The notes beneath the pieces were generated by a model. The model did not search any database. It saw nothing but the letters and a program-made list of their open reading frames with translations, and was not told the origin of the DNA. From IMG/VR virus record IMGVR_UViG_3300042519_001303, positions 1 to 64,000 of that record: 64,000 nt of DNA; one strand, given 5' to 3'. Shown piece by piece: positions 1 to 64,000 of the stretch; position 1 is the first letter of the stretch, and each line of letters begins with the position of its first letter. Position numbers and translations under genes: made by a program. This DNA comes from a virus.

Positions 1-2
1 TT

Positions 3-137
3 GGAGCCGCCGTTGCTACCTACACAGCCACACAGGACTGGAAGTTGACCCTAAATGCTCTTTGGGCTGCTGCTTTGCCTGTAGCTATGCGTTTCTTTAA
101 CCCCAATGATACTGCTTTTGGTAAGGGTGAAAAGTGA
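3..137 (+). CDS. Holin-like protein, C-terminal part (5' end outside window)
   Basis: An open frame enters from the left edge and ends at a TGA at 135-137, giving 44 residues that finish in GKGEK. It has a hydrophobic stretch rich in Ala, Leu and Trp (about residues 14-29: LTLNALWAAALPVAMR) followed by a short polar tail (FFNPNDTAFGKG). Small membrane proteins ending this way are common just upstream of phage endolysins, and the endolysin start (GTG 134) overlaps this stop as GTGA, which suggests translational coupling. A role in holin-type membrane permeabilisation is inferred from position and hydrophobicity. The N-terminus, and so the number of membrane segments, is not visible. Confidence 0.6.
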   Translation, partial: GAAVATYTATQDWKLTLNALWAAALPVAMRFFNPNDTAFGKGEK

Positions 138-940
138 ATTTACCCTTCATTAAACTTGTTGTTCCTACCGCCCTTAAACAGTATAAGAATGGTCAGCTAG
201 CTGACAGTGTTCTTGCGCCCATTAAAACCGGTGGAAAGATGTACGCACCAGTTGCGGCAGAGTTCAACAAGCTATATGACGCAGCAATTGCCGCTGGCAT
301 CAAGTTAAAGAACGTTGGTGACTACCGCTCATTCCAAGGCCAGTTGTCAATGTTTATGGATCGTTATGTAACAAATGACACTGGTACTGGGGTTACTCGT
401 CAATACGAGGGTAAGACCTGGTGGTTGAAGAAGGGCAAAGCTCCTTCGGCAGCCCCAGATCCAACCGGCCTTAAGGGTTCTAATCATGGTTGGGGTCTTG
501 CTATTGATCTTGGTTACGACCAGGGTGGTAAGACTGCATCGTTTGGTGTGAACGTTCCTGCGTTCCAGTGGATGTGCGCTAATGCTCCCAAGTATGGTTT
601 CTACCTTCAGGGTAATAACCCTGCCTCTAAAGAGTTTGAGGCTTGGCACTGGCAGTACGCTCTTGGTGACGCATCACCAGACGGTTCAGTACAGACCGCT
701 CCAGCAGCACCTGCAGCCGCTCCAGCAGGCGGTGGTATACAGTTTAATTATCCAGGTACTCCAGTAGGTTTGGGAACTAAGGGGCCAAGTGCGGCTCTTG
801 TGCAGGCAATCATTGGCGCAAAAGCCGATGGTGACTTTGGCCCCAAGTCTGTTGCTTCACTCAAAGCATGGCAAACTGCTAATGGTCTAACTGCGGATGG
901 CTCTGTTGGTCCTGTAACATGGAAGAAGATGTTCGGCTGA
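134..940 (+). CDS. Endolysin: M15/VanY-type peptidase plus peptidoglycan-binding domain
   Basis: This 268-residue enzyme should cleave host peptidoglycan peptides at lysis. Residues about 30-178 form a D-Ala-D-Ala carboxypeptidase-like (peptidase M15) domain: SNHGWGLAIDLG carries His118 and Asp125, and EAWHWQ carries Glu169 and His172, the expected zinc ligands and general base. An Ala/Pro-rich linker (about 188-200) leads to a C-terminal peptidoglycan-binding domain of the PG_binding_1 type (about 215-268; DGDFGPKSVASLKAWQ and DGSVGPVTW). It starts with GTG at 134, overlapping the stop of the holin-like gene. There is no signal peptide, so export would depend on the holin. Family assignment is secure; the exact bond cut is inferred from the M15 family. 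Confidence 0.93.
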   Translation: MNLPFIKLVVPTALKQYKNGQLADSVLAPIKTGGKMYAPVAAEFNKLYDAAIAAGIKLKNVGDYRSFQGQLSMFMDRYVTNDTGTGVTRQYEGKTWWLKKGKAPSAAPDPTGLKGSNHGWGLAIDLGYDQGGKTASFGVNVPAFQWMCANAPKYGFYLQGNNPASKEFEAWHWQYALGDASPDGSVQTAPAAPAAAPAGGGIQFNYPGTPVGLGTKGPSAALVQAIIGAKADGDFGPKSVASLKAWQTANGLTADGSVGPVTWKKMFG

Positions 941-954
941 TAAGGAGCCTTTAA

Positions 955-1689
955 ATGGCTGTTAAAATTCAATTAAGGCGTGGTACTACCTCTCAGTGGA
1001 CTAACGACATAGTTCTTTCTGCTGGTGAAGTAGGTGTCAACACCGAAACTAAGCAAATTAAAGTTGGTGATGGCAGTACAACCTGGGGAACTCTTCCATA
1101 CTTTGCCTCAGGTACTATTACCTCTGTAACCGCAGGTAATGGTATTACTGTTTACACTACTGCTGGTAGTAGCGCCTCAAGTGGTGCTATATCGGTTGCA
1201 GTTGATACCACATATGTTATGGCTCGTAACATTATTGATACTAAAGGCGACCTAATAGTTGGATCAGCAAATGATACTCCATCAATTTTACCTGTAAGCG
1301 CTACTGCTAACCACGTACTACTTGTAGACTCTACTACAGCAACTGGTGTTAAATGGGGGGCAGTTCCCACACTAAACCAAAACACAACTGGTACAGCCGC
1401 AACTGTCACGACTTCTGCTCAGCCAGCAATTACTTCTGCTGTAAACCTTGCCTCAGTTGGAACTATTACTTCTGGTACTTGGTCTGCAACTCTTGGAGCA
1501 ACTAGTGGTGCTAGCTTGACAGCATTAAATGCTAGTAATCTTTCTTCTGGAACAGTATCATCAGCACTTATGCCAGCTGTAATGTACACAACTGATGGTT
1601 CTGCTTCTACTAAAAAAATAACAATCCAAAATGGTGGCTCAGTTCCTACGACTAACCTTCGTAACGGCGATATTTGTTTCATTTACTAA
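955..1689 (+). CDS. Tail-fibre-like protein with Mtd-type N-terminal domain
   Basis: The first 50 residues carry the phage fibre N-terminal motif also seen in major tropism determinants: IQLRRGTTSQW, AGEVGVNT, then KVGDGSTTWGTLPY. This module usually attaches a fibre or appendage to the virion. The rest (244 residues in total) is rich in Thr, Ser, Ala, Gly and Val, typical of beta-structured fibre shafts. An AAGGAG ribosome-binding site sits about 8 bases before ATG 955. It is followed one base after its stop by the next fibre-like gene, so the two are probably co-translated. The receptor is unknown. Confidence 0.75.
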   Translation: MAVKIQLRRGTTSQWTNDIVLSAGEVGVNTETKQIKVGDGSTTWGTLPYFASGTITSVTAGNGITVYTTAGSSASSGAISVAVDTTYVMARNIIDTKGDLIVGSANDTPSILPVSATANHVLLVDSTTATGVKWGAVPTLNQNTTGTAATVTTSAQPAITSAVNLASVGTITSGTWSATLGATSGASLTALNASNLSSGTVSSALMPAVMYTTDGSASTKKITIQNGGSVPTTNLRNGDICFIY

Positions 1690-1690
1690 T

Positions 1691-3046
1691 ATGGCTACAT
1701 ACGTTTACAATAACGGTTGGCAACAACTAACAGGAACTGACAGACCTTACGTTTATGACGGAGCAAACTGGCAGGGCGTAAAACAAATATATGCATATGA
1801 TAATGGTGCTTGGAGACAGGCATATCAGTATGACAATACTGGGCCTACTATTGCATCATTATCTGCTGTTGATACTACTGCTGCATTTAATACTGACTCT
1901 GGTATGCAACGTGTAACTTGGGGGGCTATCACTGACAACCAGTCTGGAGTTGCTTCTGCAACTTTGAGTCGATGGTTTTATTCTTCAGATGGTGTATGGC
2001 AGGCAGAACAAACATGGAATATATCTTCCTCTTTGTCAGGCTCATACCTTGATTTATCTGTACCTACTACGCGACGTAAACAAGGTTCTGGTGTTACGTG
2101 GTACACGTATTACCGTATTACCACTGTTGACAACGCGGGAAACAGCTCAACTTTAGACGCTGGATTCTATTCAACAACCACTTACGACGTTACCGCTCCG
2201 TCAGTTTCACCCCCAAGTTCTAGCCCCAATGGTTCAAGTTATGATGTTTCATGGGGTGCTATTACTGATGGTGGTATGGGCGTTTCTTCAGCAACCATAT
2301 ATTCACTATATTATGGAACTAGTAGTGGTTTTGTTGCAGGATCAAGTTATGCAATTCCATCAGGTAGTTTTGGTGGTGGTTCAACCACATTTGGTGTTCC
2401 AACCAATAGACGAAATACTCCAGGTGGGGAAACTTGGGTTGTTTATTACTACATTATTGCTACTGATGCTGCTGGAAACTCATATCAAACTGGTGGTTCA
2501 ACTAGTAGATATACACGGCCATATGGTACATACAACATATCTGCTAACTCATCTAGGTCATATGACAGCGTAATACCTAGATGGTTCCCAACTGACTTTA
2601 GTGACCCAACTGATGTTAGAGCTGGAAATAGTAGCACCACTACTATGTCAAACTACACAGGTTTATTCTTTTATGGAACAAAACTTGCAGATGCTTGTTT
2701 AGGTTTTGAACCGGATAACGCAACTTTATTTGCACAGCGTAATGGTGGCTCAGGTAACTCTGGTACATATAGGTTTGCTCCTTGTACTAACGGATCACAA
2801 CCAGGTGGTGCACCATCAGTAAATACTTCTGATGTTGTAGATGTATACCTATCTGGTGAAAGTGCTGCAGCAAATGTTCCTATTATAAACTGGGCAACAA
2901 ATATTTCATCTGGTTCGGTTGGTAGTATTGCGTTAATACCAACCACTACATCAACCTCTGGTAATACATCTAACTTTAGACGTATGCACGGAGCTGGTCA
3001 AGGGCTTTATGGCCTAGGTGGAACAGTAACCCTGTCGTTTAACTAA
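1691..3046 (+). CDS. Virion surface/tail protein with repeated beta-sandwich-like modules
   Basis: I place the start at ATG 1691, one base after the previous stop, giving 451 residues; an in-frame upstream extension would read back into the fibre gene. The N-terminus repeats short Tyr/Gly/Trp units (YNNGWQ, YDGANWQ, YDNGAWR). Two similar blocks follow, each with a DVSWGAITD or RVTWGAITD strand and a VDNAGNSS or TDAAGNSY turn, as in Ig- or fibronectin-like domains of bacterial and phage surface proteins. The C-terminal third looks like a separate beta-rich head. Probably an appendage adhesin working with the upstream fibre protein; no catalytic motif is visible. Confidence 0.6.
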   Translation: MATYVYNNGWQQLTGTDRPYVYDGANWQGVKQIYAYDNGAWRQAYQYDNTGPTIASLSAVDTTAAFNTDSGMQRVTWGAITDNQSGVASATLSRWFYSSDGVWQAEQTWNISSSLSGSYLDLSVPTTRRKQGSGVTWYTYYRITTVDNAGNSSTLDAGFYSTTTYDVTAPSVSPPSSSPNGSSYDVSWGAITDGGMGVSSATIYSLYYGTSSGFVAGSSYAIPSGSFGGGSTTFGVPTNRRNTPGGETWVVYYYIIATDAAGNSYQTGGSTSRYTRPYGTYNISANSSRSYDSVIPRWFPTDFSDPTDVRAGNSSTTTMSNYTGLFFYGTKLADACLGFEPDNATLFAQRNGGSGNSGTYRFAPCTNGSQPGGAPSVNTSDVVDVYLSGESAAANVPIINWATNISSGSVGSIALIPTTTSTSGNTSNFRRMHGAGQGLYGLGGTVTLSFN

Positions 3047-3059
3047 GGAGTAATGCAAC

Positions 3060-3749
3060 ATGGCAATGGACCCAAATCTAAGTGCTTATCTAAAACAATT
3101 AGCAAAAGTTAGAGCTAAGATTACACAAGAACAAGGTGGTATGCCCCCAAAGGTAAAACCAGGTTCTCCTGGTTGGGCTACTGAGCAATTCTATGAACTC
3201 CCTGACGGTACTATTATTGAAATACCTACCAGGCCTGGTAAAGACCAATGGGGTATTCCAGAAGGTGAAGATCTAGAAGAATTTGAACAAGATACCCAAG
3301 CTGACCGGCAAAAAAAAGAATTAGAAGAAAAGGGTATTGATCCAAAAGATGTAACTTGTGAAGATTTATTTCCGCACCTTTTTGGGTTAGTTGAATTAAC
3401 TCCATCTGCAGTTTATGGTGCAGGTCAATCTGGTGAAAGCTCACGGATTGCACAGTACCAGTTTGTCTCTACAAGTAAGTGTAGAGTAGGAGGAGCAGAA
3501 GATGCAATACTAGGATATCTTTATGTCAAGTTTATAAAAAAGGGAACAGTAGTAAAATACGGTCCAATAACCGCAAAACAGTTTAAAACATTTAAAAATT
3601 CAGAGTCATTTGGGGTGCAATGTATAGGTGCTTCCCAAAATCCTGATCCTGCCTATGGCCTTACATCTACTATAAAGCTAGTAAACTTTGGCATGGAGTA
3701 TGTAGGAGATATGCCGGGAGGCGAAGAAGAAGCTGGAGAGGAAGAGTAA
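3060..3749 (+). CDS. Unknown acidic protein with possible KTSC-like C-terminus
   Basis: A 229-residue protein preceded by a TAAGGAG site. The N-terminal half is charged and probably partly disordered (PGSPGW, EGEDLEEFEQ). The C-terminal half contains GYLYVKFIKKGTVVKYGPI followed by FKTFKNSESFG, whose spacing loosely resembles the KTSC domain of small phage and bacterial proteins; this is a weak resemblance. It ends in a run of Glu residues. Three conserved-looking cysteines (CEDL, SKCRV, VQCIG) are spread through it. Its place between fibre genes and the terminase does not define a role. Confidence 0.55.
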   Translation: MAMDPNLSAYLKQLAKVRAKITQEQGGMPPKVKPGSPGWATEQFYELPDGTIIEIPTRPGKDQWGIPEGEDLEEFEQDTQADRQKKELEEKGIDPKDVTCEDLFPHLFGLVELTPSAVYGAGQSGESSRIAQYQFVSTSKCRVGGAEDAILGYLYVKFIKKGTVVKYGPITAKQFKTFKNSESFGVQCIGASQNPDPAYGLTSTIKLVNFGMEYVGDMPGGEEEAGEEE

Positions 3750-3758
3750 CACAATATT

Positions 3759-4091
3759 ATGTTTATAATAAGTTTAGTTGTTTTAATGATAACAATAGGG
3801 GCATATTTCTTATTTCGAGACACCTTAAATAAGTTGCAATATTTAGGCCCAATCTATTGGATTACCAGAGATAACACCAGGTTAACCACACCTTTTATAT
3901 CTATCGGCTTCATGCGACAGATAGCGTCACCTTGGAAAATAGGTAAAGGTATACAATTTGCCTACAAAAACTATTCATTTCAAATAGGTTTTTGCCGTAA
4001 GTCCACCCACACTGATGAAACTTCAGGTATCCTAGGAGCACTAGGTGGAAGATACCTAGATGATGATGCTGATACAATTCGAAAGTGGTAA
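3759..4091 (+). CDS. Small membrane-anchored protein of unknown function
   Basis: 110 residues. The first 19 (MFIISLVVLMITIGAYFLF) form one clear membrane segment, followed by a polar domain rich in aromatic residues. It could be an inner-membrane protein with a cytoplasmic or periplasmic soluble part; there is no signal-peptidase motif. Its stop (4089-4091) lies just before the next start. No family was recognised. Confidence 0.55.
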   Translation: MFIISLVVLMITIGAYFLFRDTLNKLQYLGPIYWITRDNTRLTTPFISIGFMRQIASPWKIGKGIQFAYKNYSFQIGFCRKSTHTDETSGILGALGGRYLDDDADTIRKW

Positions 4092-4093
4092 CA

Positions 4094-4315
4094 ATGTTCT
4101 TTAAAAAGGCAGACGAACCAATTAAAAAGATTAAAAGAATTGAGCGTTCAGACACTCCAACATTAATTAATTGGATGGATGCTACTATTATGGGGTTGGG
4201 TAAAGCCTTTGATGATTGGCGTTTTAAAGATCTTCCAGAATCAGATGTCACTCAACACATAGACATTTTAAAGTCACTATGGACTGAACTATCAGAACGT
4301 ATGGCAGAAAAGTAG
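4094..4315 (+). CDS. Small hypothetical protein
   Basis: 73 residues from ATG 4094; an in-frame GTG at 4085 would add three residues and overlap the previous gene. The sequence starts MFFKKADEPIKKIKRIER, is basic at the N-terminus, and then becomes an amphipathic helical stretch (DATIMGLGKAFDDW, HIDILKSLWTELSERM). No domain recognised. It lies in a run of short genes leading to the large terminase. Confidence 0.5.
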   Translation: MFFKKADEPIKKIKRIERSDTPTLINWMDATIMGLGKAFDDWRFKDLPESDVTQHIDILKSLWTELSERMAEK

Positions 4316-4323
4316 GTAACAAA

Positions 4324-4620
4324 ATGAACAAGCCAAATATGGATAAGGGTAATCTAAACCCATCGCGCAAAGCTATACTACGTAGCAATAACAAAGATAG
4401 CTTGTATTTAAATAACTTAGTAGACCACCTTAATCACTTAGGTTATGATTTTGGCTGCGTATCTAGCATTATTTCTAGTACTGCTGAATCTTCTACTTAC
4501 CTTGTAAGTCTTCCTGACTTGTTCTATCTTGTTGATAGAATCAATGAATCACTAGGAATGCCTAAGAAACCTCTAGAAGTACCTGATCAAGGGGTATTGT
4601 TCACTGACGATGCTCTATAA
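4324..4620 (+). CDS. Small hypothetical protein upstream of terminase
   Basis: 98 residues with a TAGGTAAC leader before ATG 4324. It is predicted mixed alpha/beta, with no membrane segment, cysteine cluster or known motif. It ends eight bases before the large terminase start. A small terminase subunit often occupies this position, but the sequence lacks a recognisable HTH, so I do not assign that function. Confidence 0.5.
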   Translation: MNKPNMDKGNLNPSRKAILRSNNKDSLYLNNLVDHLNHLGYDFGCVSSIISSTAESSTYLVSLPDLFYLVDRINESLGMPKKPLEVPDQGVLFTDDAL

Positions 4621-4627
4621 TTAGAGC

Positions 4628-6187
4628 ATGCAAGAACTACTAGAAGATGGGTCTTCGCCTGAAGATATTCAGGCAGTTGAACTAGACGAAACATCACAAG
4701 AATTTATTGATCAGCTTGTTTTAAAGCTTATCCTTTTTACGGAAGAATTTTGTAACGTAACCTTCTTCCCCTATCAAGTTCCTATTGCTTACCGAGTAAT
4801 TGAGTCAATAGTTATTGGTGATGGTGAAGAACTAACTTTAGTAGCTACTCGACAGTCTGGTAAGTCAGAAGTACTATCTAATGTGCTTGCATCAATGATG
4901 GTTATCCTTCCCAAGCTTTCAAAGGTCTATCCAACTTGGTTAGGTAAGTTTGAAAAGGGTTTTTGGTGTGGTGTTTTTGCCCCGGTTGAAGATCAGGCTG
5001 ACACTGTGTTTAGCCGAATCGTTAACAAGCTAACCAGTGAACACGCCATGGATTTCTTGCTTGATCCAGAGATTGATGACAAAGCTACATCGGGTGGATC
5101 ACGTGGTAAAGGTCGCATAATCAGCCTCAAGCACTCTGGGTCACTCTGCCGTATGCAAACTTGTAACCCTAAAGCAAAGATTGAGTCTAAGACTTACCAC
5201 TTTGTACTTATTGACGAAGCTCAAGAAGCTGACGAGTACATGATTGCAAAATCAATTAAGCCCATGTTGGCGTTCAATAACGGGTCTATTGCATTAACTG
5301 GTACGGCTACTCGTAACAAATCATACTTTTATAAAATGATTCAGTTTAATAAACGCAGAGATGTAAACAGTAAACGTAATCATAGGCAGTGTCATTTTGA
5401 ATATGACTGGAGAACTGCTGCAAAATATAATGAAAACTATGCTAAGTTTATTGGTAAAGAGAAGGTAAGAATCGGAGAAGATTCTGATGAATTTCAAATG
5501 TCCTACTGTAACAAGTGGGTTCTTGAAAAGGGTATGTTTGTAAGTGATGATCGTTTGTCTCGGATGTATGACACATCCATGGGTATTGTCAAACAATGGT
5601 GGCGTACACCAGTAGTTGTAGGCATTGACGTAGCTCGTTCAAATGACTCCACAGTTGTTACTGTGTGTTGGGTTGACTGGGATCGTCCTGATGGCTTTGG
5701 GTTCTATGAACATAGAGTTCTTAATTGGCTTGAAATCAATAATGAAGAATGGGAATCTCAGTATTTTGAAATTATTGATTTCTTAAGAAACTATAATGTA
5801 TACCGTATTGGTGTTGACTCTCAGGGTGTTGGTGGCGCTGTTGCAGAACGTCTACAAATACTTATGCCTAAGATTGACGTAGTGGCTGTTACTTCTGATG
5901 CCAAGACTCAAAATGACCGCTGGGTTCACTTAACTGAGTTAATTCAACGTGATCAATTGGTTATTCCTGGACATTCTAAAGCACGTCGTACACGTAGCTG
6001 GAAACGTTTTAATCAGCAAATGTCTGACCTTGAAAAGGTGTATAGAGGACCTTACATGCTTGCTGCTGCGCCTGAAGAAAAGGGAGCCTTTGATGACTTT
6101 CCAGATAGTTTAGCAATAGCTTGTGCTATGTCAGTATTAGATACAATGCCAATGGTTAGTGTGTCTGATAACCCGTTCTTCAGATAA
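4628..6187 (+). CDS. terL: Terminase large subunit (packaging ATPase-nuclease)
   Basis: 519 residues, normal for the family. The N-terminal ATPase has a Walker A-like TRQSGKS at residues 74-80, a Walker B FVLIDEA at 192-198 and a coupling motif in LTGTAT (about 223-228). The C-terminal RNase H-like nuclease shows its acidic residues in GIDVAR (Asp334), GVDSQGVG (Asp397) and FDDFPDS (Asp490/Asp493). It drives DNA into the prohead through the portal and cuts the concatemer. No confident small subunit is adjacent; the HTH-like gene at 6890 is one candidate. Confidence 0.95.
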   Translation: MQELLEDGSSPEDIQAVELDETSQEFIDQLVLKLILFTEEFCNVTFFPYQVPIAYRVIESIVIGDGEELTLVATRQSGKSEVLSNVLASMMVILPKLSKVYPTWLGKFEKGFWCGVFAPVEDQADTVFSRIVNKLTSEHAMDFLLDPEIDDKATSGGSRGKGRIISLKHSGSLCRMQTCNPKAKIESKTYHFVLIDEAQEADEYMIAKSIKPMLAFNNGSIALTGTATRNKSYFYKMIQFNKRRDVNSKRNHRQCHFEYDWRTAAKYNENYAKFIGKEKVRIGEDSDEFQMSYCNKWVLEKGMFVSDDRLSRMYDTSMGIVKQWWRTPVVVGIDVARSNDSTVVTVCWVDWDRPDGFGFYEHRVLNWLEINNEEWESQYFEIIDFLRNYNVYRIGVDSQGVGGAVAERLQILMPKIDVVAVTSDAKTQNDRWVHLTELIQRDQLVIPGHSKARRTRSWKRFNQQMSDLEKVYRGPYMLAAAPEEKGAFDDFPDSLAIACAMSVLDTMPMVSVSDNPFFR

Positions 6188-6189
6188 GC

Positions 6190-6255
6190 ATGCCAAAACG
6201 TGGTAATCTAAATATACAAACTTCCATTCCACTAGGAGGAAAACTATGGCTGTAG
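6190..6255 (+). CDS. Possible 21-residue leader peptide
   Basis: An ATG three bases after the terminase stop opens 21 codons (MPKRGNLNIQTSIPLGGKLW then Leu and stop) that run across the AGGAGG site and start of the next gene. No ribosome-binding site of its own was seen. It may be a coupling leader or chance; kept at low confidence. Confidence 0.2.
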   Translation: MPKRGNLNIQTSIPLGGKLWL

Positions 6256-6647
6256 GCCCCACCCCCATGTTCCCAGAAGCCCAGCAAACTATGTTTGAGC
6301 GTTCAATGGCGCCAAGCATCCCTGGCAACCGCGGACCATTGCGTTTTGAAGAAGGTATTGCAACTGACACTGACGTTCCGTACGACTTTGGTGTAGGTGC
6401 TTACGAAGACACCGCTCCGGCTCCTGGTCGTGAAAATCACACCAACCCTGAGATGTTCTTCAAGTACCCCGAAGAGACCATGCGTGAGCGCGCTCATGTT
6501 GGTTCGGCTTCTTGGATTGAAGCCCCCCAGCACCTTCAGGAATTTGTTGAAGGCAGCATGGCCGGCGATGCTATGCCGCAATTTGAATACTCATATAACA
6601 CGGGTGGCCGTATGAATCTGCCAAACCCGACCGTTGTTTCTGGCTGA
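6246..6647 (+). CDS. Hypothetical protein, Pro/Glu/Met-rich
   Basis: 133 residues behind a strong AGGAGG site at 6235-6240. It has no membrane segment and no known motif; it is rich in Pro, Gly and Met with short aromatic patches (FFKYPEETMRERAHVG, ASWIEAPQHLQEF). The texture resembles the small proteins at 52245-54428, suggesting a possible virion-associated or disordered accessory role, which is inference only. Confidence 0.55.
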   Translation: MAVGPTPMFPEAQQTMFERSMAPSIPGNRGPLRFEEGIATDTDVPYDFGVGAYEDTAPAPGRENHTNPEMFFKYPEETMRERAHVGSASWIEAPQHLQEFVEGSMAGDAMPQFEYSYNTGGRMNLPNPTVVSG

Positions 6648-6662
6648 AACCTGGTAGAGTAG

Positions 6663-6684
6663 ATGCTCCGTACTTAAGGAGCAT
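6663..6684 (+). promoter_or_regulatory. Hairpin sequestering the ribosome-binding site of the 6687 gene
   Basis: ATGCTCC (6663-6669) pairs perfectly with GGAGCAT (6678-6684) across an 8-base loop. The right arm contains the GGAG that serves ATG 6687, so the folded mRNA would hide the site. It could also act as a weak attenuator for the upstream gene; there is no U-tract. Confidence 0.4.
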
Positions 6685-6686
6685 TA

Positions 6687-6848
6687 ATGACCCCTCATCA
6701 ACTAGAACTACTTTCAAAGTACCTTCAGCGAGTTGTCGCTAGAGGCGCAGAAGAAGAACAAGAATTGTATTCATTAATACAATCAGTAACACGCTTGTCA
6801 AACTCCTGCAATAATGTGTATACTAAAGAAGGCAAAACAGCCGCATAA
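6687..6848 (+). CDS. Small hypothetical protein, 53 residues
   Basis: ATG 6687 follows AAGGAG by five bases and opens 53 codons ending TAA 6846-6848. The peptide starts MTPHQLELLSKYLQRVVARG and is mostly helical and charged (AEEEQELYSLI), with one Cys. No family recognised. Good ribosome-binding site and codon pattern support it as real. Confidence 0.5.
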   Translation: MTPHQLELLSKYLQRVVARGAEEEQELYSLIQSVTRLSNSCNNVYTKEGKTAA

Positions 6849-6889
6849 CAACTGCTGGTATTCCAGTGGGGTAACACAAGGAGTATCAC

Positions 6890-7165
6890 ATGTCCGATTC
6901 CTCAAGTCTGATTGCAGACTTAACGGAGAGACAAGCGAATGCACTTCGTCAAAAGTGCTCGTTCACTCGCATAAAAGAAAGCATGAATCCAGACGAGCAT
7001 GCTGCAGTAAACAAAGCTGAAGAAGAAATCAAAGTAGATACTGGGAATGGTAGAGCAAAGACTTACTCCTGTTCCTGGTTATCTGAAGTACTTACAAAGA
7101 ATGGTTATCCAGTAAGCTCTAGCACTATCTCCCGTCATATGAACGGGCGGTGTGGTTGTGAGTAA
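6890..7165 (+). CDS. Small HTH-like DNA-binding protein
   Basis: 91 residues behind AAGGAG. The C-terminal half reads SWLSEVLTKNGYPVSSSTIS then RHMNGRCGC, which has the rhythm of a helix-turn-helix (helix, Gly turn, recognition helix with SSSTISRH), ending in a Cys-x-Cys. Lying between the terminase and the phosphoesterase/portal, it might be a small terminase subunit or a regulator; neither can be proven here. Its last 14 bases overlap the next gene. Confidence 0.5.
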   Translation: MSDSSSLIADLTERQANALRQKCSFTRIKESMNPDEHAAVNKAEEEIKVDTGNGRAKTYSCSWLSEVLTKNGYPVSSSTISRHMNGRCGCE

Positions 7166-8150
7166 TTTGGTATCTGCTTTATCCAATAATCTGTCAAATG
7201 CACCTGAGTGGCCCTTAGTTCAACCAGGGCCTTCAGTAAAAATGCCAACAATTAAAGTTAAACCTTCATCAAACGCCCCAGGTTACCAAACCTGTGTAAT
7301 CCTTCCGGATATGCAGATTGGGTATTTCCGTGCCCGTAATGGTGAATTAGAGGCCACTCATGACGAGCACGCCATTGAGATGGCTTTAGCTATTACTAAA
7401 TCATTAAATCCAGACATGATTGTGCTAGTTGGAGACAACTTGGACTTTCCTGAATTTGGAAAATACCGCCTTAGTAGTGCTTATGCATTAACTACACAAG
7501 CGTCCATTGACCGTGCTACAACCCTTGGAGCACAGCTGCGGACGTATGCTCCTAACGCTAAGATTGTATGGCTAGCTGGAAACCATGAAGAAAGATTGGT
7601 GAACTTTGTACTCGACAATGCGAAAGCTGCCTTTGGCATCCGTAAAGGTAATACTCCGGAATCCTGGCCTGTTCTTAGTATTCCTTATCTCTGTCGTTTC
7701 GACGATTATGGGATACATTATGTACCGGGCTATCCAGCTGGACAATTTTGGATCAACGAAAGACTCCGCGTCATCCACGGCACAAAAGTACGCAGTAACG
7801 GGTCGACAGCGCATGCGTATCTCAACACAGAAAAGACCTCAGTCTTATATGGTCACATCCACCGGCGTGAATGGGCTGAACGGTCCCGTGACGATTGGGA
7901 TGGTGCAAAGACCATCATGGCCGCATCCCCTGGCACGTTGGCAAGATGCGACGGCACCGTCCCATCTACCAAAGGGTCCATCGACTTGGACGGTAGACCT
8001 ATGACCATCGTAGAAGACTGGCAGCAAGGTATTGGAATAGTTACCTTTGAACCAGGTGATGGTGCGTTTTGGTATGAACAAGTGCCGTTCCATAACGGGT
8101 CGGCCTTTTTTAGAGGGAAGTTTTATAGTGCAGAAAAAGAAGAAAGCTGA
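7152..8150 (+). CDS. Calcineurin-like metallophosphoesterase
   Basis: 332 residues. Motifs in order: LPDMQIG (Asp53 with Gln where many family members have His), VGDNLD (94-98), GNHEER (143-148), VIHGT, and GHIHRREW near residue 236. These are the di-metal ligands of the metallophosphoesterase fold. Substrate is unknown; phage versions can act on nucleic acid ends, cyclic nucleotides or phosphoproteins. Starts are GTG at 7152 or 7158, overlapping the HTH-like gene. Its position between terminase and portal is odd for a metabolic enzyme. Confidence 0.85.
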   Translation: MVVSNLVSALSNNLSNAPEWPLVQPGPSVKMPTIKVKPSSNAPGYQTCVILPDMQIGYFRARNGELEATHDEHAIEMALAITKSLNPDMIVLVGDNLDFPEFGKYRLSSAYALTTQASIDRATTLGAQLRTYAPNAKIVWLAGNHEERLVNFVLDNAKAAFGIRKGNTPESWPVLSIPYLCRFDDYGIHYVPGYPAGQFWINERLRVIHGTKVRSNGSTAHAYLNTEKTSVLYGHIHRREWAERSRDDWDGAKTIMAASPGTLARCDGTVPSTKGSIDLDGRPMTIVEDWQQGIGIVTFEPGDGAFWYEQVPFHNGSAFFRGKFYSAEKEES

Positions 8151-8487
8151 CATCCCCACAACTCCACAACTAGCCATAGTTACTTGGCTAGATGCGTTTG
8201 ATGGACCCACTGGTTGGATGGACCCAAAGTCCTACAAGCCTAACCCAATACGCCCAATAAGCATTGGTTGGGTTATTCCAGATTTTTTAGAAGATTATAT
8301 AACTCTTGCTGGAACATTCCTAGTTGATACTAACGAAGAAAACAAAGAATCTAAGGCAGAATATTATAGCAATCCTGCTCATATCCCACTTAAAATGGTA
8401 CAATCAATAACATACATTGATGCACCTATTGACATAGTTGACTTAATGTTGTCCGATTTTAACACCAGGGGTTTTAATGCCGATTGA
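8128..8487 (+). CDS. Hypothetical protein before the portal
   Basis: I choose GTG 8128, which follows GAGGGAAG and gives 119 residues; a longer in-frame version would overlap the phosphoesterase by about 100 bases. The N-terminus is Lys-rich (QKKKKADIP). The body contains TWLDAFDGPTGWMDP and SIGWVIPDFLEDYITLAG, aromatic-rich and probably a compact alpha/beta fold. It overlaps the portal start by 11 bases. No function recognised. Confidence 0.55.
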   Translation: MQKKKKADIPTTPQLAIVTWLDAFDGPTGWMDPKSYKPNPIRPISIGWVIPDFLEDYITLAGTFLVDTNEENKESKAEYYSNPAHIPLKMVQSITYIDAPIDIVDLMLSDFNTRGFNAD

Positions 8488-10171
8488 TTTTTGGTCACCA
8501 AGTTATAGAGCTTCCTCTAGTGACCTAACTGTTGCTATTTCCCCACTTGGTCTGGTAGAGCTTGCAGACGAAGAGTTTGAAGTTCATGGTCCACGACTTA
8601 ACCGTTATAGTGCTTGTTGGGCCTGGTACCTTGGTCACCACTGGTCATACCGACGTGAACAGGGTGAGCAAAATATTACCCTTAACTACACTCGTACTTT
8701 GGCAGATTACATTACTAACTTTTGTTTTGGTAAAGGCGTTCAGTGGAAAGTTCCTGAACAAAATGCTGCAATTATTCCCCAGCTGCTTCACCGTGTTTGG
8801 GAGCAAGATAACTCAAAGTACAATGTTCTTTGGGAAATGGGGCAGCTTGCTGGAGTAACTGGTGACTGCTTTGTAAAAGTAGCTTATGAAGACCCTTATG
8901 TTGATCCAATTGGGATAACCAACGAAGGGCGTATTCGTGTTATTGCTCTAAACCCAGCTCACTGTTTCCCTGAGTACCACCCTCATGACCGTGATCGTTT
9001 ATTGAGATTTAAGTTGAAATATCGTTTCTGGGGAACCAGCCCTGAAGGTACTCGTCAGGTTTACACGTTTACTGAAATCCTTACTGACGACTCAATTGAG
9101 CAATACATCAATGATGAACTTGTTGACCAATACCCTAATCCTATTGGGCATATTCCGATTGTGCATATCCCCAACATGACCATTTCTTCATCCCCTTGGG
9201 GACAAGCTGACATTTGGGATATTATTCCACTCAACCGTGAGCTGAACGAAAAAATGACTGAAGTATCGGACATTATTAACTATCATGCCGCACCAGTAAC
9301 AATTATTACTGGTGCTAAGGCAAGCCAGTTGGAACGTGGTCCTAAGAAAGTTTGGGCAGGTCTTCCTAAGGAAGCTAGTGTTTTTAACCTTGAATCAAGC
9401 GGAAACATGGCTGGGGCTTTGGAGTATATTACGTTCCTTAAAAGAGCTATGCATGAACTTACAGGTGTACCTGAAACAGCTCTTGGACAGTTCCAACCAG
9501 TATCTAATACTTCTGGTGTAGCTCTTGCTATTCAGTATCAGCCTTTAATGAATCGTTTTAACATGAAGCGTATTCACTTTACTAAAGGACTTGAAAAGAT
9601 TAATGAACTGATTATTAGAACAGCAGCTATTTTTACGCCTGAAGCTCTGATCTATAACCCTTCTACTACAGAGCAGCCTGAGATGGATCAATTAACACAG
9701 CTTGATCCAGCTGATCCTTTGACTTACCGCACAACAGTTCACTGGCCTGAACCACTACCAGTTGATGTGCTTATTAAGCTTAATGAAGCCCAAGCTAAAA
9801 TGGCTATGGGTCTTGAATCTAAAGAAGGCGCTATGCGCATGCTTGGCGAGGAGTTCCCACGGGAAAAACTTGCTGAGATATTTGAAGAACTCCGTGATGA
9901 CGCTGTTGACCAGGGTGCGCTTGATATGTTGCGCGCTCAGATCAACCAAGCAGTCATGATGGCAACAGGCTTGTTACCCGGACCAGATGGCACCAGCACG
10001 GTACCCTCTGGAAATGGTAATGTAACAAGTGCAGGTTCACCACAAGGACAAGGGGGCCCCTTACCGGGCACTCAAGCCATGGGTGGTCCTGTAGAAGGAA
10101 TGGTAAACAATATTGTTGCAAAGGCATACGGAGCTAGGTTAGCCCAGCGTCGTGTTCCTGATGAAGAATAA
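8477..10171 (+). CDS. Portal protein (SPP1 gp6-like)
   Basis: 564 residues. The N-terminal part has the portal signature NYTRTLADYITNF followed by GKGVQW, and the middle holds the long helical region ending in LTGVPETALGQF, typical of the stem and crown of SPP1-type portals. The C-terminus is Gly/Pro/Gln-rich and probably flexible. It would form the dodecameric ring at the capsid vertex through which terminase pumps DNA. Order terminase, portal, scaffold, capsid supports this. Confidence 0.88.
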   Translation: MPIDFWSPSYRASSSDLTVAISPLGLVELADEEFEVHGPRLNRYSACWAWYLGHHWSYRREQGEQNITLNYTRTLADYITNFCFGKGVQWKVPEQNAAIIPQLLHRVWEQDNSKYNVLWEMGQLAGVTGDCFVKVAYEDPYVDPIGITNEGRIRVIALNPAHCFPEYHPHDRDRLLRFKLKYRFWGTSPEGTRQVYTFTEILTDDSIEQYINDELVDQYPNPIGHIPIVHIPNMTISSSPWGQADIWDIIPLNRELNEKMTEVSDIINYHAAPVTIITGAKASQLERGPKKVWAGLPKEASVFNLESSGNMAGALEYITFLKRAMHELTGVPETALGQFQPVSNTSGVALAIQYQPLMNRFNMKRIHFTKGLEKINELIIRTAAIFTPEALIYNPSTTEQPEMDQLTQLDPADPLTYRTTVHWPEPLPVDVLIKLNEAQAKMAMGLESKEGAMRMLGEEFPREKLAEIFEELRDDAVDQGALDMLRAQINQAVMMATGLLPGPDGTSTVPSGNGNVTSAGSPQGQGGPLPGTQAMGGPVEGMVNNIVAKAYGARLAQRRVPDEE

Positions 10172-10222
10172 AATTGTCGTTTTAAATCAGCTATTAACAG
10201 CCCAACTAGAAGAGGTTAACTT

Positions 10223-10993
10223 ATGTCAAAGTTTGAAGATGGTATTCAGGTACCCGCAGATCCGGTAGACACACCGGCACCAAAGGTACAGGAAGAAAAG
10301 TACTTCTCTGAGGAGGACATTCAAAAAGTCCGCCAGCAGGAGAAGGACAAGATGTATAAGCGTCTTGAAGATGCTGATCATCGTGTCAAGTCCATGGAAG
10401 AACAGCTATCAGTACTTAGTTCTGATCGTGAAAAAGCCATTAAGGAAGCGGCAGATCGCGCCAAGAAAGAAGCAGAAGTGCTTCGTCAGCGTGAAATGGA
10501 AGAGCTTTCTGCAAAGGATCTTCTCTCAAAACGAGAAGATGAATTCAATCAGCGTATTAACCAGGTTGAGCAAGAGTGGGGCCAGAAGTTTTCCGAACTG
10601 GAAAAGCAACGCCAAGCTACCGATGCAATGCTTGAAAAAGAACGTTACCTTCAGCAGCTAGAGTCGTATCGTCAACGACGTATCCAGTCTGAGACTGACA
10701 CGATTATTCCTGAGCTACGAGATCTTGTAGCGGGTAATAGTGAAGAAGAGATTGAACATAGCATTACAGTACTTCGTGATCGAAGTACTGCTATAATTGA
10801 ATCAATCCAGCAAGCGAGCCCCCCTCGTTTGAAAGGGACGACAACTACGGCGCCCCCCTCTGGACCACTGGACAACCAAACGGACTACCAAACGGTCAGC
10901 GCGGAGGATATCCGCAATATGCCGATGGATCAATACGTAAAAATGCGTGAAAGACTTATGTCAGCAACACGGGCTCCTAGAGGCCGTTACTAG
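10223..10993 (+). CDS. Capsid scaffolding-like coiled-coil protein
   Basis: 256 residues, very rich in Glu, Lys, Gln and Arg. Residues about 27-165 form a long coiled coil (KVRQQEKDKMYKRLEDADHR and following), flanked by Pro-rich ends. Composition, size and place directly before the major capsid gene are those of a scaffold that templates prohead assembly. No protease gene or protease motif was seen nearby, so it may exit uncleaved. Confidence 0.75.
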   Translation: MSKFEDGIQVPADPVDTPAPKVQEEKYFSEEDIQKVRQQEKDKMYKRLEDADHRVKSMEEQLSVLSSDREKAIKEAADRAKKEAEVLRQREMEELSAKDLLSKREDEFNQRINQVEQEWGQKFSELEKQRQATDAMLEKERYLQQLESYRQRRIQSETDTIIPELRDLVAGNSEEEIEHSITVLRDRSTAIIESIQQASPPRLKGTTTTAPPSGPLDNQTDYQTVSAEDIRNMPMDQYVKMRERLMSATRAPRGRY

Positions 10994-11032
10994 TAATTAA
11001 ACCCAACAACCTATCCATCGGAGGATATTAAA

Positions 11033-12157
11033 ATGGCATTACCCGCACCCGCAGGTGGAGCAATTACCGGAACAGGTACTTATACTGGTGGCTCAGGCAA
11101 CCAGGTCACAGGATACACTGACGGTAGTTCGGCTCTATCTCCCGCAATCCAGCAAATTTGGTCAAAGGAAATACTTTTCCAGGCTATGCCGGTTCTACGC
11201 TTTGAACAGTTCGCTGTGAAGAAGACGGAACTCGGTGTTATGCCAGGTTTGACCATCAACTTCATGCGCTACAACAACCTTACGGTTGATGAATCAGCTG
11301 GAGCTAACTTGACTGAAGGTTCACGTATGGAACCGTCAGCTTTGTCAGCTAGCCAGATTCAGATCACCGTGTCAGAACAGGGTAAGGCTGTTGCCGTTAC
11401 CGAATTGTTGCTCAATGCATCATTCGATGACGTCATGGCTTCGTCCTCACGTCTGCTTGGTCGTCACATGGCACAGAGCATGGACATTCAGGCTCGTAAC
11501 ACCCTCTACAAGAACGGTATCCCGTTCGGTGGTGGATCAGCTGTTCCTCCGAGCGTTGTGTTCGGTCGTACCGCAGCTTCTACTCGTGGCGCAATCAGCC
11601 CGTACGATGCAGGTACCCTTGGTACCGCTTCGTCGCCTGGTTACTTGAGCCCCGCATCCATCAAGGACGCAGTTGAAGTCCTCGCTGGTCAGAACATCCC
11701 GCGTTTGGGCGACACCTACGTGTGCTTCGTTCACCCGTCGCAGAGCCGTTCGCTCCGTGACTGGCCGGAATTCATCGAAGTCACCAAGTACGCTGCTCCG
11801 GGCAACTTCATGCTCGGTGAAATTGGCCGCTTGTATGACGTCGTGTTCATTGAAACCACCCAGGTTAAGAAGGGCTTGGATGCTACTGCAGCCACTGCTC
11901 CTCTGTACGGTATGGGTTCAACCCTTGACACCAGTGCTACTGCTGGCTTCCAGGAAAATGCCGATTCTTACAACGCCATCATGATTGGTGACAACTCCTT
12001 TGGTCACGCCATCAGCCTTCCGGTTGAATTGCGTGACGGTGGTGTCATTGACTTTGGTCGTGAGCATGGTCTTGCCTGGTACGCCATCTGGGGCTTTGGT
12101 GTAATCACACACGAGTCGCGTGTTATTCTCAACACGCTTGGTGGCGCCATTTCCTGA
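11033..12157 (+). CDS. Major capsid protein, N4-gp56 family-like
   Basis: 374 residues with a strong GGAGGAT site nine bases upstream. The order SPAIQQIWSKEILFQAMPVL, then FAVKKTELGVMPGLTINF, then LTEGSRMEPSALSASQ and LLGRHMAQSMDIQARNTLY is characteristic of the N4 gp56-type major capsid family with the HK97 fold. Codon use shifts toward GC-rich third positions relative to neighbours (for example ACC, GTC, CTC), consistent with very high expression. The gene is followed by a hairpin that could trim or end the transcript. Confidence 0.88.
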   Translation: MALPAPAGGAITGTGTYTGGSGNQVTGYTDGSSALSPAIQQIWSKEILFQAMPVLRFEQFAVKKTELGVMPGLTINFMRYNNLTVDESAGANLTEGSRMEPSALSASQIQITVSEQGKAVAVTELLLNASFDDVMASSSRLLGRHMAQSMDIQARNTLYKNGIPFGGGSAVPPSVVFGRTAASTRGAISPYDAGTLGTASSPGYLSPASIKDAVEVLAGQNIPRLGDTYVCFVHPSQSRSLRDWPEFIEVTKYAAPGNFMLGEIGRLYDVVFIETTQVKKGLDATAATAPLYGMGSTLDTSATAGFQENADSYNAIMIGDNSFGHAISLPVELRDGGVIDFGREHGLAWYAIWGFGVITHESRVILNTLGGAIS

Positions 12158-12209
12158 ACCTAAAAAAGGTAAGGAATCGTAACCCATTTAAGGGTACGAA
12201 TGGTGTAAT

Positions 12210-12237
12210 ATGGGTGGGGGCAGAAACCCCCACCCAT
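12210..12237 (+). terminator. Hairpin downstream of the major capsid gene
   Basis: ATGGGTGGGGG (12210-12220) pairs perfectly with CCCCCACCCAT (12227-12237) around a CAGAAA loop: an 11-bp, very GC-rich stem in AT-rich surroundings, 52 bases after the capsid stop. The downstream U-tract is weak (TACCATTTATA), so partial termination or mRNA 3'-end protection is more likely than full termination. Confidence 0.6.
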
Positions 12238-12272
12238 TACCATTTATAAGCACATAACAACAAGGAGATATC

Positions 12273-12521
12273 ATGGCTCGCAAGATTACGACCACCACAA
12301 ATTGGGCAGAAGCAGTAGAAGGCGATGAAGTAGTCATTGACGAACCCGTCATTGTTTCTTCGTCTGATCCCAACTTTGTAAAAGCAAGAGTTAAGGGAAC
12401 ATGGATTATGTTCTGGGGTCAAGACAAGTTTGATTTTGTTGACGGAAAGAGTTACAAGTTGCCAAAAGACTTGTTCAACTACCTCCGTAATAACGGTAAC
12501 ATTTACGACACTATGGCTTGA
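12273..12521 (+). CDS. Small hypothetical protein after the capsid gene
   Basis: 82 residues behind AAGGAGAT. It starts MARKITTTTNWAEAVEGDEV and contains KARVKGTWIMFWGQDKFDF and a short basic stretch; likely a small beta-rich fold. Position directly after the capsid gene would suit a capsid decoration or head-completion protein, but there is no recognised domain. Confidence 0.5.
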   Translation: MARKITTTTNWAEAVEGDEVVIDEPVIVSSSDPNFVKARVKGTWIMFWGQDKFDFVDGKSYKLPKDLFNYLRNNGNIYDTMA

Positions 12522-12528
12522 GGTATAC

Positions 12529-14019
12529 ATGCCCTTCATAATCCCTAACGCTACCGATATCGATGGCAGTAAGTTTATTGCCCTTGATCAGTCTGAACCA
12601 GATTCTCTTGATTTTCAAATATTAGGAGACCGTTCAACGGGTGTTCTCACAGGTTGTGCTGTATCAACAGTGAATGGTACAACTATTAAGGTTGATCAAG
12701 GTGCGGTTGCTATACAAGGGGTTGTCCATAATGTTCCAGTTTTTAACCAAATAGATTTACCTACTGCACCACTAACTACCACCTACAGGTTTGATGTAGT
12801 TGTTGCACGTTTAAATACCACAACAAACATAATTTCTATAGTGGTAATTTCAGGAAATGAAAGCACAACTAATCCAACTTTTCCTAAAACACCAAGCAGA
12901 CTAAACAGCCTTGTTGGTGTAGATTACATAAACATTGGTAATATTACTGAAAATAACCCAACTACTGATGTTGTACTAGCTACAGTTTTTCGTAATGCTG
13001 CTGCTGCAATTTCTAATGCATGCATAGTAGACAAACGGGTTAACGTTCCATCAACTACTAGTTTACGCGGGTCCACAAACCCTGATAATACTATTGGTAA
13101 TAATGGAGATCTGTATTACAGAACAACTGAGGTTGCTTCATCTTCTGGTGTTTTCATTAAAACAAATGGAACTTGGGTTGAGTTACTACTTCAAAATAAC
13201 TCTGGTTCAGTTACACCAGTTGGCTCCATCATTATGTGGCCAAGTAACGTAACAACCCCTAACCCAACTGGTAAAACATTTTGGTTAGAGTGCAATGGTG
13301 ACTATGTTTCTAATACAAACTACACTGAGCTAAAGAATTTACTAGGGGAAACATACGGACCGTACGTTGGCACAACCTTTAAATTACCTAACTTATCAAG
13401 TGGGTTTATTCAAGGATCAGGAACTGCAGGATCTACTGGTGGTAATAGTTCAGTATCTATTGCAGAAAGTAATTTACCTGCACACAAACATGGTTTAAAT
13501 GCCCACCAACATCCTGTTGGAAGTCATGCTCATACAATGAATCATGATCACGCAGACCAGGAAACTAAACTAGGTGGAGTACACACCCACATTCCAGAAG
13601 TACAAGACGGTTATAACCAGCCAGGTACTACTGGTGGTTTTGTTACTAGATTAACTGATTATATAAATGGCACTTATACAGTTGCCAATGGTACAGTCTA
13701 TGGGGATACTGGATATATAGTCCCATACTCTTATACCAATGATGGATTAGCAGATGGCATTGATGCAGCTGTAGGTATTGTTCCTACTGCACGTGGAATG
13801 CAAGTCCATTACACTACAGGATTAAAAAACTCAATATCTCATAAACATGATATTGATTTTGATACCTATACTGGTGATACTGGAAGCCTAACAACAGCCA
13901 CAGCTAGTGCTAATACAGGTGTTAGCACTGGAGATACTGCAAATAGTACTGGAACTGGTGACGCTTTATCGGTTATTCCTCCTTATGTAACCATGCGTTG
14001 GTTTATACGCGCGTTATGA
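12529..14019 (+). CDS. Tail fibre/collar-domain protein with His-rich tip
   Basis: Start set at ATG 12529 (GAGGTATAC just upstream), giving 496 residues. The middle carries the phage tail-collar domain: PVGSIIMWPSN, FWLECNGDYVS, then YVGTTFKLPNL. After it come repeated His-x-His groups between His319 and His354 (HKHG, HQH, HAH, HDH, HTH), resembling the metal-coordinating HxH motifs of T4 long-fibre tips. The last third repeats Thr/Gly/Asn units. It is probably a receptor-binding or baseplate-attached fibre, unusually placed between capsid and neck genes. Confidence 0.78.
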   Translation: MPFIIPNATDIDGSKFIALDQSEPDSLDFQILGDRSTGVLTGCAVSTVNGTTIKVDQGAVAIQGVVHNVPVFNQIDLPTAPLTTTYRFDVVVARLNTTTNIISIVVISGNESTTNPTFPKTPSRLNSLVGVDYINIGNITENNPTTDVVLATVFRNAAAAISNACIVDKRVNVPSTTSLRGSTNPDNTIGNNGDLYYRTTEVASSSGVFIKTNGTWVELLLQNNSGSVTPVGSIIMWPSNVTTPNPTGKTFWLECNGDYVSNTNYTELKNLLGETYGPYVGTTFKLPNLSSGFIQGSGTAGSTGGNSSVSIAESNLPAHKHGLNAHQHPVGSHAHTMNHDHADQETKLGGVHTHIPEVQDGYNQPGTTGGFVTRLTDYINGTYTVANGTVYGDTGYIVPYSYTNDGLADGIDAAVGIVPTARGMQVHYTTGLKNSISHKHDIDFDTYTGDTGSLTTATASANTGVSTGDTANSTGTGDALSVIPPYVTMRWFIRAL

Positions 14020-14171
14020 TAGAAAAACTTCCAAAACCAACTGGTACTCCTGATCAAATACGAATTAGGCGTATAACAAGTGTTGGCGCAATGCGCCCTG
14101 AACAACCAGCTGTAAACCAACCAATACAGAAGACTGTGCCAGGTCAAGACTCCGCTGACACCCCTACTTGA
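14016..14171 (+). CDS. Small hypothetical protein, 51 residues
   Basis: ATG 14016 overlaps the collar-fibre stop as ATGA and opens 51 codons to TGA 14169-14171. The peptide is basic at first (MIEKLPKPTGTPDQIRIRRI) and Pro/Gln-rich at the end, probably unstructured. Coupled translation with the fibre gene suggests a fibre-related accessory role; no family recognised. Confidence 0.45.
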   Translation: MIEKLPKPTGTPDQIRIRRITSVGAMRPEQPAVNQPIQKTVPGQDSADTPT

Positions 14172-14185
14172 GATAGACTGGTTAT

Positions 14186-14986
14186 ATGGCAACACAGGCA
14201 GACATTGAGACTATCGCAAGGACCTACCTCAGGGATTTTCCTAAGTTCTTTCAAACATCCTTTGATGTTGTTGGACGCACCTACGAGTTAGACCATATTA
14301 ATATTGACTCTGAATCTTTATGGGTAGCTGTTTATTTGTCTGGTGCTGGTTCTGCTTCAGTCTTATCACCAACGCAATATAGTGTTGATGAACGTAATGG
14401 AATTTTAAGGCTTGCAGGAACGTATTCAAGTAGCACTAAAGTTATGGTTGAGGGTTATTATTATGAGTGGGTTACCCCTACTGACCTGGCTTTTTACTCT
14501 AAAAGAGCATTAGATAAACACTTGCATACACTTCATCTGCCTGTTGAACAACTTTCAGATGTAGTTATTGACGCAATTGGTATTTCAGCTATTTGTGAAG
14601 CTCTATGGGCTCTAATGACTGAGTACAGCCGAGACATTGATGTAATTACATCTGAGTCTGTGCATATCCCAGCAAGCCAACGTTTTCGTATGGTTCAATC
14701 ATTACTATCCCAATGGGAAGCTGAATATAGACGTCATGCTACAGCACTTAACATTGGTTTTGACAGGCTTGAAGTAATGAACCTTCGTCGCACTTCAAGA
14801 ACTACCAACAGACTTGTGCCCCTTTACAAAGCTAAAGAACTTGGGGATTTCTCACCATTGGAACGTCAATGGCCCGAAATTGATGAAGGTATTGTTAGCC
14901 CAGAAACTAAGGGAGATAAGCTACGTGAAGACGTGTATATAGATACTAACCCACCATCGGGTGCTACTACGAATTCGTTTTACTGA
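14186..14986 (+). CDS. Neck/head-tail connector-like protein
   Basis: 266 residues. It begins the block of four consecutive genes between fibre and sheath where myoviruses encode head-completion and neck proteins. Mixed alpha/beta composition with a central helix-rich stretch (DLAFYSKRALDKHLHTLHL) and a C-terminal basic segment (RLEVMNLRRTSRTTNR). No catalytic motif. Assignment rests on position and size, so the exact step (adaptor or stopper) is open. Confidence 0.55.
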   Translation: MATQADIETIARTYLRDFPKFFQTSFDVVGRTYELDHINIDSESLWVAVYLSGAGSASVLSPTQYSVDERNGILRLAGTYSSSTKVMVEGYYYEWVTPTDLAFYSKRALDKHLHTLHLPVEQLSDVVIDAIGISAICEALWALMTEYSRDIDVITSESVHIPASQRFRMVQSLLSQWEAEYRRHATALNIGFDRLEVMNLRRTSRTTNRLVPLYKAKELGDFSPLERQWPEIDEGIVSPETKGDKLREDVYIDTNPPSGATTNSFY

Positions 14987-15528
14987 TGAACCTTCATACA
15001 GAGCTTTCCCTAATTAATAAACATTTTAATAAAAGGCATAAAGAGGCCGGCCAAGAGTACCTAGTTTGGTATGAATTCTTACCATTAGGGACTAGCGCCA
15101 ATACTACAAGTATCTATGATGATGTTTATGATGAATCACCAAGTGGTACAGGTGGTCGTAAGTATAAACCCGGGGTAGTTCTACCAGCACTTCTAGCTTC
15201 TGAAACTGAAGACCAGAGAAGGTCCATTCCTGAAGGTAGATTAACTTTAGAAACAATGAACTTGTTTATACCTATTAATGCTATGCGTAACGCAGGTATT
15301 GAAACAGTTTGGGAGTATAGAAACCACCTTAATGACATATTTTTGTATGATGGTAGATTCTTTTCAGTGTTTGACTATGCTGTTCGGGGGCGAGTAAAAG
15401 GTGAAGTTTTTGTCCTTATTCAAGGACAGGAACTTTATGTTGACCAGGAGTTTGTTAACGACAGTAACTTTCCTGAACTGTCTTCCAATAACCTTCCATG
15501 GCCTGCAGCCTTACCTGAGATAGGCTAA
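14986..15528 (+). CDS. Neck/head-closure-like protein
   Basis: 180 residues; start codon shares one base with the previous stop (TGATG). Beta-rich sequence with several short aromatic strands (EYLVWYEFLPLG, RFFSVFDYAVRG, EVFVLIQGQELYV), as expected for a small beta-barrel head-completion protein. Placement between the connector-like gene and the HK97 gp10-like gene supports a neck role. Not recognised by motif. Confidence 0.5.
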   Translation: MNLHTELSLINKHFNKRHKEAGQEYLVWYEFLPLGTSANTTSIYDDVYDESPSGTGGRKYKPGVVLPALLASETEDQRRSIPEGRLTLETMNLFIPINAMRNAGIETVWEYRNHLNDIFLYDGRFFSVFDYAVRGRVKGEVFVLIQGQELYVDQEFVNDSNFPELSSNNLPWPAALPEIG

Positions 15529-15588
15529 AATTATAGTAGCTACAACGTGCGTTGTAGCAGTCAACGCCTAGAATTGTTAGAGGTCCTT

Positions 15589-15969
15589 ATGCCTGGACAA
15601 ACTGCATACCCCACATCTCTTACACATTCTTCAACTAAAGGCGTTGTTCCCCACGCAATGGCTAATGTCATGAAAACCCTAAAAGAAGTTGAAGCTTCTA
15701 TAAACAAGGCTGTTAAAAAGTATCAGACTAAACTCAGAAAAGATGCAGCTAGCTCATGGGGTGCAGAAATAGCAAAGACTATTAAGGTTACTTTTGACTC
15801 TAAGTCAATGACTCTAACAATTAAATCTGATCACCCAGAAGCTGAACTTCTAGAATCTGGGGATTCTGAAAACCCACCTAAGCCCGTATTGCGGTCAGCT
15901 GCAGTAAAAGCACAAGCTGAGTTAGTTCCCTTAATTAAAGAACAGTTCCAAAAGATAGGTATTAGATAA
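15589..15969 (+). CDS. HK97 gp10-like tail completion protein
   Basis: ATG 15589 follows AGAGGTCCTT and gives 126 residues; an in-frame GTG at 15547 would add 14 residues without a good ribosome-binding site. The order of a helical N-terminus (KTLKEVEASINKAVKKYQTK), a short beta hairpin (SMTLTIKSDHPEAELLESG) and a C-terminal helix fits HK97 gp10/tail-terminator-type proteins. Function inferred from architecture and neighbours. Confidence 0.5.
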   Translation: MPGQTAYPTSLTHSSTKGVVPHAMANVMKTLKEVEASINKAVKKYQTKLRKDAASSWGAEIAKTIKVTFDSKSMTLTIKSDHPEAELLESGDSENPPKPVLRSAAVKAQAELVPLIKEQFQKIGIR

Positions 15970-16667
15970 TGCCTAACAAGGGATTTTTGCTTGCAGAAGA
16001 TGCTGCTGTTAAAAACAGATTTAGTAATTTAACTGTATCTGATGATAGAAACCAAGAGCGCGCGGTTCAAGTTTTCTTTAGGTACCCTGAAGGGGAAACT
16101 GAAAAAGCATACCCTTTTATTACTATAGAAATGGTAAACCTAAGCCACGATACCCGCAGACAGCTGTCTGAGACTAACTATTACTATAGTAATACTGTAT
16201 CTGCTTCAAATGGTAGTTCGTACATAGATTACTACCCATCTGAAATGACCTCCTCTGAGTTAGCCAGTTTAAATATTGCTAATCATGCTCTTAAAGTACA
16301 TTCGTTTATTCCAGTAAACTTAATGTACCAAGTAACCACCTATACCAGAACAGCCCTACATGACAGGCAGTTATCTAGTAAAATATTAAGAAGAGTTGTA
16401 CCGTTCAGAACGGGTTTTATTGAAATCCCAGAAGATGGTACAATTCGTCGGTTTGATCTTCAATCTTGGTCTACATCAGACCTTTTAGATAGAGAAGCAG
16501 GATACCGAAAACGTATCTTTAGAAAAGTGTTTACAATACAAATGAATGCTGAAATAGCTGACACAGACTTTAGTTCTGTACCACTAGCTCTCAGCCTTGT
16601 TGGAGAATTTAATACAAAAACTAATAGTAATTTCCCTACAGCAACCAATCTTTCAGAGGAGTTTTAA
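15969..16667 (+). CDS. Tail terminator/neck-like protein before the sheath
   Basis: 232 residues, immediately upstream of the sheath gene with a one-base junction. It starts MPNKGFLLAEDAAVKNRF and has beta strands such as YPFITIEMVNLSHD and HSFIPVNLMYQVTTYTR. In contractile-tailed phages this slot usually encodes the tail terminator or tail completion protein that caps tube and sheath. No family motif seen; inferred from synteny. Confidence 0.5.
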   Translation: MPNKGFLLAEDAAVKNRFSNLTVSDDRNQERAVQVFFRYPEGETEKAYPFITIEMVNLSHDTRRQLSETNYYYSNTVSASNGSSYIDYYPSEMTSSELASLNIANHALKVHSFIPVNLMYQVTTYTRTALHDRQLSSKILRRVVPFRTGFIEIPEDGTIRRFDLQSWSTSDLLDREAGYRKRIFRKVFTIQMNAEIADTDFSSVPLALSLVGEFNTKTNSNFPTATNLSEEF

Positions 16668-18197
16668 ATGCCCACTTATCAAAACCCTGGTGTGTATGTG
16701 TCAGAGGCGGCTTTTGTATCAAAGCCCAAAAGTTCAAATACATCGAGATCTACTGCAGCTTTCTTTGGAGAAGCTTCACGTGGACCGTCAACTGCAACCT
16801 TGGTAACTTCTTGGTCTGATTACCGTACTCTTTATGGTGAACTTTCACAAACATCAGACCTTGGTTTTGCCCTTTACCATTACTTTTCAAATGGTGGTAA
16901 GGATGCCTATGTTGTGCGTGTTACCTCAACCAGCGCAGCTGCCGCCTCTATTACCGTTCCGTATTACCCAAATGGTAATGGTTCAGCTTCTGCTGTATTG
17001 TTTACTGCTGATGCAATAAGCAAGGGTGTTTGGGGTAATGATTTGACTGTGGAATTTACAGCAGGATCTACTGCAGCTACTGCTTCAGTAATCCCAACTT
17101 TTAACTTACTTATTAAGTTGTCTGGAGTTGAAGTAGAACGTTGGAGTGATCTTTCTCCAGAAATTTCATCTAACCGTTATTTTGTTACTATTTTAAATAC
17201 TTATTCAAGTTATATAGATAACGTAGTTGTTGGTGGAGCTGTGGCTTCTGAAACAGCAGATGCTTCATGGGCCTATAAGAGCTCAGCTACAGTATTTACA
17301 CTAGGTGTTGCTGGTTCGTCAACACAAGATTCTGATTACACAGCAGCATTATCACAACTTGATAACGTTGAAGGTGTTTTGCTTTTGAATGCTGTTAATA
17401 AGACTAGTACAAGCGTTGTTAACGCTTTTATTGATAAAGCACAGACACGTGGTAATTCCTTTGTAATTATTGATCCTGATATGGTTGAGTCTAACGTAAC
17501 AACAATTGGCGGAACTACTGTGGCTAGCTACACTGCCTCAAACTACGCTGCTGTTTATTATCCAGCATTGTTGATGGTTGATCCTTCAAAAACTGGTCCA
17601 GGAGCTATTCGCACGACTGCCCCCGGTGGAGCAATTGCCGGAGCGTATGTTCGTACAGAAATTGAACGTAATGTCTCCAAAACTCCTGCTGGTGTCAATG
17701 TTAATGTCAGAAATGCAATTGGACTAGCTTCAACATTTACTGAAGCACAAACAGGCACTCTGTATGGAACTTACAACGTTAATACTTTAAAGGCAATACC
17801 TGGTGGTGGAATCATTATTAATGGTGGACGCACGCTAGATAAAGCTCCTCCCGGAAAGTACATCTCTGCTCGCAGAACATTGAACTACTTGAAGCAAACC
17901 TTAAAGGATTCAACTAACTATGCAGTATTTGAACCAAATGATGAAAGATTGTGGACTCAACTTACAATGGGTATTTCTGGGCTTCTTGCAGAATTTTGGA
18001 CTAAGGGTGGACTTAAGGGAGCAACCACTAGCGAGGCTTTTTATGTAGTATGTAACTCAACAAACAATACGGCAGTAACTGTAGATAATGGTGAAGTTCA
18101 TATAGAGGTTGGAGTTGCTTTGCAATACCCAGCCGAATTTATCGTAATTAACCTGTCCCAATGGACCGGTGGTTCTAACTCAATCGAAACAAATTAA
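16668..18197 (+). CDS. Tail sheath protein
   Basis: 509 residues. The N-terminus MPTYQNPGVYVSEAA is the classic sheath start, followed by AFFGEASRGPSTATLVTSW and GFALYHYFSNGGKDAYVVRV, and the C-terminal conserved domain includes GGGIIINGGRTL, the SARRTLNYLKQTLK helix and FEPNDERLWTQL. It forms the contractile outer cylinder that drives the tube into the cell. This identifies the phage as a myovirus. AGGAG lies seven bases before the start. Confidence 0.95.
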   Translation: MPTYQNPGVYVSEAAFVSKPKSSNTSRSTAAFFGEASRGPSTATLVTSWSDYRTLYGELSQTSDLGFALYHYFSNGGKDAYVVRVTSTSAAAASITVPYYPNGNGSASAVLFTADAISKGVWGNDLTVEFTAGSTAATASVIPTFNLLIKLSGVEVERWSDLSPEISSNRYFVTILNTYSSYIDNVVVGGAVASETADASWAYKSSATVFTLGVAGSSTQDSDYTAALSQLDNVEGVLLLNAVNKTSTSVVNAFIDKAQTRGNSFVIIDPDMVESNVTTIGGTTVASYTASNYAAVYYPALLMVDPSKTGPGAIRTTAPGGAIAGAYVRTEIERNVSKTPAGVNVNVRNAIGLASTFTEAQTGTLYGTYNVNTLKAIPGGGIIINGGRTLDKAPPGKYISARRTLNYLKQTLKDSTNYAVFEPNDERLWTQLTMGISGLLAEFWTKGGLKGATTSEAFYVVCNSTNNTAVTVDNGEVHIEVGVALQYPAEFIVINLSQWTGGSNSIETN

Positions 18198-18212
18198 TAA
18201 GGAGAATGCATA

Positions 18213-18818
18213 ATGGCACGTTCAGCTGCTTCAGATCCAGTACGTAACTTTAAATTTCAAGTACAGATTGTTCCACCCGCAAATACCCGACTAGCTACTG
18301 CCATAAATGGCATTGGTAACCTAGGCTTTGCTGCTATGACTGGTGTTTCAGTTCAGCATCAAATGGTTGGTTATCGTGAGGGTGGAATGAATACTCATAC
18401 CCATAAACTAGTAGGTCAGTCAGACTTTGGTCCTGTGACCTTTAGTCGTGGAGTAATTTCTAGTCAAGATCATCTTTGGAAATGGTCTGAGTTTATACAC
18501 TCTTGGAGCTCAGCTTCACTGGGTTCAGATTCCAAAGCGACTAATGGCAATGATTACCGATGTGATGTTATAGTTACTGTTTTTGATCATCCTCACTCAA
18601 TTGGTTCATACCAAGAACCTGGTTCTTCCAATGCTCTTAACATTGGTGCTCCACGACTTGGTATTAAACTTTATGATTGCTGGCCGGGAGCTTACACACT
18701 TAGTGATCTTTCTGCTGGTGACTCTGGTATCATTGTTCAACAAATGACCCTTCACCATGAAGGATTTAAGCTTGGTTGGACTGCATCTGAAATTACAGCT
18801 CTAACCTCACTAACGTAA
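18213..18818 (+). CDS. Tail tube protein (T4 gp19-like)
   Basis: 201 residues directly after the sheath. It begins RSAASDPVRNFKFQVQI and contains GFAAMTGVSVQHQMVGYREGG followed by THTHKLVGQSDFGPVTFSRG, the conserved pattern of T4-like/CIS tail tubes in which a hydrophobic strand precedes a YREGG loop. It polymerises into the inner tube through which DNA leaves. AAGGAG precedes the ATG. Confidence 0.92.
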   Translation: MARSAASDPVRNFKFQVQIVPPANTRLATAINGIGNLGFAAMTGVSVQHQMVGYREGGMNTHTHKLVGQSDFGPVTFSRGVISSQDHLWKWSEFIHSWSSASLGSDSKATNGNDYRCDVIVTVFDHPHSIGSYQEPGSSNALNIGAPRLGIKLYDCWPGAYTLSDLSAGDSGIIVQQMTLHHEGFKLGWTASEITALTSLT

Positions 18819-18852
18819 AACTAAAAGTTAAAAACACTATAAGGAGTATAAA

Positions 18853-19647
18853 ATGACCAATATAACTGAAGTTGAGTCTATGGATGAGGCATTCAAGGAC
18901 CCAGCTCCTTCTATATCTTTACCCGAATCTGTAATTGTAGAATTACAGAGAGGTTTGCTAAACCCAACTACTGGACAATGGCAAACAACAGCAGAAGTAC
19001 GTGAGCTTAATGGTAAGGATGAAGAGTTTCTTTCATCCTTAGAAAACAACAAAAAGATTACGTATGCTATGTATGTTAATACTCTTGTAAGTAGAGCTAC
19101 TGTACGTATTGGTGATACCAACGTTAGAAACACTAAAAGTATTATTGAAGAGCTAATCACTGGTGACCGTGACATATTGCTTCTTGCTATACTAAAAGCC
19201 ACTTATGGAGCTGAGCGCACTTTTAAATACCCATGTTCAGCTTGTAATACACTTAACGACGTAACCATTAATATTGAAGAAGACTTTCCAATGCAGGAAA
19301 CTACTCTTAATCTTCGCGATCCCTTTTTAATTACACTAAAGAACGGATCACAGTTAAAATTTAGATACCCAGTCGGATCAGACAATGTAGCAATGGCTAA
19401 AGGTGAAACAACTGCACAGCAGAGTACTTTGTTAATTAGCCGATGCGTTATCTGGGATCAGCACAAAGATTCTTTGTATAGCGAAGAGTGGGCTAAGAAT
19501 CTTGGATTGCAAGACCGTAATACCATCCTTGGGAAAATCCTAGGACCAAAGGTTGGTCCCAAGCTTGGGGAGGTGAAGACCCAGTGCGCCACTTGTGACG
19601 CTGACATCATAATGAATGTAGACTGGGTATCCCTTCTACTTGCCTAA
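18853..19647 (+). CDS. T4 gp26-like baseplate/chaperone protein with four-Cys zinc site
   Basis: 264 residues lying between tube and tape measure. The central region (IIEELITGDRDILLLAILKA then TYGAERTFKYPCSAC) matches the T4_baseplate (gp26-like) family pattern. Two Cys pairs, Cys128/Cys131 and Cys245/Cys248, could bind zinc. In other myoviruses this slot holds tail-assembly chaperones. Its end overlaps a second open frame in the +1 register (19622-19795), so a fused longer product is possible. Confidence 0.75.
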   Translation: MTNITEVESMDEAFKDPAPSISLPESVIVELQRGLLNPTTGQWQTTAEVRELNGKDEEFLSSLENNKKITYAMYVNTLVSRATVRIGDTNVRNTKSIIEELITGDRDILLLAILKATYGAERTFKYPCSACNTLNDVTINIEEDFPMQETTLNLRDPFLITLKNGSQLKFRYPVGSDNVAMAKGETTAQQSTLLISRCVIWDQHKDSLYSEEWAKNLGLQDRNTILGKILGPKVGPKLGEVKTQCATCDADIIMNVDWVSLLLA

Positions 19648-19795
19648 CTTAAAGAGTATATACTGGGAGTACGAAGGCGTCGCTACTGTCTACAAAGGGT
19701 TTAGTTTAGATGATATACGGAGTATGACTATCCGCCAAAGAGACTTTTGGTACCGTATAGCAAAATGGCGAATATCCGACGGAGGCAGTAAATGA
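19640..19795 (+). CDS. Overlapping +1-frame ORF, probable chaperone extension
   Basis: A frame open from 19622 (after TAG 19619-19621) to TGA 19793-19795 encodes LPNLKSIYWEYEGVATVYKG, then FSLDDIRSMTIRQRDFWYRI and AKWRISDGGSK. It is +1 relative to the gp26-like gene, overlaps its last 26 bases, and its stop overlaps the tape-measure ATG (ATGA at 19792). There is no ATG near its beginning, only TTG 19640 without a Shine-Dalgarno, so it is probably made by a +1 (or -2) frameshift or by re-initiation. The aromatic YRDFW-like helix resembles tail-assembly chaperone C-termini. No canonical slippery site is evident. Confidence 0.55.
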   Translation: MPNLKSIYWEYEGVATVYKGFSLDDIRSMTIRQRDFWYRIAKWRISDGGSK

Positions 19796-22700
19796 CAGAA
19801 GACGAGATTAATAAGCAAGTCTCTAAAGAGACTAGTTCAATGTCGTCTGTTTCTGTTGGCATCGACCTTGACAACCAGGCACTTCGTGGATTGCAAGATA
19901 CCGTAAAAGCTATTAACAAAGAGGCCAAAGAAATGGCCACCAACTTTAAGGAAGCTCTTGAAGCACTTAAAGAAATGGGAAAAGACTATGGCTTAACCCA
20001 AGTTATAAGCTCCACTGAAAACAGTCCTGGTGGTACTGGTGGTGGTGGTGGTGGTGCACAACGAGGTGCTGCTGGAACAACCATTGTTGGTGGTAGAGCT
20101 CACGATACAAAACCAGTAACTCCAGCAGTAGATTCAGTAGCTGCAGCGTTGGGTGGCTTTAAAGCTTTTCAAGCAGGAGCAGGGTCTGCCCCTCAATTTG
20201 CTCCTGGGGGAAGTATAGACGGGCGTAAATTAACAACCGGTGGAACTGGTGCAATTGGTCTTGCGGAAAAGTTCCAAGCTGGGGGTTTTACTACTGCTGG
20301 TAACTTTGCAAGTATGGCAGGCACCCTTGCCAAAGTAGGCGTTCAAGCAATAGATAAACGTGTAGAAGATGCCAGACCATATGTTTTAGCTGCTGATAAA
20401 TCCACACTTCAAATGCAGCAAATTACTGGCATGAGCCAGAGAGGGGTTATGGATAATCTCCGTATGCCCCTAACAGACTATAAGCTTGGTACTAACGGGA
20501 TTAACCAGCTCATGTCCTTACAGGCCCGTACAGGCATCAATGCTAGCCAGCAGGCATCTAGTGTGGAGTTTATGAGAACTCTAAGTGGGTTTTCTATGGG
20601 TGCTGAAGGAGCTTCAAGTATCATAGAAAGTCTAGCTGCTCCAGAAACCGTTAATCAGATGTACATGATGACCGGCATGAGCCTGATTGGTCCAGGCGGC
20701 AAGCAGAAAAGCACACAATCTTTAATTCAAGGACTTGCCAAAAGGGCGGGATTAGACAATAAAAACATAGCTGAATCAGCAATAGCCCCTGGTTCTGTTA
20801 CTAGAGCAACACTCTCAGCTATGGGAGTATCTGGGGACTTGCAAGATCAAGTTATCCAATATGGTCAAGCTAACGTTAACTTTCGTGAAAAAGGTGGAAA
20901 AGGCTCATACGATCCAACTAAAGAAGCTGATCGTAAAAGAATGGGTATTGATGATACCTACGCTATGGAAGCAGAAGAAACTGAGCGTAAGCGCGGTAAA
21001 AGAGATGAAAAGTTCTATCAAGACCAAGCTGGTTCTTACGCTAAATTAGAACGCCAAACACAAAGACTTACAGATGCTATGGCCAAGCTCGAACAGGTAA
21101 TGGCCCCAATTATTAGTGCAAGAACTGGTAGCCGTGTGGCTCAAAAGGTACTTGGTGGTGTTGGTTCAATGCTTAGTAACATACCTATAGTTGGTGGACT
21201 TCTTGGGTCAATAGGTGGAATACTTGGAGATCCTCGTCCGAGCAATAGCCGGTATATTGGTGATGATAATGCCCCATGGAATACTGTTCCACCATCAATG
21301 ACTGTACCTCCATCTGGTGGAAGTAGTGGAGGTGGAGGTAGCGGTGGTGGTGGCACTATACCTACTACAACTATACCTAACTCATCACCAGTTACTGGTT
21401 TAAGTTGGCCTAACACTATTGGTGGTTTTTCTGGTATCGACCCCATTTCTGGTCTCGACGCCAGGGGACAATTTATACATAGTTTAGGTATTACAAACCA
21501 CCTTGGTCCCGAGGAAACACTTATATTAGGAGGCGGTGCCGGTTCAACCCCCTTAGATGGTGGTCCAGAACATTTTAATATACCTGGTTTTGACACTCCT
21601 GAAAATTTTGCTATTATGGGCAATAGCACTACCGCCCCGGGAACCGGTTTAAATGGGTCACTTAACTCAGCAATAAGAAGACTAGCAAATAGAGCTTACG
21701 CAGAAACTAACGGAAACGTTCAAATTAAACTAGCTAGTGGTAGAAGATCTGCGGAAGAACAAAAAGCTTTATGGACTCAACGCATGCAGGTAGTGCCTAA
21801 TGGTTACAAACTTCCTTATTATAAAGATGATTTTGATGGAAAAAACTATAAGTTAGTAAGATATAATGGTCAACTTTGGATGAAAAAACCTGGCAACTCA
21901 GATCCTCCTATAGCAGCACCAGGAACTTCATTACATGAACTTGGTTTAGCAGCAGACTTAGATCTATCAGATCCAAAAGCCGCATTGTATGTTGCTCAAA
22001 ACTTATGGAGGTTTGGTCTGTCATCTGGTAAAGCAGATGGAGAACCTGGGCATATACAACTAGCATGGACTAAAGACATGTCCGTAAGTCAATTTCTTGG
22101 TAGCACTGCTATGTCATATGATGAGGCATTTTTTAAGGGTAGTGGCACCGACGACGAGAGTGGATTTAGAGATACAAGTCCTAATATGTTTAATGCAAGT
22201 ACACTAGCTGAATTTGGTGGTGTTAATTTAAACCAGTTTAATAGATCTTTTCTAACTAGATTAGGAACAACCATTACTCTTAATAAACTTAAAGTACTTA
22301 CTGCTATATCTCATAAAGAAGGTACGGGGGGTAACTATAATCCATGGAATGTTGTGGCTAACAACGACAGAAAAGCAACAATAAATGGAAGAATATTTGA
22401 TAGGTCTGAAACAAACTTTAATAGAAATGGTGGTGAAGAAAACCTGTGGCCTGTACAAAACTTTGATAATTTTAAAGAGGGTGTTGATAGTAGCCTTTTT
22501 CACTACTTAAATAGCAACGAAGGTTTAATGAAGGTCCTTATGGAAGAGAACCCTTCTATGGAAAGACTTGAAGCAGTCCTGTCAACAACACCAAATTACA
22601 GAACAAAATTAAAAGCACTTAATGACATCACCAAACCACAATGGGATAAAGCTGTTCTTGATAAGAATTATCAAGGAATAGCAAATAGTTATGGAAAAGA

Positions 22701-23019
22701 AGGGCTAGATGCAGTTATACCCATAGCAGACTGGGGTAAAAAGATGGGAGCGTGGGGTGGTTCAGTAGGAGATCCAGTATCTGGTTCTTCAATGCAACCA
22801 ATGTCAATACCAAGTTCGCCCATGCTTTCATCATCTGGATCATCTGGTGGAGGTGGTTCTTACCATGAAGGTAGTACTGTAACTATTTCACCAGTAATAA
22901 ATATGACGTCAACAGGTAATAACGGCGCTGTAAGTGAGTATGATTTAAGGTCTATGGCCAAAAAGATTGCAAAGTTAATTGAACAAGAAGCAAATATAAC
23001 CAAATTTAGGAGTATGTAA
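19792..23019 (+). CDS. Tape measure protein with M15 peptidase and lysozyme-like domains
   Basis: 1075 residues, the largest tail gene. The N-terminal half is helix-rich with Gly-rich linkers and a hydrophobic patch (about 450-480), typical of tape measures that set tail length. Residues about 620-770 form an M15/VanY-type peptidase domain: ASGRRSAEEQKALW, SLHELGLAADLD (His715, Asp722) and EPGHIQLAW (Glu751, His754). Residues about 825-960 look lysozyme-like: AISHKEGTGGNYNPWN with Glu843, then VQNFDNFKEGVDSSLFHYL. Both domains would help the tip pass the cell wall. GGAGG upstream; stop overlaps the next start (TAATG). Confidence 0.88.
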   Translation: MTEDEINKQVSKETSSMSSVSVGIDLDNQALRGLQDTVKAINKEAKEMATNFKEALEALKEMGKDYGLTQVISSTENSPGGTGGGGGGAQRGAAGTTIVGGRAHDTKPVTPAVDSVAAALGGFKAFQAGAGSAPQFAPGGSIDGRKLTTGGTGAIGLAEKFQAGGFTTAGNFASMAGTLAKVGVQAIDKRVEDARPYVLAADKSTLQMQQITGMSQRGVMDNLRMPLTDYKLGTNGINQLMSLQARTGINASQQASSVEFMRTLSGFSMGAEGASSIIESLAAPETVNQMYMMTGMSLIGPGGKQKSTQSLIQGLAKRAGLDNKNIAESAIAPGSVTRATLSAMGVSGDLQDQVIQYGQANVNFREKGGKGSYDPTKEADRKRMGIDDTYAMEAEETERKRGKRDEKFYQDQAGSYAKLERQTQRLTDAMAKLEQVMAPIISARTGSRVAQKVLGGVGSMLSNIPIVGGLLGSIGGILGDPRPSNSRYIGDDNAPWNTVPPSMTVPPSGGSSGGGGSGGGGTIPTTTIPNSSPVTGLSWPNTIGGFSGIDPISGLDARGQFIHSLGITNHLGPEETLILGGGAGSTPLDGGPEHFNIPGFDTPENFAIMGNSTTAPGTGLNGSLNSAIRRLANRAYAETNGNVQIKLASGRRSAEEQKALWTQRMQVVPNGYKLPYYKDDFDGKNYKLVRYNGQLWMKKPGNSDPPIAAPGTSLHELGLAADLDLSDPKAALYVAQNLWRFGLSSGKADGEPGHIQLAWTKDMSVSQFLGSTAMSYDEAFFKGSGTDDESGFRDTSPNMFNASTLAEFGGVNLNQFNRSFLTRLGTTITLNKLKVLTAISHKEGTGGNYNPWNVVANNDRKATINGRIFDRSETNFNRNGGEENLWPVQNFDNFKEGVDSSLFHYLNSNEGLMKVLMEENPSMERLEAVLSTTPNYRTKLKALNDITKPQWDKAVLDKNYQGIANSYGKEGLDAVIPIADWGKKMGAWGGSVGDPVSGSSMQPMSIPSSPMLSSSGSSGGGGSYHEGSTVTISPVINMTSTGNNGAVSEYDLRSMAKKIAKLIEQEANITKFRSM

Positions 23020-25235
23020 TGGCTGATTACAAGGGTGATTACGATGATCTTTTTACTTTTTTAGAAGGAACTCAACCAGGCTCTGGAAAAGACCCAGATG
23101 CATCTAAAAGCGTTACCAATGATCCGTTTGGCCTGTACCCAAATAAATCGAGAACTGTTCGTCTTAACAATGCTACTGATCAATTGGAAGCACATACCCA
23201 AGTACTGCCAAAAGGTTTTATTAGAAACTTAGTAACAAATCAAGGTGGAAACCTGGCTCAATTTCCAAACATACGATGCAATTTTCAATTTAACCCACAA
23301 GATATTCAACATCAAATTGAAGCAAGAAAAGATATGTATTTACCAATCTTGCAAGATCCCTCACAGCTTAATCAACCAATGGCTGGTAATGCAACATTTG
23401 CTTTTGAATTAATATTTGACAGAAGTATGGAAGTCAATAGTAACCGTTCATTAACTGTTACTAATGATGAGGGAACTATGCCAGACCCTAAGTCTCCAGA
23501 AACTGTTGGTGTATTCCATGACTTACGTGTACTATATTCAATAATTGGACAGGGACTTAGTTCTGAGTTAATGGAAGCGCAACTAGCTAAATTGAAACAA
23601 GACGTAAAAAATTACGCTACCGTAAACTACAAGCAGTTAAATATCCAAGCAACAGCAACGGCTGGTAATCCTGTTACTACTTTTCAACCTTTAAATACAG
23701 ATGGCGGGGTATACGCTGAAGATGGCGACGCTGATTACGACTTAAACTCAAAAAAGACTGCTGATTTTTTAACAAATATTGATAGTGATCCAAGTGGCGG
23801 TATTAAATTTATGAGTGATTTAAATGTTGGAAACTCTGCATTCTTGATACCTCAACCATGTCGTGTTATTTTTTCTCCAATGTTTATGGTTGATGGTTTT
23901 GTAATGAATACAAATGTTTTGTTTACAAAGTTTAGTGCAAAGATGATTCCAATACAATGTAAAGTATACTTACAGATGCAAGCAATTTATATTGGTTTTG
24001 CTAGAGCTAAGACATTTATAACTGCACAGATAGAAGAAACTCAAGAACAAAATGATGAAGAACTAACTACATATACAAATAACCTAACCACACTACGTAA
24101 GTTGCTCGAAACTCATCTTCAGCGTATTACGGTTGCCTACAATGCAGACCCAAGAATACTTTCTGATGGGGGCATACCTGACGCAACACTTGAATACTCA
24201 CAGTCAATTACCTCAACAAAATCAGGGGCAAACAGTGAAAGTTTTGGTCTGATATATCAACCATTTTGGATGTTTGCTACTAAAAATTTTTGGTACAACC
24301 GACCATATGCAATAACAGGAGGTACCAGCCTTATATCTGAGGCTAAACCTCAATCTACTTCAAATGATCCATACGCCATTTATGAGCCTACCGTACTACT
24401 AAAATTTGCTAATCCAGAACTCATACCTTGTCTTACCCCATATGGAGTCCCTGGTATTACTGTAGAGCTTTCACAGACAGTTGATGATAGGAAAGCCATA
24501 AGAAAAAAAGTATTTGAAGATATGAGTAGTGACAACCCAGTTGTTGACATAAAAGTATTCTCTTACATTTATGGACCATTTAATAGTGAAACAGATGCAC
24601 GTGCATTCACAGCAACAATACCAAGTGATAGAAAATCTAAGGTCCCAACGGGGAGAGTAGGGGAATACACTACAGGATATGCATTTAGAGATACAGATGG
24701 CTGGGATGACTTTACTAAGAAACCTAAAAACTGGACGTTAGGAACTAGCACTTTTGATCCAGTATATAATGGTTTAAACAAAGGTTCTCAAGCCATAAAT
24801 ATATCAACAGCTAATAGCTCAGGTAGTAACATTAAAACTAGATTAGACCAACTATTGGAAACTTTAGATTATCCTGAGACAGACAGTGACCAAGCCAGAA
24901 AACTCTATATAGAAACCTCTTCGGTAGATAAAGAAATTAGTGACCCTAGCTGGGATGCTAGCAAAGTAAGTAGCAATAGTGCTAATGGTTACAATGCAGT
25001 TCCATTTGACGTATATCAAAAACTACCTAACTCTTTACTAGATTTAGTTGATGATGTTCACGATCTATCTAATAAATATTTTGCTGTAGTAACAGTAGTT
25101 GCTGTATATTACAATATAGCCGCACCTGGAAATGAAGCTGGTGGTTCTGCGCTAGATAGATCAGTTATTATAGTAAAAGGTGACAATACTAGATTTAAAG
25201 ATACTCTTTCACCCATTTACAGTGTGGTAGCATGA
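23019..25235 (+). CDS. Tube-initiator/CIS tube-like baseplate protein
   Basis: 738 residues. The region near residues 85-105 (NIRCNFQFNPQDIQHQIEAR) carries the FNP motif of contractile-injection-system tube/baseplate adaptors (Afp7-like, gp53/54-like), and the next gene is a LysM protein, the usual partner. Later beta-rich regions suggest an enlarged protein with accessory domains. It probably joins the tail tube to the hub. The far C-terminus is unassigned. Confidence 0.65.
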   Translation: MADYKGDYDDLFTFLEGTQPGSGKDPDASKSVTNDPFGLYPNKSRTVRLNNATDQLEAHTQVLPKGFIRNLVTNQGGNLAQFPNIRCNFQFNPQDIQHQIEARKDMYLPILQDPSQLNQPMAGNATFAFELIFDRSMEVNSNRSLTVTNDEGTMPDPKSPETVGVFHDLRVLYSIIGQGLSSELMEAQLAKLKQDVKNYATVNYKQLNIQATATAGNPVTTFQPLNTDGGVYAEDGDADYDLNSKKTADFLTNIDSDPSGGIKFMSDLNVGNSAFLIPQPCRVIFSPMFMVDGFVMNTNVLFTKFSAKMIPIQCKVYLQMQAIYIGFARAKTFITAQIEETQEQNDEELTTYTNNLTTLRKLLETHLQRITVAYNADPRILSDGGIPDATLEYSQSITSTKSGANSESFGLIYQPFWMFATKNFWYNRPYAITGGTSLISEAKPQSTSNDPYAIYEPTVLLKFANPELIPCLTPYGVPGITVELSQTVDDRKAIRKKVFEDMSSDNPVVDIKVFSYIYGPFNSETDARAFTATIPSDRKSKVPTGRVGEYTTGYAFRDTDGWDDFTKKPKNWTLGTSTFDPVYNGLNKGSQAINISTANSSGSNIKTRLDQLLETLDYPETDSDQARKLYIETSSVDKEISDPSWDASKVSSNSANGYNAVPFDVYQKLPNSLLDLVDDVHDLSNKYFAVVTVVAVYYNIAAPGNEAGGSALDRSVIIVKGDNTRFKDTLSPIYSVVA

Positions 25236-25477
25236 AAACAACCTACTTATCAACAGATAGATATACACTTGATGCTTCTGGTCAAACTGCTTCTAGAAGT
25301 AAGTTTGTAGTTTCCACTTATGAAGTGTATGTAGCAACACATGGTGACACTTTTATGAATTTAAGTATAAGATTCTTAAATGATCAATCAAGGTACTGGG
25401 AAATTGCGGATATTAATCCGCAAGTGCAATGGCCTGATCAGATCACAGCTGGTACTTTGATACGGATACCATTATGA
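25232..25477 (+). CDS. LysM-domain baseplate protein (tail protein X-like)
   Basis: 81 residues containing one LysM unit: YEVYVATHGDTFMNLSIRFL then WEIADINPQVQWPDQITAG and TLIRIPL. Small LysM proteins sit between tube and hub in myoviruses and CIS (gpX, gp53-like). It overlaps both neighbours by four bases, indicating coupled translation. Assignment is secure at domain level. Confidence 0.85.
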   Translation: MKTTYLSTDRYTLDASGQTASRSKFVVSTYEVYVATHGDTFMNLSIRFLNDQSRYWEIADINPQVQWPDQITAGTLIRIPL

Positions 25478-26631
25478 TATCTAAGTCTTTAAACAATTTT
25501 GCTGGTGTAACCACACTAGTCATCAATAACATGCAAGTTTTATATAATTCTGTACTAGAGTATGATCTCTCATTATCAGAAAATAAGCATGATTTGTTAG
25601 TTATAACTATGACCGGTATTTCTCCAAGAGCTGTAACAGATTACATAGGAGCACCAGTTAAGTTTTTTCTAGGTTCTTCAAGTGGAAGAAGTCAAACTTT
25701 TAATGGATATGTTTCTTACACTGAACCTTTTTCAAATAACAGAGACGGCTTTGTAAATAAAAGCCCCATACAGTTAACAAAGCTTTACTGTGTGGGTGCT
25801 TCATTTGTAATGAAAGAAGTAAGATCAAAGGTATGGGACTACCCAACATTGACTGATATTATTAATGATATATCTTCTAGATATAGATTTAGTATTGATT
25901 ACCCAACAGACTCATATCAGCCTATTCGTTTAGTACAGGCTACTGAGAGCGATTGGTCTTTTTTAAATAAAGTATGTAAAACATTTGGTTTATCTTTTAC
26001 ATTACATGGAACTCATTTGCATATATGGGATAGGTCAAAAGCAACAGGAAGATTGTCTTCTTATCATGTGGCTGTTACTTCTTCAAAAACACAAGCTAAC
26101 CAACCATTTTCGGTATTAAATTTTGAAGCTACTCTTGGAAGAATATCGTCTTCAGTAAATGCAAGTAAGTCAATTGTAACTGTATTAGATAATCAAAACA
26201 ATGTGCATACTGTTACTTCAGAAGATATTGACTACAATCCGGGTAGCAGTGCATCTAAAGTATTCAAAAAACCACTGTATTACTCAGCAAATTCTTTAGA
26301 AGAAGGTTTAAAAATTGTAGATTACAATGATAAAAGTAACTATATATATAACGCTACAATAAAAGTGATGTATGGTGCTGGTGCAGTACCTGGTGGTTTA
26401 ATAGACCTAAAGGGCTATTCATCAGATTTTGATGGAATATGGTATGTAACGGATGTTAAACATTTAGTAAAATCAGAAAACTATGTAACCGAACTTTCAG
26501 TAATTAAAGATTCTAAATATGAAGATACACCAACACTTACTTTAACAAAAAAGTTTTCAAACCCTCCTGACTCATTTTTATTAAACGATAAATGGGTAGC
26601 AGAGACTTCTGAGGTGATGCAGTATGCCTAG
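25474..26631 (+). CDS. Baseplate hub protein (gpD/gp27-like)
   Basis: 385 residues. Order and spacing match late-control gpD/T4 gp27-type hubs: an N-terminal barrel (LEYDLSLSENKHDLLVITMT), a helix-rich linker (LTDIINDISSRYRFSIDY) with ATESDWSFLNKVCKTFGLS, and a C-terminal barrel (GGLIDLKGYSSDFDGIWYV). It would form the trimeric hub that holds the OB-fold spike encoded next. Confidence 0.82.
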   Translation: MISKSLNNFAGVTTLVINNMQVLYNSVLEYDLSLSENKHDLLVITMTGISPRAVTDYIGAPVKFFLGSSSGRSQTFNGYVSYTEPFSNNRDGFVNKSPIQLTKLYCVGASFVMKEVRSKVWDYPTLTDIINDISSRYRFSIDYPTDSYQPIRLVQATESDWSFLNKVCKTFGLSFTLHGTHLHIWDRSKATGRLSSYHVAVTSSKTQANQPFSVLNFEATLGRISSSVNASKSIVTVLDNQNNVHTVTSEDIDYNPGSSASKVFKKPLYYSANSLEEGLKIVDYNDKSNYIYNATIKVMYGAGAVPGGLIDLKGYSSDFDGIWYVTDVKHLVKSENYVTELSVIKDSKYEDTPTLTLTKKFSNPPDSFLLNDKWVAETSEVMQYA

Positions 26632-26887
26632 TTCAGATATCAGTCTATATAGAGCTCTTGTAATTAGATCATTAGACCAGGAAGTACACGTAAAGATACC
26701 ATCAATTCTTGGTGCAAATGAAACTATAACTATGCATAGGCCCACTGAAGTTGGTTCAGAATGGCCACCAGCAGAAGGTGCTCAGTTAATTGTTGCTATT
26801 GAGGGAGAAAATTTTAACAAGGTGTATTTAATAAGCAACATTACCGATACTACAACCATTAATAGTATTAATGGTGGAAGCGCTTAA
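26624..26887 (+). CDS. OB-fold spike/hub-associated protein
   Basis: 87 residues overlapping the hub gene by eight bases. Sequence SLYRALVIRSLDQEVHVKIP then SEWPPAEGAQLIVAIEGENF looks like the gp5-type OB fold (beta strands followed by the W-P-x-x-G-x-x-V turn), without a lysozyme or needle domain. It probably caps the hub; the piercing needle may be elsewhere. Confidence 0.68.
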   Translation: MPSSDISLYRALVIRSLDQEVHVKIPSILGANETITMHRPTEVGSEWPPAEGAQLIVAIEGENFNKVYLISNITDTTTINSINGGSA

Positions 26888-26900
26888 TCGAGAGGATTTT

Positions 26901-27299
26901 ATGAAAGTAATTAAAACACCATTTAGCTTTGCAGGTGGTAAAACTGAAGTAACTAAAGATACTGTTACAATCATAAATCAAAAGATTGAAAGTATATTAA
27001 ACACTCCAAAATTCTCAAGAATACTTCACCCATTATATGGTAGTAATATTGCAATGCTAATTAATGAATACCCGAGTGAAATAATATTGCTTGATGCAAA
27101 GGTGGAAGCTTTGATGGATTTAGAAGAAAATCTATCTGGTGCTACAGTATTAGACATGCGTTTTGATGTATCCTCAATTACCAGTTCTGACCCAATTCTT
27201 AATGTATACCTTACATACAGACTACCTATTGGGACTATACTAGGTAGTACTGTAAAAATAGCTATACCAGGTATAGTTACCGAAGACACGATTGTGTAG
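26901..27299 (+). CDS. Baseplate wedge protein (gp25-like)
   Basis: 132 residues from ATG 26901 (GAGAGGATTTT upstream; an in-frame ATG at 26871 overlaps the previous gene). It has the gp25/IraD-type pattern: INQKIESILNTPKFSRILHP then LYGSNIAMLINE. This protein nucleates sheath assembly on the baseplate. Adjacent to gp6-like and gpI-like genes, completing a conserved wedge set. Confidence 0.85.
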   Translation: MKVIKTPFSFAGGKTEVTKDTVTIINQKIESILNTPKFSRILHPLYGSNIAMLINEYPSEIILLDAKVEALMDLEENLSGATVLDMRFDVSSITSSDPILNVYLTYRLPIGTILGSTVKIAIPGIVTEDTIV

Positions 27300-27307
27300 G
27301 TTGAGTA

Positions 27308-28783
27308 ATGGATCAATCATTTAATTACGCCAGTAGAACATATAGCACCATTAGACAAGACCTTCTTAATCGTGCGGCCCTTGTTGCCCCAGAGTGGACG
27401 GATAGAGACCCATCAGATTTTGGTATGTTATTTGTCGACCTGTGGTCATATATGGGTGACATTATGAATTACTATATTGATCGGGCAGGTAGGGAAGCTT
27501 TTATAACTACAGCAACTCAACGTGAAAGCTTAATTGCTTACGCAAACATGTTTGGGTACAAACCTAGTGGTAGAAGATCATCCACAGCTAATGTCTTTAT
27601 AGCTAATGGTTCTTCTGCTTCAGCTAACATATACACAGTTAATATTGGAGACAAGTTTTCTGCTGTTTCAAACAACACTACTTATAACTTCTATGCCTCC
27701 AGTGAAGCCCTTATCACTCCTGGTCAATCTGCTGAAATATCAGTTACTGAAGGAATTAGAATAGTTGATGAAACTGTAGTGTCATCAGCAACTGGTTTGC
27801 CTAACCAAGTTTATACGTTGGCTAACTCCGATGCAGATGCAGCAACAATATCTGTTACTGTCACTGAGGAGGGTGTAGCAAATACTTGGGTTAGTTATGA
27901 AACTATTGAAGATATACCACAAAACTCTAGAGGATTTAGTGTTTTTCTATCCTCTTCTGGAAAAGTTCAGTTAAGTTTTGGTAATAGAATTAATGGGTAC
28001 ATACCACCTTCTGGATCTACTATTAAAGTTAGCTACACTAGAAGTTCTGGTGCTGATGGAAACATTGGAAGTAACTTAATAAAAACACTTGTTAGTACCG
28101 CACCTTCATACATAACAATTAGTAGTTCAAGTGTAGCTTCTGGTGGTACCAATGGAGAAACTGCGGAAACACTTAAGTCTAATATAATATCCTATATTAG
28201 AACACAAGATAGAGCTGTAACTCTAAAAGATTATGAAGACCTTACTAGGTCTGTAAGTGGTGTTTATAAAGCAGTTACTACTTATACTCCGGGATCTGGA
28301 TCAGCAAGTGGTGGAGCTTCTGTAGTACTTTATGGGTTACCCTATGTAAGTGATTTTTTAACAACTACCTCGCATTCAATTACTGTCCCTGCTGATTTAA
28401 AAACAGATATTGTTAACCGAGTTACACCACGTTCAATGCTTGGTGTAACTCCCATTGCAGCAAGCACTATTACTTTAAACAGACTAAACATAACTGCTGA
28501 GATTTTTGTTTCAGATGGTTTTGTAAGTAATGCAATAGCTAATAATGTATACAACGCCATAGATGGTTTATTATCTTTTGACGCTACTGATTTTGGTAAA
28601 CAAATAAGAAAGTCTGACGTGTATAAAGCAATTATGGCTTTAAATGGTGTTGATTACATTGAAATATCAAATTTTCAAATCTTAAATTCAAGCAATGCAG
28701 AAGTTACTGTATTAGATCCAACACACCTAATAAGAAAAGGTTCTATTTCTTTTACCTTTTCTGGAGGGATGGTAGCTTCATAA
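27308..28783 (+). CDS. Baseplate J-like protein (gp6-like)
   Basis: 491 residues. The N-terminus (ALVAPEWTDRDPSDFGMLFV, DLWSYMGDIMNYYID) and the C-terminal RTQDRAVTLKDYEDLTRSVS segment identify the Baseplate_J family. It forms the inner wedge ring that triggers sheath contraction. The gene order gp25, J, I is standard for contractile tails. Confidence 0.92.
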   Translation: MDQSFNYASRTYSTIRQDLLNRAALVAPEWTDRDPSDFGMLFVDLWSYMGDIMNYYIDRAGREAFITTATQRESLIAYANMFGYKPSGRRSSTANVFIANGSSASANIYTVNIGDKFSAVSNNTTYNFYASSEALITPGQSAEISVTEGIRIVDETVVSSATGLPNQVYTLANSDADAATISVTVTEEGVANTWVSYETIEDIPQNSRGFSVFLSSSGKVQLSFGNRINGYIPPSGSTIKVSYTRSSGADGNIGSNLIKTLVSTAPSYITISSSSVASGGTNGETAETLKSNIISYIRTQDRAVTLKDYEDLTRSVSGVYKAVTTYTPGSGSASGGASVVLYGLPYVSDFLTTTSHSITVPADLKTDIVNRVTPRSMLGVTPIAASTITLNRLNITAEIFVSDGFVSNAIANNVYNAIDGLLSFDATDFGKQIRKSDVYKAIMALNGVDYIEISNFQILNSSNAEVTVLDPTHLIRKGSISFTFSGGMVAS

Positions 28784-28784
28784 G

Positions 28785-30554
28785 ATGGCACGTAGATCTT
28801 TTACAATAAGAAGAGGATCATTTGAAGGTGGTTCGTATCTCCAATACTATGCTGGTGGAATTGGTGCTTCATTAGGAGGACCACAAAATTATACTGCTTC
28901 TGCTTCTGCTACATACATAAAAGGTGACAATGTACAAACTGCCCCGGTTCTAAGCACAGCAATTGCGGCAGGTAATACACTTTCAAATGCTGCATTTTTT
29001 GAAGCTAGGTCAACTGACTACAAACAAGTTACCCTAAAATGGGGCCTTACACTCTATGAACTTGGAGTAACCGCAGAACCATACTCAGTACATATTGTGT
29101 ACTCGCCATTTGGTTGTCCAGATACTATTGCAGAAGGTTCTGTGCTCATAGAAACACGTACAATTGAAGAGTTTGTACATGCAGGTGTAGAAGGTGAGTG
29201 GGCCTACTATACCATGTTTATTCGATATAAATCAAATAACGACGAGTATTATGAACCTGTATCAAAACTTGAAGTATTAGTCCCATCAGACTACGGCTCA
29301 ACAGAAAGTCTGTATGCAAAAATACCAGCCTACTACCAATATCAAGATGAAGTTGGTACTGGGGATCTTAAAAAATACTTATCAGTATTTGGTTGGGACT
29401 TAGACAAGTTTAGAACTACTTTAGATTTTGCAATATCAATGAAAGATCCTAGGGTAGCAAATGAAGAAACACTAGATTATATTGCTAGTGATTTAGGAGT
29501 AGGTGTTACTGTAAGTGATCTTGGTTCTCAAAGACTTAGAGACCTACTTACTATAGTAAGTAACTCACGTAAGAAAAATGGTACAGGTGCTTCTATTGAG
29601 CAGTTTTTAGAAGCAGTAATTGGCGCAAACGTAGAAATAGATGGTAACAATAAAACTATTAAGGTTTACTCACAGAGAGTAAACCTAATTAAAGACCCTA
29701 AATTTGTTTTTGGGGTAGCAGCTGGATTAGATGGAGGTGGACCTGCTGATGAATCGGCTGTTATATATGAATCTGGGGAAGTAGGAACAGCCCAAGCAAG
29801 CATCATTGATGGAGGTTCTCCTAGTGATGTTTTTTCTTCAGCTGCTGTATCTACAGAAAAATGGGTAAGTTTTACTAATCCTAATAATGTTATTCATGGC
29901 ATTTTAGAAACAGCCAACGCTGACGTAAAAGTCATTGGCGGAGATGTTTTCTATGTTTCAATAAATATTCCCAACACCACCAGTGGTTCTAGAAACATAC
30001 CTGGATCAATAGACAATATTGCAATATATAACTCATCAGGTGTAAGCGGTGGTAGTGCAAGTTTAATAGCACTAGACTCTGAGCCACAAACTTTTGGTAC
30101 TACAAAGTATTGGAGAATAGTAATTCCAGATACAGTAACCACATACACTCCAGCAAAATTAACTATTGAGTATAATACTAATTACAATAATCAAAATATT
30201 TCATATTCTGATTTCTCTTATGTTTTACTAGAACGAAATTATATTGGTAAGTATTTTGATGGAGATACTGTTGAGGGAGGGTGGTTACTAAATGGAAATA
30301 CTTCTGTAGGAAGTATCTCTGATTATCGATGGCTTGGAACACCCCATAATTCTTTTTCGGTGTATACAACTAACTGGAAAAAAACTACCCAGGTAGTTTC
30401 TAGATTATTAAAAGACTTGCTTCCAGTTAAAGAAACTATTTCTTCTGGCACTCTATACAGCAATGGATATTACAAACCAACAGTTGGTAACATTGTAAAA
30501 ACACCAAATTATATGTATACTATTACATACGATAAGATACCAGGAGATACATGA
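28785..30554 (+). CDS. Tail protein I-like baseplate wedge protein, extended
   Basis: 589 residues. The central part (IPAYYQYQDEVGTGDLKKYL then WDLDKFRTTLDFAISMKDP and LRDLLTIVSNSRKKNGTGAS) matches P2 gpI/T4 gp7-type tail proteins. Extra beta-rich domains at the N- and C-termini (about 1-180 and 310-580) may anchor fibres or bind sugar; the C-terminal module resembles carbohydrate-binding sandwiches only in composition. The start is two bases after the J stop. Confidence 0.75.
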   Translation: MARRSFTIRRGSFEGGSYLQYYAGGIGASLGGPQNYTASASATYIKGDNVQTAPVLSTAIAAGNTLSNAAFFEARSTDYKQVTLKWGLTLYELGVTAEPYSVHIVYSPFGCPDTIAEGSVLIETRTIEEFVHAGVEGEWAYYTMFIRYKSNNDEYYEPVSKLEVLVPSDYGSTESLYAKIPAYYQYQDEVGTGDLKKYLSVFGWDLDKFRTTLDFAISMKDPRVANEETLDYIASDLGVGVTVSDLGSQRLRDLLTIVSNSRKKNGTGASIEQFLEAVIGANVEIDGNNKTIKVYSQRVNLIKDPKFVFGVAAGLDGGGPADESAVIYESGEVGTAQASIIDGGSPSDVFSSAAVSTEKWVSFTNPNNVIHGILETANADVKVIGGDVFYVSINIPNTTSGSRNIPGSIDNIAIYNSSGVSGGSASLIALDSEPQTFGTTKYWRIVIPDTVTTYTPAKLTIEYNTNYNNQNISYSDFSYVLLERNYIGKYFDGDTVEGGWLLNGNTSVGSISDYRWLGTPHNSFSVYTTNWKKTTQVVSRLLKDLLPVKETISSGTLYSNGYYKPTVGNIVKTPNYMYTITYDKIPGDT

Positions 30555-30805
30555 GCTTAGTAATAGCTTCACTAGCTGTATATAAAGTGCTACAACTTAT
30601 TGACTCGTTGTTGCCAAAAGAAGCAATGCCTTGGGTCAAAATATTGGCCTCAATAGCCCTATCCTATATTTCGTGTTTTGCCATAGACACAGATAATATA
30701 CTTGTAGATGGTGCTGCAATTGCAGCTTTATCTGGTACAGTGCATTCAGCACTCCGCCTATTGACTCTTAGTGGAGATGCTGCACACCGCAAGAGTCTTC
30801 GATAG
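30551..30805 (+). CDS. Small membrane protein, possible second holin
   Basis: 84 residues, start overlapping the tail gene stop (ATGA). Two hydrophobic segments are visible: about residues 2-21 and 28-46, then a weaker one (AAIAALSGTVHSALRLL). A basic tail follows (HRKSLR). Size and topology fit a holin or other phage membrane protein, but no lysin is adjacent, so the function is uncertain. Confidence 0.5.
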   Translation: MSLVIASLAVYKVLQLIDSLLPKEAMPWVKILASIALSYISCFAIDTDNILVDGAAIAALSGTVHSALRLLTLSGDAAHRKSLR

Positions 30806-30812
30806 GAGCGTT

Positions 30813-31586
30813 ATGGCAAAGACAAATACGTATGGAATTCTTGGTGGAGCAAGTGTCCCCAAGGAAGTAATTAATGCTTCACTTAATGATATTGCAAAGC
30901 ATGCTTTTGTAGTCCCCTGGTACGGTTCAAAAACAATTTCACCATCAATGGAATGTGTTTATGATTGGATGTTGGATAATGAAATTGACTACGAGATAGT
31001 TGCTTCTTCAGAAGGCCGCCCACTTCCAAAAGCATTAAGTAAAAATGCTTTAAATGTAACTTTGGTAGAAGATGTAGATTCCACAGTAATTGATCTTTTG
31101 GTTGACTGTAAGCCTGGGATTGCTTTAATTATGTGGGATGAAACCAATCCTGAGCGTTCATTAAACCTTGCCAATAGTACAATTAACCGTGGCCTTGAAT
31201 CATTAGAACTTACTAATGGTTTGTGCCCAATTGTAGTTGACCCTCCAGAACAAAGTGAAGTAACTCTGTCAGTTACAGAGGTATCTGAAATGGAAGACCA
31301 TCTGGACAAGGTTCTTGATTTAGATGTAACTAGCTTTGATAGAGAAACTCTTGAAATTATGCCAGCTGCTTCGGTAAAAAGAATGGCAGCTAATGCTGGG
31401 TTCCTGGTAAAGAACAAAGAGGAAGCAATTGACGCTTTGACTGGTTCAACAAAAATCAAAGAAGACATTGAAATTGGATCAATACTGTTGTTGTTCAATG
31501 ACGGTACTGAACTTGGCTTTGGAATGAACAAAGATCTTTTGAAAAAGATTATGAATTTAGTTGTAGATACTCAATCGGACGAGTAA
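30813..31586 (+). CDS. Unknown protein closing the structural operon
   Basis: 257 residues from ATG 30813 (TAGGAGCGTT upstream; an in-frame start at 30771 overlaps the previous gene). The N-terminal 110 residues look alpha/beta (AFVVPWYGSKTISPSMECVY, KPGIALIMWDE). A segment at about 190-225 (LEIMPAASVKRMAANAGFLV, KNKEEAIDALTG) has the shape of a small SAP/HeH-type helical module, a weak match. Last gene before a strong terminator. Confidence 0.5.
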   Translation: MAKTNTYGILGGASVPKEVINASLNDIAKHAFVVPWYGSKTISPSMECVYDWMLDNEIDYEIVASSEGRPLPKALSKNALNVTLVEDVDSTVIDLLVDCKPGIALIMWDETNPERSLNLANSTINRGLESLELTNGLCPIVVDPPEQSEVTLSVTEVSEMEDHLDKVLDLDVTSFDRETLEIMPAASVKRMAANAGFLVKNKEEAIDALTGSTKIKEDIEIGSILLLFNDGTELGFGMNKDLLKKIMNLVVDTQSDE

Positions 31587-31618
31587 GATTGTCCTTCACA
31601 TACGGTTCCCAAACCAAG

Positions 31619-31650
31619 CAAAAGGCCCCCGCAAGGGGGCCTTTTGTTAT
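31619..31650 (+). terminator. Bidirectional intrinsic terminator
   Basis: CAAAAGGCCCCC (31619-31630) pairs perfectly with GGGGGCCTTTTG (31635-31646) around a GCAA loop. With A-tract on the left and T-tract on the right, it ends the rightward structural operon and could also stop leftward transcripts arriving from the Dps block. The convergent layout of genes on either side fits this. Confidence 0.9.
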
Positions 31651-31680
31651 TCAATAGTAACTACTATTAAATTAGTGAGT

Positions 31681-31794
31681 TCACTTCTTCTTAGGAGCTG
31701 CCTTCTTTGCCGGCGCTGCTTTCTTCTTTGCGGGACCCTTGCCATATCCGGGGTCCTTCTTATCTTTCAAACCACATCCACATGCTGCACACAT
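31681..31794 (-). CDS. 37-residue Cys-cluster, lysine-rich protein
   Basis: Leftward ATG at 31794 opens 37 codons: MCAACGCGLKDKKDPGYGKG then PAKKKAAPAKKAAPKKK. Cys2, Cys5 and Cys7 form a tight cluster, and the C-terminus is a histone H1-like Lys/Ala/Pro tail. It is the last gene of the leftward Dps block. Such tails bind nucleic acid or acidic surfaces; the function is unknown. Confidence 0.55.
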   Translation of the reverse strand: MCAACGCGLKDKKDPGYGKGPAKKKAAPAKKAAPKKK

Positions 31795-31806
31795 ACTTAC
31801 CCCCCT

Positions 31807-32106
31807 TCAGCAATCCCAAGCCCGCAAGGACTTGTTAATACGGGAGTCAGGATTGTTGGCTGTTTTTGATGAAGTGTTCTTTTTTTTCATGCCTTCCATA
31901 CGCGCACAGAAAGAATCACGACGCGCTGCTGACTTCTCAGACTTAGCGGCCTGTTCTTTTTTTACCGGTGGCTTAAGGTCACTACCGGGGTTTTCACGCT
32001 CGTAAGACTTACGTCCTTTTTCATTAAGACCACCCTTGGGGTCTTTGCCTTCAGCACGTGACCAAGCGGCTGTCTTTTTTGCTGGGGCTTTCTTTTTAGC
32101 TGCCAT
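31807..32106 (-). CDS. DUF6321-like protein with lysine-rich N-terminus
   Basis: 99 residues starting MAAKKKAPAKKTAAWSRAEG, followed by KDPKGGLNEKGRKSYERENP, LKPPVK, and RRDSFCARMEGMKKK. The AWSRAEGKxPKGGLxxKGRxSY core is the DUF6321 signature common in phages. Basic overall. Biochemical role unknown; the Lys/Ala/Pro N-terminus matches that of the 1340-residue protein at 47925. Starts behind a GGAG-like site in the leftward operon. Confidence 0.75.
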   Translation of the reverse strand: MAAKKKAPAKKTAAWSRAEGKDPKGGLNEKGRKSYERENPGSDLKPPVKKEQAAKSEKSAARRDSFCARMEGMKKKNTSSKTANNPDSRINKSLRAWDC

Positions 32107-32119
32107 ATTGGCTCCTTAT

Positions 32120-32752
32120 CTATTTGGTTTCAATGTCATAAAAGTATCTATTGTCGTCTGAGGTGCGCCATTTATCAGCGTCTTCTACATCCCATAGACG
32201 AGTATTAATAAGTCTTTCAATAAGAGTCCCGTCTTTGGTAGTAAGCGACGGGTCAAATAGTCTTACTCTATTGTTTGGCTGTATGGCATAATTACCATCA
32301 TTTCTTAGAATGACATGGCCGCATTTATGCTGACCTGGGTTTTCACTGAAACCAGCGTTAATTTGATTTGCATCGGGGGAGTGCCAGTCAAGAGTGAATA
32401 GGTATTTGCCGTTAACAAATTCTCCTGAGCGAGCTACATAGGTCATTCGCATATGGCGCATTACTTCAAACTCTGTAACAGTGATTTGTGAACTAAAAGA
32501 ATTCCACAGTACTAGATCATGTATATCTACTTCGGGTACGCCCGGTTCTGCACAGAAAGCTGATATGGGCATTCTCCACCAAACACCCCCATCCTCCATC
32601 AAGAAATGAAACAAGGGGGATCTGCCTTGCATTGAAGCTACTCCAAAGATCATGCAAGGAAAGTATTGGTCGTGTGAGTCCAATTGATTACGAAGGTAAT
32701 TACCTCTTACGTAACACTCAATTGGTGGAATGCTTGCGTTTAATTCAGGCAT
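32120..32752 (-). CDS. Hypothetical protein in the Dps block
   Basis: 210 residues. Beta-rich with several aromatics and short conserved-looking motifs (ASMQGRSPLFHFLMEDGGVW, LVLWNSFSSQITVTEFE, YLFTLDWHSPDANQINAGFS, GHVILRNDGNYAIQPNNR). It has the feel of a widely shared phage protein, but I cannot name the family. It lies six bases downstream of the Dps stop on the minus strand, so it is co-transcribed with it. Confidence 0.6.
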   Translation of the reverse strand: MPELNASIPPIECYVRGNYLRNQLDSHDQYFPCMIFGVASMQGRSPLFHFLMEDGGVWWRMPISAFCAEPGVPEVDIHDLVLWNSFSSQITVTEFEVMRHMRMTYVARSGEFVNGKYLFTLDWHSPDANQINAGFSENPGQHKCGHVILRNDGNYAIQPNNRVRLFDPSLTTKDGTLIERLINTRLWDVEDADKWRTSDDNRYFYDIETK

Positions 32753-32758
32753 TTTAAA

Positions 32759-33193
32759 TTACTTCATTGAGGATCGGAGTTGCCAAGCCCATTTTTGATG
32801 CATGTCAATGCGCTCTGACAAGAAGTTAGCAATACCTTGTTCATCGGCTTTCATAGCTGCTTCAAAGGTATCTTTAAGAGATACAAGCAAAGAATCATTT
32901 GCTGTTAGCAATGACTTAGCCATTGCCTTAGGGGTAGTTTGTACATCCTTAAAATCAATAGTTCTTAGATCAAGAAACTTCTGAAGACTAAAGGGGGCGT
33001 AATCATCTAGCTTCCGGATGTTTTCAGCAATGGGGTCAATTGCCCCATATGCATCTTCATAGATCTCAGAGAATAGGGAATGGTACTGACTGAAGTCCTG
33101 GCCCTCTACATTCCAGTGATACCCATGTGCCATAAAGTAAAATGTAACCACATCGGATACCAACACTTTGAGCGACTTAACTAAATCCTTCAT
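32759..33193 (-). CDS. dps: Dps-like ferritin
   Basis: 144 residues from ATG 33193, preceded by AAGGAGTT; upstream in-frame starts lack a site. Residues 20-62 carry the Dps signature MAHGYHWNVEGQDFSQYHSL, then AIDPIAENIRKLDD. The inter-subunit ferroxidase ligands His26, His38, Asp53 and Glu57 are present, but the position equivalent to E. coli Asp67 is Ser42, with Glu43 beside it. Dps proteins form 12-mers that store iron, quench peroxide and sometimes compact DNA. There is no long Lys-rich tail on this protein. Confidence 0.87.
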   Translation of the reverse strand: MKDLVKSLKVLVSDVVTFYFMAHGYHWNVEGQDFSQYHSLFSEIYEDAYGAIDPIAENIRKLDDYAPFSLQKFLDLRTIDFKDVQTTPKAMAKSLLTANDSLLVSLKDTFEAAMKADEQGIANFLSERIDMHQKWAWQLRSSMK

Positions 33194-33269
33194 GATAACT
33201 CCTTGTTGTTTGGCCACCCTAAATCGTATCATTTTTGAATGGGGGTTGCGGAGGTGACTGGAGTGGGCT
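33194..33269. promoter_or_regulatory. Divergent intergenic region between Dps and replication modules
   Basis: This 76-base gap separates the leftward Dps operon from the rightward replication genes, so it should hold promoters for both. A candidate rightward pair is TTGTTG (33203-33208) and TATCAT (33227-33232) with an 18-base spacer; the leftward promoter was not resolved. GGAGTGG precedes ATG 33270. Confidence 0.35.
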
Positions 33270-34535
33270 ATGATCACTAGTCCAATGGGAACCAGTAATG
33301 TTTTTGGAGGACGCTTTATAGCAGTCCCTGAGTGGGCAGTTGCTCATATCTTTGAGCATGGCCAACCTCGTGATCTGCATGTTTTAACATGCCTGGTTTC
33401 TATGATGCACATCCACAATAAATCTGCAGAAGTGTCAACTCAAGAGATTGCTGATGCATCACGTACATCAAAAGAAACTGTAAAACGTTCACTCAAATGG
33501 CTCTCTGAGCAACAAATAATTACCACAAAAATTAGACGCAAACCAAAGAAAAACATTTACATAATCAACTACACACAACCAGCAATAGGGTCACCCATGA
33601 CCCTATCAACCTCCAATACAAACCCCCCAATAGGGTCACCCATGACCCTACCCACTACCTCCAATGGGGTCACCCATGACCCTATCAAAATGAACATAAC
33701 ACCAGCACAAGTAACAAAAGCGCTGATCTCTAGAGAAATAGTAATAATAGAGAGTAATAGTAATAAAACCGTAAAGAAGGCCGATGGCCCTCGTGATAAG
33801 GTAGAGGATATGATTCTTGGCGCAGACGTAAACGAAAAAGCAAAGGTTGAAGAACCAGTAAAACGTAAACCCCGACCAGAGGTAAATGACTTAGCTAGTT
33901 ACTTTGTGTACCATCCCAGATCAGTAATGGTTTGTTCGTATTCTTTTCAGGACATGAACATTCTCCGCAGAACAATCAAGCTTCTACTAGACGCTGGTGT
34001 TTCACGAACAACCGTTCGTCAGATGATTGACAAGTTCTTTAGCACCGACCGTATGCGTGGAGCAGAATCCCCAGTTCTTATGTTTTCTAGCAAAGGTGTT
34101 CAAGCATCCCTAATGGAAACACTTGACACAGTGTTAGATAACACCAGCCCAATTCTAAGTTTGATGCTCAATGATTTTAATCGTGAGGGGCTGGACTTAC
34201 CTTGGGATAAAGCTTCTGATGAAGCCTTACGTAAGGTTATCATTATCTCAGGAATGGACGTTTGCTATAGATACCCAGAGCTAGTAGCACAAGTTATTGA
34301 GCTAGCTGACGACTTCTCATCATCGTTATTTAGAAATCAAATTAGTTCTTTAAACTCCCTGGTCAAGTGGCATATTGGAGAAGAAGAGGTAGACCTTAAA
34401 GAACTACAGGAAGATCTTGTTGGTATCACACTTCCAAAAGAACTGCTTGCAAAAACTCGCACTACCCTCCGACCTGCTGCTGATACGATTGTTTCAGCGA
34501 TTTACAACTATCGGAGAGTGACCCATGGAAATTGA
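33270..34535 (+). CDS. Winged-helix replication initiator-like protein (lambda O-like)
   Basis: 421 residues. The N-terminal region (about 12-95) is a winged helix: FIAVPEWAVAHIFEHGQPRD, then STQEIADASRTSKETVKRSL and KWLSEQQIITTKIRRK. A disordered Pro/Thr/Ser linker (about 100-145) is encoded by the iteron array. The C-terminal domain is helical (about 210-420). With a helicase loader and DnaB downstream it most likely binds the iterons and recruits the loader, as lambda O does. Assignment as initiator is inference from domain order, iterons and neighbours. Confidence 0.75.
   Translation: MITSPMGTSNVFGGRFIAVPEWAVAHIFEHGQPRDLHVLTCLVSMMHIHNKSAEVSTQEIADASRTSKETVKRSLKWLSEQQIITTKIRRKPKKNIYIINYTQPAIGSPMTLSTSNTNPPIGSPMTLPTTSNGVTHDPIKMNITPAQVTKALISREIVIIESNSNKTVKKADGPRDKVEDMILGADVNEKAKVEEPVKRKPRPEVNDLASYFVYHPRSVMVCSYSFQDMNILRRTIKLLLDAGVSRTTVRQMIDKFFSTDRMRGAESPVLMFSSKGVQASLMETLDTVLDNTSPILSLMLNDFNREGLDLPWDKASDEALRKVIIISGMDVCYRYPELVAQVIELADDFSSSLFRNQISSLNSLVKWHIGEEEVDLKELQEDLVGITLPKELLAKTRTTLRPAADTIVSAIYNYRRVTHGN
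33586..33605 (+). repeat. Origin iteron 1
   Basis: TAGGGTCACCCATGACCCTA: 8-bp inverted arms around CCCA, extended by one more A-T pair on each side (33585-33606). First of three copies inside the initiator gene. Confidence 0.85.
33631..33650 (+). repeat. Origin iteron 2
   Basis: Identical 20-base copy, 45 bases (15 codons) after iteron 1, so it is read in the same codon frame. Confidence 0.85.
33665..33684 (+). repeat. Origin iteron 3, in a different codon frame
   Basis: TGGGGTCACCCATGACCCTA, one mismatch to the others. It starts 34 bases after iteron 2, so the codon phase changes: copies 1 and 2 encode IGSPMTL, copy 3 encodes NGVTHDP. Conservation is therefore at the DNA level. Confidence 0.85.
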
Positions 34536-34740
34536 TGGAGTATTTGCATTTACAAGTTTTGAAGAATTAATACGTTTTGTGAATTGGGTCACAACCTCAT
34601 TTGAAACACACGAAGAGTTTGAAGAGTGGCTAGAGTTGCGCACCTCAGAAGCTTCAACTATTGACTCAGACTTTTGGAGCATAATTGAAAATGGCTACTA
34701 CACGGAGAATCATGACACAGACATTCCAGGTTCCGACTGA
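34525..34740 (+). CDS. Small acidic hypothetical protein
   Basis: 71 residues, overlapping the initiator end by 11 bases and the helicase-loader start by 29. Strongly acidic and aromatic (FEELIRFVNWVTTSFETHEE, FEEWLELRTSEAS). It has no known domain. An acidic small protein between initiator and loader might modulate one of them, which is speculation. Confidence 0.5.
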   Translation: MEIDGVFAFTSFEELIRFVNWVTTSFETHEEFEEWLELRTSEASTIDSDFWSIIENGYYTENHDTDIPGSD

Positions 34741-35320
34741 TTGGAAATCAGAGAAGTGGTGGAGAAACCGCTCTGTTGAAGAGCGCTTATTCCATACACG
34801 AATTCCCACACGCTGGGCAGAATGGTCGTTAGAGGCACTTACGGTAAGTGATCGCTGTATCGAAGAAGTTACCAACTGGGTTAACAACTACCAGCAAGGT
34901 GACAGTTTGTTTTTGTACGGCAAGACTGGATCAGGAAAGAGTATTGTTGGTCAAGCAGTTCTTCAAGAACTTGTTTTGCGCAACGGTGCATCTGGCCGTT
35001 TTGTAAGCAGTGACCGCTACATAGACATGCTCAAAGATACGTTTGAACAAGATGGTGGGCTTCTTCCAGAGATGTACTCAATGCCATACTTGCTTAAGTA
35101 CATCCAAGGAGTATTTGATATTGTACTACTGGATGGAGTGGGACAAGAGCGTGAAACAGAATTCTCAACTCATGAAGTTGGCAGTCTTATCCGCAGACGC
35201 TATGAAGACACCCGTTCAATTATTATTACCACAACCCTAGGAACCATGGACTTTAATCGTCGGTATGGTGATCGGGTCAAGGTATCCACAACAGAGATGA
35301 CTGAAATAAGGGTTTCCTAA
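34712..35320 (+). CDS. DnaC/IstB-like helicase loader ATPase
   Basis: Start taken as ATG 34712 (GGAG six bases upstream), 202 residues; ATG 34691 is an alternative. Motifs: LYGKTGSGKS Walker A (70-77), FDIVLLDGVGQE Walker B, and a sensor-like SIIITTTLG. The AAA+ fold and size match DnaC-type loaders that place DnaB at origins. A start overlapping the previous gene suggests coupling. Here it would be recruited by the iteron-binding initiator. Confidence 0.82.
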   Translation: MTQTFQVPTDWKSEKWWRNRSVEERLFHTRIPTRWAEWSLEALTVSDRCIEEVTNWVNNYQQGDSLFLYGKTGSGKSIVGQAVLQELVLRNGASGRFVSSDRYIDMLKDTFEQDGGLLPEMYSMPYLLKYIQGVFDIVLLDGVGQERETEFSTHEVGSLIRRRYEDTRSIIITTTLGTMDFNRRYGDRVKVSTTEMTEIRVS

Positions 35321-35763
35321 TGGAACGTGGTGACATAGCAGAGTATTCCATTCTTGGACAATCCTGCATATGGGAGGGTGTCCTAGCAACACCCCCCGAA
35401 GGAATTACAGCTAAGACCAAGTACAAATTTTATGAACGAGCAAATAATTGGGAAACTGCAATTCCAATGTGGAAACCAAATGATCTTGCTGTACGCTCCA
35501 TAGCTGACTGCGTTAATCGGTTGGGAATTGGTACTGATGTAATTACCTTCCTGCACCCCGATGCAGTTGATCCAATTTACGAATGGTTACTACGTAAAGG
35601 AGTCCGCACCACAGTGTTGTGGTACGACTCACCAAAAGATTACGAAATAGATTTGCGATACAACAGAGGCATACGAACGGTGTATGTATCAACTGACGAA
35701 GAAGCGTTTACAATAGGGTTTAGAGCCCACGTTGTTAAACCAAACACTGCATGGAGAATATGA
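35320..35763 (+). CDS. Hypothetical protein between loader and DnaB
   Basis: 147 residues; start shares one base with the loader stop. Contains repeated aromatic/charged segments (NNWETAIPMWKPNDLAVRSI, AVDPIYEWLLRKGVRTTVLW) and a C-terminal beta hairpin. No family recognised; the slot suggests a replisome accessory role. Confidence 0.5.
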   Translation: MERGDIAEYSILGQSCIWEGVLATPPEGITAKTKYKFYERANNWETAIPMWKPNDLAVRSIADCVNRLGIGTDVITFLHPDAVDPIYEWLLRKGVRTTVLWYDSPKDYEIDLRYNRGIRTVYVSTDEEAFTIGFRAHVVKPNTAWRI

Positions 35764-37016
35764 TGGCTTCCAGCGAGCTATACCTAGTTTCAAAAATCAT
35801 TCAAGAAAAAGACTTAAATACTCCAATCAAGGCCGGTTTGAAAGTTGACCACTTTACTGGTTCATGGCCTGAGATATGGTCATGGCTATTGGAGTTCAAC
35901 CGCGTTCATGGTGCAGTTCCTACCGAACGTGTGTTCAACCAAGAATTTGGAGATGTCACATTAGAAGATGCCTCTGGAGAAACTTTCTCTAGGTTGATTG
36001 AAGAAGTGGTAGCAGGGTTTAGAAGAAGAACCATTATGGATTCTTTGTCTCATGCAATTCCTGCGATTGACGCAAACAACCTTGAAGAGGCAATGGCCGC
36101 TCTATCCGTAGGTTTACAAAAAGCATCTGTTGATGCTGCCCGCCTTAGAGATATTGACATTATTCAAAACTGGGAAAACAGAATGGCCCGCTATGAGGTA
36201 ATGCGGAATACCCCAAACGCTCTTCGTGGTATTCCAACTGGCTTTCATGGTCTTGACAAAATCACACACGGATTACGTCCACAGCAATTCATTGTGTTTG
36301 CTGGTGAACCAAAGCGTGGTAAGTCTTTGTTTGCTTTGATCCTTGCCAACTCTGCACACATCCACGGCAAGCGCCCACTCTTTGTTTCTTTTGAAATGAG
36401 CATTGAAGAACAAGAAGCACGGTATGACTCATTGATTTCCAAAGTACCGTATACCCGCATCTTGTCAGGTGACTTAAATAATGATGACATGGTAAAGATC
36501 CGCAAAGCCCTGAGCATTCGCAAGAACATGCACCCATTTGTTTTCAGTGAAGACACATCTTCTCTTACAACAGTTACAGCTCTTGCTGGAAAAGTTCAGG
36601 AGTATCAGCCTGATGTGTTGTTTGTTGATGGTGTGTACTTGATGGATGATGAGGAGGGTGAAGCAAAGGGAAGCCCCCAAGCCCTAACCAACATCACAAG
36701 ATCTTTGAAAAGACTTGCACAGCGTTTTGACATTCCTGTGGTTGCAACTACCCAGGTTCTTTCTTGGAAGCTAGGCAACAAAAAGACTCGTGCGGTTACA
36801 GCAGATGCAATTGGATACACCTCGTCATTTGCACAAGATGCAGACTTGATTCTTGGTGTTGAACGAAACCCAGATATGGAAGACCAAGCAATCATTAGAG
36901 TTGTACTAGCACGAACAGCACCTACTGGTGAAGTACACGTTAAGTGGGACTGGACTACTATGGAGTTTGAGGAGGTATCAGACTATGACGACCATATCAA
37001 CCCCTCATTCGACTAA
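35763..37016 (+). CDS. dnaB: Replicative DNA helicase, DnaB-like
   Basis: 417 residues from ATG 35763 (GGAG six bases before; ATG 35760 possible). N-terminal domain about 1-130; RecA-like ATPase after it with GEPKRGKS (181-188), a Walker B-like DVLFVDGVYLMDD and the FAQDADLIL segment. It unwinds DNA ahead of the polymerase as a hexamer. Flanked by loader and primase genes, forming a compact replisome operon. Confidence 0.9.
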   Translation: MASSELYLVSKIIQEKDLNTPIKAGLKVDHFTGSWPEIWSWLLEFNRVHGAVPTERVFNQEFGDVTLEDASGETFSRLIEEVVAGFRRRTIMDSLSHAIPAIDANNLEEAMAALSVGLQKASVDAARLRDIDIIQNWENRMARYEVMRNTPNALRGIPTGFHGLDKITHGLRPQQFIVFAGEPKRGKSLFALILANSAHIHGKRPLFVSFEMSIEEQEARYDSLISKVPYTRILSGDLNNDDMVKIRKALSIRKNMHPFVFSEDTSSLTTVTALAGKVQEYQPDVLFVDGVYLMDDEEGEAKGSPQALTNITRSLKRLAQRFDIPVVATTQVLSWKLGNKKTRAVTADAIGYTSSFAQDADLILGVERNPDMEDQAIIRVVLARTAPTGEVHVKWDWTTMEFEEVSDYDDHINPSFD

Positions 37017-37902
37017 CTTGGCCCAAGTCCTAGAATCACTAGGGGTAGAGGTTAAAAGAGTTGGCGACAAAGAAATAACTGGTAAGTGCCCAGTCCACAT
37101 CAGAACGGTTGGCAAACCAGATAATTCTCCATCTTGGAGCATGAATGCTACAACTGGGTTATGGATCTGCTTTTCATGTGGAGCACGTGGGTCACTCTCA
37201 TCTCTCCTGTATGAGCTCTCAGGTGGTGACTCTGGGATTGAAATACAGAAGATGATTGTTGATGCAAGCTACAAAACCTTGATAGAGGGCAAAGCCCCAC
37301 AAGAAGATGTGTTTGTAGATCGCGATGCTTTCTTTGGATTTGACCGAGTTCCAGAACGGCTATGCAACTCTCGCAACTTAGACCCTGAGATAACACATCG
37401 CTATGGTGTACGTTGGAACCCAAAGAACAAAGCTTGGGCCATACCCATCATGTCTGCTACCGGACGGTTAGATGGTTGGCAAGAAAAAAGATTAGGTAGT
37501 GTATTAAACTTTCCAACTGGGGTAAAGAAGTCTAAGACTCTATTCGGAGTTGAACGTTTCCGCAGCTCAACAGCAGTTATTGTGGAGTCACCATTAGATG
37601 TTATTAGACTTGCCAAGGTAACAGATAAGGCTCAAGCACTTGGAACTTTTGGAGCATACGTATCACAAGAGCAAATAGACCTTATACTACATTTAGCTGA
37701 TAAAGTTATAGTAGCAATGGATAACGACAAAGCTGGTGTAGAATCTAGTAAGAAGCTTTACCACGCACTTGGTACACCTCGCAAAGGTTTGTACTGGTGG
37801 AACTACAAAAATACTGATGCTAAAGATATAGGAGATATGACGGACGTTGAAATTGAGGTTGGTTTAGAAACAGCCAAGATTATGCCCCCATGGATTGCTT
37901 AG
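36985..37902 (+). CDS. DNA primase (zinc finger plus TOPRIM)
   Basis: 305 residues from ATG 36985 (GGAGG nine bases upstream, overlapping the helicase end). A CHC2-like zinc site (Cys35, His38, Cys62, Cys65 in CPVH ... CFSCG) precedes a TOPRIM domain with VIVESPLD (Glu201) and VIVAMDNDKAG (Asp246, Asp248). It should lay RNA primers. A DnaB-binding C-terminus is not obvious; the protein is shorter than bacterial DnaG. Confidence 0.9.
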   Translation: MTTISTPHSTNLAQVLESLGVEVKRVGDKEITGKCPVHIRTVGKPDNSPSWSMNATTGLWICFSCGARGSLSSLLYELSGGDSGIEIQKMIVDASYKTLIEGKAPQEDVFVDRDAFFGFDRVPERLCNSRNLDPEITHRYGVRWNPKNKAWAIPIMSATGRLDGWQEKRLGSVLNFPTGVKKSKTLFGVERFRSSTAVIVESPLDVIRLAKVTDKAQALGTFGAYVSQEQIDLILHLADKVIVAMDNDKAGVESSKKLYHALGTPRKGLYWWNYKNTDAKDIGDMTDVEIEVGLETAKIMPPWIA

Positions 37903-39450
37903 ATGTTTACAGGTTCCCTTTACCCCTACCAAGAAGAATCAGTTGAAAAGATGCTTGACCGTGGTCAAGTGCTTCTTGGGCTTGTCATGGGAGCAGGCAA
38001 AACCGTTACAACTATCTCTTGCATAGAAACCCTTTTAGTCAATAGAGACATTGACCGATGTTTAGTTGTTGTCCCAGCATCGCTCAAGTATCAGTGGAAA
38101 CGTGAAATACAGAGGTTTACAAACTCCAGAGTAACTGTTATTGATGGCCCTGCAAAGACTAGAGAGAAACTTTGGAAAGCAGCCATTTCATCACAGTATG
38201 TGATTGTTAATACTGAATGCCTTATTAGAGACCTAGATTTCTTTAAACGCATCCCATGTCAAGCAATTGTGGTGGACGAAGCAACCATGCTTAAATCTCG
38301 TTCAAGTAAACGATCTAAGATGGTAAAAAGGATATCCAAACCAATGGTCTATAGGTACGCCTTAACCGGCCAGCCAATTGAAAACCGACCAGAAGAGCTG
38401 TTCTCCATCATGGAGTTTGTTGACCCAACGGTACTGGGCCCATTTGATGCCTTTGACAGAACCTTTATAGTTCGTGATTACTATGGTAAACCCGTGCGCT
38501 ATAGAAACTTAAACAACCTACATTCTTCAATGGAAGACTGCATGATCAGAAAAACTAGAGAAGATATTGCTGATCAGCTTCCTGAAATTATCCACCAGTT
38601 AATTCCTGTACCATTTGATACCCACGGGGCAACATTATACAGAACTATTGCAACTGACCTGCTGCACCAGCTTCAGCAAGCCATGTCCAAACACGGTGGT
38701 TCTTTCAATCTATGGAAGCATTACAATGACCCAGCCTCCAACGAAGCACAAGGGCAGATCATGTCTAGATTAACTGTCCTTAGAATGCTATGTGACAACC
38801 CAAATCTGGTATCAAGATCCGCTGCAATATATGCAGATCCAAAACGCCCTAACGAGGGAAGCGCCTACGCATTTGATATTGATTCAAGAGGCTACTTATC
38901 TAAAGCAATAGACACCCCAAAACTTAATGCAGTAGTTGAGTACATTGAAGAAGTCCTTAGTGCAGACCCAAAAAATAAAGTAGTGCTATTTTCTTTCTTT
39001 AAAGAAAACCTAAGATTAATTAAGGAAGCTACTTCTAAGTTAACAAAGAGTGTTTTATTCATGGGAGGGATGTCAGCAGAAGATCGTGACAACTCTAAAC
39101 AGCAGTTTGGTACCGACCCAGACACTCGTTTATTCCTATCCTCCGACGCAGGTGGTTATGGTGTTGACTTACCTATGGCCAACTACCTAATTTCATATGA
39201 CCTTCCATGGAGCAGTGGAAAGCTCGAACAAAGAGAAGCAAGAATTATTAGACTTTCCTCAGAATTTCCTCACGTTACTATTGCAACTTTTGTTATGCAG
39301 GGTAGTATTGAAGAACGCCAATACGAAATGCTTCAACAAAAACGGTCAATCAATGAAGCATTCGTGGATGGCAAACACCATGATGTTCGTGGTGGGTTTG
39401 ACATAACACTAGGAAGCCTCACGCAATTCCTGCGTGAATCACACGTATAG
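37903..39450 (+). CDS. SNF2-type DEAD/DEAH helicase
   Basis: 515 residues starting directly after the primase stop. Motif I GLVMGAGKT (26-34), motif II DEAT (125-128), motif III ALTGQPIEN, motif V/VI near DLPWSSGKLEQREARIIRL. This order is that of SF2/SNF2-like helicases common in phage replication modules. Likely remodels forks or displaces proteins; polarity unknown. Confidence 0.88.
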   Translation: MFTGSLYPYQEESVEKMLDRGQVLLGLVMGAGKTVTTISCIETLLVNRDIDRCLVVVPASLKYQWKREIQRFTNSRVTVIDGPAKTREKLWKAAISSQYVIVNTECLIRDLDFFKRIPCQAIVVDEATMLKSRSSKRSKMVKRISKPMVYRYALTGQPIENRPEELFSIMEFVDPTVLGPFDAFDRTFIVRDYYGKPVRYRNLNNLHSSMEDCMIRKTREDIADQLPEIIHQLIPVPFDTHGATLYRTIATDLLHQLQQAMSKHGGSFNLWKHYNDPASNEAQGQIMSRLTVLRMLCDNPNLVSRSAAIYADPKRPNEGSAYAFDIDSRGYLSKAIDTPKLNAVVEYIEEVLSADPKNKVVLFSFFKENLRLIKEATSKLTKSVLFMGGMSAEDRDNSKQQFGTDPDTRLFLSSDAGGYGVDLPMANYLISYDLPWSSGKLEQREARIIRLSSEFPHVTIATFVMQGSIEERQYEMLQQKRSINEAFVDGKHHDVRGGFDITLGSLTQFLRESHV

Positions 39451-39457
39451 GAGAAAC

Positions 39458-39886
39458 ATGAGTACCAACTCAAAAATTCATGAAATTGATCTAGGACGAA
39501 TAGTTACTGAGTACGTAAACTTAAAGGGTCTTATTGAGAAATACCAAGAGCGCCTGGATCAGATTAAAAAAGAACTAAGCAGCCAAGTAGACTTTTACGG
39601 AGATGTTGATGATAAAGGCCATAAGTGGCTTCCTGCAGGAGAGCACCAACTAAAGAGAGAACGTCGTGTCTCTATCAACTTGGATAACCGAACTGCAGAA
39701 CAGTGGGCTAGAGCTAAAAACATGTGGGAAGACGTCTCTGAAGAAGTAAGAGTACTTAGCGAAGATAAGCTTTTAGGTAAAGTATGGGATAACCCAGAGC
39801 TAAAACTTGAGCTTGATGAGCTTTATGTCAAAAAGGAATCGTGGGCATTTAAAGTGGTAGAGGGTAAGAGCTACGGAGACGAATGA
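39458..39886 (+). CDS. Coiled-coil hypothetical protein
   Basis: 142 residues from ATG 39458 behind TAGGAGAAAC. Residues about 10-40 form a coiled coil (NLKGLIEKYQERLDQIKKEL); the rest is charged and may form a helical bundle. The same operon position in other phages often holds small replication accessory proteins. Not recognised. Confidence 0.55.
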   Translation: MSTNSKIHEIDLGRIVTEYVNLKGLIEKYQERLDQIKKELSSQVDFYGDVDDKGHKWLPAGEHQLKRERRVSINLDNRTAEQWARAKNMWEDVSEEVRVLSEDKLLGKVWDNPELKLELDELYVKKESWAFKVVEGKSYGDE

Positions 39887-40323
39887 TGCCTAGAGACCCA
39901 TTAGACTTCTTCAATGATCTACCTGACTATCCTGGTAAAACACCTCCTAAAAATAGGGAGAGTGTCAAGAAAAAAGATTCAAGACTTGAAGATAGACTAA
40001 ATGGTGCACGTGGTAAAGTCTTTCATATGTCTGGAGAAGAACGTGTGTTCTTTTCTGTTGGAGAACTTGCTAAAGCATTAGATAGAAAGCCGGTGACCAT
40101 TAGGATGTGGGAGCAACAAGGGTGGATACCTAGAGCCACCTTTAGAACTCCCACACCTCGTGGCCAACAAATTCCTGGAAAAACTTTGAAAGGTCGTAGA
40201 CTTTACAGTTTGGAGCAGGTAGAATTTCTGATTGACGCTGTTGATCAGTTTCAAATTTCCAATCCAGCAAAGGCCAACTGGGATGGATTCAGAAAATACA
40301 TAAAACAAAAATGGCCCAACTAA
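39883..40323 (+). CDS. MerR-type HTH DNA-binding protein
   Basis: 146 residues, ATGATGA overlap with the previous stop. Residues about 55-118 form a MerR-like winged HTH: VFFSVGELAKALDRKPVTIR, then MWEQQGWIPRATF and RRLYSLEQVEFLI. There is no effector or dimerisation helix, so it may regulate or act as an architectural factor. It sits inside the replication operon. Confidence 0.75.
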   Translation: MMPRDPLDFFNDLPDYPGKTPPKNRESVKKKDSRLEDRLNGARGKVFHMSGEERVFFSVGELAKALDRKPVTIRMWEQQGWIPRATFRTPTPRGQQIPGKTLKGRRLYSLEQVEFLIDAVDQFQISNPAKANWDGFRKYIKQKWPN

Positions 40324-40343
40324 CAAACACAAAGGAAAAAATC

Positions 40344-41039
40344 ATGAGCAGATACGACGATGACGACGAAACAGAAATCATGGAAGAAGCGGCAAAGCCA
40401 ACACGTGCTAGCCGCAAAATCGATGATGATGAAGATGACAAGCCCGCTGTGGCTACCAAAGTAATCCGTAGTGGTTGGGGTGCTGTAGAGCAAGCTAAAT
40501 CAGCAGATTCCCCATACGCACAGAGATTGCGCATCTCAGAAGATACAACCATTATCAAGTTTCTTGAAGATGAGCCGTACGCTACCTACCGCCAACACTG
40601 GGTAGAACGTACTGGTCAGAAGTCCTTTACTTGCATTGCTGATCTAGACCCCAAGGGTTGTCCGCTTTGTGATGCAGGTAGCCGACCCTCAACACGCTTT
40701 GCGTTTAACGTAGTGTTGCTATCTTCAGATGCTGAACCAATGCATAAGTCCTACGAAGTTGGTCCACGAGTTATTGACCAACTTAAGAACTTCCACATTG
40801 ATCCACGACAGGGACCACTTTCCAAGCACTACTGGGCGGTTAGCCGTTCAGGTAAGGGTGCAACTTCTGCAACCAATCATCAGTTGGTTAAGGAACGAGA
40901 TCTTGAAGAGTGGAACATTGACGGTCTTACCGAAGATGACTTGAAGACTTTCCGCAAGGATGCCTACACCCCTGAAATTATCCAAATCCCAACCCGCAAG
41001 GACCTTACTCAGATTGCCTTAGAAGATTTGGCAGACTGA
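40344..41039 (+). CDS. Single-stranded DNA-binding protein-like
   Basis: 231 residues from ATG 40344. N-terminal acidic/Lys tail, then a core: RISEDTTIIKFLEDEPYATY, QHWVERTGQKSFTCI, CPLCDAGSRP with a Cys pair that could complete a zinc site (Cys at CIADLDPKGCPLC). This arrangement is that of T4 gp32-like phage SSB proteins. Expected to coat unwound strands; located directly before the polymerase gene. Confidence 0.72.
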   Translation: MSRYDDDDETEIMEEAAKPTRASRKIDDDEDDKPAVATKVIRSGWGAVEQAKSADSPYAQRLRISEDTTIIKFLEDEPYATYRQHWVERTGQKSFTCIADLDPKGCPLCDAGSRPSTRFAFNVVLLSSDAEPMHKSYEVGPRVIDQLKNFHIDPRQGPLSKHYWAVSRSGKGATSATNHQLVKERDLEEWNIDGLTEDDLKTFRKDAYTPEIIQIPTRKDLTQIALEDLAD

Positions 41040-41040
41040 G

Positions 41041-43128
41041 ATGAACCAGTTGAATGGTTGCATGGGGGGCTTAACGGCCCCCCATGTTGTATCTACAATA
41101 GAAGAGTTACAGGAGATTGTAGCTACAATTACTGAGGTAGGGGCGTTTGCATTTGACGTTGAAACCCGAGGTATTGTAGAACGACATTCTGATGTTATGG
41201 CTTGGATTGACCAGGAATGGGAAACACACGCTACAACTATTAAAACAACCTCTGAAGATGTAATTGCCCGATCAAAAGAAATCCTTGTAAACAAATGGGC
41301 AAATACTCTTGCGTTAGATCCAATGCGTAATGAAGTCTTTTGGCTTGGTCTTGCTACAGAGGGGCATTCATGGGCAATCCCAATGGGGCACCCCAACGGT
41401 GAAATCATTATCCCCGAAGAACGTGGCGATGGTTCTACAATCCCACCAAGTGGTTACCGTAAACTCCTGGCTAATGGTAAGGAGTCAATGGCTAAGGGTA
41501 GGTATTATATCCCAGCAGTGTTTTCCCCTGCCCCGGAACAGCTGTCTCGAACTGAAGTTTTTAAGGAACTTGAACCCATATTCTTTGGTGATCTTGTTAA
41601 GGTCGGACATAACGTCAAATTTGACGCAAGATCTGTTCGTAAGTACTTTGATAATGAGTTGCCAGAAGGTCCATTTATTGACACTATGATTGCTCAGCAT
41701 ATTCTTAATGAGAACCTATCAGAGTACAGTCTTGACAAGCTTATAGCTCACAACTTTGGTGGGTTTAACCCTTACCATCAGGACGGTAAGCTTGGTGCAA
41801 TAATCACTCAGGTTCCTTTTTCAAAAGCAACAAAGTATGTGCACCTAGATGCCAAATGGACATGGCATTTGTACAAAATTCTTTGGCAGAAGATTCAAAA
41901 CAAAGAAGAGTTGTTGTCATGTCTGCGCCAAGACATGGAAGTTATCCGTGTGCTTATGGAAATGGAAGATACAGGTATCCCTGTTGACCATAGATCTATG
42001 AAGAAGTTAGGTGTTGAACTAGACAAAAATCTAAACAACCTGCTTCTAAATATGATGGACTACGCTCCCCCTGGATTTAACCCAGATAGCCCCAAGCATA
42101 AACAACAACTGTTGTTTACTAAGAAGCGAGAGGGGGGTCTTGGTCTAAAGCCCACCAAGTTTACAGAAAAGGGTTCAGCCTCAGTAGACGAAGAAGCTTT
42201 ACACAACCTTGAGGCCAAACACCCAATTGTTCCAATGTTGATTGACTGGGCAGAAACAAAAAAGGTCAAGTCAACTTATGTTGATGGTTTGCTCACAAAG
42301 TTAAACAAAGGCTCTCTACATCCGTCCTTCCACTTACACAGAACTGCTACGGGTCGTTTGTCCTCAAGCAACCCTAACTTACAGAACATCCCAAGAGACA
42401 GTAGCGTTCGTAGTTTGTTTGTGGCCACTCCAGGAAACGTTTTGTTAGTAGCTGACTATGACCAGATTGAACTGCGTGTCATGTGTATGTTCTCAGGGGA
42501 TAAGAAAATGAGTGAGTTCTTTCTCAATGGCGATGATATTCACTCTGGAGCAGCTGCTCTTATATTGGGTAAACCAGTTGAGGAAGTTACTTCAGAAGAA
42601 CGCCAACTTGGAAAAGGCGTTAACTTCTTAACTGCTTATGGTGGAGGCCCTCAAAAACTAGCAAGAACAACTGGCGTTGATGAAGAGCATGCACGGTTTG
42701 TTATTGACCAGTACTACAAGCAGTTCTCAGGAATAACTAAATGGAAGAAGTCCATCATTGATGAGGGTATAAAAATGGGGTATGTAAAAACTATCTCAGG
42801 TCGTCGTCGTAGACTTCCTGATTTACGATCAGATGATTACATGTTACGTTCTAGAGCAGAGCGTCAGGCTGTAAATGCAGTAGTACAAGGATCAGCGGCT
42901 GATATCTGTAAGAAAGCAATGATTGACGTTTATGAAGTACTCAAGTACACAGACTCTAATATAATTGTTCAGGTTCATGACGAACTAGTGGCCATGGTTC
43001 CAGAAGACTCAGTTGACATAATTCAGCCATTGTTTATAAATGCCATGGGTGATGGTAACATTATTAATGGAATACCATTGAGAGTGTCCTGTCACTCAGC
43101 TTATAACTGGTCGGAGGCGAAAGGATGA
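41041..43128 (+). CDS. DNA polymerase I family, with 3'-5' exonuclease
   Basis: 695 residues. Exonuclease motifs: FAFDVETRG (Asp39, Glu41), KVGHNVKFDAR and a later tyrosine-based region. A roughly 50-residue insertion (about 45-100) separates exo motif I from the next strand. Polymerase motif A LLVADYDQIELRV (Asp472), motif B RQAVNAVVQGSAADI, motif C QVHDELV (Asp647). No 5'-3' exonuclease domain is present. It overlaps the next gene by four bases. Confidence 0.95.
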   Translation: MNQLNGCMGGLTAPHVVSTIEELQEIVATITEVGAFAFDVETRGIVERHSDVMAWIDQEWETHATTIKTTSEDVIARSKEILVNKWANTLALDPMRNEVFWLGLATEGHSWAIPMGHPNGEIIIPEERGDGSTIPPSGYRKLLANGKESMAKGRYYIPAVFSPAPEQLSRTEVFKELEPIFFGDLVKVGHNVKFDARSVRKYFDNELPEGPFIDTMIAQHILNENLSEYSLDKLIAHNFGGFNPYHQDGKLGAIITQVPFSKATKYVHLDAKWTWHLYKILWQKIQNKEELLSCLRQDMEVIRVLMEMEDTGIPVDHRSMKKLGVELDKNLNNLLLNMMDYAPPGFNPDSPKHKQQLLFTKKREGGLGLKPTKFTEKGSASVDEEALHNLEAKHPIVPMLIDWAETKKVKSTYVDGLLTKLNKGSLHPSFHLHRTATGRLSSSNPNLQNIPRDSSVRSLFVATPGNVLLVADYDQIELRVMCMFSGDKKMSEFFLNGDDIHSGAAALILGKPVEEVTSEERQLGKGVNFLTAYGGGPQKLARTTGVDEEHARFVIDQYYKQFSGITKWKKSIIDEGIKMGYVKTISGRRRRLPDLRSDDYMLRSRAERQAVNAVVQGSAADICKKAMIDVYEVLKYTDSNIIVQVHDELVAMVPEDSVDIIQPLFINAMGDGNIINGIPLRVSCHSAYNWSEAKG

Positions 43129-43583
43129 TCATGGCTTCAAACCCAGTAGAAGAACGCAACTTCTATCTGACTCTATCTATATTGGAGGGTCAAAAGTTAG
43201 CTCACGCTGCTGGTTTTTCTGTACCATCCCCTGATGTTCAACAACATGAAATTATAGATACCATGCAAAAATGGTTTGTATTGTCTAATACCGGCGTATT
43301 ACACCATTTAAAAGAGTGTGCATCATGGATGATCACTGTTCTTAGAGAAAATAATGACTTTGACGAAGCTACATTAAAAGCAACTGAAAATATTATTACA
43401 TCATTTGGTGTGGCAACCATTGCACATCTAATAGATCAAGATATAATATCCATTGATGAAACAGCAGTAGACCCATCGTTTACCGAAAAAACTATGGAAT
43501 CTTTAGTTGGATTGATGCTTGCAGCAGCATTAGATGATCTAGACTATGACGAAGACGAGGAGGAAGACGAGGACTATGAGTAG
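43125..43583 (+). CDS. Acidic hypothetical protein downstream of the polymerase
   Basis: 152 residues, GGAGG seven bases before ATG 43125, overlapping the polymerase stop. Mostly helical with a strongly acidic tail (DDLDYDEDEEEDEDYE). Such a tail can mimic DNA or bind a basic partner. No family recognised; the gene is coupled to the polymerase. Confidence 0.55.
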   Translation: MIMASNPVEERNFYLTLSILEGQKLAHAAGFSVPSPDVQQHEIIDTMQKWFVLSNTGVLHHLKECASWMITVLRENNDFDEATLKATENIITSFGVATIAHLIDQDIISIDETAVDPSFTEKTMESLVGLMLAAALDDLDYDEDEEEDEDYE

Positions 43584-43980
43584 TGATTGGTGGTCAAAAA
43601 AACTAAGTGGAGACAAACCATCTCCGTCAACTAACCGTAGCTTTAACCCAGTTATACCTCCTACCTCTGGTGTCATTAGATTCCCACAACCAGTAATACC
43701 TCAACAAGGTCCCGACGAACCACAACGAGTTTTACGCCCAGATTTAGATTCACAAGCACAAATTACAATGGGTGAAGCGTTAAGACTATGGAAGGGTGGA
43801 GAAGCTGCCAAGAAACAAGGGGACGTTACTTGCCCTGAATGTGGTAGCCCTAACGTATTTACACGAAGTTCTAGAGCAGCAAGTACAAGTATTCAAGGTA
43901 AGTCACCAGCACCCAGATGTTTTGAATGTGGCTGGAATGGTATGTATGACCAAGCTTCCCAGAGTTCCTGGGGCGTCTAA
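43576..43980 (+). CDS. Zinc-ribbon protein
   Basis: 134 residues from ATG 43576, which overlaps the acidic gene's end. A Pro-rich N-terminal half precedes a four-Cys ribbon: CPECGSPN and CFECGWNG about 30 residues apart. It could bind nucleic acid or a replication/transcription protein. The function is unknown, but the zinc ribbon is clear. Confidence 0.65.
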   Translation: MSSDWWSKKLSGDKPSPSTNRSFNPVIPPTSGVIRFPQPVIPQQGPDEPQRVLRPDLDSQAQITMGEALRLWKGGEAAKKQGDVTCPECGSPNVFTRSSRAASTSIQGKSPAPRCFECGWNGMYDQASQSSWGV

Positions 43981-43994
43981 CAAAAAGGAAACAA

Positions 43995-45014
43995 ATGCGC
44001 ATTGATGCAACACGCGAGAGCCTTGATTCAATCATCTCCGCAATCAATAAAAAGTACGGCGAAAACATAATTGTCCAAGGTAATCAAGTCAAAGAAGAAG
44101 TACCTCGTATTACTACAGGCATTCTTGCATATGACCTAATGCTTGGAGGAGGCTGGCCAGCAAACCAGTGGTCTGAGATCATTGGAGATGAATCCTCAGG
44201 AAAAACTGCTCTTGCTTACAAAACTATTGCGGCTAATCAAGCAATAGATCCAGACTGGGTAGCAATGTGGATTGCCGCTGAAGAGTTTGTACCTGACTAT
44301 GCCAAAGCAATCGGTGTTGATCTTGACCGACTTTGGGTTGTTGAAACCAACGTTATGGAACAAGTCTATGATTTGATTATTCGTGCGATGGAAAACCGTG
44401 CGGTTGACTGCATTGTTCTTGACTCTTTACCCGCACTCGTCCCAGGCGACGAAGCAGAAAAAATGATGGATGAGTTTACAATGGGGTTAGGTGCACGTCT
44501 TACAGGTAAGTTCTTCCGTAAGAGTAGCAAGGCACAGAAACGCTCAATGGTCGTAGAAGATCGTGGTTGTACAGGATTGATCATTAACCAATGGCGTGAA
44601 AAGATTGGCGTAATGTATGGTGACCCACGCACCACCCCAGGTGGTAAGGCCAAGAACTTCCATTACTTTGCCAGAGTAGAAGTTAAGCGTGACGAGTGGA
44701 TTAAAGAAAAGGATGAGCCAGTAGGTCAAACCATCCGTGCTCGTACAATGAAAAATAAGACATACCGCCCACAGCAGGTTGCCGTCGTAGACTTCTACTT
44801 TTCAGAGGCAAACGGTTTTAAACTTGGGGAATTTGACACTATCAAAGATATCGTAAACATCTGTATCTCGGTAGAAATCATTACACGAGGTGGGGCGTAC
44901 TACAATTACAACGGGCAGAAGTGGCAAGGTAAGGAAGCATTACTTAATGCTGTTCGTGAAGATCTAGACATGCAAGCAGAATTACGACAGAAAGCTACGG
45001 AGTATTTCCTATGA
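43995..45014 (+). CDS. recA: RecA-family recombinase
   Basis: 339 residues. Walker A GDESSGKT (64-71), catalytic Glu96 in WIAAEEF, Walker B-like VDCIVLDSLPAL, and a segment like the L2 region near GCTGLIINQWREKIG. It forms filaments on ssDNA for recombination-dependent replication and repair. AAGGAA precedes the start. Neighbouring resolvase-like nucleases complete a recombination set. Confidence 0.9.
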   Translation: MRIDATRESLDSIISAINKKYGENIIVQGNQVKEEVPRITTGILAYDLMLGGGWPANQWSEIIGDESSGKTALAYKTIAANQAIDPDWVAMWIAAEEFVPDYAKAIGVDLDRLWVVETNVMEQVYDLIIRAMENRAVDCIVLDSLPALVPGDEAEKMMDEFTMGLGARLTGKFFRKSSKAQKRSMVVEDRGCTGLIINQWREKIGVMYGDPRTTPGGKAKNFHYFARVEVKRDEWIKEKDEPVGQTIRARTMKNKTYRPQQVAVVDFYFSEANGFKLGEFDTIKDIVNICISVEIITRGGAYYNYNGQKWQGKEALLNAVREDLDMQAELRQKATEYFL

Positions 45015-45340
45015 TGTTTGGTAGAGAAGAAAAGCGTTCAATAATGAAAGCTTCTAAGAAGCAAGAGAACCGTTCTGCAAAAATATATAAGGGTAGCCGT
45101 AATGCAGGATCAGGTTCAGGTTGGATGCGCAAGAATGACGTGCGTACCCATGAACTTCTTATTGAAAATAAACTTACAAATAATGTTAAATCATACTCAG
45201 TTAAATCCCAAGAGCTGGTAGAGTTAACACAACGTGCAGTACTAGAAGATAGATTACCGGTTTTGCAGTTTGATCTTGGTGGTCGTCATTATGTAGTACT
45301 AAACGAAGCCGACTTCCAAATGCTTATTGGAGAACAATGA
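45011..45340 (+). CDS. PD-(D/E)xK nuclease, resolvase-like
   Basis: 109 residues, overlapping the recA-like stop by four bases. Sequence GSGSGWMRKNDVRTHELLIE then NKLTNN shows an Asp and a Glu-x-x-Lys-like pair, then RLPVLQFDLGGRHYVVLNEAD. This looks like a small phage Holliday-junction-resolvase or PD-(D/E)xK nuclease. It would process recombination intermediates formed by the RecA. Confidence is moderate because the motif is short. Confidence 0.55.
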   Translation: MMFGREEKRSIMKASKKQENRSAKIYKGSRNAGSGSGWMRKNDVRTHELLIENKLTNNVKSYSVKSQELVELTQRAVLEDRLPVLQFDLGGRHYVVLNEADFQMLIGEQ

Positions 45341-45513
45341 ATAGGTATGATCAGTCAAGCTTAATAGAATATGGTTTATCTAAAGAAACAGATCAACCAG
45401 ATTGGCAAACTATTGCCAAGAACCTATATGAAGTTATTCAACAAGGTACCGAAATGCCTGTTCATATAGGATTACAATACATAGAAGACTACATTAAGGC
45501 GACTCGTGGATAA
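45337..45513 (+). CDS. Small hypothetical protein, 58 residues
   Basis: ATG 45337 overlaps the previous stop (ATGA) and opens 58 codons to TAA 45511-45513. Helical, acidic (MNRYDQSSLIEYGLSKETDQ, then YIEDYIKATRG). No domain. Coupled within the recombination operon. Confidence 0.5.
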   Translation: MNRYDQSSLIEYGLSKETDQPDWQTIAKNLYEVIQQGTEMPVHIGLQYIEDYIKATRG

Positions 45514-45643
45514 TACACCAAATGTTGAAAAATTGCGTAGTGATTGTGAACACTTAGCAAGAATTATTGCATCAATGTACAACTGGAAAAATAAGAGTGT
45601 TGAAGAAATCATCGCTGCTTTTCCAAAGGAAACAAATGACTGA
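45506..45643 (+). CDS. Small hypothetical protein, 45 residues
   Basis: GTG 45506 overlaps the previous gene by eight bases and opens 45 codons (DNTPNVEKLRSDCEHLARII, NKSVEEIIAAFPKETND) to TGA 45641-45643, overlapping the next start at 45636. Stop-start overlap on both sides supports reality; no function recognised. Confidence 0.45.
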   Translation: MDNTPNVEKLRSDCEHLARIIASMYNWKNKSVEEIIAAFPKETND

Positions 45644-46505
45644 TACCCCGTGGTACACAAAGAACTACAAAGACTTAGCCAAGGTTAAGGGAAGAATCCT
45701 CCCAGCAATTCAAACTCAAGTGGCTCTTAATAGCAAAGAGCGCAATAGCACTAGAGACACAGAACATCTACACCCATCAGAACTTTCCAAAAAAGACTGG
45801 TGTGCCAGAGCCGCATGGTATAAAATTAAACAACACCCTGCGGCAGATGAATCACTAGCTTTTAGCCGCCTTAACATATTTGAGGAGGGCCATGCGATAC
45901 ATGCAAAATGGCAAAAGTGGATTCAGCAAGCTGGCATTCTTGGTGGCACCTGGGAATGTGAGGCTTGTCATGAACGCTGGGAAGGCGTTTCTCCTGAGTG
46001 TTGTCCTGTTTGTTCTAGTGATGCCTTTCGCTATCGGGAGGTACCTGTACGTAACGATGCACACAGAATACTCGGTCACGCGGATGGAGAAGTTGTGGAT
46101 GCGGATGGTAGAGCCCTTATTGAGATAAAAAGCGTAGGGTTAGGAACTGTTAGGTGGGACCACCCAACTCTCTTTAAAGCCTACTCAAGTGGAGAACTTA
46201 CTCTTGATGGACTTTGGAAGAACATTAAAAAGCCGTTTGCTTCGCACGTTCGACAAGGCCATGTGTACATGTATTGCACAGGGCATGACAGTATTGTTTT
46301 TATTTACGAGTGGAAGCCCACACAAGAGGTAAAAGAGTTTACGGTAAATTACCAAGAAGAAATTATGCAACCAATACTAGATAACTGCAAGACAGTTATG
46401 CATCATTTAGAGGAAGATACTCTTCCTGATACACCAGATTGGGCTTATGACAAAAACTCTAACGGATGCAAGTTTTGCCCGTATAAAAAGGAATGCTGGA
46501 AATGA
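45636..46505 (+). CDS. Cas4/RecB-like PD-(D/E)xK nuclease with Fe-S cysteines
   Basis: 289 residues from ATG 45636. Nuclease core: GHAIHAKWQ (His86, His89), ILGHADGEV (Asp150) and LIEIKS (Glu163, Lys165). Cys56 plus a C-terminal trio Cys278, Cys281, Cys287 (CKFCPYKKEC) fit a Cas4/AddB-type iron-sulfur cluster. Between them an extra zinc-ribbon-like insertion (Cys108, Cys111, Cys123, Cys126) is unusual. Likely a 5'-resecting exonuclease that prepares ends for the RecA. Confidence 0.82.
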   Translation: MTDTPWYTKNYKDLAKVKGRILPAIQTQVALNSKERNSTRDTEHLHPSELSKKDWCARAAWYKIKQHPAADESLAFSRLNIFEEGHAIHAKWQKWIQQAGILGGTWECEACHERWEGVSPECCPVCSSDAFRYREVPVRNDAHRILGHADGEVVDADGRALIEIKSVGLGTVRWDHPTLFKAYSSGELTLDGLWKNIKKPFASHVRQGHVYMYCTGHDSIVFIYEWKPTQEVKEFTVNYQEEIMQPILDNCKTVMHHLEEDTLPDTPDWAYDKNSNGCKFCPYKKECWK

Positions 46506-46999
46506 GAGTAATACCCAAAGTTGAAGATGAAGGCCCAGCACTTACACGCTTTAAAACTAAATTTACGTTACCAACACGACCATCAGACTCTCCACCAGAC
46601 TTACCTAATGATCTAGATGATATGGATGATAGAGATCTCATGAATGTTTACACAGAGTTTATGGCATGGGTGTCATACCTTAAAGGCCAGTTAGTCCAAG
46701 CAGAGATTGAAGAAGATAGAGAGGGTAACCAATGTCGGGTTACAGAGGCAAGAGTTTTAATAGAGCAATGGGGAGCAGATGCCAAGGGGGATCGCGTTAC
46801 TATCGCAAAAGCAAAAAGAGATGTAGATTCCCGCGTCTTGTCCCAACAAGAGAAATACCAAGTTTCTAGAGCATACAGAAAGTTATTAGAAGCACTGTTT
46901 GATTCATGTGAACGTGGAGCACAATTGCTTTCACGCGAACTTAGTCGTAGAATTGGTTTGCACAGTAAAGAACAACGTACATCAAGATTTGGAGCATGA
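46502..46999 (+). CDS. Hypothetical helical protein
   Basis: 165 residues, overlapping the nuclease stop (ATGA). Pro/Asp-rich N-terminus, then long charged helices (KRDVDSRVLSQQEKYQVSRA, KLLEALFDSCERGAQLLSRE). No family recognised; co-transcribed with recombination genes. Confidence 0.5.
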   Translation: MRVIPKVEDEGPALTRFKTKFTLPTRPSDSPPDLPNDLDDMDDRDLMNVYTEFMAWVSYLKGQLVQAEIEEDREGNQCRVTEARVLIEQWGADAKGDRVTIAKAKRDVDSRVLSQQEKYQVSRAYRKLLEALFDSCERGAQLLSRELSRRIGLHSKEQRTSRFGA

Positions 47000-47000
47000 T

Positions 47001-47186
47001 ATGCCAACATGGGATGAAATTGGAGCTAAAAACGCTAGAGAAGCAAATGAGCGTATGCGTCAAGATGCAAACGCAAGAGCCTCAATTGCGCCAATTAATG
47101 AAGTAAACCATACTCTAAAAGAAATTAAAGCCCTTCTTATAGAGATTAGAAATGTAATAAAGGACACCAAGAATGTCAGCGGCTAA
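47001..47186 (+). CDS. Small helical hypothetical protein, 61 residues
   Basis: ATG 47001 lies one base after the previous stop. Coiled-coil-like: MPTWDEIGAKNAREANERMR, then HTLKEIKALLIEIRNVIKDT. It overlaps the next gene by 14 bases. No function recognised. Confidence 0.45.
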   Translation: MPTWDEIGAKNAREANERMRQDANARASIAPINEVNHTLKEIKALLIEIRNVIKDTKNVSG

Positions 47187-47535
47187 ACAAAAAGGTACTT
47201 CCTTTGAAACAGCTATACGTAAATACCTCAATACCAAAGGTTTTCCTAAAGCATCCCGCACAGTTCTAAAGGGCGGAGAAGACACTGGGGATATCAATGG
47301 TATCCGTAATGAGGGACAAGAACGAGAGCTCGCCATACAGTGTAAAAACCAACGTAAGTTAAGCTTAAGTGGCTGGTTAGATGCTACAGTAGAACAAGCA
47401 GCTAGGTTAGGAAAATCAATGCCTGCCTTAGTTGTTAAACGCGCTGGTAAAGGCGAAAAAGCATTGGGTGATACATATGTTGTGATGAGGTTAGATGACT
47501 TCGTTACACTGCTACAAGAGGGTGGTTACTCGTAA
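47173..47535 (+). CDS. Hjc-like PD-(D/E)xK resolvase/endonuclease
   Basis: 120 residues. KQKGTSFETAIRKYLNTKGF, then TVLKGGEDTGDINGIRNEGQ and LAIQCKNQRK give the Glu, GDI-Asp and Q-x-K triad of the archaeal Hjc-type/phage endonuclease superfamily. It probably cuts Holliday or branched junctions. It is the last gene before a hairpin. Confidence 0.8.
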   Translation: MSAAKQKGTSFETAIRKYLNTKGFPKASRTVLKGGEDTGDINGIRNEGQERELAIQCKNQRKLSLSGWLDATVEQAARLGKSMPALVVKRAGKGEKALGDTYVVMRLDDFVTLLQEGGYS

Positions 47536-47537
47536 AA

Positions 47538-47563
47538 TTAAAGGGTTGATAATAACCCTTTAA
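47538..47563 (+). terminator. Hairpin before the SpoVS gene
   Basis: TTAAAGGGTT (47538-47547) pairs perfectly with AACCCTTTAA (47554-47563) around GATAAT, a 10-bp AT-rich stem just past the resolvase stop. No U-tract, so it may be a weak terminator, processing site or regulator of the SpoVS start at 47580. Confidence 0.4.
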
Positions 47564-47579
47564 CCATATGGAGTAACTT

Positions 47580-47861
47580 ATGTCACAAGATAATGTAGAC
47601 GATATTGTAAAAGTTTCCGGTAGCAGCAACCCACAGAGTGTTGGCTCTATCGTAGCCCGAGCGGTCATTGCTGGCCAGCATCCAAAGATGCGTGCTATTG
47701 GCGCAAGTGCCGTAAACCAGGCTGTAAAAGCATGTGCTATTGCACGTGGGTTTGTCGCACCAAGGGGTGTTGACCTGTGCTTTGTCATTGGTTTTGATGA
47801 CATTGAAGGGGATAACGGAGAGACCATCTCAGCTATCGCTTTTAGACCTGTCGAACGATAA
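47580..47861 (+). CDS. spoVS: SpoVS-like (Alba superfamily) protein
   Basis: 93 residues. After VDDIVKVSGSSNPQSVGSIV come the diagnostic SpoVS segments AIGASAVNQAVKACAIARGF then VAPRGVDLCFVIGF. SpoVS is a small Alba-fold regulator of sporulation and septation in Bacillus, and homologues occur in non-sporulating bacteria and phages. RNA or DNA binding is plausible. ATG 47580 follows TGGAGTAACTT. The gene is flanked by two hairpins as if it were a separate unit. Confidence 0.9.
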   Translation: MSQDNVDDIVKVSGSSNPQSVGSIVARAVIAGQHPKMRAIGASAVNQAVKACAIARGFVAPRGVDLCFVIGFDDIEGDNGETISAIAFRPVER

Positions 47862-47885
47862 TACCCCTGTATAAAGTGGTATTAT
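47858..47885 (+). terminator. Hairpin overlapping the SpoVS stop
   Basis: ATAATACC (47858-47865) pairs with GGTATTAT (47878-47885), loop 12 bases, followed by TGTTTATCTTGTCTTTC. It includes the SpoVS stop codon. AT-rich and moderate in strength; could be a weak terminator or mRNA-processing hairpin. Confidence 0.35.
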
Positions 47886-47924
47886 TGTTTATCTTGTCTT
47901 TCACTATTTAGGAGACCCCCCACC

Positions 47925-50900
47925 ATGGCAGCAAAGAAAAAAGGCGCATCTGACAAAGATCCAGCACCTAAGAAAACAACACCTAAAAAACCAGCAGCTA
48001 AAAAAGAAGATACTCCTAAAAAAGAAACAAAAAAGAAGATTGGTGAGGGAGTTTCCCTTCCAAAGAGCGAGCGAGCAGTTTCAAACAACGCTCGCGCCAA
48101 TATGTTGAGGCTTAAAAAAGAAAAGGAAGATCAAGAAGCATTACTTTTAAGTAGTGGTGTTTCCGCTCAGCAAGCTTCTGATGCTGCCGAAATAGCTAGA
48201 CTTGCCCAAATAGAAGCCTTGAAGGGTAGTAGTGTTGTACCTGAAAGAGCTGCACTAGATGAAGAAGACGCAGCTTTTTCTGAATTAACAGCTAAAAGAG
48301 CTTTAGAAGATAAAGCAAGAGAACTCAGTGCATCTAAGCTTTCAAAGGGAAATAAAAAGACTTATGGTGGTAGAACTGCCTTTAGAGCTCTTCCAGAAGC
48401 CAGAAAAGCCAGTATTATGGCTGCTCGTGAAAATACACGTAAGATTATTGAAGCGGTAAAGCCTGCTCGTAGAGGCAGAGAACAACAGGCAGCTGAAGAC
48501 GCAGTTCTTGCAGACGTCATAGGTGATACAGACACTTCTACTCTTGTTCCCCCTGGTGAAAATAAGCGTAGACAAAGAAGCCAAGCACGAGCTGCAGCAG
48601 GAACCACTAGTAACAGGTCTCGTACAGTACGCCAACAGCGGGCTGTAAGCGCCAACGTTCCTAAGAGAGATAATACTGCTAAACCTGTTAGCACCACACG
48701 TATAGACCCCAAAAAGTTAAAAAGAGTACCAAGGGATCAGGCTGAAATTGACAGGGAAATACAGGCACGTAAAGATAAAGCTGCAAGCAAATCTCGTGTT
48801 GCAGGAGCTGGGTTACCTTTAAATCAAGTTGAAGGTATTGATGATAACGCTATGGGTAACGTAGCCACAGCAGATACTGCATCTAGAAACTTTAATAGAG
48901 AAGGGGAGGTTACTGAAGTAACTCGCCCTTCAGCACAAGAATTGAGTGTTGCTGGAATCAGCATTAGTTCTGATAGATTAAATAGGCTTATGTATGGTGA
49001 CCCACAGGGTACCAAGTCAGAACGTTTGCAATCGCAAAACTTTTGGTCACAACATCCGGTAGAAAGCTTTTTTCACCCAGACGCTGGAAATGTTGATGCA
49101 TTAAAACTGGCTCATGAACGACCTGATTTGCTAAAGCCAGAAAACAGAGAAGCTGCAATAGCAGAAGGTATTAGCCCTGAGTTACACGAAGAACTTGGCA
49201 ACTTAACTCCTGAAGAACGTCATATTCGTTATGAGGACGCCGCTGCTAATGCTCCAGATAAAAACGCTTATGATAAATTTACATCAGTAATTGCACAGAC
49301 ATATAAAGAAGCCCGCCAGGGAACTCGGGGATCAACAAGGGTAGCTGGTATAGAAGCAGAAAAACCAATTGAAGGGTTAAGCCATGAAAAAGCCACAGAA
49401 ATGGCTTATAAAGCTGGACTTGCAGAGATACAAAAATTCCAGACAATGAATAATAGGGGAGCACTAAATATTTCCGAATCTATTAAGCGTTTAAGAAGAA
49501 TAGAAGAAGAAAATTTAGTTACTAAAAAAGATGTTGCGGGTGAGTCGGAACAAGTAATAGACCCAAAACAATTTGAAGGCCTAGACACTGCGGACATTAG
49601 TGCCTTAATACTAGGTGGGCAAGTGCGTACTACAGCTGCTCCACTCAATACTGTTTTGAGTAGACAATTATTTGTAAAAGGCGCAGCTCCAGGAAAAGAC
49701 AAGCCTGATGAAAGACCTGTTAGTGTTAAAGGTACAGCCGCTCAGGGTCGTTCAGTACTTTCTGAAGGAATGCCTGCAAGACTACAGCAGCAACTTAGAG
49801 ATAACCCAGTTAAAGCCCAAAGACACCTTGGTAAAATTGCCAGAGAAGCAACTGGTTCTAGCCTTGTAGTTCCTCATAACCCCATAACTGGTAAAAGCTA
49901 TGGTGACACCATACAAGGGGCACACTTTATAGAAGACCCATATACCGGCACTTTAGCAAAAGTTAATATGCTTGCTGGAATGCAAACAAGTGCTATGGAC
50001 CAGTTTGGAGAGCTGTCTACTCTTACTGAAGACCACCCCAGCTATGATCCAAAATTGCATGCTCAACATATTGGCGCCCATGTTCTTAAAGTAGACCCAG
50101 ACAAAGCATTTTTAGCATCTCATGCTGACGACGAAGAATCTGATAACGAAACATCTGTGTCACTCCACAGAAAAGTTACTACAACTGATTCAACTAACTC
50201 TAGACATCCTAATTTGCCAACTCTTGCCGGTGCAATAGGTGACCAACACCTTGAAGGTGTTCGAAAATGGCAAGAAGCTGGTCTTCGTACAAACCCAAGT
50301 GTTAAAGAAGAAGCAGCAGCAGATCCTTACATGGATGTTTCTAGCGATGAAACTGGCGAAGCAATTAAAAGACACACAGCTGCAGCTCTTGGTTTAACTG
50401 ATAGGCCCTCTCAAACAATGCGCACAGTTAATGGTGTTACTTTTAATACAAGAGGACCAGTTATACCTGGAAGAATCAGCCAGATTATTTCCGATAGAAG
50501 AGCACTTGATACTTCTGCAGCCGAATCAGCTGCTGGTGCTATCAACGATCTCTCTGAAGGTGGCACTGCTGCTAAAGCAGACACCGTTACGGATATGCCA
50601 TACAAAACTGCACAACAGCAGGCATGGTCTGAAATAAATGCTAGACAAGACGAATCAGCTGCTAAAAGAAAAGCTGAAGATACTACCTATGATTCTGATA
50701 TGTCTGACTATATAAAAGAAATGGAAGGTTTTGACAAAGAAAATCCAGGAGTTGTAGCACGAGAAGATCTTGAACAAAAAGCTAGTTCAATAGCTGGTCT
50801 TTCAAAAACTATTGCTAATAAGGCGGTACAGCACATTACTTCTGGGGCTTCTCCAGAAGCAGTGGGGCTTAATATTGATGACATGATTCAACAACACGAT

Positions 50901-51947
50901 TTAGGTGATCACCATCATGTTGTTAAAGACCTTGTAGCAAGACACGTAGGTATCAGTTTGTCTGAAAGTCTTATTAAAGCTACCAACCCTGAAACTAAAG
51001 CCGCCTATAAACCAGCAGACTATTCTGAACACCTTGGAAAAGCAGCAAGAGCTGCAGCAGAAGGTAAAGATATCACAGGTATTGAATCATCAGTAACAAG
51101 CCCCGGTGGTGTACGAAAAGAAGTATTAAATTACTTAAGAACAACGCTTCCAGCAGACCACCCACTATCTGCAAAACCAGTTGGAAACACCGCAAGAGAA
51201 GTTGTAGGTGAACCACTTTCACAAGAAGTGCGCCCATCTTTTGCAACTTTCCGTAAACCACGCTTAAATGCAAGAGCTACTGCTGCTGAATTGGAAAGTG
51301 TTACAGGAAGGTTTGATAATGACCCGCCACAGCCTGTAACACCTGCTCCAGTTCCTAAAGGACAACTAACCTTACCAAGACAGTCAGAAACAAACAGGTT
51401 AAGCTCACAATTTAGTGTTCCAGAAAACGCGGATGTTTATACCAGAACAGCTTTACAAGGACTTCAAAAAGCTGAGTTTGTAAAATCTCCAATACTTAGA
51501 AATTTTGAAACTAATGAAAGAACTGGAGAAAGAAGATACACTGATAGTTTGGGAATAGCCAGTCACCCTGATGATCAAATACTTGACGAAAAAGGTAAAG
51601 TTGCTGGCATTAACGTTACTTCACGTAATCCTCGTATGGGTAAACGCCTGTATGCTACTTCACCTGGACAAATATCCGATGCAAAACTAGAGTATGGCAA
51701 TTCGGACGTATCGCCTGTTAATAGAAACATCCCTCCAACTCCATCACGTCAACAATCAGTAATGAACACTCGGCAACTTGGAACTGGAGCACAATTTGGT
51801 GAATCAGGATTGACACCGACTGATAGGCCACTCATGGCTGGTGACAGCATGCCAACTGGTCGTTTATTTAACGCTGGACAGTACGCAAAAATTGCTCCAA
51901 AAAGAATGCGTCAACAAGAAGTACTCTCCCCTGATACAAACAACTAA
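47925..51947 (+). CDS. 1340-residue lysine-tailed protein of unknown function
   Basis: The largest gene in the window. The first 45 residues are a histone H1-like tail (MAAKKKGASDKDPAPKKTTP, KKPAAKKEDTPKKETKKK), followed by long charged, Ala/Arg/Glu-rich, probably helical or disordered regions. A more structured part spans about 350-480 (SQNFWSQHPVESFFHPDAGN, LTPEERHIRYEDAAANAP) and 640-720. No membrane segment, enzyme motif or known domain recognised. Strong AGGAG upstream. Size and place at the head of a late-type block suggest a virion or internal head protein; that is inference. Confidence 0.6.
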   Translation: MAAKKKGASDKDPAPKKTTPKKPAAKKEDTPKKETKKKIGEGVSLPKSERAVSNNARANMLRLKKEKEDQEALLLSSGVSAQQASDAAEIARLAQIEALKGSSVVPERAALDEEDAAFSELTAKRALEDKARELSASKLSKGNKKTYGGRTAFRALPEARKASIMAARENTRKIIEAVKPARRGREQQAAEDAVLADVIGDTDTSTLVPPGENKRRQRSQARAAAGTTSNRSRTVRQQRAVSANVPKRDNTAKPVSTTRIDPKKLKRVPRDQAEIDREIQARKDKAASKSRVAGAGLPLNQVEGIDDNAMGNVATADTASRNFNREGEVTEVTRPSAQELSVAGISISSDRLNRLMYGDPQGTKSERLQSQNFWSQHPVESFFHPDAGNVDALKLAHERPDLLKPENREAAIAEGISPELHEELGNLTPEERHIRYEDAAANAPDKNAYDKFTSVIAQTYKEARQGTRGSTRVAGIEAEKPIEGLSHEKATEMAYKAGLAEIQKFQTMNNRGALNISESIKRLRRIEEENLVTKKDVAGESEQVIDPKQFEGLDTADISALILGGQVRTTAAPLNTVLSRQLFVKGAAPGKDKPDERPVSVKGTAAQGRSVLSEGMPARLQQQLRDNPVKAQRHLGKIAREATGSSLVVPHNPITGKSYGDTIQGAHFIEDPYTGTLAKVNMLAGMQTSAMDQFGELSTLTEDHPSYDPKLHAQHIGAHVLKVDPDKAFLASHADDEESDNETSVSLHRKVTTTDSTNSRHPNLPTLAGAIGDQHLEGVRKWQEAGLRTNPSVKEEAAADPYMDVSSDETGEAIKRHTAAALGLTDRPSQTMRTVNGVTFNTRGPVIPGRISQIISDRRALDTSAAESAAGAINDLSEGGTAAKADTVTDMPYKTAQQQAWSEINARQDESAAKRKAEDTTYDSDMSDYIKEMEGFDKENPGVVAREDLEQKASSIAGLSKTIANKAVQHITSGASPEAVGLNIDDMIQQHDLGDHHHVVKDLVARHVGISLSESLIKATNPETKAAYKPADYSEHLGKAARAAAEGKDITGIESSVTSPGGVRKEVLNYLRTTLPADHPLSAKPVGNTAREVVGEPLSQEVRPSFATFRKPRLNARATAAELESVTGRFDNDPPQPVTPAPVPKGQLTLPRQSETNRLSSQFSVPENADVYTRTALQGLQKAEFVKSPILRNFETNERTGERRYTDSLGIASHPDDQILDEKGKVAGINVTSRNPRMGKRLYATSPGQISDAKLEYGNSDVSPVNRNIPPTPSRQQSVMNTRQLGTGAQFGESGLTPTDRPLMAGDSMPTGRLFNAGQYAKIAPKRMRQQEVLSPDTNN

Positions 51948-51975
51948 ATATAAACACAAGGTGTAAACTAACCAT

Positions 51976-52137
51976 ATGCGTAAGTACAATAATGATGATT
52001 GGCGAAAGCTAGCTAATTCACCACACTTAGATGATGAGTTTGACGATATATACGAAGAACAAGATAAGCTAGAACGCAAACAGAAACGTAAAGAAAAGGA
52101 CCGTCATGGCCTCAAAGAAGACTTCTTCAACTTCTAA
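51976..52137 (+). CDS. Small charged protein, 53 residues
   Basis: ATG 51976 opens 53 codons (MRKYNNDDWRKLANSPHLDD, then KLERKQKRKEKDRHGL and EDFFNF) to TAA 52135-52137. Highly charged helix. It overlaps the next small gene by 32 bases in another frame. No function recognised. Confidence 0.45.
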   Translation: MRKYNNDDWRKLANSPHLDDEFDDIYEEQDKLERKQKRKEKDRHGLKEDFFNF

Positions 52138-52255
52138 GAAAAAGATCAATAAAAAAGTAGTTAAGAAGGTAGTACCACGCCCAAAGCCAATTTCTAATGT
52201 TGGTGGAGGACAAGGTGGCATTCTTGGAGCGTTTGGTGGAGTAAATGGCCGCTAG
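52106..52255 (+). CDS. Small lysine-rich protein, 49 residues
   Basis: ATG 52106 opens 49 codons: MASKKTSSTSKKKINKKVVK, then KVVPRPKPISNVGGGQGG and ILGAFGGVNGR. Its Lys-rich head and Gly-rich tail suggest nucleic-acid or virion-surface binding. It overlaps the start of the next gene by 11 bases (ATG 52245). Confidence 0.5.
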   Translation: MASKKTSSTSKKKINKKVVKKVVPRPKPISNVGGGQGGILGAFGGVNGR

Positions 52256-52748
52256 TCCAAACCAGCAGACGTTTACCGATTGGGGTGGAGGGTATGACCC
52301 TTATACCCCCGAAAGCCAACCTCTGTTAGGACCTACCCCTGCCTTTCGTAATGCTAAAGACGCACAACTTTCAGCATGGGGTGGTTCCCCTGACACTCAG
52401 TATCCAGATGGTTACTTGGGCACCATGTCATCTAATCGACGACAAGATAAGATTCTAAATGCTGTACAACGTACTAACACCCGCCCTTACACCCGTGGTG
52501 TCCACAAAGGTGAGAGGATCAATGCTGGTGATTATCTCTGGCCAGATGAGTTCAACCTACAGACAGGGTTAGTACTGCAGTCACAGGGCCTCAAATTTGC
52601 CCCTCCAGGGGCTGAACCGGTAAGATTAACTAATGATGGTAAAGCTGGTCCTAGAGGCATTCCTAGAGGCTTAGACCGCCCTCAAGAAGAAGTTGTAGAC
52701 ATGCAACGAAGAAGCCTATTAAAGTCACTTGCTCCCCCGTGGAGATGA
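52245..52748 (+). CDS. Gly/Pro-rich hypothetical protein
   Basis: 167 residues: MAASPNQQTFTDWGGGYDPY, then SPDTQYPDGYLGTMSSNRR and RGIPRGLDRPQEEVVDMQ. Compact motifs around Gly, Pro, Tyr and Trp, no hydrophobic core visible, so it may be a virion-associated or disordered protein. First of a series of similar genes (52245-54428). Confidence 0.5.
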   Translation: MAASPNQQTFTDWGGGYDPYTPESQPLLGPTPAFRNAKDAQLSAWGGSPDTQYPDGYLGTMSSNRRQDKILNAVQRTNTRPYTRGVHKGERINAGDYLWPDEFNLQTGLVLQSQGLKFAPPGAEPVRLTNDGKAGPRGIPRGLDRPQEEVVDMQRRSLLKSLAPPWR

Positions 52749-52838
52749 TAAACTTGTATACAAACAGAAGAACTTGAAAAAGAAGTTGAGCGCCTAAAAG
52801 CTCTTAATGACTCACCCACTAATTTAAAGGATTAACTT

Positions 52839-53237
52839 ATGGGAATTAAAGATACTATGCGAGGCGGTTCTGGTGGCACCCATGCTGCCACAGGTCGTCA
52901 GGATTTTCCACACCCCCAAGTCGCAGCTGCTGGTGGTGGAAAAGGACCTCCCGATGATCCTAACGATCCCAATAAAGCACCCACTTCACATAATAAGCCC
53001 AATCTGGTGTATCAGGATAGATGGGATAGTAATGCACTTAATGCTAAACCTGAAAGAAACAATAAAGATCCTGAGCCAGAAGTAGATCTTAATGCTTTAA
53101 GAAAATCAGTAAAAGATGGTAATGCTCCAATGGTGGAGCATAACCAAGATGAAGCAACTATAAAAAGAGAAGCAAAAGAGAACCCTAGTCAAGGCCCAAG
53201 TATGGATGACATTAGGAATGCAATAAAAGGTCAGTAA
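52839..53237 (+). CDS. Gly/Pro/Asn-rich hypothetical protein
   Basis: 132 residues, AAAGGA before the start. MGIKDTMRGGSGGTHAATGR, then KGPPDDPNDPNKAPTSHN and a charged C-terminus with PSMDDIRNAIKGQ. Probably disordered; no family recognised. Confidence 0.5.
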   Translation: MGIKDTMRGGSGGTHAATGRQDFPHPQVAAAGGGKGPPDDPNDPNKAPTSHNKPNLVYQDRWDSNALNAKPERNNKDPEPEVDLNALRKSVKDGNAPMVEHNQDEATIKREAKENPSQGPSMDDIRNAIKGQ

Positions 53238-53241
53238 CAAC

Positions 53242-53469
53242 ATGGCAAATACACAACAAGGAGAACACAATATGATTAAGCCTCACATGACAATTGCTGA
53301 AGCTTGGTACAAGATTAACGTCGAAGGACTTAACCCAGGTCCTTTTTTAGAAGAAGCCCGTAAAAGTCATGCAAAACTTAGAGAGCAATACAAAGATGTA
53401 ATTGCTGCAGCTGAAAAAATGAGAAGCAGTTTAGGTAACCGAAGAAGCTACAAAGATTACACAGGCTAA
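53242..53469 (+). CDS. Small helical hypothetical protein
   Basis: 75 residues (ATG 53242; ATG 53272 would give 65). Helical core: TIAEAWYKINVEGLNPGPFL, then EARKSHAKLREQYKDVIAAA. No domain recognised; in the same run as its Gly-rich neighbours. Confidence 0.5.
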   Translation: MANTQQGEHNMIKPHMTIAEAWYKINVEGLNPGPFLEEARKSHAKLREQYKDVIAAAEKMRSSLGNRRSYKDYTG

Positions 53470-53486
53470 ATTTTAAAGGAGTTATT

Positions 53487-53927
53487 ATGGCAAATGGACA
53501 AGATACTGGAGCACATTCAGGTAGACAAGGTGGCAGAGATTCTCATGCTACTAGAAAAGCTGGTAAGCTCGCACCTTCAGGTGACATGGGTACCCCAGAA
53601 ATTAACGCTAAAGTAAAAGAAGCTAACCCAATGCCTGCTGGAGGAACAGCTCCTGAGGGTACAACTAAAATTTACCAAACCCCCGCTAGTTTGCAGGGAT
53701 ATGGTAAAGCAGCACATGCTGTTCCTAATGAAAGTATGCCTGGGATTAAAGATCATTATAAAGACCTTAGAAGAGGTACTAACAACTCAGGTAAAAACCC
53801 AGAAAATCAAACAATGGGTAGACAAACCGCTCGAGATGTTTCAGTGACTACTGGTGGCGGTAAATCAACTATGATTCAAGACGCTTATGGTAAGCCAACT
53901 ACTAACAACCTTGGAGTCAGCTACTAA
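53487..53927 (+). CDS. Gly/Asn-rich hypothetical protein
   Basis: 146 residues behind AAAGGAGTT. MANGQDTGAHSGRQGGRDSH and further low-complexity Gly/Asn/Thr text, with MPGIKDHYKDLRRGTNNSGK near the centre. Likely unstructured. Similar in style to the 641-residue protein at 54430. Confidence 0.5.
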   Translation: MANGQDTGAHSGRQGGRDSHATRKAGKLAPSGDMGTPEINAKVKEANPMPAGGTAPEGTTKIYQTPASLQGYGKAAHAVPNESMPGIKDHYKDLRRGTNNSGKNPENQTMGRQTARDVSVTTGGGKSTMIQDAYGKPTTNNLGVSY

Positions 53928-53928
53928 A

Positions 53929-54135
53929 ATGGCAATTGTTGGGACCACCAGAGGTGGAGCAGACGCAGGTCGTGGGGACAACCCCCATGCTCGTCCACGT
54001 CTCAAAGCTACCCCTGCTGATGAAATCAGTGATGACTTCAAAGCAGTAGGTGAAGCAATCAAAGGTGTTGTTCACAGTAAGTTTGGTAATCAACCCACTC
54101 AACGTCCAGTTCTTAAGACACAGACGGAGGAATAG
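53929..54135 (+). CDS. Small hypothetical protein
   Basis: 68 residues from ATG 53929, one base after the previous stop. MAIVGTTRGGADAGRGDNPH, then a helical part DEISDDFKAVGEAIKGVVHS. The stop TAG shares a base with the next GTG start. No function recognised. Confidence 0.45.
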   Translation: MAIVGTTRGGADAGRGDNPHARPRLKATPADEISDDFKAVGEAIKGVVHSKFGNQPTQRPVLKTQTEE

Positions 54136-54428
54136 TGGCAAAGCCTTGGGGTACACGTCAAGAGTTTCTAGTGGATCAGGCCCTTCAGGCCGCCGTTAGC
54201 GACCCCGAAACTATACGTGCAATCCGCCCCACTGTTCCTCAACAGCTATTTCCACAAACCCGTGGGTTCATGAAGCAGTCACCTACTCTTATGGATATCT
54301 TTAGCATGAGTCGTTATGGTGTAAAGAACCGTTCATGGGTTTCAGGTATGCCAGTTATGCCAGAAATGAATACAGGTGAGTTTGAAGGTACTGGAAGGTA
54401 CTCAATGAACTCGTTAGGAAACGTATAA
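54135..54428 (+). CDS. Small hypothetical protein, GTG start
   Basis: 97 residues. AKPWGTRQEFLVDQALQAAV, then IRPTVPQQLFPQTRGFMK and a Met-rich end (WVSGMPVMPEMNTGEF). Met-rich text is also seen in the gene at 6246. No family recognised. Confidence 0.5.
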   Translation: MAKPWGTRQEFLVDQALQAAVSDPETIRAIRPTVPQQLFPQTRGFMKQSPTLMDIFSMSRYGVKNRSWVSGMPVMPEMNTGEFEGTGRYSMNSLGNV

Positions 54429-54429
54429 C

Positions 54430-56355
54430 ATGCCCTTTAACGGAGATTTCTATACTCAAGACGAAGGTAAAGCACCTTCACACGACTTTTACACTCAAAA
54501 TATGAAGCAAAAGGGTGTCCTTCCAGGCTCTTGGCAAATGCGTCAAGCGTATGCCAATGGTTCAGGTGGAGCAGAAGGTAGCAACCCAAATCAACCAGCT
54601 TTTCAAAGTAGTTATTCTAGGGATGTTGGTGATCGTTTAGGTGGTAATACATCTACTTACAACGCCCGTGGAGTAACTGGTACTACCTCTGTTCCTGGTT
54701 CAGGAGAAAGCTATAATAGTAAAAGATGGGGCGCCACCGGTTCTAATGAAGAAAACACTTTAAAAAACTTCTTTGGAGCTAAAGGAAAACTTAAAAAAAG
54801 TAAAGAATCAACTCCTGGAAAAGGTTCACCAGGCGGTCAAGGAAGTGATGAGGATATGGCAATAGCATCTAACAACAACGTAAAAGTTGGAAAAAACGCA
54901 AGGCAGTCTGGTAACCAGTCTGGTGGTGCGAACATCCAAGCAGGTGGAGACATCGATGCTGGTAGCTCAGTTGGATTTGGAGCCACTAACAGTGGTGGGG
55001 GTGTCCAACAGATTGGTGGCGAAGGCTCTCGTCAAGTTCACAACCAATTTATGTTTGACCCCAACCATCCAAGATGGAGTGGTGATCCTGGAGATAAGCC
55101 TAAAGCCGATAAGCCCAAGGCAGATACACCTAAAGAACCTGAAAAATGGGCACCCGAAGATCGGGGTGACAGAGACATGGGTCTACCCAGAAAGGGTGAA
55201 CCTGGTTCAAACACTGGTGGAATGCCCAGCCAATATGAAGGTATGGGTGGAGACTATGATGCCACAGGCACTGGTTCAAAACCACCGACTGGTTCAACAC
55301 CAGGAACATCAACACCTCCTGACCAAGGAGACAACTTTGGTGGAGGTGATCCACGTGTTGTAAAGAAAACGCGACGTAAAGGCACCCCTGGACAAGCTGA
55401 ACAACCTTATCCAAAGCCCACTAAACGTAAGGTAGGTGGGCAGGGACCTTCTTGGGAACAAGGAGATGAGGGTTCTCTTGCTAAAAAGTTTCCTAATGCA
55501 ATTGAAGGTACTTCAACTGAAGGAACTCCTACGACTGGCCTTCCAACAACCCCTTCAGGGACTGACATAGAGAAGTTTCGTGGTGGTGTACCTGCAGGTA
55601 CTGGGCAAACTCCTACTACTGGAGCACCTCCTACTGTGGATAACTCTACAGGTGCCCCAAAAGGCCCCGGTTTCTTTGGAAGAATGTGGAACAAAGCTGC
55701 TGACCGTGTAATGACCGCACCTGGTGGTGGGCCAATCAACTTTGGTCCAGGAGCAGAATACACACGTACTCCAGATCGTGGTTTGCCCGCAGGACCACAA
55801 GTAATGGGTGAAATAGGCACTGGAGCACCTACTCCAATGGGTGAAATTGGTCCCGGACCAAGAGCTGTTGGACCTGGTTCTAGAGTAATGGGAGCAATTG
55901 GTGCAGGAGATAGTCCTGCTAGTGCCCCTATTCAACAGGTCAACCCAAGAGGAACCTATGGTCACCCCACGAATGGTTCTTTTGGTGGACGTGGACCAGG
56001 AAGAGGTGCCCCTAGAATCACTCGTTTTGGTGATATGGGCATGGGTGTTCCTATGCAAGGTTCTGTTCCTAATGGTGGAATGCCACCACAGTATGAGGGT
56101 ATGGGCGGGGATTATGATGCGACTGGTCCACAAACTGCCCCCTCACGCCACCCTAGACCTGGTGGTCAAAGAACGCCTTATGAAGGACCCTCACGCCACC
56201 CTAGACCACCACTTCCTGCAGGTTCAAGACCTTATGTAGGACCCTCACGTCACCCTAGACCCGGAGATCCTTATCCTTCTCAAGGTGTTGAAGCAAGTCG
56301 AAGATTTGGTGTTGAGAGTGATGACTATGGTCGTCCGCAAGATTTTAACTACTGA
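54430..56355 (+). CDS. 641-residue Gly/Pro-rich protein with internal repeats
   Basis: Low-complexity, Gly/Pro/Thr/Asn-rich. At 148-172 it carries NNNVKVGKNARQSGNQSGG, a motif nearly repeated in the 99-residue protein at 59015. Two QYEGMGGDYDATG units lie near residues 269 and 555, and three PSRHPRP units at the C-terminus come from 20-base DNA repeats (56140, 56188, 56242). MGEIG/MGAIG units recur around 455-495. It is probably an extended surface or spacer protein; no enzyme motif seen. Function unknown. Confidence 0.55.
   Translation: MPFNGDFYTQDEGKAPSHDFYTQNMKQKGVLPGSWQMRQAYANGSGGAEGSNPNQPAFQSSYSRDVGDRLGGNTSTYNARGVTGTTSVPGSGESYNSKRWGATGSNEENTLKNFFGAKGKLKKSKESTPGKGSPGGQGSDEDMAIASNNNVKVGKNARQSGNQSGGANIQAGGDIDAGSSVGFGATNSGGGVQQIGGEGSRQVHNQFMFDPNHPRWSGDPGDKPKADKPKADTPKEPEKWAPEDRGDRDMGLPRKGEPGSNTGGMPSQYEGMGGDYDATGTGSKPPTGSTPGTSTPPDQGDNFGGGDPRVVKKTRRKGTPGQAEQPYPKPTKRKVGGQGPSWEQGDEGSLAKKFPNAIEGTSTEGTPTTGLPTTPSGTDIEKFRGGVPAGTGQTPTTGAPPTVDNSTGAPKGPGFFGRMWNKAADRVMTAPGGGPINFGPGAEYTRTPDRGLPAGPQVMGEIGTGAPTPMGEIGPGPRAVGPGSRVMGAIGAGDSPASAPIQQVNPRGTYGHPTNGSFGGRGPGRGAPRITRFGDMGMGVPMQGSVPNGGMPPQYEGMGGDYDATGPQTAPSRHPRPGGQRTPYEGPSRHPRPPLPAGSRPYVGPSRHPRPGDPYPSQGVEASRRFGVESDDYGRPQDFNY
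56140..56261 (+). repeat. Three direct repeats in the 641-residue gene
   Basis: CCCTCACGCCACCCTAGACC at 56140-56159 and 56188-56207, and the same with one change at 56242-56261; spacings are 48 and 54 bases, in frame, encoding PSRHPRP. Recent duplication within the gene is likely. Confidence 0.75.
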
Positions 56356-56373
56356 TAGGCAAGGAGCCCCCAA

Positions 56374-56595
56374 ATGGCAGTTAATACAGAAAGATCAATG
56401 AATGGTGATCGTAAGCTCGGAGAAAACGACGGTATGATGAAGAGTATTGCTCCAAGTCGAGGTGGCATTCTTGAAGAAGAACATGCACTTGAAAGAGCAA
56501 AATTGCTTCAAACTCAGTATAATGTCGTTGACAAGAAGCGTGGAGTTAATGTATCATCAGATAATGATTACGAATACGGCTACGCAGACGACTGA
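56374..56595 (+). CDS. Small hypothetical protein
   Basis: 73 residues behind AAGGAG. MAVNTERSMNGDRKLGENDG, then a helical middle and a very acidic tail (NDYEYGYADD). Last of the Gly/Asn-rich run. No function recognised. Confidence 0.5.
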   Translation: MAVNTERSMNGDRKLGENDGMMKSIAPSRGGILEEEHALERAKLLQTQYNVVDKKRGVNVSSDNDYEYGYADD

Positions 56596-56621
56596 GTAGT
56601 ACAAACAATTAGGAGTACAAT

Positions 56622-57077
56622 ATGCCCCGTCTTTTGACGTGTCAAACCTGTGGAACCATGTACAGAATGAAGGACTATGAAGGTCCTGTTCAATATGACA
56701 TGGAGCTTATAGAGCTATGCAATAGGCATCTTGGTCAGGCCGCAAACCCTGATCCAGACGCCCATAAGTCACTTATTATTAGATGCGATCAAGCCACCTG
56801 GGAAAAACTTGGTGATGAGACTCAGATCAAAAAAGAACTTGCCAAAAATGAATGGGAAGTTCGTGAACTAAAAGATGATCTAAAAGTTGAAGCTCTTAGG
56901 TGCTTTAGTAGACATAACCGCCCAGCAGGTATGTGCATTGATTATGAGGATGAAAGCAAGACGATTGGTCGTAAGATTGGTGTTCCTAAAGAAAACCGCC
57001 AATACCTTTGTCACTATTGCCCAGCACAAGAATTTGTGACTCATAAAAATCGCATTGCCAAAGGGATGTATGACTAG
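56622..57077 (+). CDS. Zinc-binding hypothetical protein
   Basis: 151 residues. A Cys-x-x-Cys near the N-terminus (CQTCGTMYRMKDYEG), a later Cys/His region (CFSRHNRPAGMCIDYEDESK), and LCHYCPAQEFV near the end could bind one or two zinc ions. The family occurs next to the HAD-like and TGT-like genes here and, as I recall it, in other actinophages. Function unknown. Confidence 0.6.
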   Translation: MPRLLTCQTCGTMYRMKDYEGPVQYDMELIELCNRHLGQAANPDPDAHKSLIIRCDQATWEKLGDETQIKKELAKNEWEVRELKDDLKVEALRCFSRHNRPAGMCIDYEDESKTIGRKIGVPKENRQYLCHYCPAQEFVTHKNRIAKGMYD

Positions 57078-57547
57078 TGATATTGTTTAACTTTTCTGTA
57101 TTGGCCCGTCCAGCAGATTCAATAGCACTCCGTCAGCCAGATCCACAAGGGCTTTATATTTGGCGTATGTTGCATGAACAGTCACTTGGACGCATATGCC
57201 TAGTAGTTAATGAGGACTACAGCAAATTAGTACTTGAAGATTGGCTTAAAAAAGAAGGAATAAAACCTTCATTTTATGAAATGCTTGATGAACCTGACCC
57301 TTATCTACAGGCAGAGAAGATAAACCGTATTGGTGCAATATTTGGCAAGCCGGAATGGTACGTAGATAACAACCCTAGAACCTGTGCAGAGCTACTTAAA
57401 CTAGGCATGGCTACCCTTTTAATTGCTTCCCCTTATCTAGTACGACCTGAATGGTCTAACATGAAGATAATAAAAGAGTGGGATGTTTTAGTTGAGGAAT
57501 TAGACAGTCAAGCCCTAAAGGCTGCTGAGAAGACCTGGAGAGAGTAA
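57077..57547 (+). CDS. HAD-like hydrolase-type protein
   Basis: 156 residues from GTG 57077, sharing a base with the previous TAG. YVDNNPRTCAELLKLGMATL resembles the HAD motif IV region, and the N-terminus (RICLVVNEDYSKLVLEDWLK) the motif-like start, but a clean DxDxT is missing, so activity is doubtful. Nucleotide or sugar phosphatase is possible. Its stop overlaps the next start (TAATG). Confidence 0.5.
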   Translation: MILFNFSVLARPADSIALRQPDPQGLYIWRMLHEQSLGRICLVVNEDYSKLVLEDWLKKEGIKPSFYEMLDEPDPYLQAEKINRIGAIFGKPEWYVDNNPRTCAELLKLGMATLLIASPYLVRPEWSNMKIIKEWDVLVEELDSQALKAAEKTWRE

Positions 57548-58974
57548 TGCACATATTCTTTGGAGGTGCTGAAAAAGGCACCCATAGAAACCTACTTATA
57601 GCTAATGACATAACTAGAGTAGCTGTTAACGTCACTCACTTACCTATCCCAAAACGTAAAGAGTTTAATCCTCAAGAGGTATTTGCCTCCGCTGAAATAC
57701 TGGTGTACACATCAGAGGGGGATGAAGACCTTAATAAGTACGAAACTTTCGTAAGAGACCACGCTGACTCCCTATCAGTTGTTATTGGGCGTCCTGATAT
57801 GGATGGAGACTGGCTGGGAGACAAGTATGTCCCGGTATGGTCAGATGACGACGATTTAGAAAGATTGGCATGGTTATGTCAACGTTATGGTAGAGCTGCC
57901 ATATCAGACAAGGCTATAAACTCTAAAACACTTCCGCGTATCCGGTCCCTCTCGCAGCGTTGGGGAGCAAAGCTTTATGGTTTAACAAGTAAACCTGATG
58001 TTATCCAATCATTACCTTGGGAAGCTGTTGTAGTGGGATCATGGACCTCATCCATACGCTACGGCGAAACCCAAATATGGGACGGTCATGGTCTCCACAG
58101 ATACCCTGCGCAGCAGAAAGAATCTGCTCGTAAAAAGCATAGAGCAGACATTTTAAGATTAGGTATTGATTACGATGCAATCTTAGAAGATAACGTAACG
58201 GCGGTTGGGTCACTTGCAATCAAGTCTTGGAAGGCCTGGGAGCAGTCCACATTTTTGGGCTATGACCCCCAAGTTATTGATGATGAGTCCGAGTTTGGAG
58301 AGGTAGAAGAGGGGGATATAGTTGCTATACCCCCTATGTCACCTAATGCGGATAAACCGGTTTCTAAGGGGGGTAATATTGCTATCTCCCACCTAGAGAA
58401 GCGGCACGAAAGTGACCGTGTATTGCTACCGGTTATGGGCATAGAACATATCTTGTCAATGGGTACACAAAGTGGCTCTGAACAGGGAGAACACATAGAA
58501 ATTGCCCCTACAGAGACACCTGTTATTAGGTACCAAAGTGGTCCTCTACGACAATGCGATAGTTGCTATCTTGCATCGCGTTGTCCTGCATTCAAGGAAC
58601 ATTCAGATTGTGGGTTTAAGTTACCTGTAGAAATACGTTCTAAGGATCAGTTAAACGCTGTTCTACAGGCCATGATTGAGATGCAAGCTAGCCGAGTTTT
58701 GTTTGCAAGATTTGCTGAAGAACTGGAAGGCCAAGGTCTTGACCCAGCTTTGTCATCAGAGATGGATAGGTTATTCTCCCTCATTGACAAGTTCAAGAAT
58801 ATTTCTGACACCCGTGATCTTATGCGTATTGAAGTGGAAGCAAGAGGTAACGCAGGGGTACTTTCTAGACTGTTTGGTAGCAAAGCTGGAGAAACAGCTA
58901 GACAACTTCCTAGTGGAGGATTGGGCCCAAATCAGACTGACCAATTTATTCAAGATGTAATTGACTTAAGCTAA
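57547..58974 (+). CDS. TGT/DpdA-like protein with Cys-rich C-terminal region
   Basis: 475 residues. The N-terminal half (FFGGAEKGTHRNLLIANDIT, then WGAKLYGLTSKPDVIQSLPW and GSWTSSIRYGETQIWDG) has the layout of tRNA-guanine transglycosylase/DpdA-like TIM barrels seen in phages. After an acidic linker, QCDSCYLASRCPAFKEHSDC forms a four-Cys cluster, followed by a helical tail ending GVLSRLFG. It may modify nucleic acid bases, but the catalytic Asp pair is not evident. The assignment is a family resemblance only. Confidence 0.5.
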   Translation: MHIFFGGAEKGTHRNLLIANDITRVAVNVTHLPIPKRKEFNPQEVFASAEILVYTSEGDEDLNKYETFVRDHADSLSVVIGRPDMDGDWLGDKYVPVWSDDDDLERLAWLCQRYGRAAISDKAINSKTLPRIRSLSQRWGAKLYGLTSKPDVIQSLPWEAVVVGSWTSSIRYGETQIWDGHGLHRYPAQQKESARKKHRADILRLGIDYDAILEDNVTAVGSLAIKSWKAWEQSTFLGYDPQVIDDESEFGEVEEGDIVAIPPMSPNADKPVSKGGNIAISHLEKRHESDRVLLPVMGIEHILSMGTQSGSEQGEHIEIAPTETPVIRYQSGPLRQCDSCYLASRCPAFKEHSDCGFKLPVEIRSKDQLNAVLQAMIEMQASRVLFARFAEELEGQGLDPALSSEMDRLFSLIDKFKNISDTRDLMRIEVEARGNAGVLSRLFGSKAGETARQLPSGGLGPNQTDQFIQDVIDLS

Positions 58975-59014
58975 CTTTGTCTGTAGACTACAAGTAACAC
59001 AACAAGGAGGAACC

Positions 59015-59314
59015 ATGGAAAGAACATGGTGGAAAAACAACAAGCAGGTTACACCTAATAACAACAATGTTATTGTTGGTAAAAATGCGTACCAATCGGG
59101 AAATATCTCTGGTGGGAGCATGATAAATGGTGCAACAATTGAAGCTACTGTAATTGGCATAGAAGAGGTTATGGGGTATCTATCAACAAAGGGTTGCACA
59201 CTTTGGGGCAATTGGGATATCTCTTCAGAAGATGGTCTTCAAGATGCCGCTGAATGGTTAACCACTGAAATATACAACGTATTACTATTTGTTTCACAAG
59301 AAGAAACAGAATGA
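59015..59314 (+). CDS. Small protein sharing the VGKNA motif
   Basis: 99 residues behind AAGGAGGA. Residues 15-34 (NNNNVIVGKNAYQSGNISGG) nearly repeat residues 148 onward of the 641-residue protein. The rest has a helix (TIEATVIGIEEVMGYLSTKG) and aromatic C-terminal part. The shared stretch suggests interaction or a common fold (beta-solenoid-like). Function unknown. Confidence 0.55.
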   Translation: MERTWWKNNKQVTPNNNNVIVGKNAYQSGNISGGSMINGATIEATVIGIEEVMGYLSTKGCTLWGNWDISSEDGLQDAAEWLTTEIYNVLLFVSQEETE

Positions 59315-59694
59315 CCTCTAAACCTTGGATGGAAGAGTCACCATGCAAGGGAATACATCCAAACTTGTTTTTCCCCCCATTAGAGGAGACCAACCACAAT
59401 GCCTACTACAAAGTGGGTAAGGCAGTATGCAACACTTGTCCAGTGTGGCAAAGTTGCCTCGATTATGGTATTGAAGAACACTGGGGTTTGTGGGGTGGAT
59501 TGACACCTCAAGAAAGACGTGGTACAGCAAGAATGCATCATGGATCTCTTGAAATGTATCGTTCAGGATGCAGATGTCCTAAGTGTAGAGAGGCCTCTGT
59601 AGTAGTTAGGAAACATGTCACATTAGACATATTCCCTGCTAGAGGGCAAGATTTTGACATAGAATCATTAGTTTTTAAACTTTCTAGCATGTGA
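59311..59694 (+). CDS. WhiB-like transcription regulator with extra C-terminal cysteines
   Basis: 127 residues, four-base overlap with the previous gene. Cys12, Cys40, Cys43 and Cys49 (CNTCPVWQSC) are the WhiB Fe-S ligands, followed by GLWGG (59-63) and a basic helix. A C-terminal extension adds SGCRCPKC (Cys87, Cys89, Cys92), unusual for WhiB. These redox- or NO-sensitive proteins bind sigma factors in actinobacteria; phage copies may redirect host transcription. Confidence 0.88.
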   Translation: MTSKPWMEESPCKGIHPNLFFPPLEETNHNAYYKVGKAVCNTCPVWQSCLDYGIEEHWGLWGGLTPQERRGTARMHHGSLEMYRSGCRCPKCREASVVVRKHVTLDIFPARGQDFDIESLVFKLSSM

Positions 59695-59732
59695 TGTAGC
59701 TAGTACTCGTAACACTTTGGTAATATAGATAG

Positions 59733-59761
59733 TGCCCAGCCAATACAGTTCAGGCTGGGCA
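59733..59761 (+). terminator. Hairpin after the WhiB gene
   Basis: TGCCCAGCC (59733-59741) pairs with GGCTGGGCA (59753-59761), loop AATACAGTTCA. A weak T-rich tail (TTGTCATT) follows. It ends 32 bases before the transglycosylase start; it could be a terminator for the WhiB gene or part of the next leader. Confidence 0.5.
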
Positions 59762-59792
59762 TTGTCATTATCCCCTATCAAGGAGCTAGCTT

Positions 59793-60353
59793 TTGAAAAT
59801 TAAATACTTTAAACCAGTACTATTTGTAGCACTAGCCATAAGCATCGCAGGGCCCATAATATTGGTCAACAGTACAGAATCCAAAAAAGTAACAATCCAA
59901 GAAACTACAACGGCATCTACTGTAATAATCACTACACCTGAAACAACTACCGTCGCCCCAGAGACGACAACCACTGCCCCCGAAACCACCACCACAGTGG
60001 CTATTGATTGGGAAGCTATAGCGCAAACTGCGGCAGCCCAAATAGATGAAGCTCGTTTCACTTGGGGTCCTTGTGGAGAATGGCATGACCTAGCCATATC
60101 AGTAGGTTGGCCTGAAGAAGAATGGCCAACCCTCAGTAAAGTAATTTGGAGAGAGTCGAGATGCACAATAGATGCCTGGAATGGTCATGATGCAGGACTC
60201 ACTCAAGTAAACCAAATTCATAAAAAGTGGTTAGCAGAAATGGGATGGAATCACCCAAATGACATGTTTGATCCTGAGAAAAACCTAACTTTTGCATTTC
60301 GCTTATGGTCAGGTTCCGGTTGGAAACCATGGAAAGCAACTAGTGGTAAATAA
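59793..60353 (+). CDS. Secreted SLT-like lysozyme/transglycosylase
   Basis: 186 residues starting at TTG 59793 (AAGGAG seven bases upstream). A basic N-terminus and one hydrophobic segment (about 8-25) look like a signal anchor; a Thr/Pro/Glu-rich linker follows to residue 70. The domain has KVIWRESRC (Glu121) and DAGLTQVNQIH, the catalytic Glu and active-site strand of SLT-type lysozymes. Likely acts on cell wall outside the membrane, perhaps in entry, release or superinfection exclusion. Cys94 and Cys124 could form a disulfide. Confidence 0.82.
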   Translation: MKIKYFKPVLFVALAISIAGPIILVNSTESKKVTIQETTTASTVIITTPETTTVAPETTTTAPETTTTVAIDWEAIAQTAAAQIDEARFTWGPCGEWHDLAISVGWPEEEWPTLSKVIWRESRCTIDAWNGHDAGLTQVNQIHKKWLAEMGWNHPNDMFDPEKNLTFAFRLWSGSGWKPWKATSGK

Positions 60354-60366
60354 TATATAACGGTAG

Positions 60367-60395
60367 TTGTAATTGTTAATAATGTGTTGTAGTAT
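60367..60395 (+). promoter_or_regulatory. Candidate sigma70-type promoter
   Basis: TTGTAA (60367-60372) and TAGTAT (60390-60395) with a 17-base spacer, in the gap after the transglycosylase stop and before the small DNA-binding gene at 60437. An alternative TATATA box lies at 60393-60398. Confidence 0.4.
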
Positions 60396-60436
60396 ATAAA
60401 CAAAGCCCGATATGGGCACCTCACAAGGAGCACAAT

Positions 60437-60676
60437 ATGAATGAAAATAGCATTACAGTTCAATTAGATTCTGATATGTTGCTTATTAAAATTGACGACA
60501 TTGTTGGAACTTCGGAAGTGGCAGAGATCCTTAGTTGCCCAAAGCAACAGATCCATGCTCTTCGCAAACGAGCTGACTTTCCCAAGCCAATCACAACTTT
60601 GGCCGCTACACCACTATGGAACGCAATGGATATCAAGTTCTTTGCAATCACTTGGAAGCGCCGCAAATCAGTCTGA
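60437..60676 (+). CDS. Small MerR/excisionase-like DNA-binding protein
   Basis: 79 residues, CAAGGAG upstream. VGTSEVAEILSCPKQQIHAL then RKRADFPKPITTLAAT and PLWNAMDIKFFAITWKRRK fit the HTH-17/AlpA-excisionase type. Without an integrase, an excision role is unlikely; a regulator of the nearby genes is more plausible. The stop overlaps the next start. Confidence 0.68.
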   Translation: MNENSITVQLDSDMLLIKIDDIVGTSEVAEILSCPKQQIHALRKRADFPKPITTLAATPLWNAMDIKFFAITWKRRKSV

Positions 60677-60882
60677 TGAGTAGTACAATGTTTCTCATGT
60701 CTGATACAGAGAAAGCACAGTACCCCAAAGGGTATTATGCATGTCCAAAATGCAATGAGGGAGTGGAGGTGTTTGTTCCTTTGAACGAGCACCCCACTCA
60801 CCATTGTGGCGTAGGTAAGAAAGTACACAAAATGGAATACAGAGGGAGTTCACGTGCTTCGTCTAGGCATAGCATCGGGTGA
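60676..60882 (+). CDS. Small Cys/His-containing protein
   Basis: 68 residues from ATG 60676 overlapping the previous stop by one base (TGATG). YYACPKCNEGVEVFVPLNEH then PTHHCGVGKK gives a Cys-x-x-Cys and a His/Cys pair, a likely small zinc ribbon. The end overlaps the glycosyltransferase start by 29 bases. Function unknown. Confidence 0.5.
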   Translation: MSSTMFLMSDTEKAQYPKGYYACPKCNEGVEVFVPLNEHPTHHCGVGKKVHKMEYRGSSRASSRHSIG

Positions 60883-61918
60883 TTGGTTACATCCAAACAG
60901 AACAGGTTTAGATACAGCCAAATGGGGAGGAAGTGGATGGGCCCGCCTGGGTCAGTATGTTTCCACACTTCCTTTTGATGTAAGTGTTGGTGTACTCACT
61001 TGGATGTACGACAGATTTGTCATTATGTCAGTTGATGGTAAGGTCAGTGAGGTTGACGTTGTATACATGCAACGTTTAATGCATGAAGGGCTTACTCAGC
61101 ACGTTCCAATGGCTAGAGCAAATGGCCAGAAGATAATCAACGATCTTGACGACTGGTATTGGGGTTTAGACACTTCAAATATGGCTTTTGAGCATAACCA
61201 TCCAAAGCACAATAAGATTGAAAATACAAACTTTTATAAAACAATTTTGTCAAAGTCTGATGTTGTGACAGTAAGCACCACATACATCAGGGACAGAATA
61301 TCTAAGTTTGTAAGATGCCCAATTCATGTATTAGAAAACACAGTAGATATACATAGGTTTAACCAAGTAACCTATAGTGCTACAGACACCCCAGTAGTTG
61401 GGTGGGTAGGGTCAACGGCCCACAGAAGTAGGGATATTGAAACCTTAAAAGGAATATTATCCCCATTAGTCAATGATGGTAAGGTCAGTCTCTATCATGG
61501 CGGTGACCACTTGTCTGCACCAACGTTTGCCAGCAAACTGGGAATTGATGAATCCTTAGTAACTGTTAAGCAAATGGTAGATGCAGAGGATTACCCAAGC
61601 TTATTAACTATGGATATTGGAATTGTTCCATTAAATAAAACTCCTTTTAATATGGCAAAATCTGATATTAAAGGATTAGAGTATGCTGCTTCAGGTATTC
61701 CTTTCATTGCCCAGGATTTAGACTCCTATGTAAATTTATATAAAACGTTAGGTGTAGGTGTAATAGCTAAAAGTCCTATTGATTGGATAAAATCCATAAA
61801 AAGACTATGCGATCCAAAAGTTCGAGAAGAGCTAGGAGCACCAATGAGAGAACAGATTGCTTCAAGAGACATAAACATTGGTTTGGAAAGACTTGTAAAT
61901 CTAATCAGTAATTTGTAG
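60854..61918 (+). CDS. Glycosyltransferase, GT4-type
   Basis: 354 residues from GTG 60854. GT-B features: SGWARLGQYVSTLPFDVSVG, the acceptor-side NDLDDWYWG, VVGWVGSTAHRSRDIETL at the nucleotide-sugar domain start, and KSDIKGLEYAASGIPFIAQD, the donor-binding E-x-A-like loop. It could glycosylate phage DNA, virion proteins or host surface; no base-modification gene is adjacent except the TGT-like one. Ends in a strong hairpin. Confidence 0.85.
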   Translation: MLRLGIASGDWLHPNRTGLDTAKWGGSGWARLGQYVSTLPFDVSVGVLTWMYDRFVIMSVDGKVSEVDVVYMQRLMHEGLTQHVPMARANGQKIINDLDDWYWGLDTSNMAFEHNHPKHNKIENTNFYKTILSKSDVVTVSTTYIRDRISKFVRCPIHVLENTVDIHRFNQVTYSATDTPVVGWVGSTAHRSRDIETLKGILSPLVNDGKVSLYHGGDHLSAPTFASKLGIDESLVTVKQMVDAEDYPSLLTMDIGIVPLNKTPFNMAKSDIKGLEYAASGIPFIAQDLDSYVNLYKTLGVGVIAKSPIDWIKSIKRLCDPKVREELGAPMREQIASRDINIGLERLVNLISNL

Positions 61919-61940
61919 TCAGAATACAACAAAAAAAAAG

Positions 61941-61977
61941 AACCCCTAGCGGCACCAAATTGGTACCACTAGGGGTT
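61941..61977 (+). terminator. Bidirectional terminator after the glycosyltransferase
   Basis: AACCCCTAG (61941-61949) pairs with CTAGGGGTT (61969-61977); the loop GGCACC/GGTACC adds a partial inner stem. It is preceded by nine A and followed by TTTTTGCG, so it should work for both strands, ending the rightward operon and the leftward block. Confidence 0.85.
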
Positions 61978-61984
61978 TTTGCGT

Positions 61985-62022
61985 TTTGGACAAAGCCACG
62001 ATTGCGACAATGCCAGGTCTAC
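61985..62022. repeat. 38-bp repeat R1
   Basis: Shares with R2 (63286-63323) TTTGGAC, then after five bases CACG, TTGCGAC at the same offset, and GTCTAC at the end: 27 of 38 positions by hand. It lies immediately after the leftward stop at 62023. Confidence 0.6.
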
Positions 62023-62286
62023 TCAATCTTTGCCTATTCGTCGATCATAATTCTTATTTGAGTAATACGCTTTCATTTCTTCTTCAAGTCTATGATTCCT
62101 ATTTTCGTAGGAATCATCAATATATTTTTCTTCTTCTAGTCTTACAGCAGCATCTATCTTTCTAATTTTTTCAGCAAAGTTACTGTTACTATAATTTACC
62201 CACAAAATAATAATGGGTGGAATTATAAATGCTGCAGGAATACATACAAACATAAGAAACTCAATGTAGTTCATAGCAATCATCAT
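62023..62286 (-). CDS. Small membrane protein
   Basis: 87 residues, leftward. One strong membrane segment (residues about 5-30: NYIEFLMFVCIPAAFIIPPI) then a charged, helical cytoplasmic tail. It overlaps the start side of the glycosylase gene by four bases (ATGA-type on the minus strand). Function unknown. Confidence 0.55.
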   Translation of the reverse strand: MMIAMNYIEFLMFVCIPAAFIIPPIIILWVNYSNSNFAEKIRKIDAAVRLEEEKYIDDSYENRNHRLEEEMKAYYSNKNYDRRIGKD

Positions 62287-62729
62287 TTAATTGGCCATTT
62301 GTAAGGAAGGTCAGGTGACACTTCAGGCCAATATTGTGAATAATGATTAGGTAACTTACGAAGTAAATTTGACTTATGTGATTCCATCACTTCAGGGTCA
62401 TCCAACCATTCAGGCATATCTATTTCAGGATATTCAAAGCTGGCAATGCGCACTCCTGAAAAGGCACACTTTTGTAGTATTTTTATACCACAAGTATCTT
62501 TGTAACCTAGCGAAGTCCATACTTTACACATTTCTAAAGTGTATTGAACAAGAGCTGGTTCATATCCTTTCCACATTTTTACTGCTGGGTGATTTGCCCA
62601 ACCACTGCTATAACCAAGCAGAGTATTAAGTATTTGCATACCTTCAACTCTTTGCTTACCCAATCTCTGTCGGTCAAGCACCAAGGCATTACTAGTAAAG
62701 TCACTTCCGTGTGGTACAAATGTTTGCAT
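62283..62729 (-). CDS. Pyrimidine-dimer DNA glycosylase family protein
   Basis: 148 residues. QTFVPHGSDFTSNALVLDRQ then RLGKQRVEGMQILNTLLG and GWANHPAVKMWKGYEPALVQ match the MSMEG_6728/Pyr_excise (T4 endonuclease V-like) family shared by actinobacteria and their phages. It would repair UV dimers in phage DNA, useful in sunlit water. The catalytic N-terminal residue arrangement is not verified. Confidence 0.75.
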   Translation of the reverse strand: MQTFVPHGSDFTSNALVLDRQRLGKQRVEGMQILNTLLGYSSGWANHPAVKMWKGYEPALVQYTLEMCKVWTSLGYKDTCGIKILQKCAFSGVRIASFEYPEIDMPEWLDDPEVMESHKSNLLRKLPNHYSQYWPEVSPDLPYKWPIK

Positions 62730-62803
62730 TATTCATCCTTTTTTATTTGATCTGCTATGTAGTAAAAAATTACGCATAAAATAATTACCATGATTATCCA
62801 CAT
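62729..62803 (-). CDS. 24-residue membrane micro-protein
   Basis: Leftward ATG 62803 with AAGGAG seven bases before it opens 24 codons: MWIIMVIILCVIFYYIADQI then KKDE, one hydrophobic helix with a charged tail. It touches the glycosylase start (TAATG-type junction) and lies two bases after the HNH stop. Such micro-proteins often tune larger membrane proteins; the target is unknown. Confidence 0.5.
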   Translation of the reverse strand: MWIIMVIILCVIFYYIADQIKKDE

Positions 62804-62804
62804 A

Positions 62805-63275
62805 TCACAACTCCTTTTGCAAAGTATCGGGATCGTAACCAATATCAGTAAGGAACTCACGCAGTCTTTTAATTTCTGCGTTAAGTGCATGATACAGGTG
62901 CTGTCTTTCAATGTTCTCAATGAGAGCAACTTTTTCTAGGTGCTCAGGATTACAACACAATGTATTTCTGCACAAGTGGTCAAGTGTTTCGGCCTTAGTC
63001 AAAGATACGTGTCTGTGTTGTTCATATGACCATCTGTGAGACTGAAATGCTTTGTTCCCGACGTACATACGGCCATAACCTTTATCAACAGTTCCTGTCC
63101 ATGTCCAGCAACCATTTTCTTCTTTTTTTATGTTCTTCCAGAACTTATCTTCAGGAAGTTGTGATTTTTCAATGATATGCAACTTACCATCACGTTTCAA
63201 TTGTTTGTAATGGGCGGCGCATAACCCTTTAGCCACAGTTTTTTCACTACATAACGGGCCACGGCATAGGCTCAT
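62805..63275 (-). CDS. HNH endonuclease with N-terminal zinc knuckle
   Basis: 156 residues, leftward, AAGGAG upstream. N-terminal Cys4, Cys9, Cys19 and His22 could form a zinc knuckle; the core has CWTWTG, GYGR, SHRWSYE and LDHLCRNTLCCNPEHLE (His100, Cys107, Cys108, Asn109, His112). This is the HNH_3-type found in homing endonucleases and phage nickases. It is free-standing and not inside an intron. A candidate leader/promoter repeat (R2) lies upstream. Confidence 0.85.
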   Translation of the reverse strand: MSLCRGPLCSEKTVAKGLCAAHYKQLKRDGKLHIIEKSQLPEDKFWKNIKKEENGCWTWTGTVDKGYGRMYVGNKAFQSHRWSYEQHRHVSLTKAETLDHLCRNTLCCNPEHLEKVALIENIERQHLYHALNAEIKRLREFLTDIGYDPDTLQKEL

Positions 63276-63285
63276 GGTTTTCTCC

Positions 63286-63323
63286 TTTGGACGGTATCAC
63301 GCTTGCGACGAGTACAAGTCTAC
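63286..63323. repeat. 38-bp repeat R2
   Basis: Second copy (see R1), between the HNH start and the hairpin at 63375. Read on the minus strand it precedes HNH, so it may contain its promoter or an operator: GTAGACTTGTAC then GTCGCAA and CGTG. Confidence 0.6.
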
Positions 63324-63374
63324 CTTAGCGCGAGTGCCTGAGATGAGGCTAGAAATAAAAACAAAAAAAAAAGC

Positions 63375-63417
63375 AACCCCGAGCGGGGCCACTGGTTAAG
63401 TGACTCCGCTCGGGGTT
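63375..63417 (-). terminator. Terminator for the leftward WhiB gene
   Basis: AACCCCGAGCGG (63375-63386) pairs perfectly with CCGCTCGGGGTT (63406-63417), 12 bp. On the minus strand it is followed by a run of ten T (63363-63372 complement), a textbook terminator just after the WhiB stop at 63421. Confidence 0.9.
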
Positions 63418-63420
63418 ATG

Positions 63421-63684
63421 CTAATGTTTATGATTTACAGGAGCAAATACAAGACCTAGTTCTTTACGTATTTTGTTACGTTCTCTAGATGTCTTGCCAC
63501 CATATATTCCGTAGGTGTCATATATGGGGTTAATGTGTACGGCCTCATCTAAGCATTCAGCTTTGACTGAACATGTATCACATATCTTTCTTGCTTCTTT
63601 ACTTGACTCACCTTTACTAAGGAAGAATCTTTCTGTTGGTATGCCAAGACAAGCAGCCATGGATCGCCATTCTTTAGTTTCCAT
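63421..63684 (-). CDS. WhiB-like transcription regulator
   Basis: 87 residues, leftward. Cys12, Cys35, Cys38 and Cys44 (CDTCSVKAEC) are the Fe-S ligands; GIYGGKTSRERNKIR gives the WhiB turn and basic helix. It is a shorter, more standard WhiB than the one at 59311 and only distantly similar to it. Presumably controls host or phage transcription. Confidence 0.9.
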   Translation of the reverse strand: METKEWRSMAACLGIPTERFFLSKGESSKEARKICDTCSVKAECLDEAVHINPIYDTYGIYGGKTSRERNKIRKELGLVFAPVNHKH

Positions 63685-63690
63685 ACTTCC

Positions 63691-63900
63691 TCACAGTTGT
63701 ATTTTGTAGAGCTTTTTAAAGTCTCTTTTTATTGGATGAAATGCAGACTCAGTTGCGTGAGTTGTATACGCCGGCCCATCAATATGAGCCGGCGGTACAA
63801 GCAGATACGTTCCTGATTTCTTTTGGGTTACATCGAACCCTAAGTCTTTAATTTCTTTGAGCAATTTCCTCATTGAAGTTGACTGGTGCTGTCGGGGCAT
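63691..63900 (-). CDS. HicA-like small protein
   Basis: 69 residues from leftward ATG 63900 (AAAGG upstream); a longer in-frame start overlaps the neighbouring gene and another ATG lies at 63873. SMRKLLKEIKDLGFDVTQKK, SGTYLLVPPAH and the C-terminal PIKRDFKKL resemble the HicA dsRBD-like fold, though the catalytic His pattern is not clear. No HicB partner is visible. It might be an RNA-binding protein. Confidence 0.5.
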   Translation of the reverse strand: MPRQHQSTSMRKLLKEIKDLGFDVTQKKSGTYLLVPPAHIDGPAYTTHATESAFHPIKRDFKKLYKIQL

Positions 63901-64000
63901 CGCGTCTAACCTTTCTAGTAGTTGTGCACTCGGGGCATAGGGTTTTAATCCAGCACGCCTCACGATCTAAACTACCAGGGTTACCGCATAGCTCACAAGT
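63848..64000 (-). CDS. Cys-rich zinc-type protein, C-terminal part
   Basis: Leftward frame entering from the right edge and ending TAA 63848-63850; 50 residues visible. It reads TCELCGNPGSLDREACWIKT then LCPECTTTRKVRRD, with Cys-x-x-Cys, Cys, Cys-x-x-Cys spacing typical of zinc ribbons. It overlaps the start of the HicA-like gene by about 50 bases. N-terminus outside the window. Confidence 0.55.
   Translation of the reverse strand, partial: TCELCGNPGSLDREACWIKTLCPECTTTRKVRRDAPTAPVNFNEEIAQRN

Follow-up and report, generated by a model that had tools for sequence, protein, structure and literature searches.

The spoVS gene of the analyzed phage lies directly behind a resolvase gene and is preceded by a hairpin, which comparison with relatives identifies as a conserved, covarying leader of phage spoVS genes. 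On balance, we think it probable that this leader serves as a timing switch of a core gene, like those of the T4 genes e, soc, 49, and I-TevI. In these T4 genes, the ribosome binding site is hidden in long early transcripts, and translatable RNA comes from a late promoter located in the 5′ hairpin strand (PMC3014915; PMC2988022). In the corresponding scheme for spoVS, RNA reading through from the resolvase gene would fold into the leader hairpin; in most relatives, this would hide the Shine–Dalgarno (SD) sequence and leave SpoVS poorly translated. A promoter with the −10 element overlapping the resolvase stop codon in the clade of the window, and located just before or inside the hairpin in other clades, would give an RNA that starts inside the hairpin, has no 5′ arm, and could be freely translated. 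The scheme supposes that the hexamer is a promoter with the predicted start site, that its timing differs from that of the upstream transcript, and that SpoVS and the resolvase act jointly on nucleic acid. The protein family and fold, the clade, the neighborhood, the covarying hairpin, the −10-like hexamer, and the predicted masking and release in relatives were computed.

The window, a 64,000-nucleotide stretch of DNA, is part of an 86,770-base (about 86.8 kb) IMG/VR record, which encodes terminase, portal, major head protein, tail sheath, tube, and baseplate proteins, as well as a DnaB-like helicase, a DNA polymerase, and a UvsX/RecA-like recombinase. By its gene set, this is a contractile-tailed phage (myovirus). 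The nearest isolates are the Streptomyces phages of the BRock group, such as BRock (Borockvirus), Alone3, LuckySocke, GiJojo, and pSt2308, with 45% identity in TerL and 35% in the sheath, and these comparisons place the phage in a large, WhiB-bearing lineage related to BRock. The lineage is presumably mostly freshwater, going by the type of IMG sample. The whiB gene was found in 17 of 20 records in one set of relatives and in 20 of 20 in another, and the record of the window has two copies (Table 1). Actinobacteria do not form Bacillus-type endospores. Because WhiB is a marker of actinobacterial phages (PMC6802176; PMC10202952), its genes in this lineage suggest that the host is probably an actinobacterium and not an endospore former.

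Table 1. Features of the spoVS locus and host-marker genes, in window positions
Feature	Position	Strand	Basis
Upstream gene, RusA-like Holliday-junction resolvase / PDDEXK nuclease	47173..47535	+	PHROG 244 E=1.6e-26; Pfam PDDEXK_15 E=9e-8
−10-like hexamer TAAAAT, overlaps resolvase stop codon, predicted promoter	47533..47538	+	TAnnnT conservation; no −35 match
Leader hairpin, 4-nt loop, 10 perfect pairs and a closing G-U	47538..47563	+	sequence; fold kept in relatives
Predicted transcription start region, in 5′ arm and loop edge of hairpin	47543..47549	+	placed 5–9 nt after hexamer
Shine–Dalgarno GGAG of spoVS	47570..47573	+	sequence
spoVS, 93-aa SpoVS-family protein of actinophage clade	47580..47861	+	Pfam PF04232 E=7.8e-21
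Downstream 8-bp stem, overlaps spoVS stop codon	47858..47885	+	sequence; not generally kept in relatives
TAAAGTGGTATTAT, promoter-like motif before next gene	47872..47885	+	−10-like TATTAT at 47880–47885
Downstream gene, 1340 aa, no family match	47925..51947	+	ORF list, profile searches
WhiB-like gene, host marker	59326..59520	+	PF02467 E=8.8e-16
WhiB-like gene, host marker	63472..63669	−	PF02467 E=1.4e-16

The sequence-only reading had recognized a SpoVS protein with an Alba-like fold, and both assignments were borne out. The open reading frame contains the SpoVS core NQAVKACAIARGFVAP, and its residues 8–89 matched positions 1–81 of the 83 in the Pfam model with 74.1 bits, compared to a curated cut-off of 24. 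The AlphaFold model (pLDDT 92) was matched by Foldseek to Thermus thermophilus SpoVS (2eh1/2ek0; TM 0.83, E about 1e-8), and more weakly to the Alba proteins 2z7c, 3toe, 1nfj, and 3wbm (TM about 0.6), the last of which is an Alba–RNA complex. While phage SpoVS has the beta-alpha-beta-alpha-beta-beta fold of the Alba superfamily (archaeal Alba, Rpp20/Rpp25, 3WBM), hmmsearch against the PDB gave significant matches to SpoVS only; a SpoVS–Alba relation has been reported using HHpred (PMC11621453). The phage protein shares with the SpoVS family (B. subtilis, T. thermophilus) the fold, a profile score far above the cut-off, and the invariant residues K11, S16, G41, N46, Q47, K50, and F72. It differs from this family in forming a clade on its own long branch, in extra conserved basic residues, in the resolvase neighbor and structured leader of its gene, and in hosts that are probably not endospore formers. 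The basic residues of clade 1 are R27, K/R36, R38, and R62, at positions where cellular SpoVS mostly has G, E, Q, or D, and R38 and R62 are also present in the Borock group. Together with the predicted Alba fold and the resolvase neighbor, these residues favor a role of phage SpoVS on nucleic acid. The searched literature holds no established answer to what SpoVS does at the molecular level, and the phage leader and locus could offer a way into this question.

The first search gave 188 viral relatives of the window SpoVS, and a second clade had more than 570. Among records picked by terminase, not by SpoVS, the gene was present in all 10 of at least 70 kb, while the four records without it were all fragments of 40–69 kb; spoVS is thus a core gene of the lineage. 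It is under strong purifying selection (dN/dS of 0.006–0.08 in the pairs where it was computable), and the proteins within clade 1 are 73%–90% identical. In a phylogeny with bacterial SpoVS, which had been proposed as a check in the sequence-only reading, SpoVS of the WhiB-bearing lineage separated as one group from cellular SpoVS (support 99/100); as the tree has 94 columns and a long-branch row (L144), this main split alone is trusted. Copies from Firmicutes phages, a Stenotrophomonas phage, and two gut phage contigs fell among cellular SpoVS. The searches found no cellular SpoVS more than 48% identical to the phage protein, and this result, together with the separate phage clade, led us to reject a capture of spoVS from the host. 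SpoVS was found in 38 of 41 sampled genomes of the Ruminococcus phylum and in 18 of 41 of the Chloroflexi phylum, and was absent from Corynebacterium glutamicum, the one control actinobacterium examined.

The position of spoVS is also conserved. By gene order, it sits at the end of the replication/recombination block, and a resolvase relative is located directly upstream in 209 of 209 clade-1, 123 of 130 clade-2-like, and 11 of 18 Borock-like loci. Two unrelated families supply this enzyme, RusA-like PDDEXK (PHROG 244) and RuvC-like (PHROG 159), and they swap across the clade-1, clade-2, and Borock-like loci while the position of spoVS is constant. The constancy of the pairing despite the enzyme swap suggests that it is kept for position and function, and not by common descent of the pair. 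In the BRock-type phages, whose SpoVS is 42%–45% identical to that of the window, the gene is likewise placed directly behind a resolvase; however, this resolvase is RuvC-like, the leader hairpin is weak or broken, and an intrinsic-terminator-like stem precedes the promoter-like site. In four Streptomyces phage loci (L145, L146, L149, and L150) a strong terminator-like stem between resolvase and spoVS is followed by a conserved TACAAT.

What is new in this analysis is the upstream hairpin, which is kept with altered sequence and compensatory pairs. The two perfect stems noted earlier on either side of spoVS do exist in the window, the upstream one with 10-bp arms TTAAAGGGTT/AACCCTTTAA and the tail CCATATGG, and the downstream one with 8 bp. 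The window has 10 perfect stems of at least 10 bp, compared to 0–2 in 12 dinucleotide shuffles, and 39 of at least 8 bp, compared to 7–17. Against dinucleotide shuffles, the folding of clade-1 spoVS leaders had a mean z of −1.94 over 33 clusters (below 68% identity to one another), with 52% below −2. The best leader z of nine other gene families of the same loci was −0.60, so that strong structure is unique to spoVS among those. The leader z was −1.66 for clade 2, −0.55 for Borock-like loci, and 0.03 for 40 cellular spoVS leaders, and the last value led us to reject a structured leader as a general feature of SpoVS. A hairpin ancestral to all relatives was also rejected, because no significant structure was seen in Borock-like leaders, and L149 and L150 have a broken stem.

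Comparison of the paired arms points to an RNA structure. In clade 1 the 5′ part of the leader pairs better with its own SD/start region than with swapped ones (p<5e-5), and in clade 2 own arms likewise pair better than swapped arms (p<5e-5). In RBS-loop hairpins (e.g., GGTAC..AGGA..GTACC, GGAAC/GTTCC, GGGAC/GTCCC, GATAC/GTATC) two-sided changes were seen in five of seven pairs, and 18 cells were changed on both sides compared to 6.2 in shuffles (0/500); because these rows were picked for complementarity, the arm-swap test is the fairer evidence. Among near relatives of the window hairpin pair 6 goes through G-C, G-U, and A-U, and another subgroup interchanges A-U and G-U, as expected for RNA. 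The stem sequence varies freely among relatives while pairing is kept. MAFFT followed by RNAalifold predicted no pairs for the clade-2 leader, which is explained by the plain MAFFT alignment not being structure-aware, and arm-swap tests were used there instead of consensus folding. A known Rfam family was rejected for the leader: 16 loci had no match at the gathering score, window positions 45000–50000 had none at E<=1, and the single match, in L192, was at chance level (E=0.49, 8 bits compared to a gathering score of 55). The clade-2 leaders (L169–L292) share, ~60 nt before spoVS, an invariant GGG, AAGGA, an AC-rich core, and two stems, which together form an RNA element not previously described. 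In the leaders L075, L078, and L082, the pairing partner of the 5′ part is the start codon with codons 2–3, and the difference between L075 and L082 is compensatory via a synonymous serine codon.

A promoter-like hexamer accompanies the hairpin. In clade 1, TAnnnT is located at the resolvase stop, and its T6 was found in 27 of 32 independent leaders compared to 15% at 274 other stops (Fisher p=3e-15), the hexamer being partly made of the stop codon itself. The TAAAAT of the window is not listed by a promoter scan that demands a −35 element. In clade 2, TAnnnT just before the 5′ arm had a frequency of 0.86, compared to 0.15 in shuffles, in seven representatives only. Of the 14 Borock-like leaders, 13 carry TATAAT, TACAAT, or TATTCT 36–47 nt upstream of the start codon, and in L161-type leaders a promoter-like hexamer lies within the loop of the hairpin that pairs with the SD. 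If RNA starts 5–9 nt after the hexamer, the 5′ arm would be lost and the hairpin could not form.

The upstream hairpin is predicted to hide the SD site in most relatives. Between the read-through RNA and the promoter-start RNA, the predicted unpaired fraction of the SD rose from 0.28 to 0.43 in clade 1, from 0.22 to 0.63 in clade 2, and from 0.31 to 0.49 in Borock-like leaders, and a hidden-then-freed SD was predicted in 50%–52% of leaders compared to 15%–21% of control genes. The size of the accessibility gain on 5′ truncation clearly beats that of control genes only in clade 2 (p=0.0007; clade 1 p=0.066, Borock-like p=0.064). The window hairpin lies beside the SD, not over it, with 6 nt between its end and the SD, and the predicted SD accessibility is 0.24–0.77 depending on the assumed start, compared to 0.25 in read-through RNA. 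As this prediction is weak, the case for a timing switch rests on the relatives.

The likeness to T4 e, soc, 49, and I-TevI consists in a gene placed behind earlier-type genes, a predicted hairpin in read-through RNA, a putative promoter element in or next to its 5′ arm, and predicted SD masking in most relatives. The differences are another phage lineage and gene, and a TAnnnT of −10 type in place of the T4 late TATAAATA; the window hairpin beside the SD resembles that of seg43(25) of Aeromonas phage 25, which has been described as next to, not over, the RBS, and left unexplained (PMC3014915; PMC2988022). If the reading is true, the timing logic of T4 lysozyme recurs outside T4-like phages, where the retained leader gives a testable timing prediction and hints that premature SpoVS is costly. 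A further-reaching proposal, which we put forward tentatively, is that SpoVS could be a virus-adapted Alba-type nucleic-acid binder working with the resolvase in late DNA processing, gated by a promoter-inside-hairpin switch that persists through several leader architectures.

Other explanations of the hairpin would assign it to the protein, to the upstream transcript, or to DNA. SpoVS could bind its own leader hairpin and repress its own translation, as T4 gp32 and gp43 do, and the Alba fold common to known RNA-binding proteins, the specificity of the leader hairpin for phage spoVS genes, and the clade-specific basic residues would all fit such an autogenous operator. However, hairpin sequences and shapes differ greatly although clade-1 SpoVS is well conserved, so that no common recognition site is evident, and an autogenous operator does not need a −10-like hexamer at a fixed place; we regard it as unlikely, though worth keeping in view. 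It seems still less probable that the hairpin is a 3′-end element of the resolvase transcript (a terminator, an RNase stop, or a processing site) that keeps two transcripts apart and has no role in translation. BRock, Alone3, pSt2308, and GiJojo do have a strong, GC-rich stem and, after it, a T-rich stretch between resolvase and spoVS, but in many relatives the SD or start codon is part of the stem or is closed over by it, and the arms covary with the SD side. Neither window stem was listed by the terminator scan, and the upstream one has no U-tract; intrinsic termination was rejected for both. The near-perfect dyad directly after the −10-like hexamer could also be viewed as a DNA operator through which a repressor or activator controls an overlapping promoter. 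This is the most improbable of the explanations, since the arm sequences change widely, near relatives keep the pairing by G-U wobble, which is relevant in RNA only, and the dyad is symmetric in some members only, while others pair the leader with the start codon.

That SpoVS is a host-derived dormancy or septation gene, which steers sporulation or division, is hard to reconcile with WhiB pointing to actinobacterial hosts without Bacillus-type endospores, with phage copies in one separate clade (99/100) instead of host captures, with no cellular SpoVS found above 48% identity, and with a resolvase as the constant neighbor, and we consider it very unlikely. In its favor, published work counts viral spoVS among the sporulation auxiliary metabolic genes (AMGs) (PMC8940887; PMC6172770), and WhiB, which accompanies SpoVS, affects septation in mycobacteriophage TM4, according to work cited in PMC6172770. 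The suggestion in the sequence-only reading that SpoVS could alter host division found nothing pointing to it, given the same WhiB and Holliday-junction resolvase associations. Both spoVS and whiB have been reported as endospore-related AMGs of soil viruses (PMC6172770), which may be explained by both genes marking the actinophage lineage. Metagenome papers repeatedly count viral spoVS as a sporulation auxiliary gene; because it is core in one large actinophage clade and tied to the resolvase, its presence should not be taken as evidence of spore-forming hosts, and the sporulation AMG label is not supported in this lineage.

The downstream stem ATAATACC/GGTATTAT (47858–47865 with 47878–47885) behaves differently. 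The earlier view that the two stems mark spoVS as a separate unit at the border of the replication genes holds as far as separate control is concerned, but treating both stems alike does not: the upstream one is conserved, covarying, and accompanied by a promoter-like hexamer, while the downstream one lacks general conservation and overlaps a different promoter-like motif, AAAGTGGTATTAT. This motif is kept in 15 of 19 clade-1 leaders with the next gene more than 15 nt downstream, whereas 41 of 72 distinct leaders of relatives have no second stem, and there the next gene starts at most 15 nt after the spoVS stop. Hence, the case for the 8-bp stem on its own is weak, and the motif and spacing in relatives make spoVS look, in many of them, like the first gene of the following unit rather than an isolated gene. 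A genome-wide promoter motif derived from the downstream element was rejected, because TAWAGTGGTAWNAT with at most two mismatches occurs at chance level in the window, which suggests that the motif is only local.

Other stems were noted elsewhere in the window. A perfect 10-bp hairpin CATGGGGGGC/GCCCCCCATG (41061–41086), with one ATG per arm, is located near the 5′ end of the DNA polymerase ORF (41041–43128), and could possibly control the start region in a way reminiscent of the autocontrol of T4 gene 43. A 12-bp stem CAAAAGGCCCCC/GGGGGCCTTTTG (31619–31646) between convergent genes resembles a bidirectional terminator, and an 11-bp GC-rich hairpin (12210–12237) lies just behind the major head protein gene.
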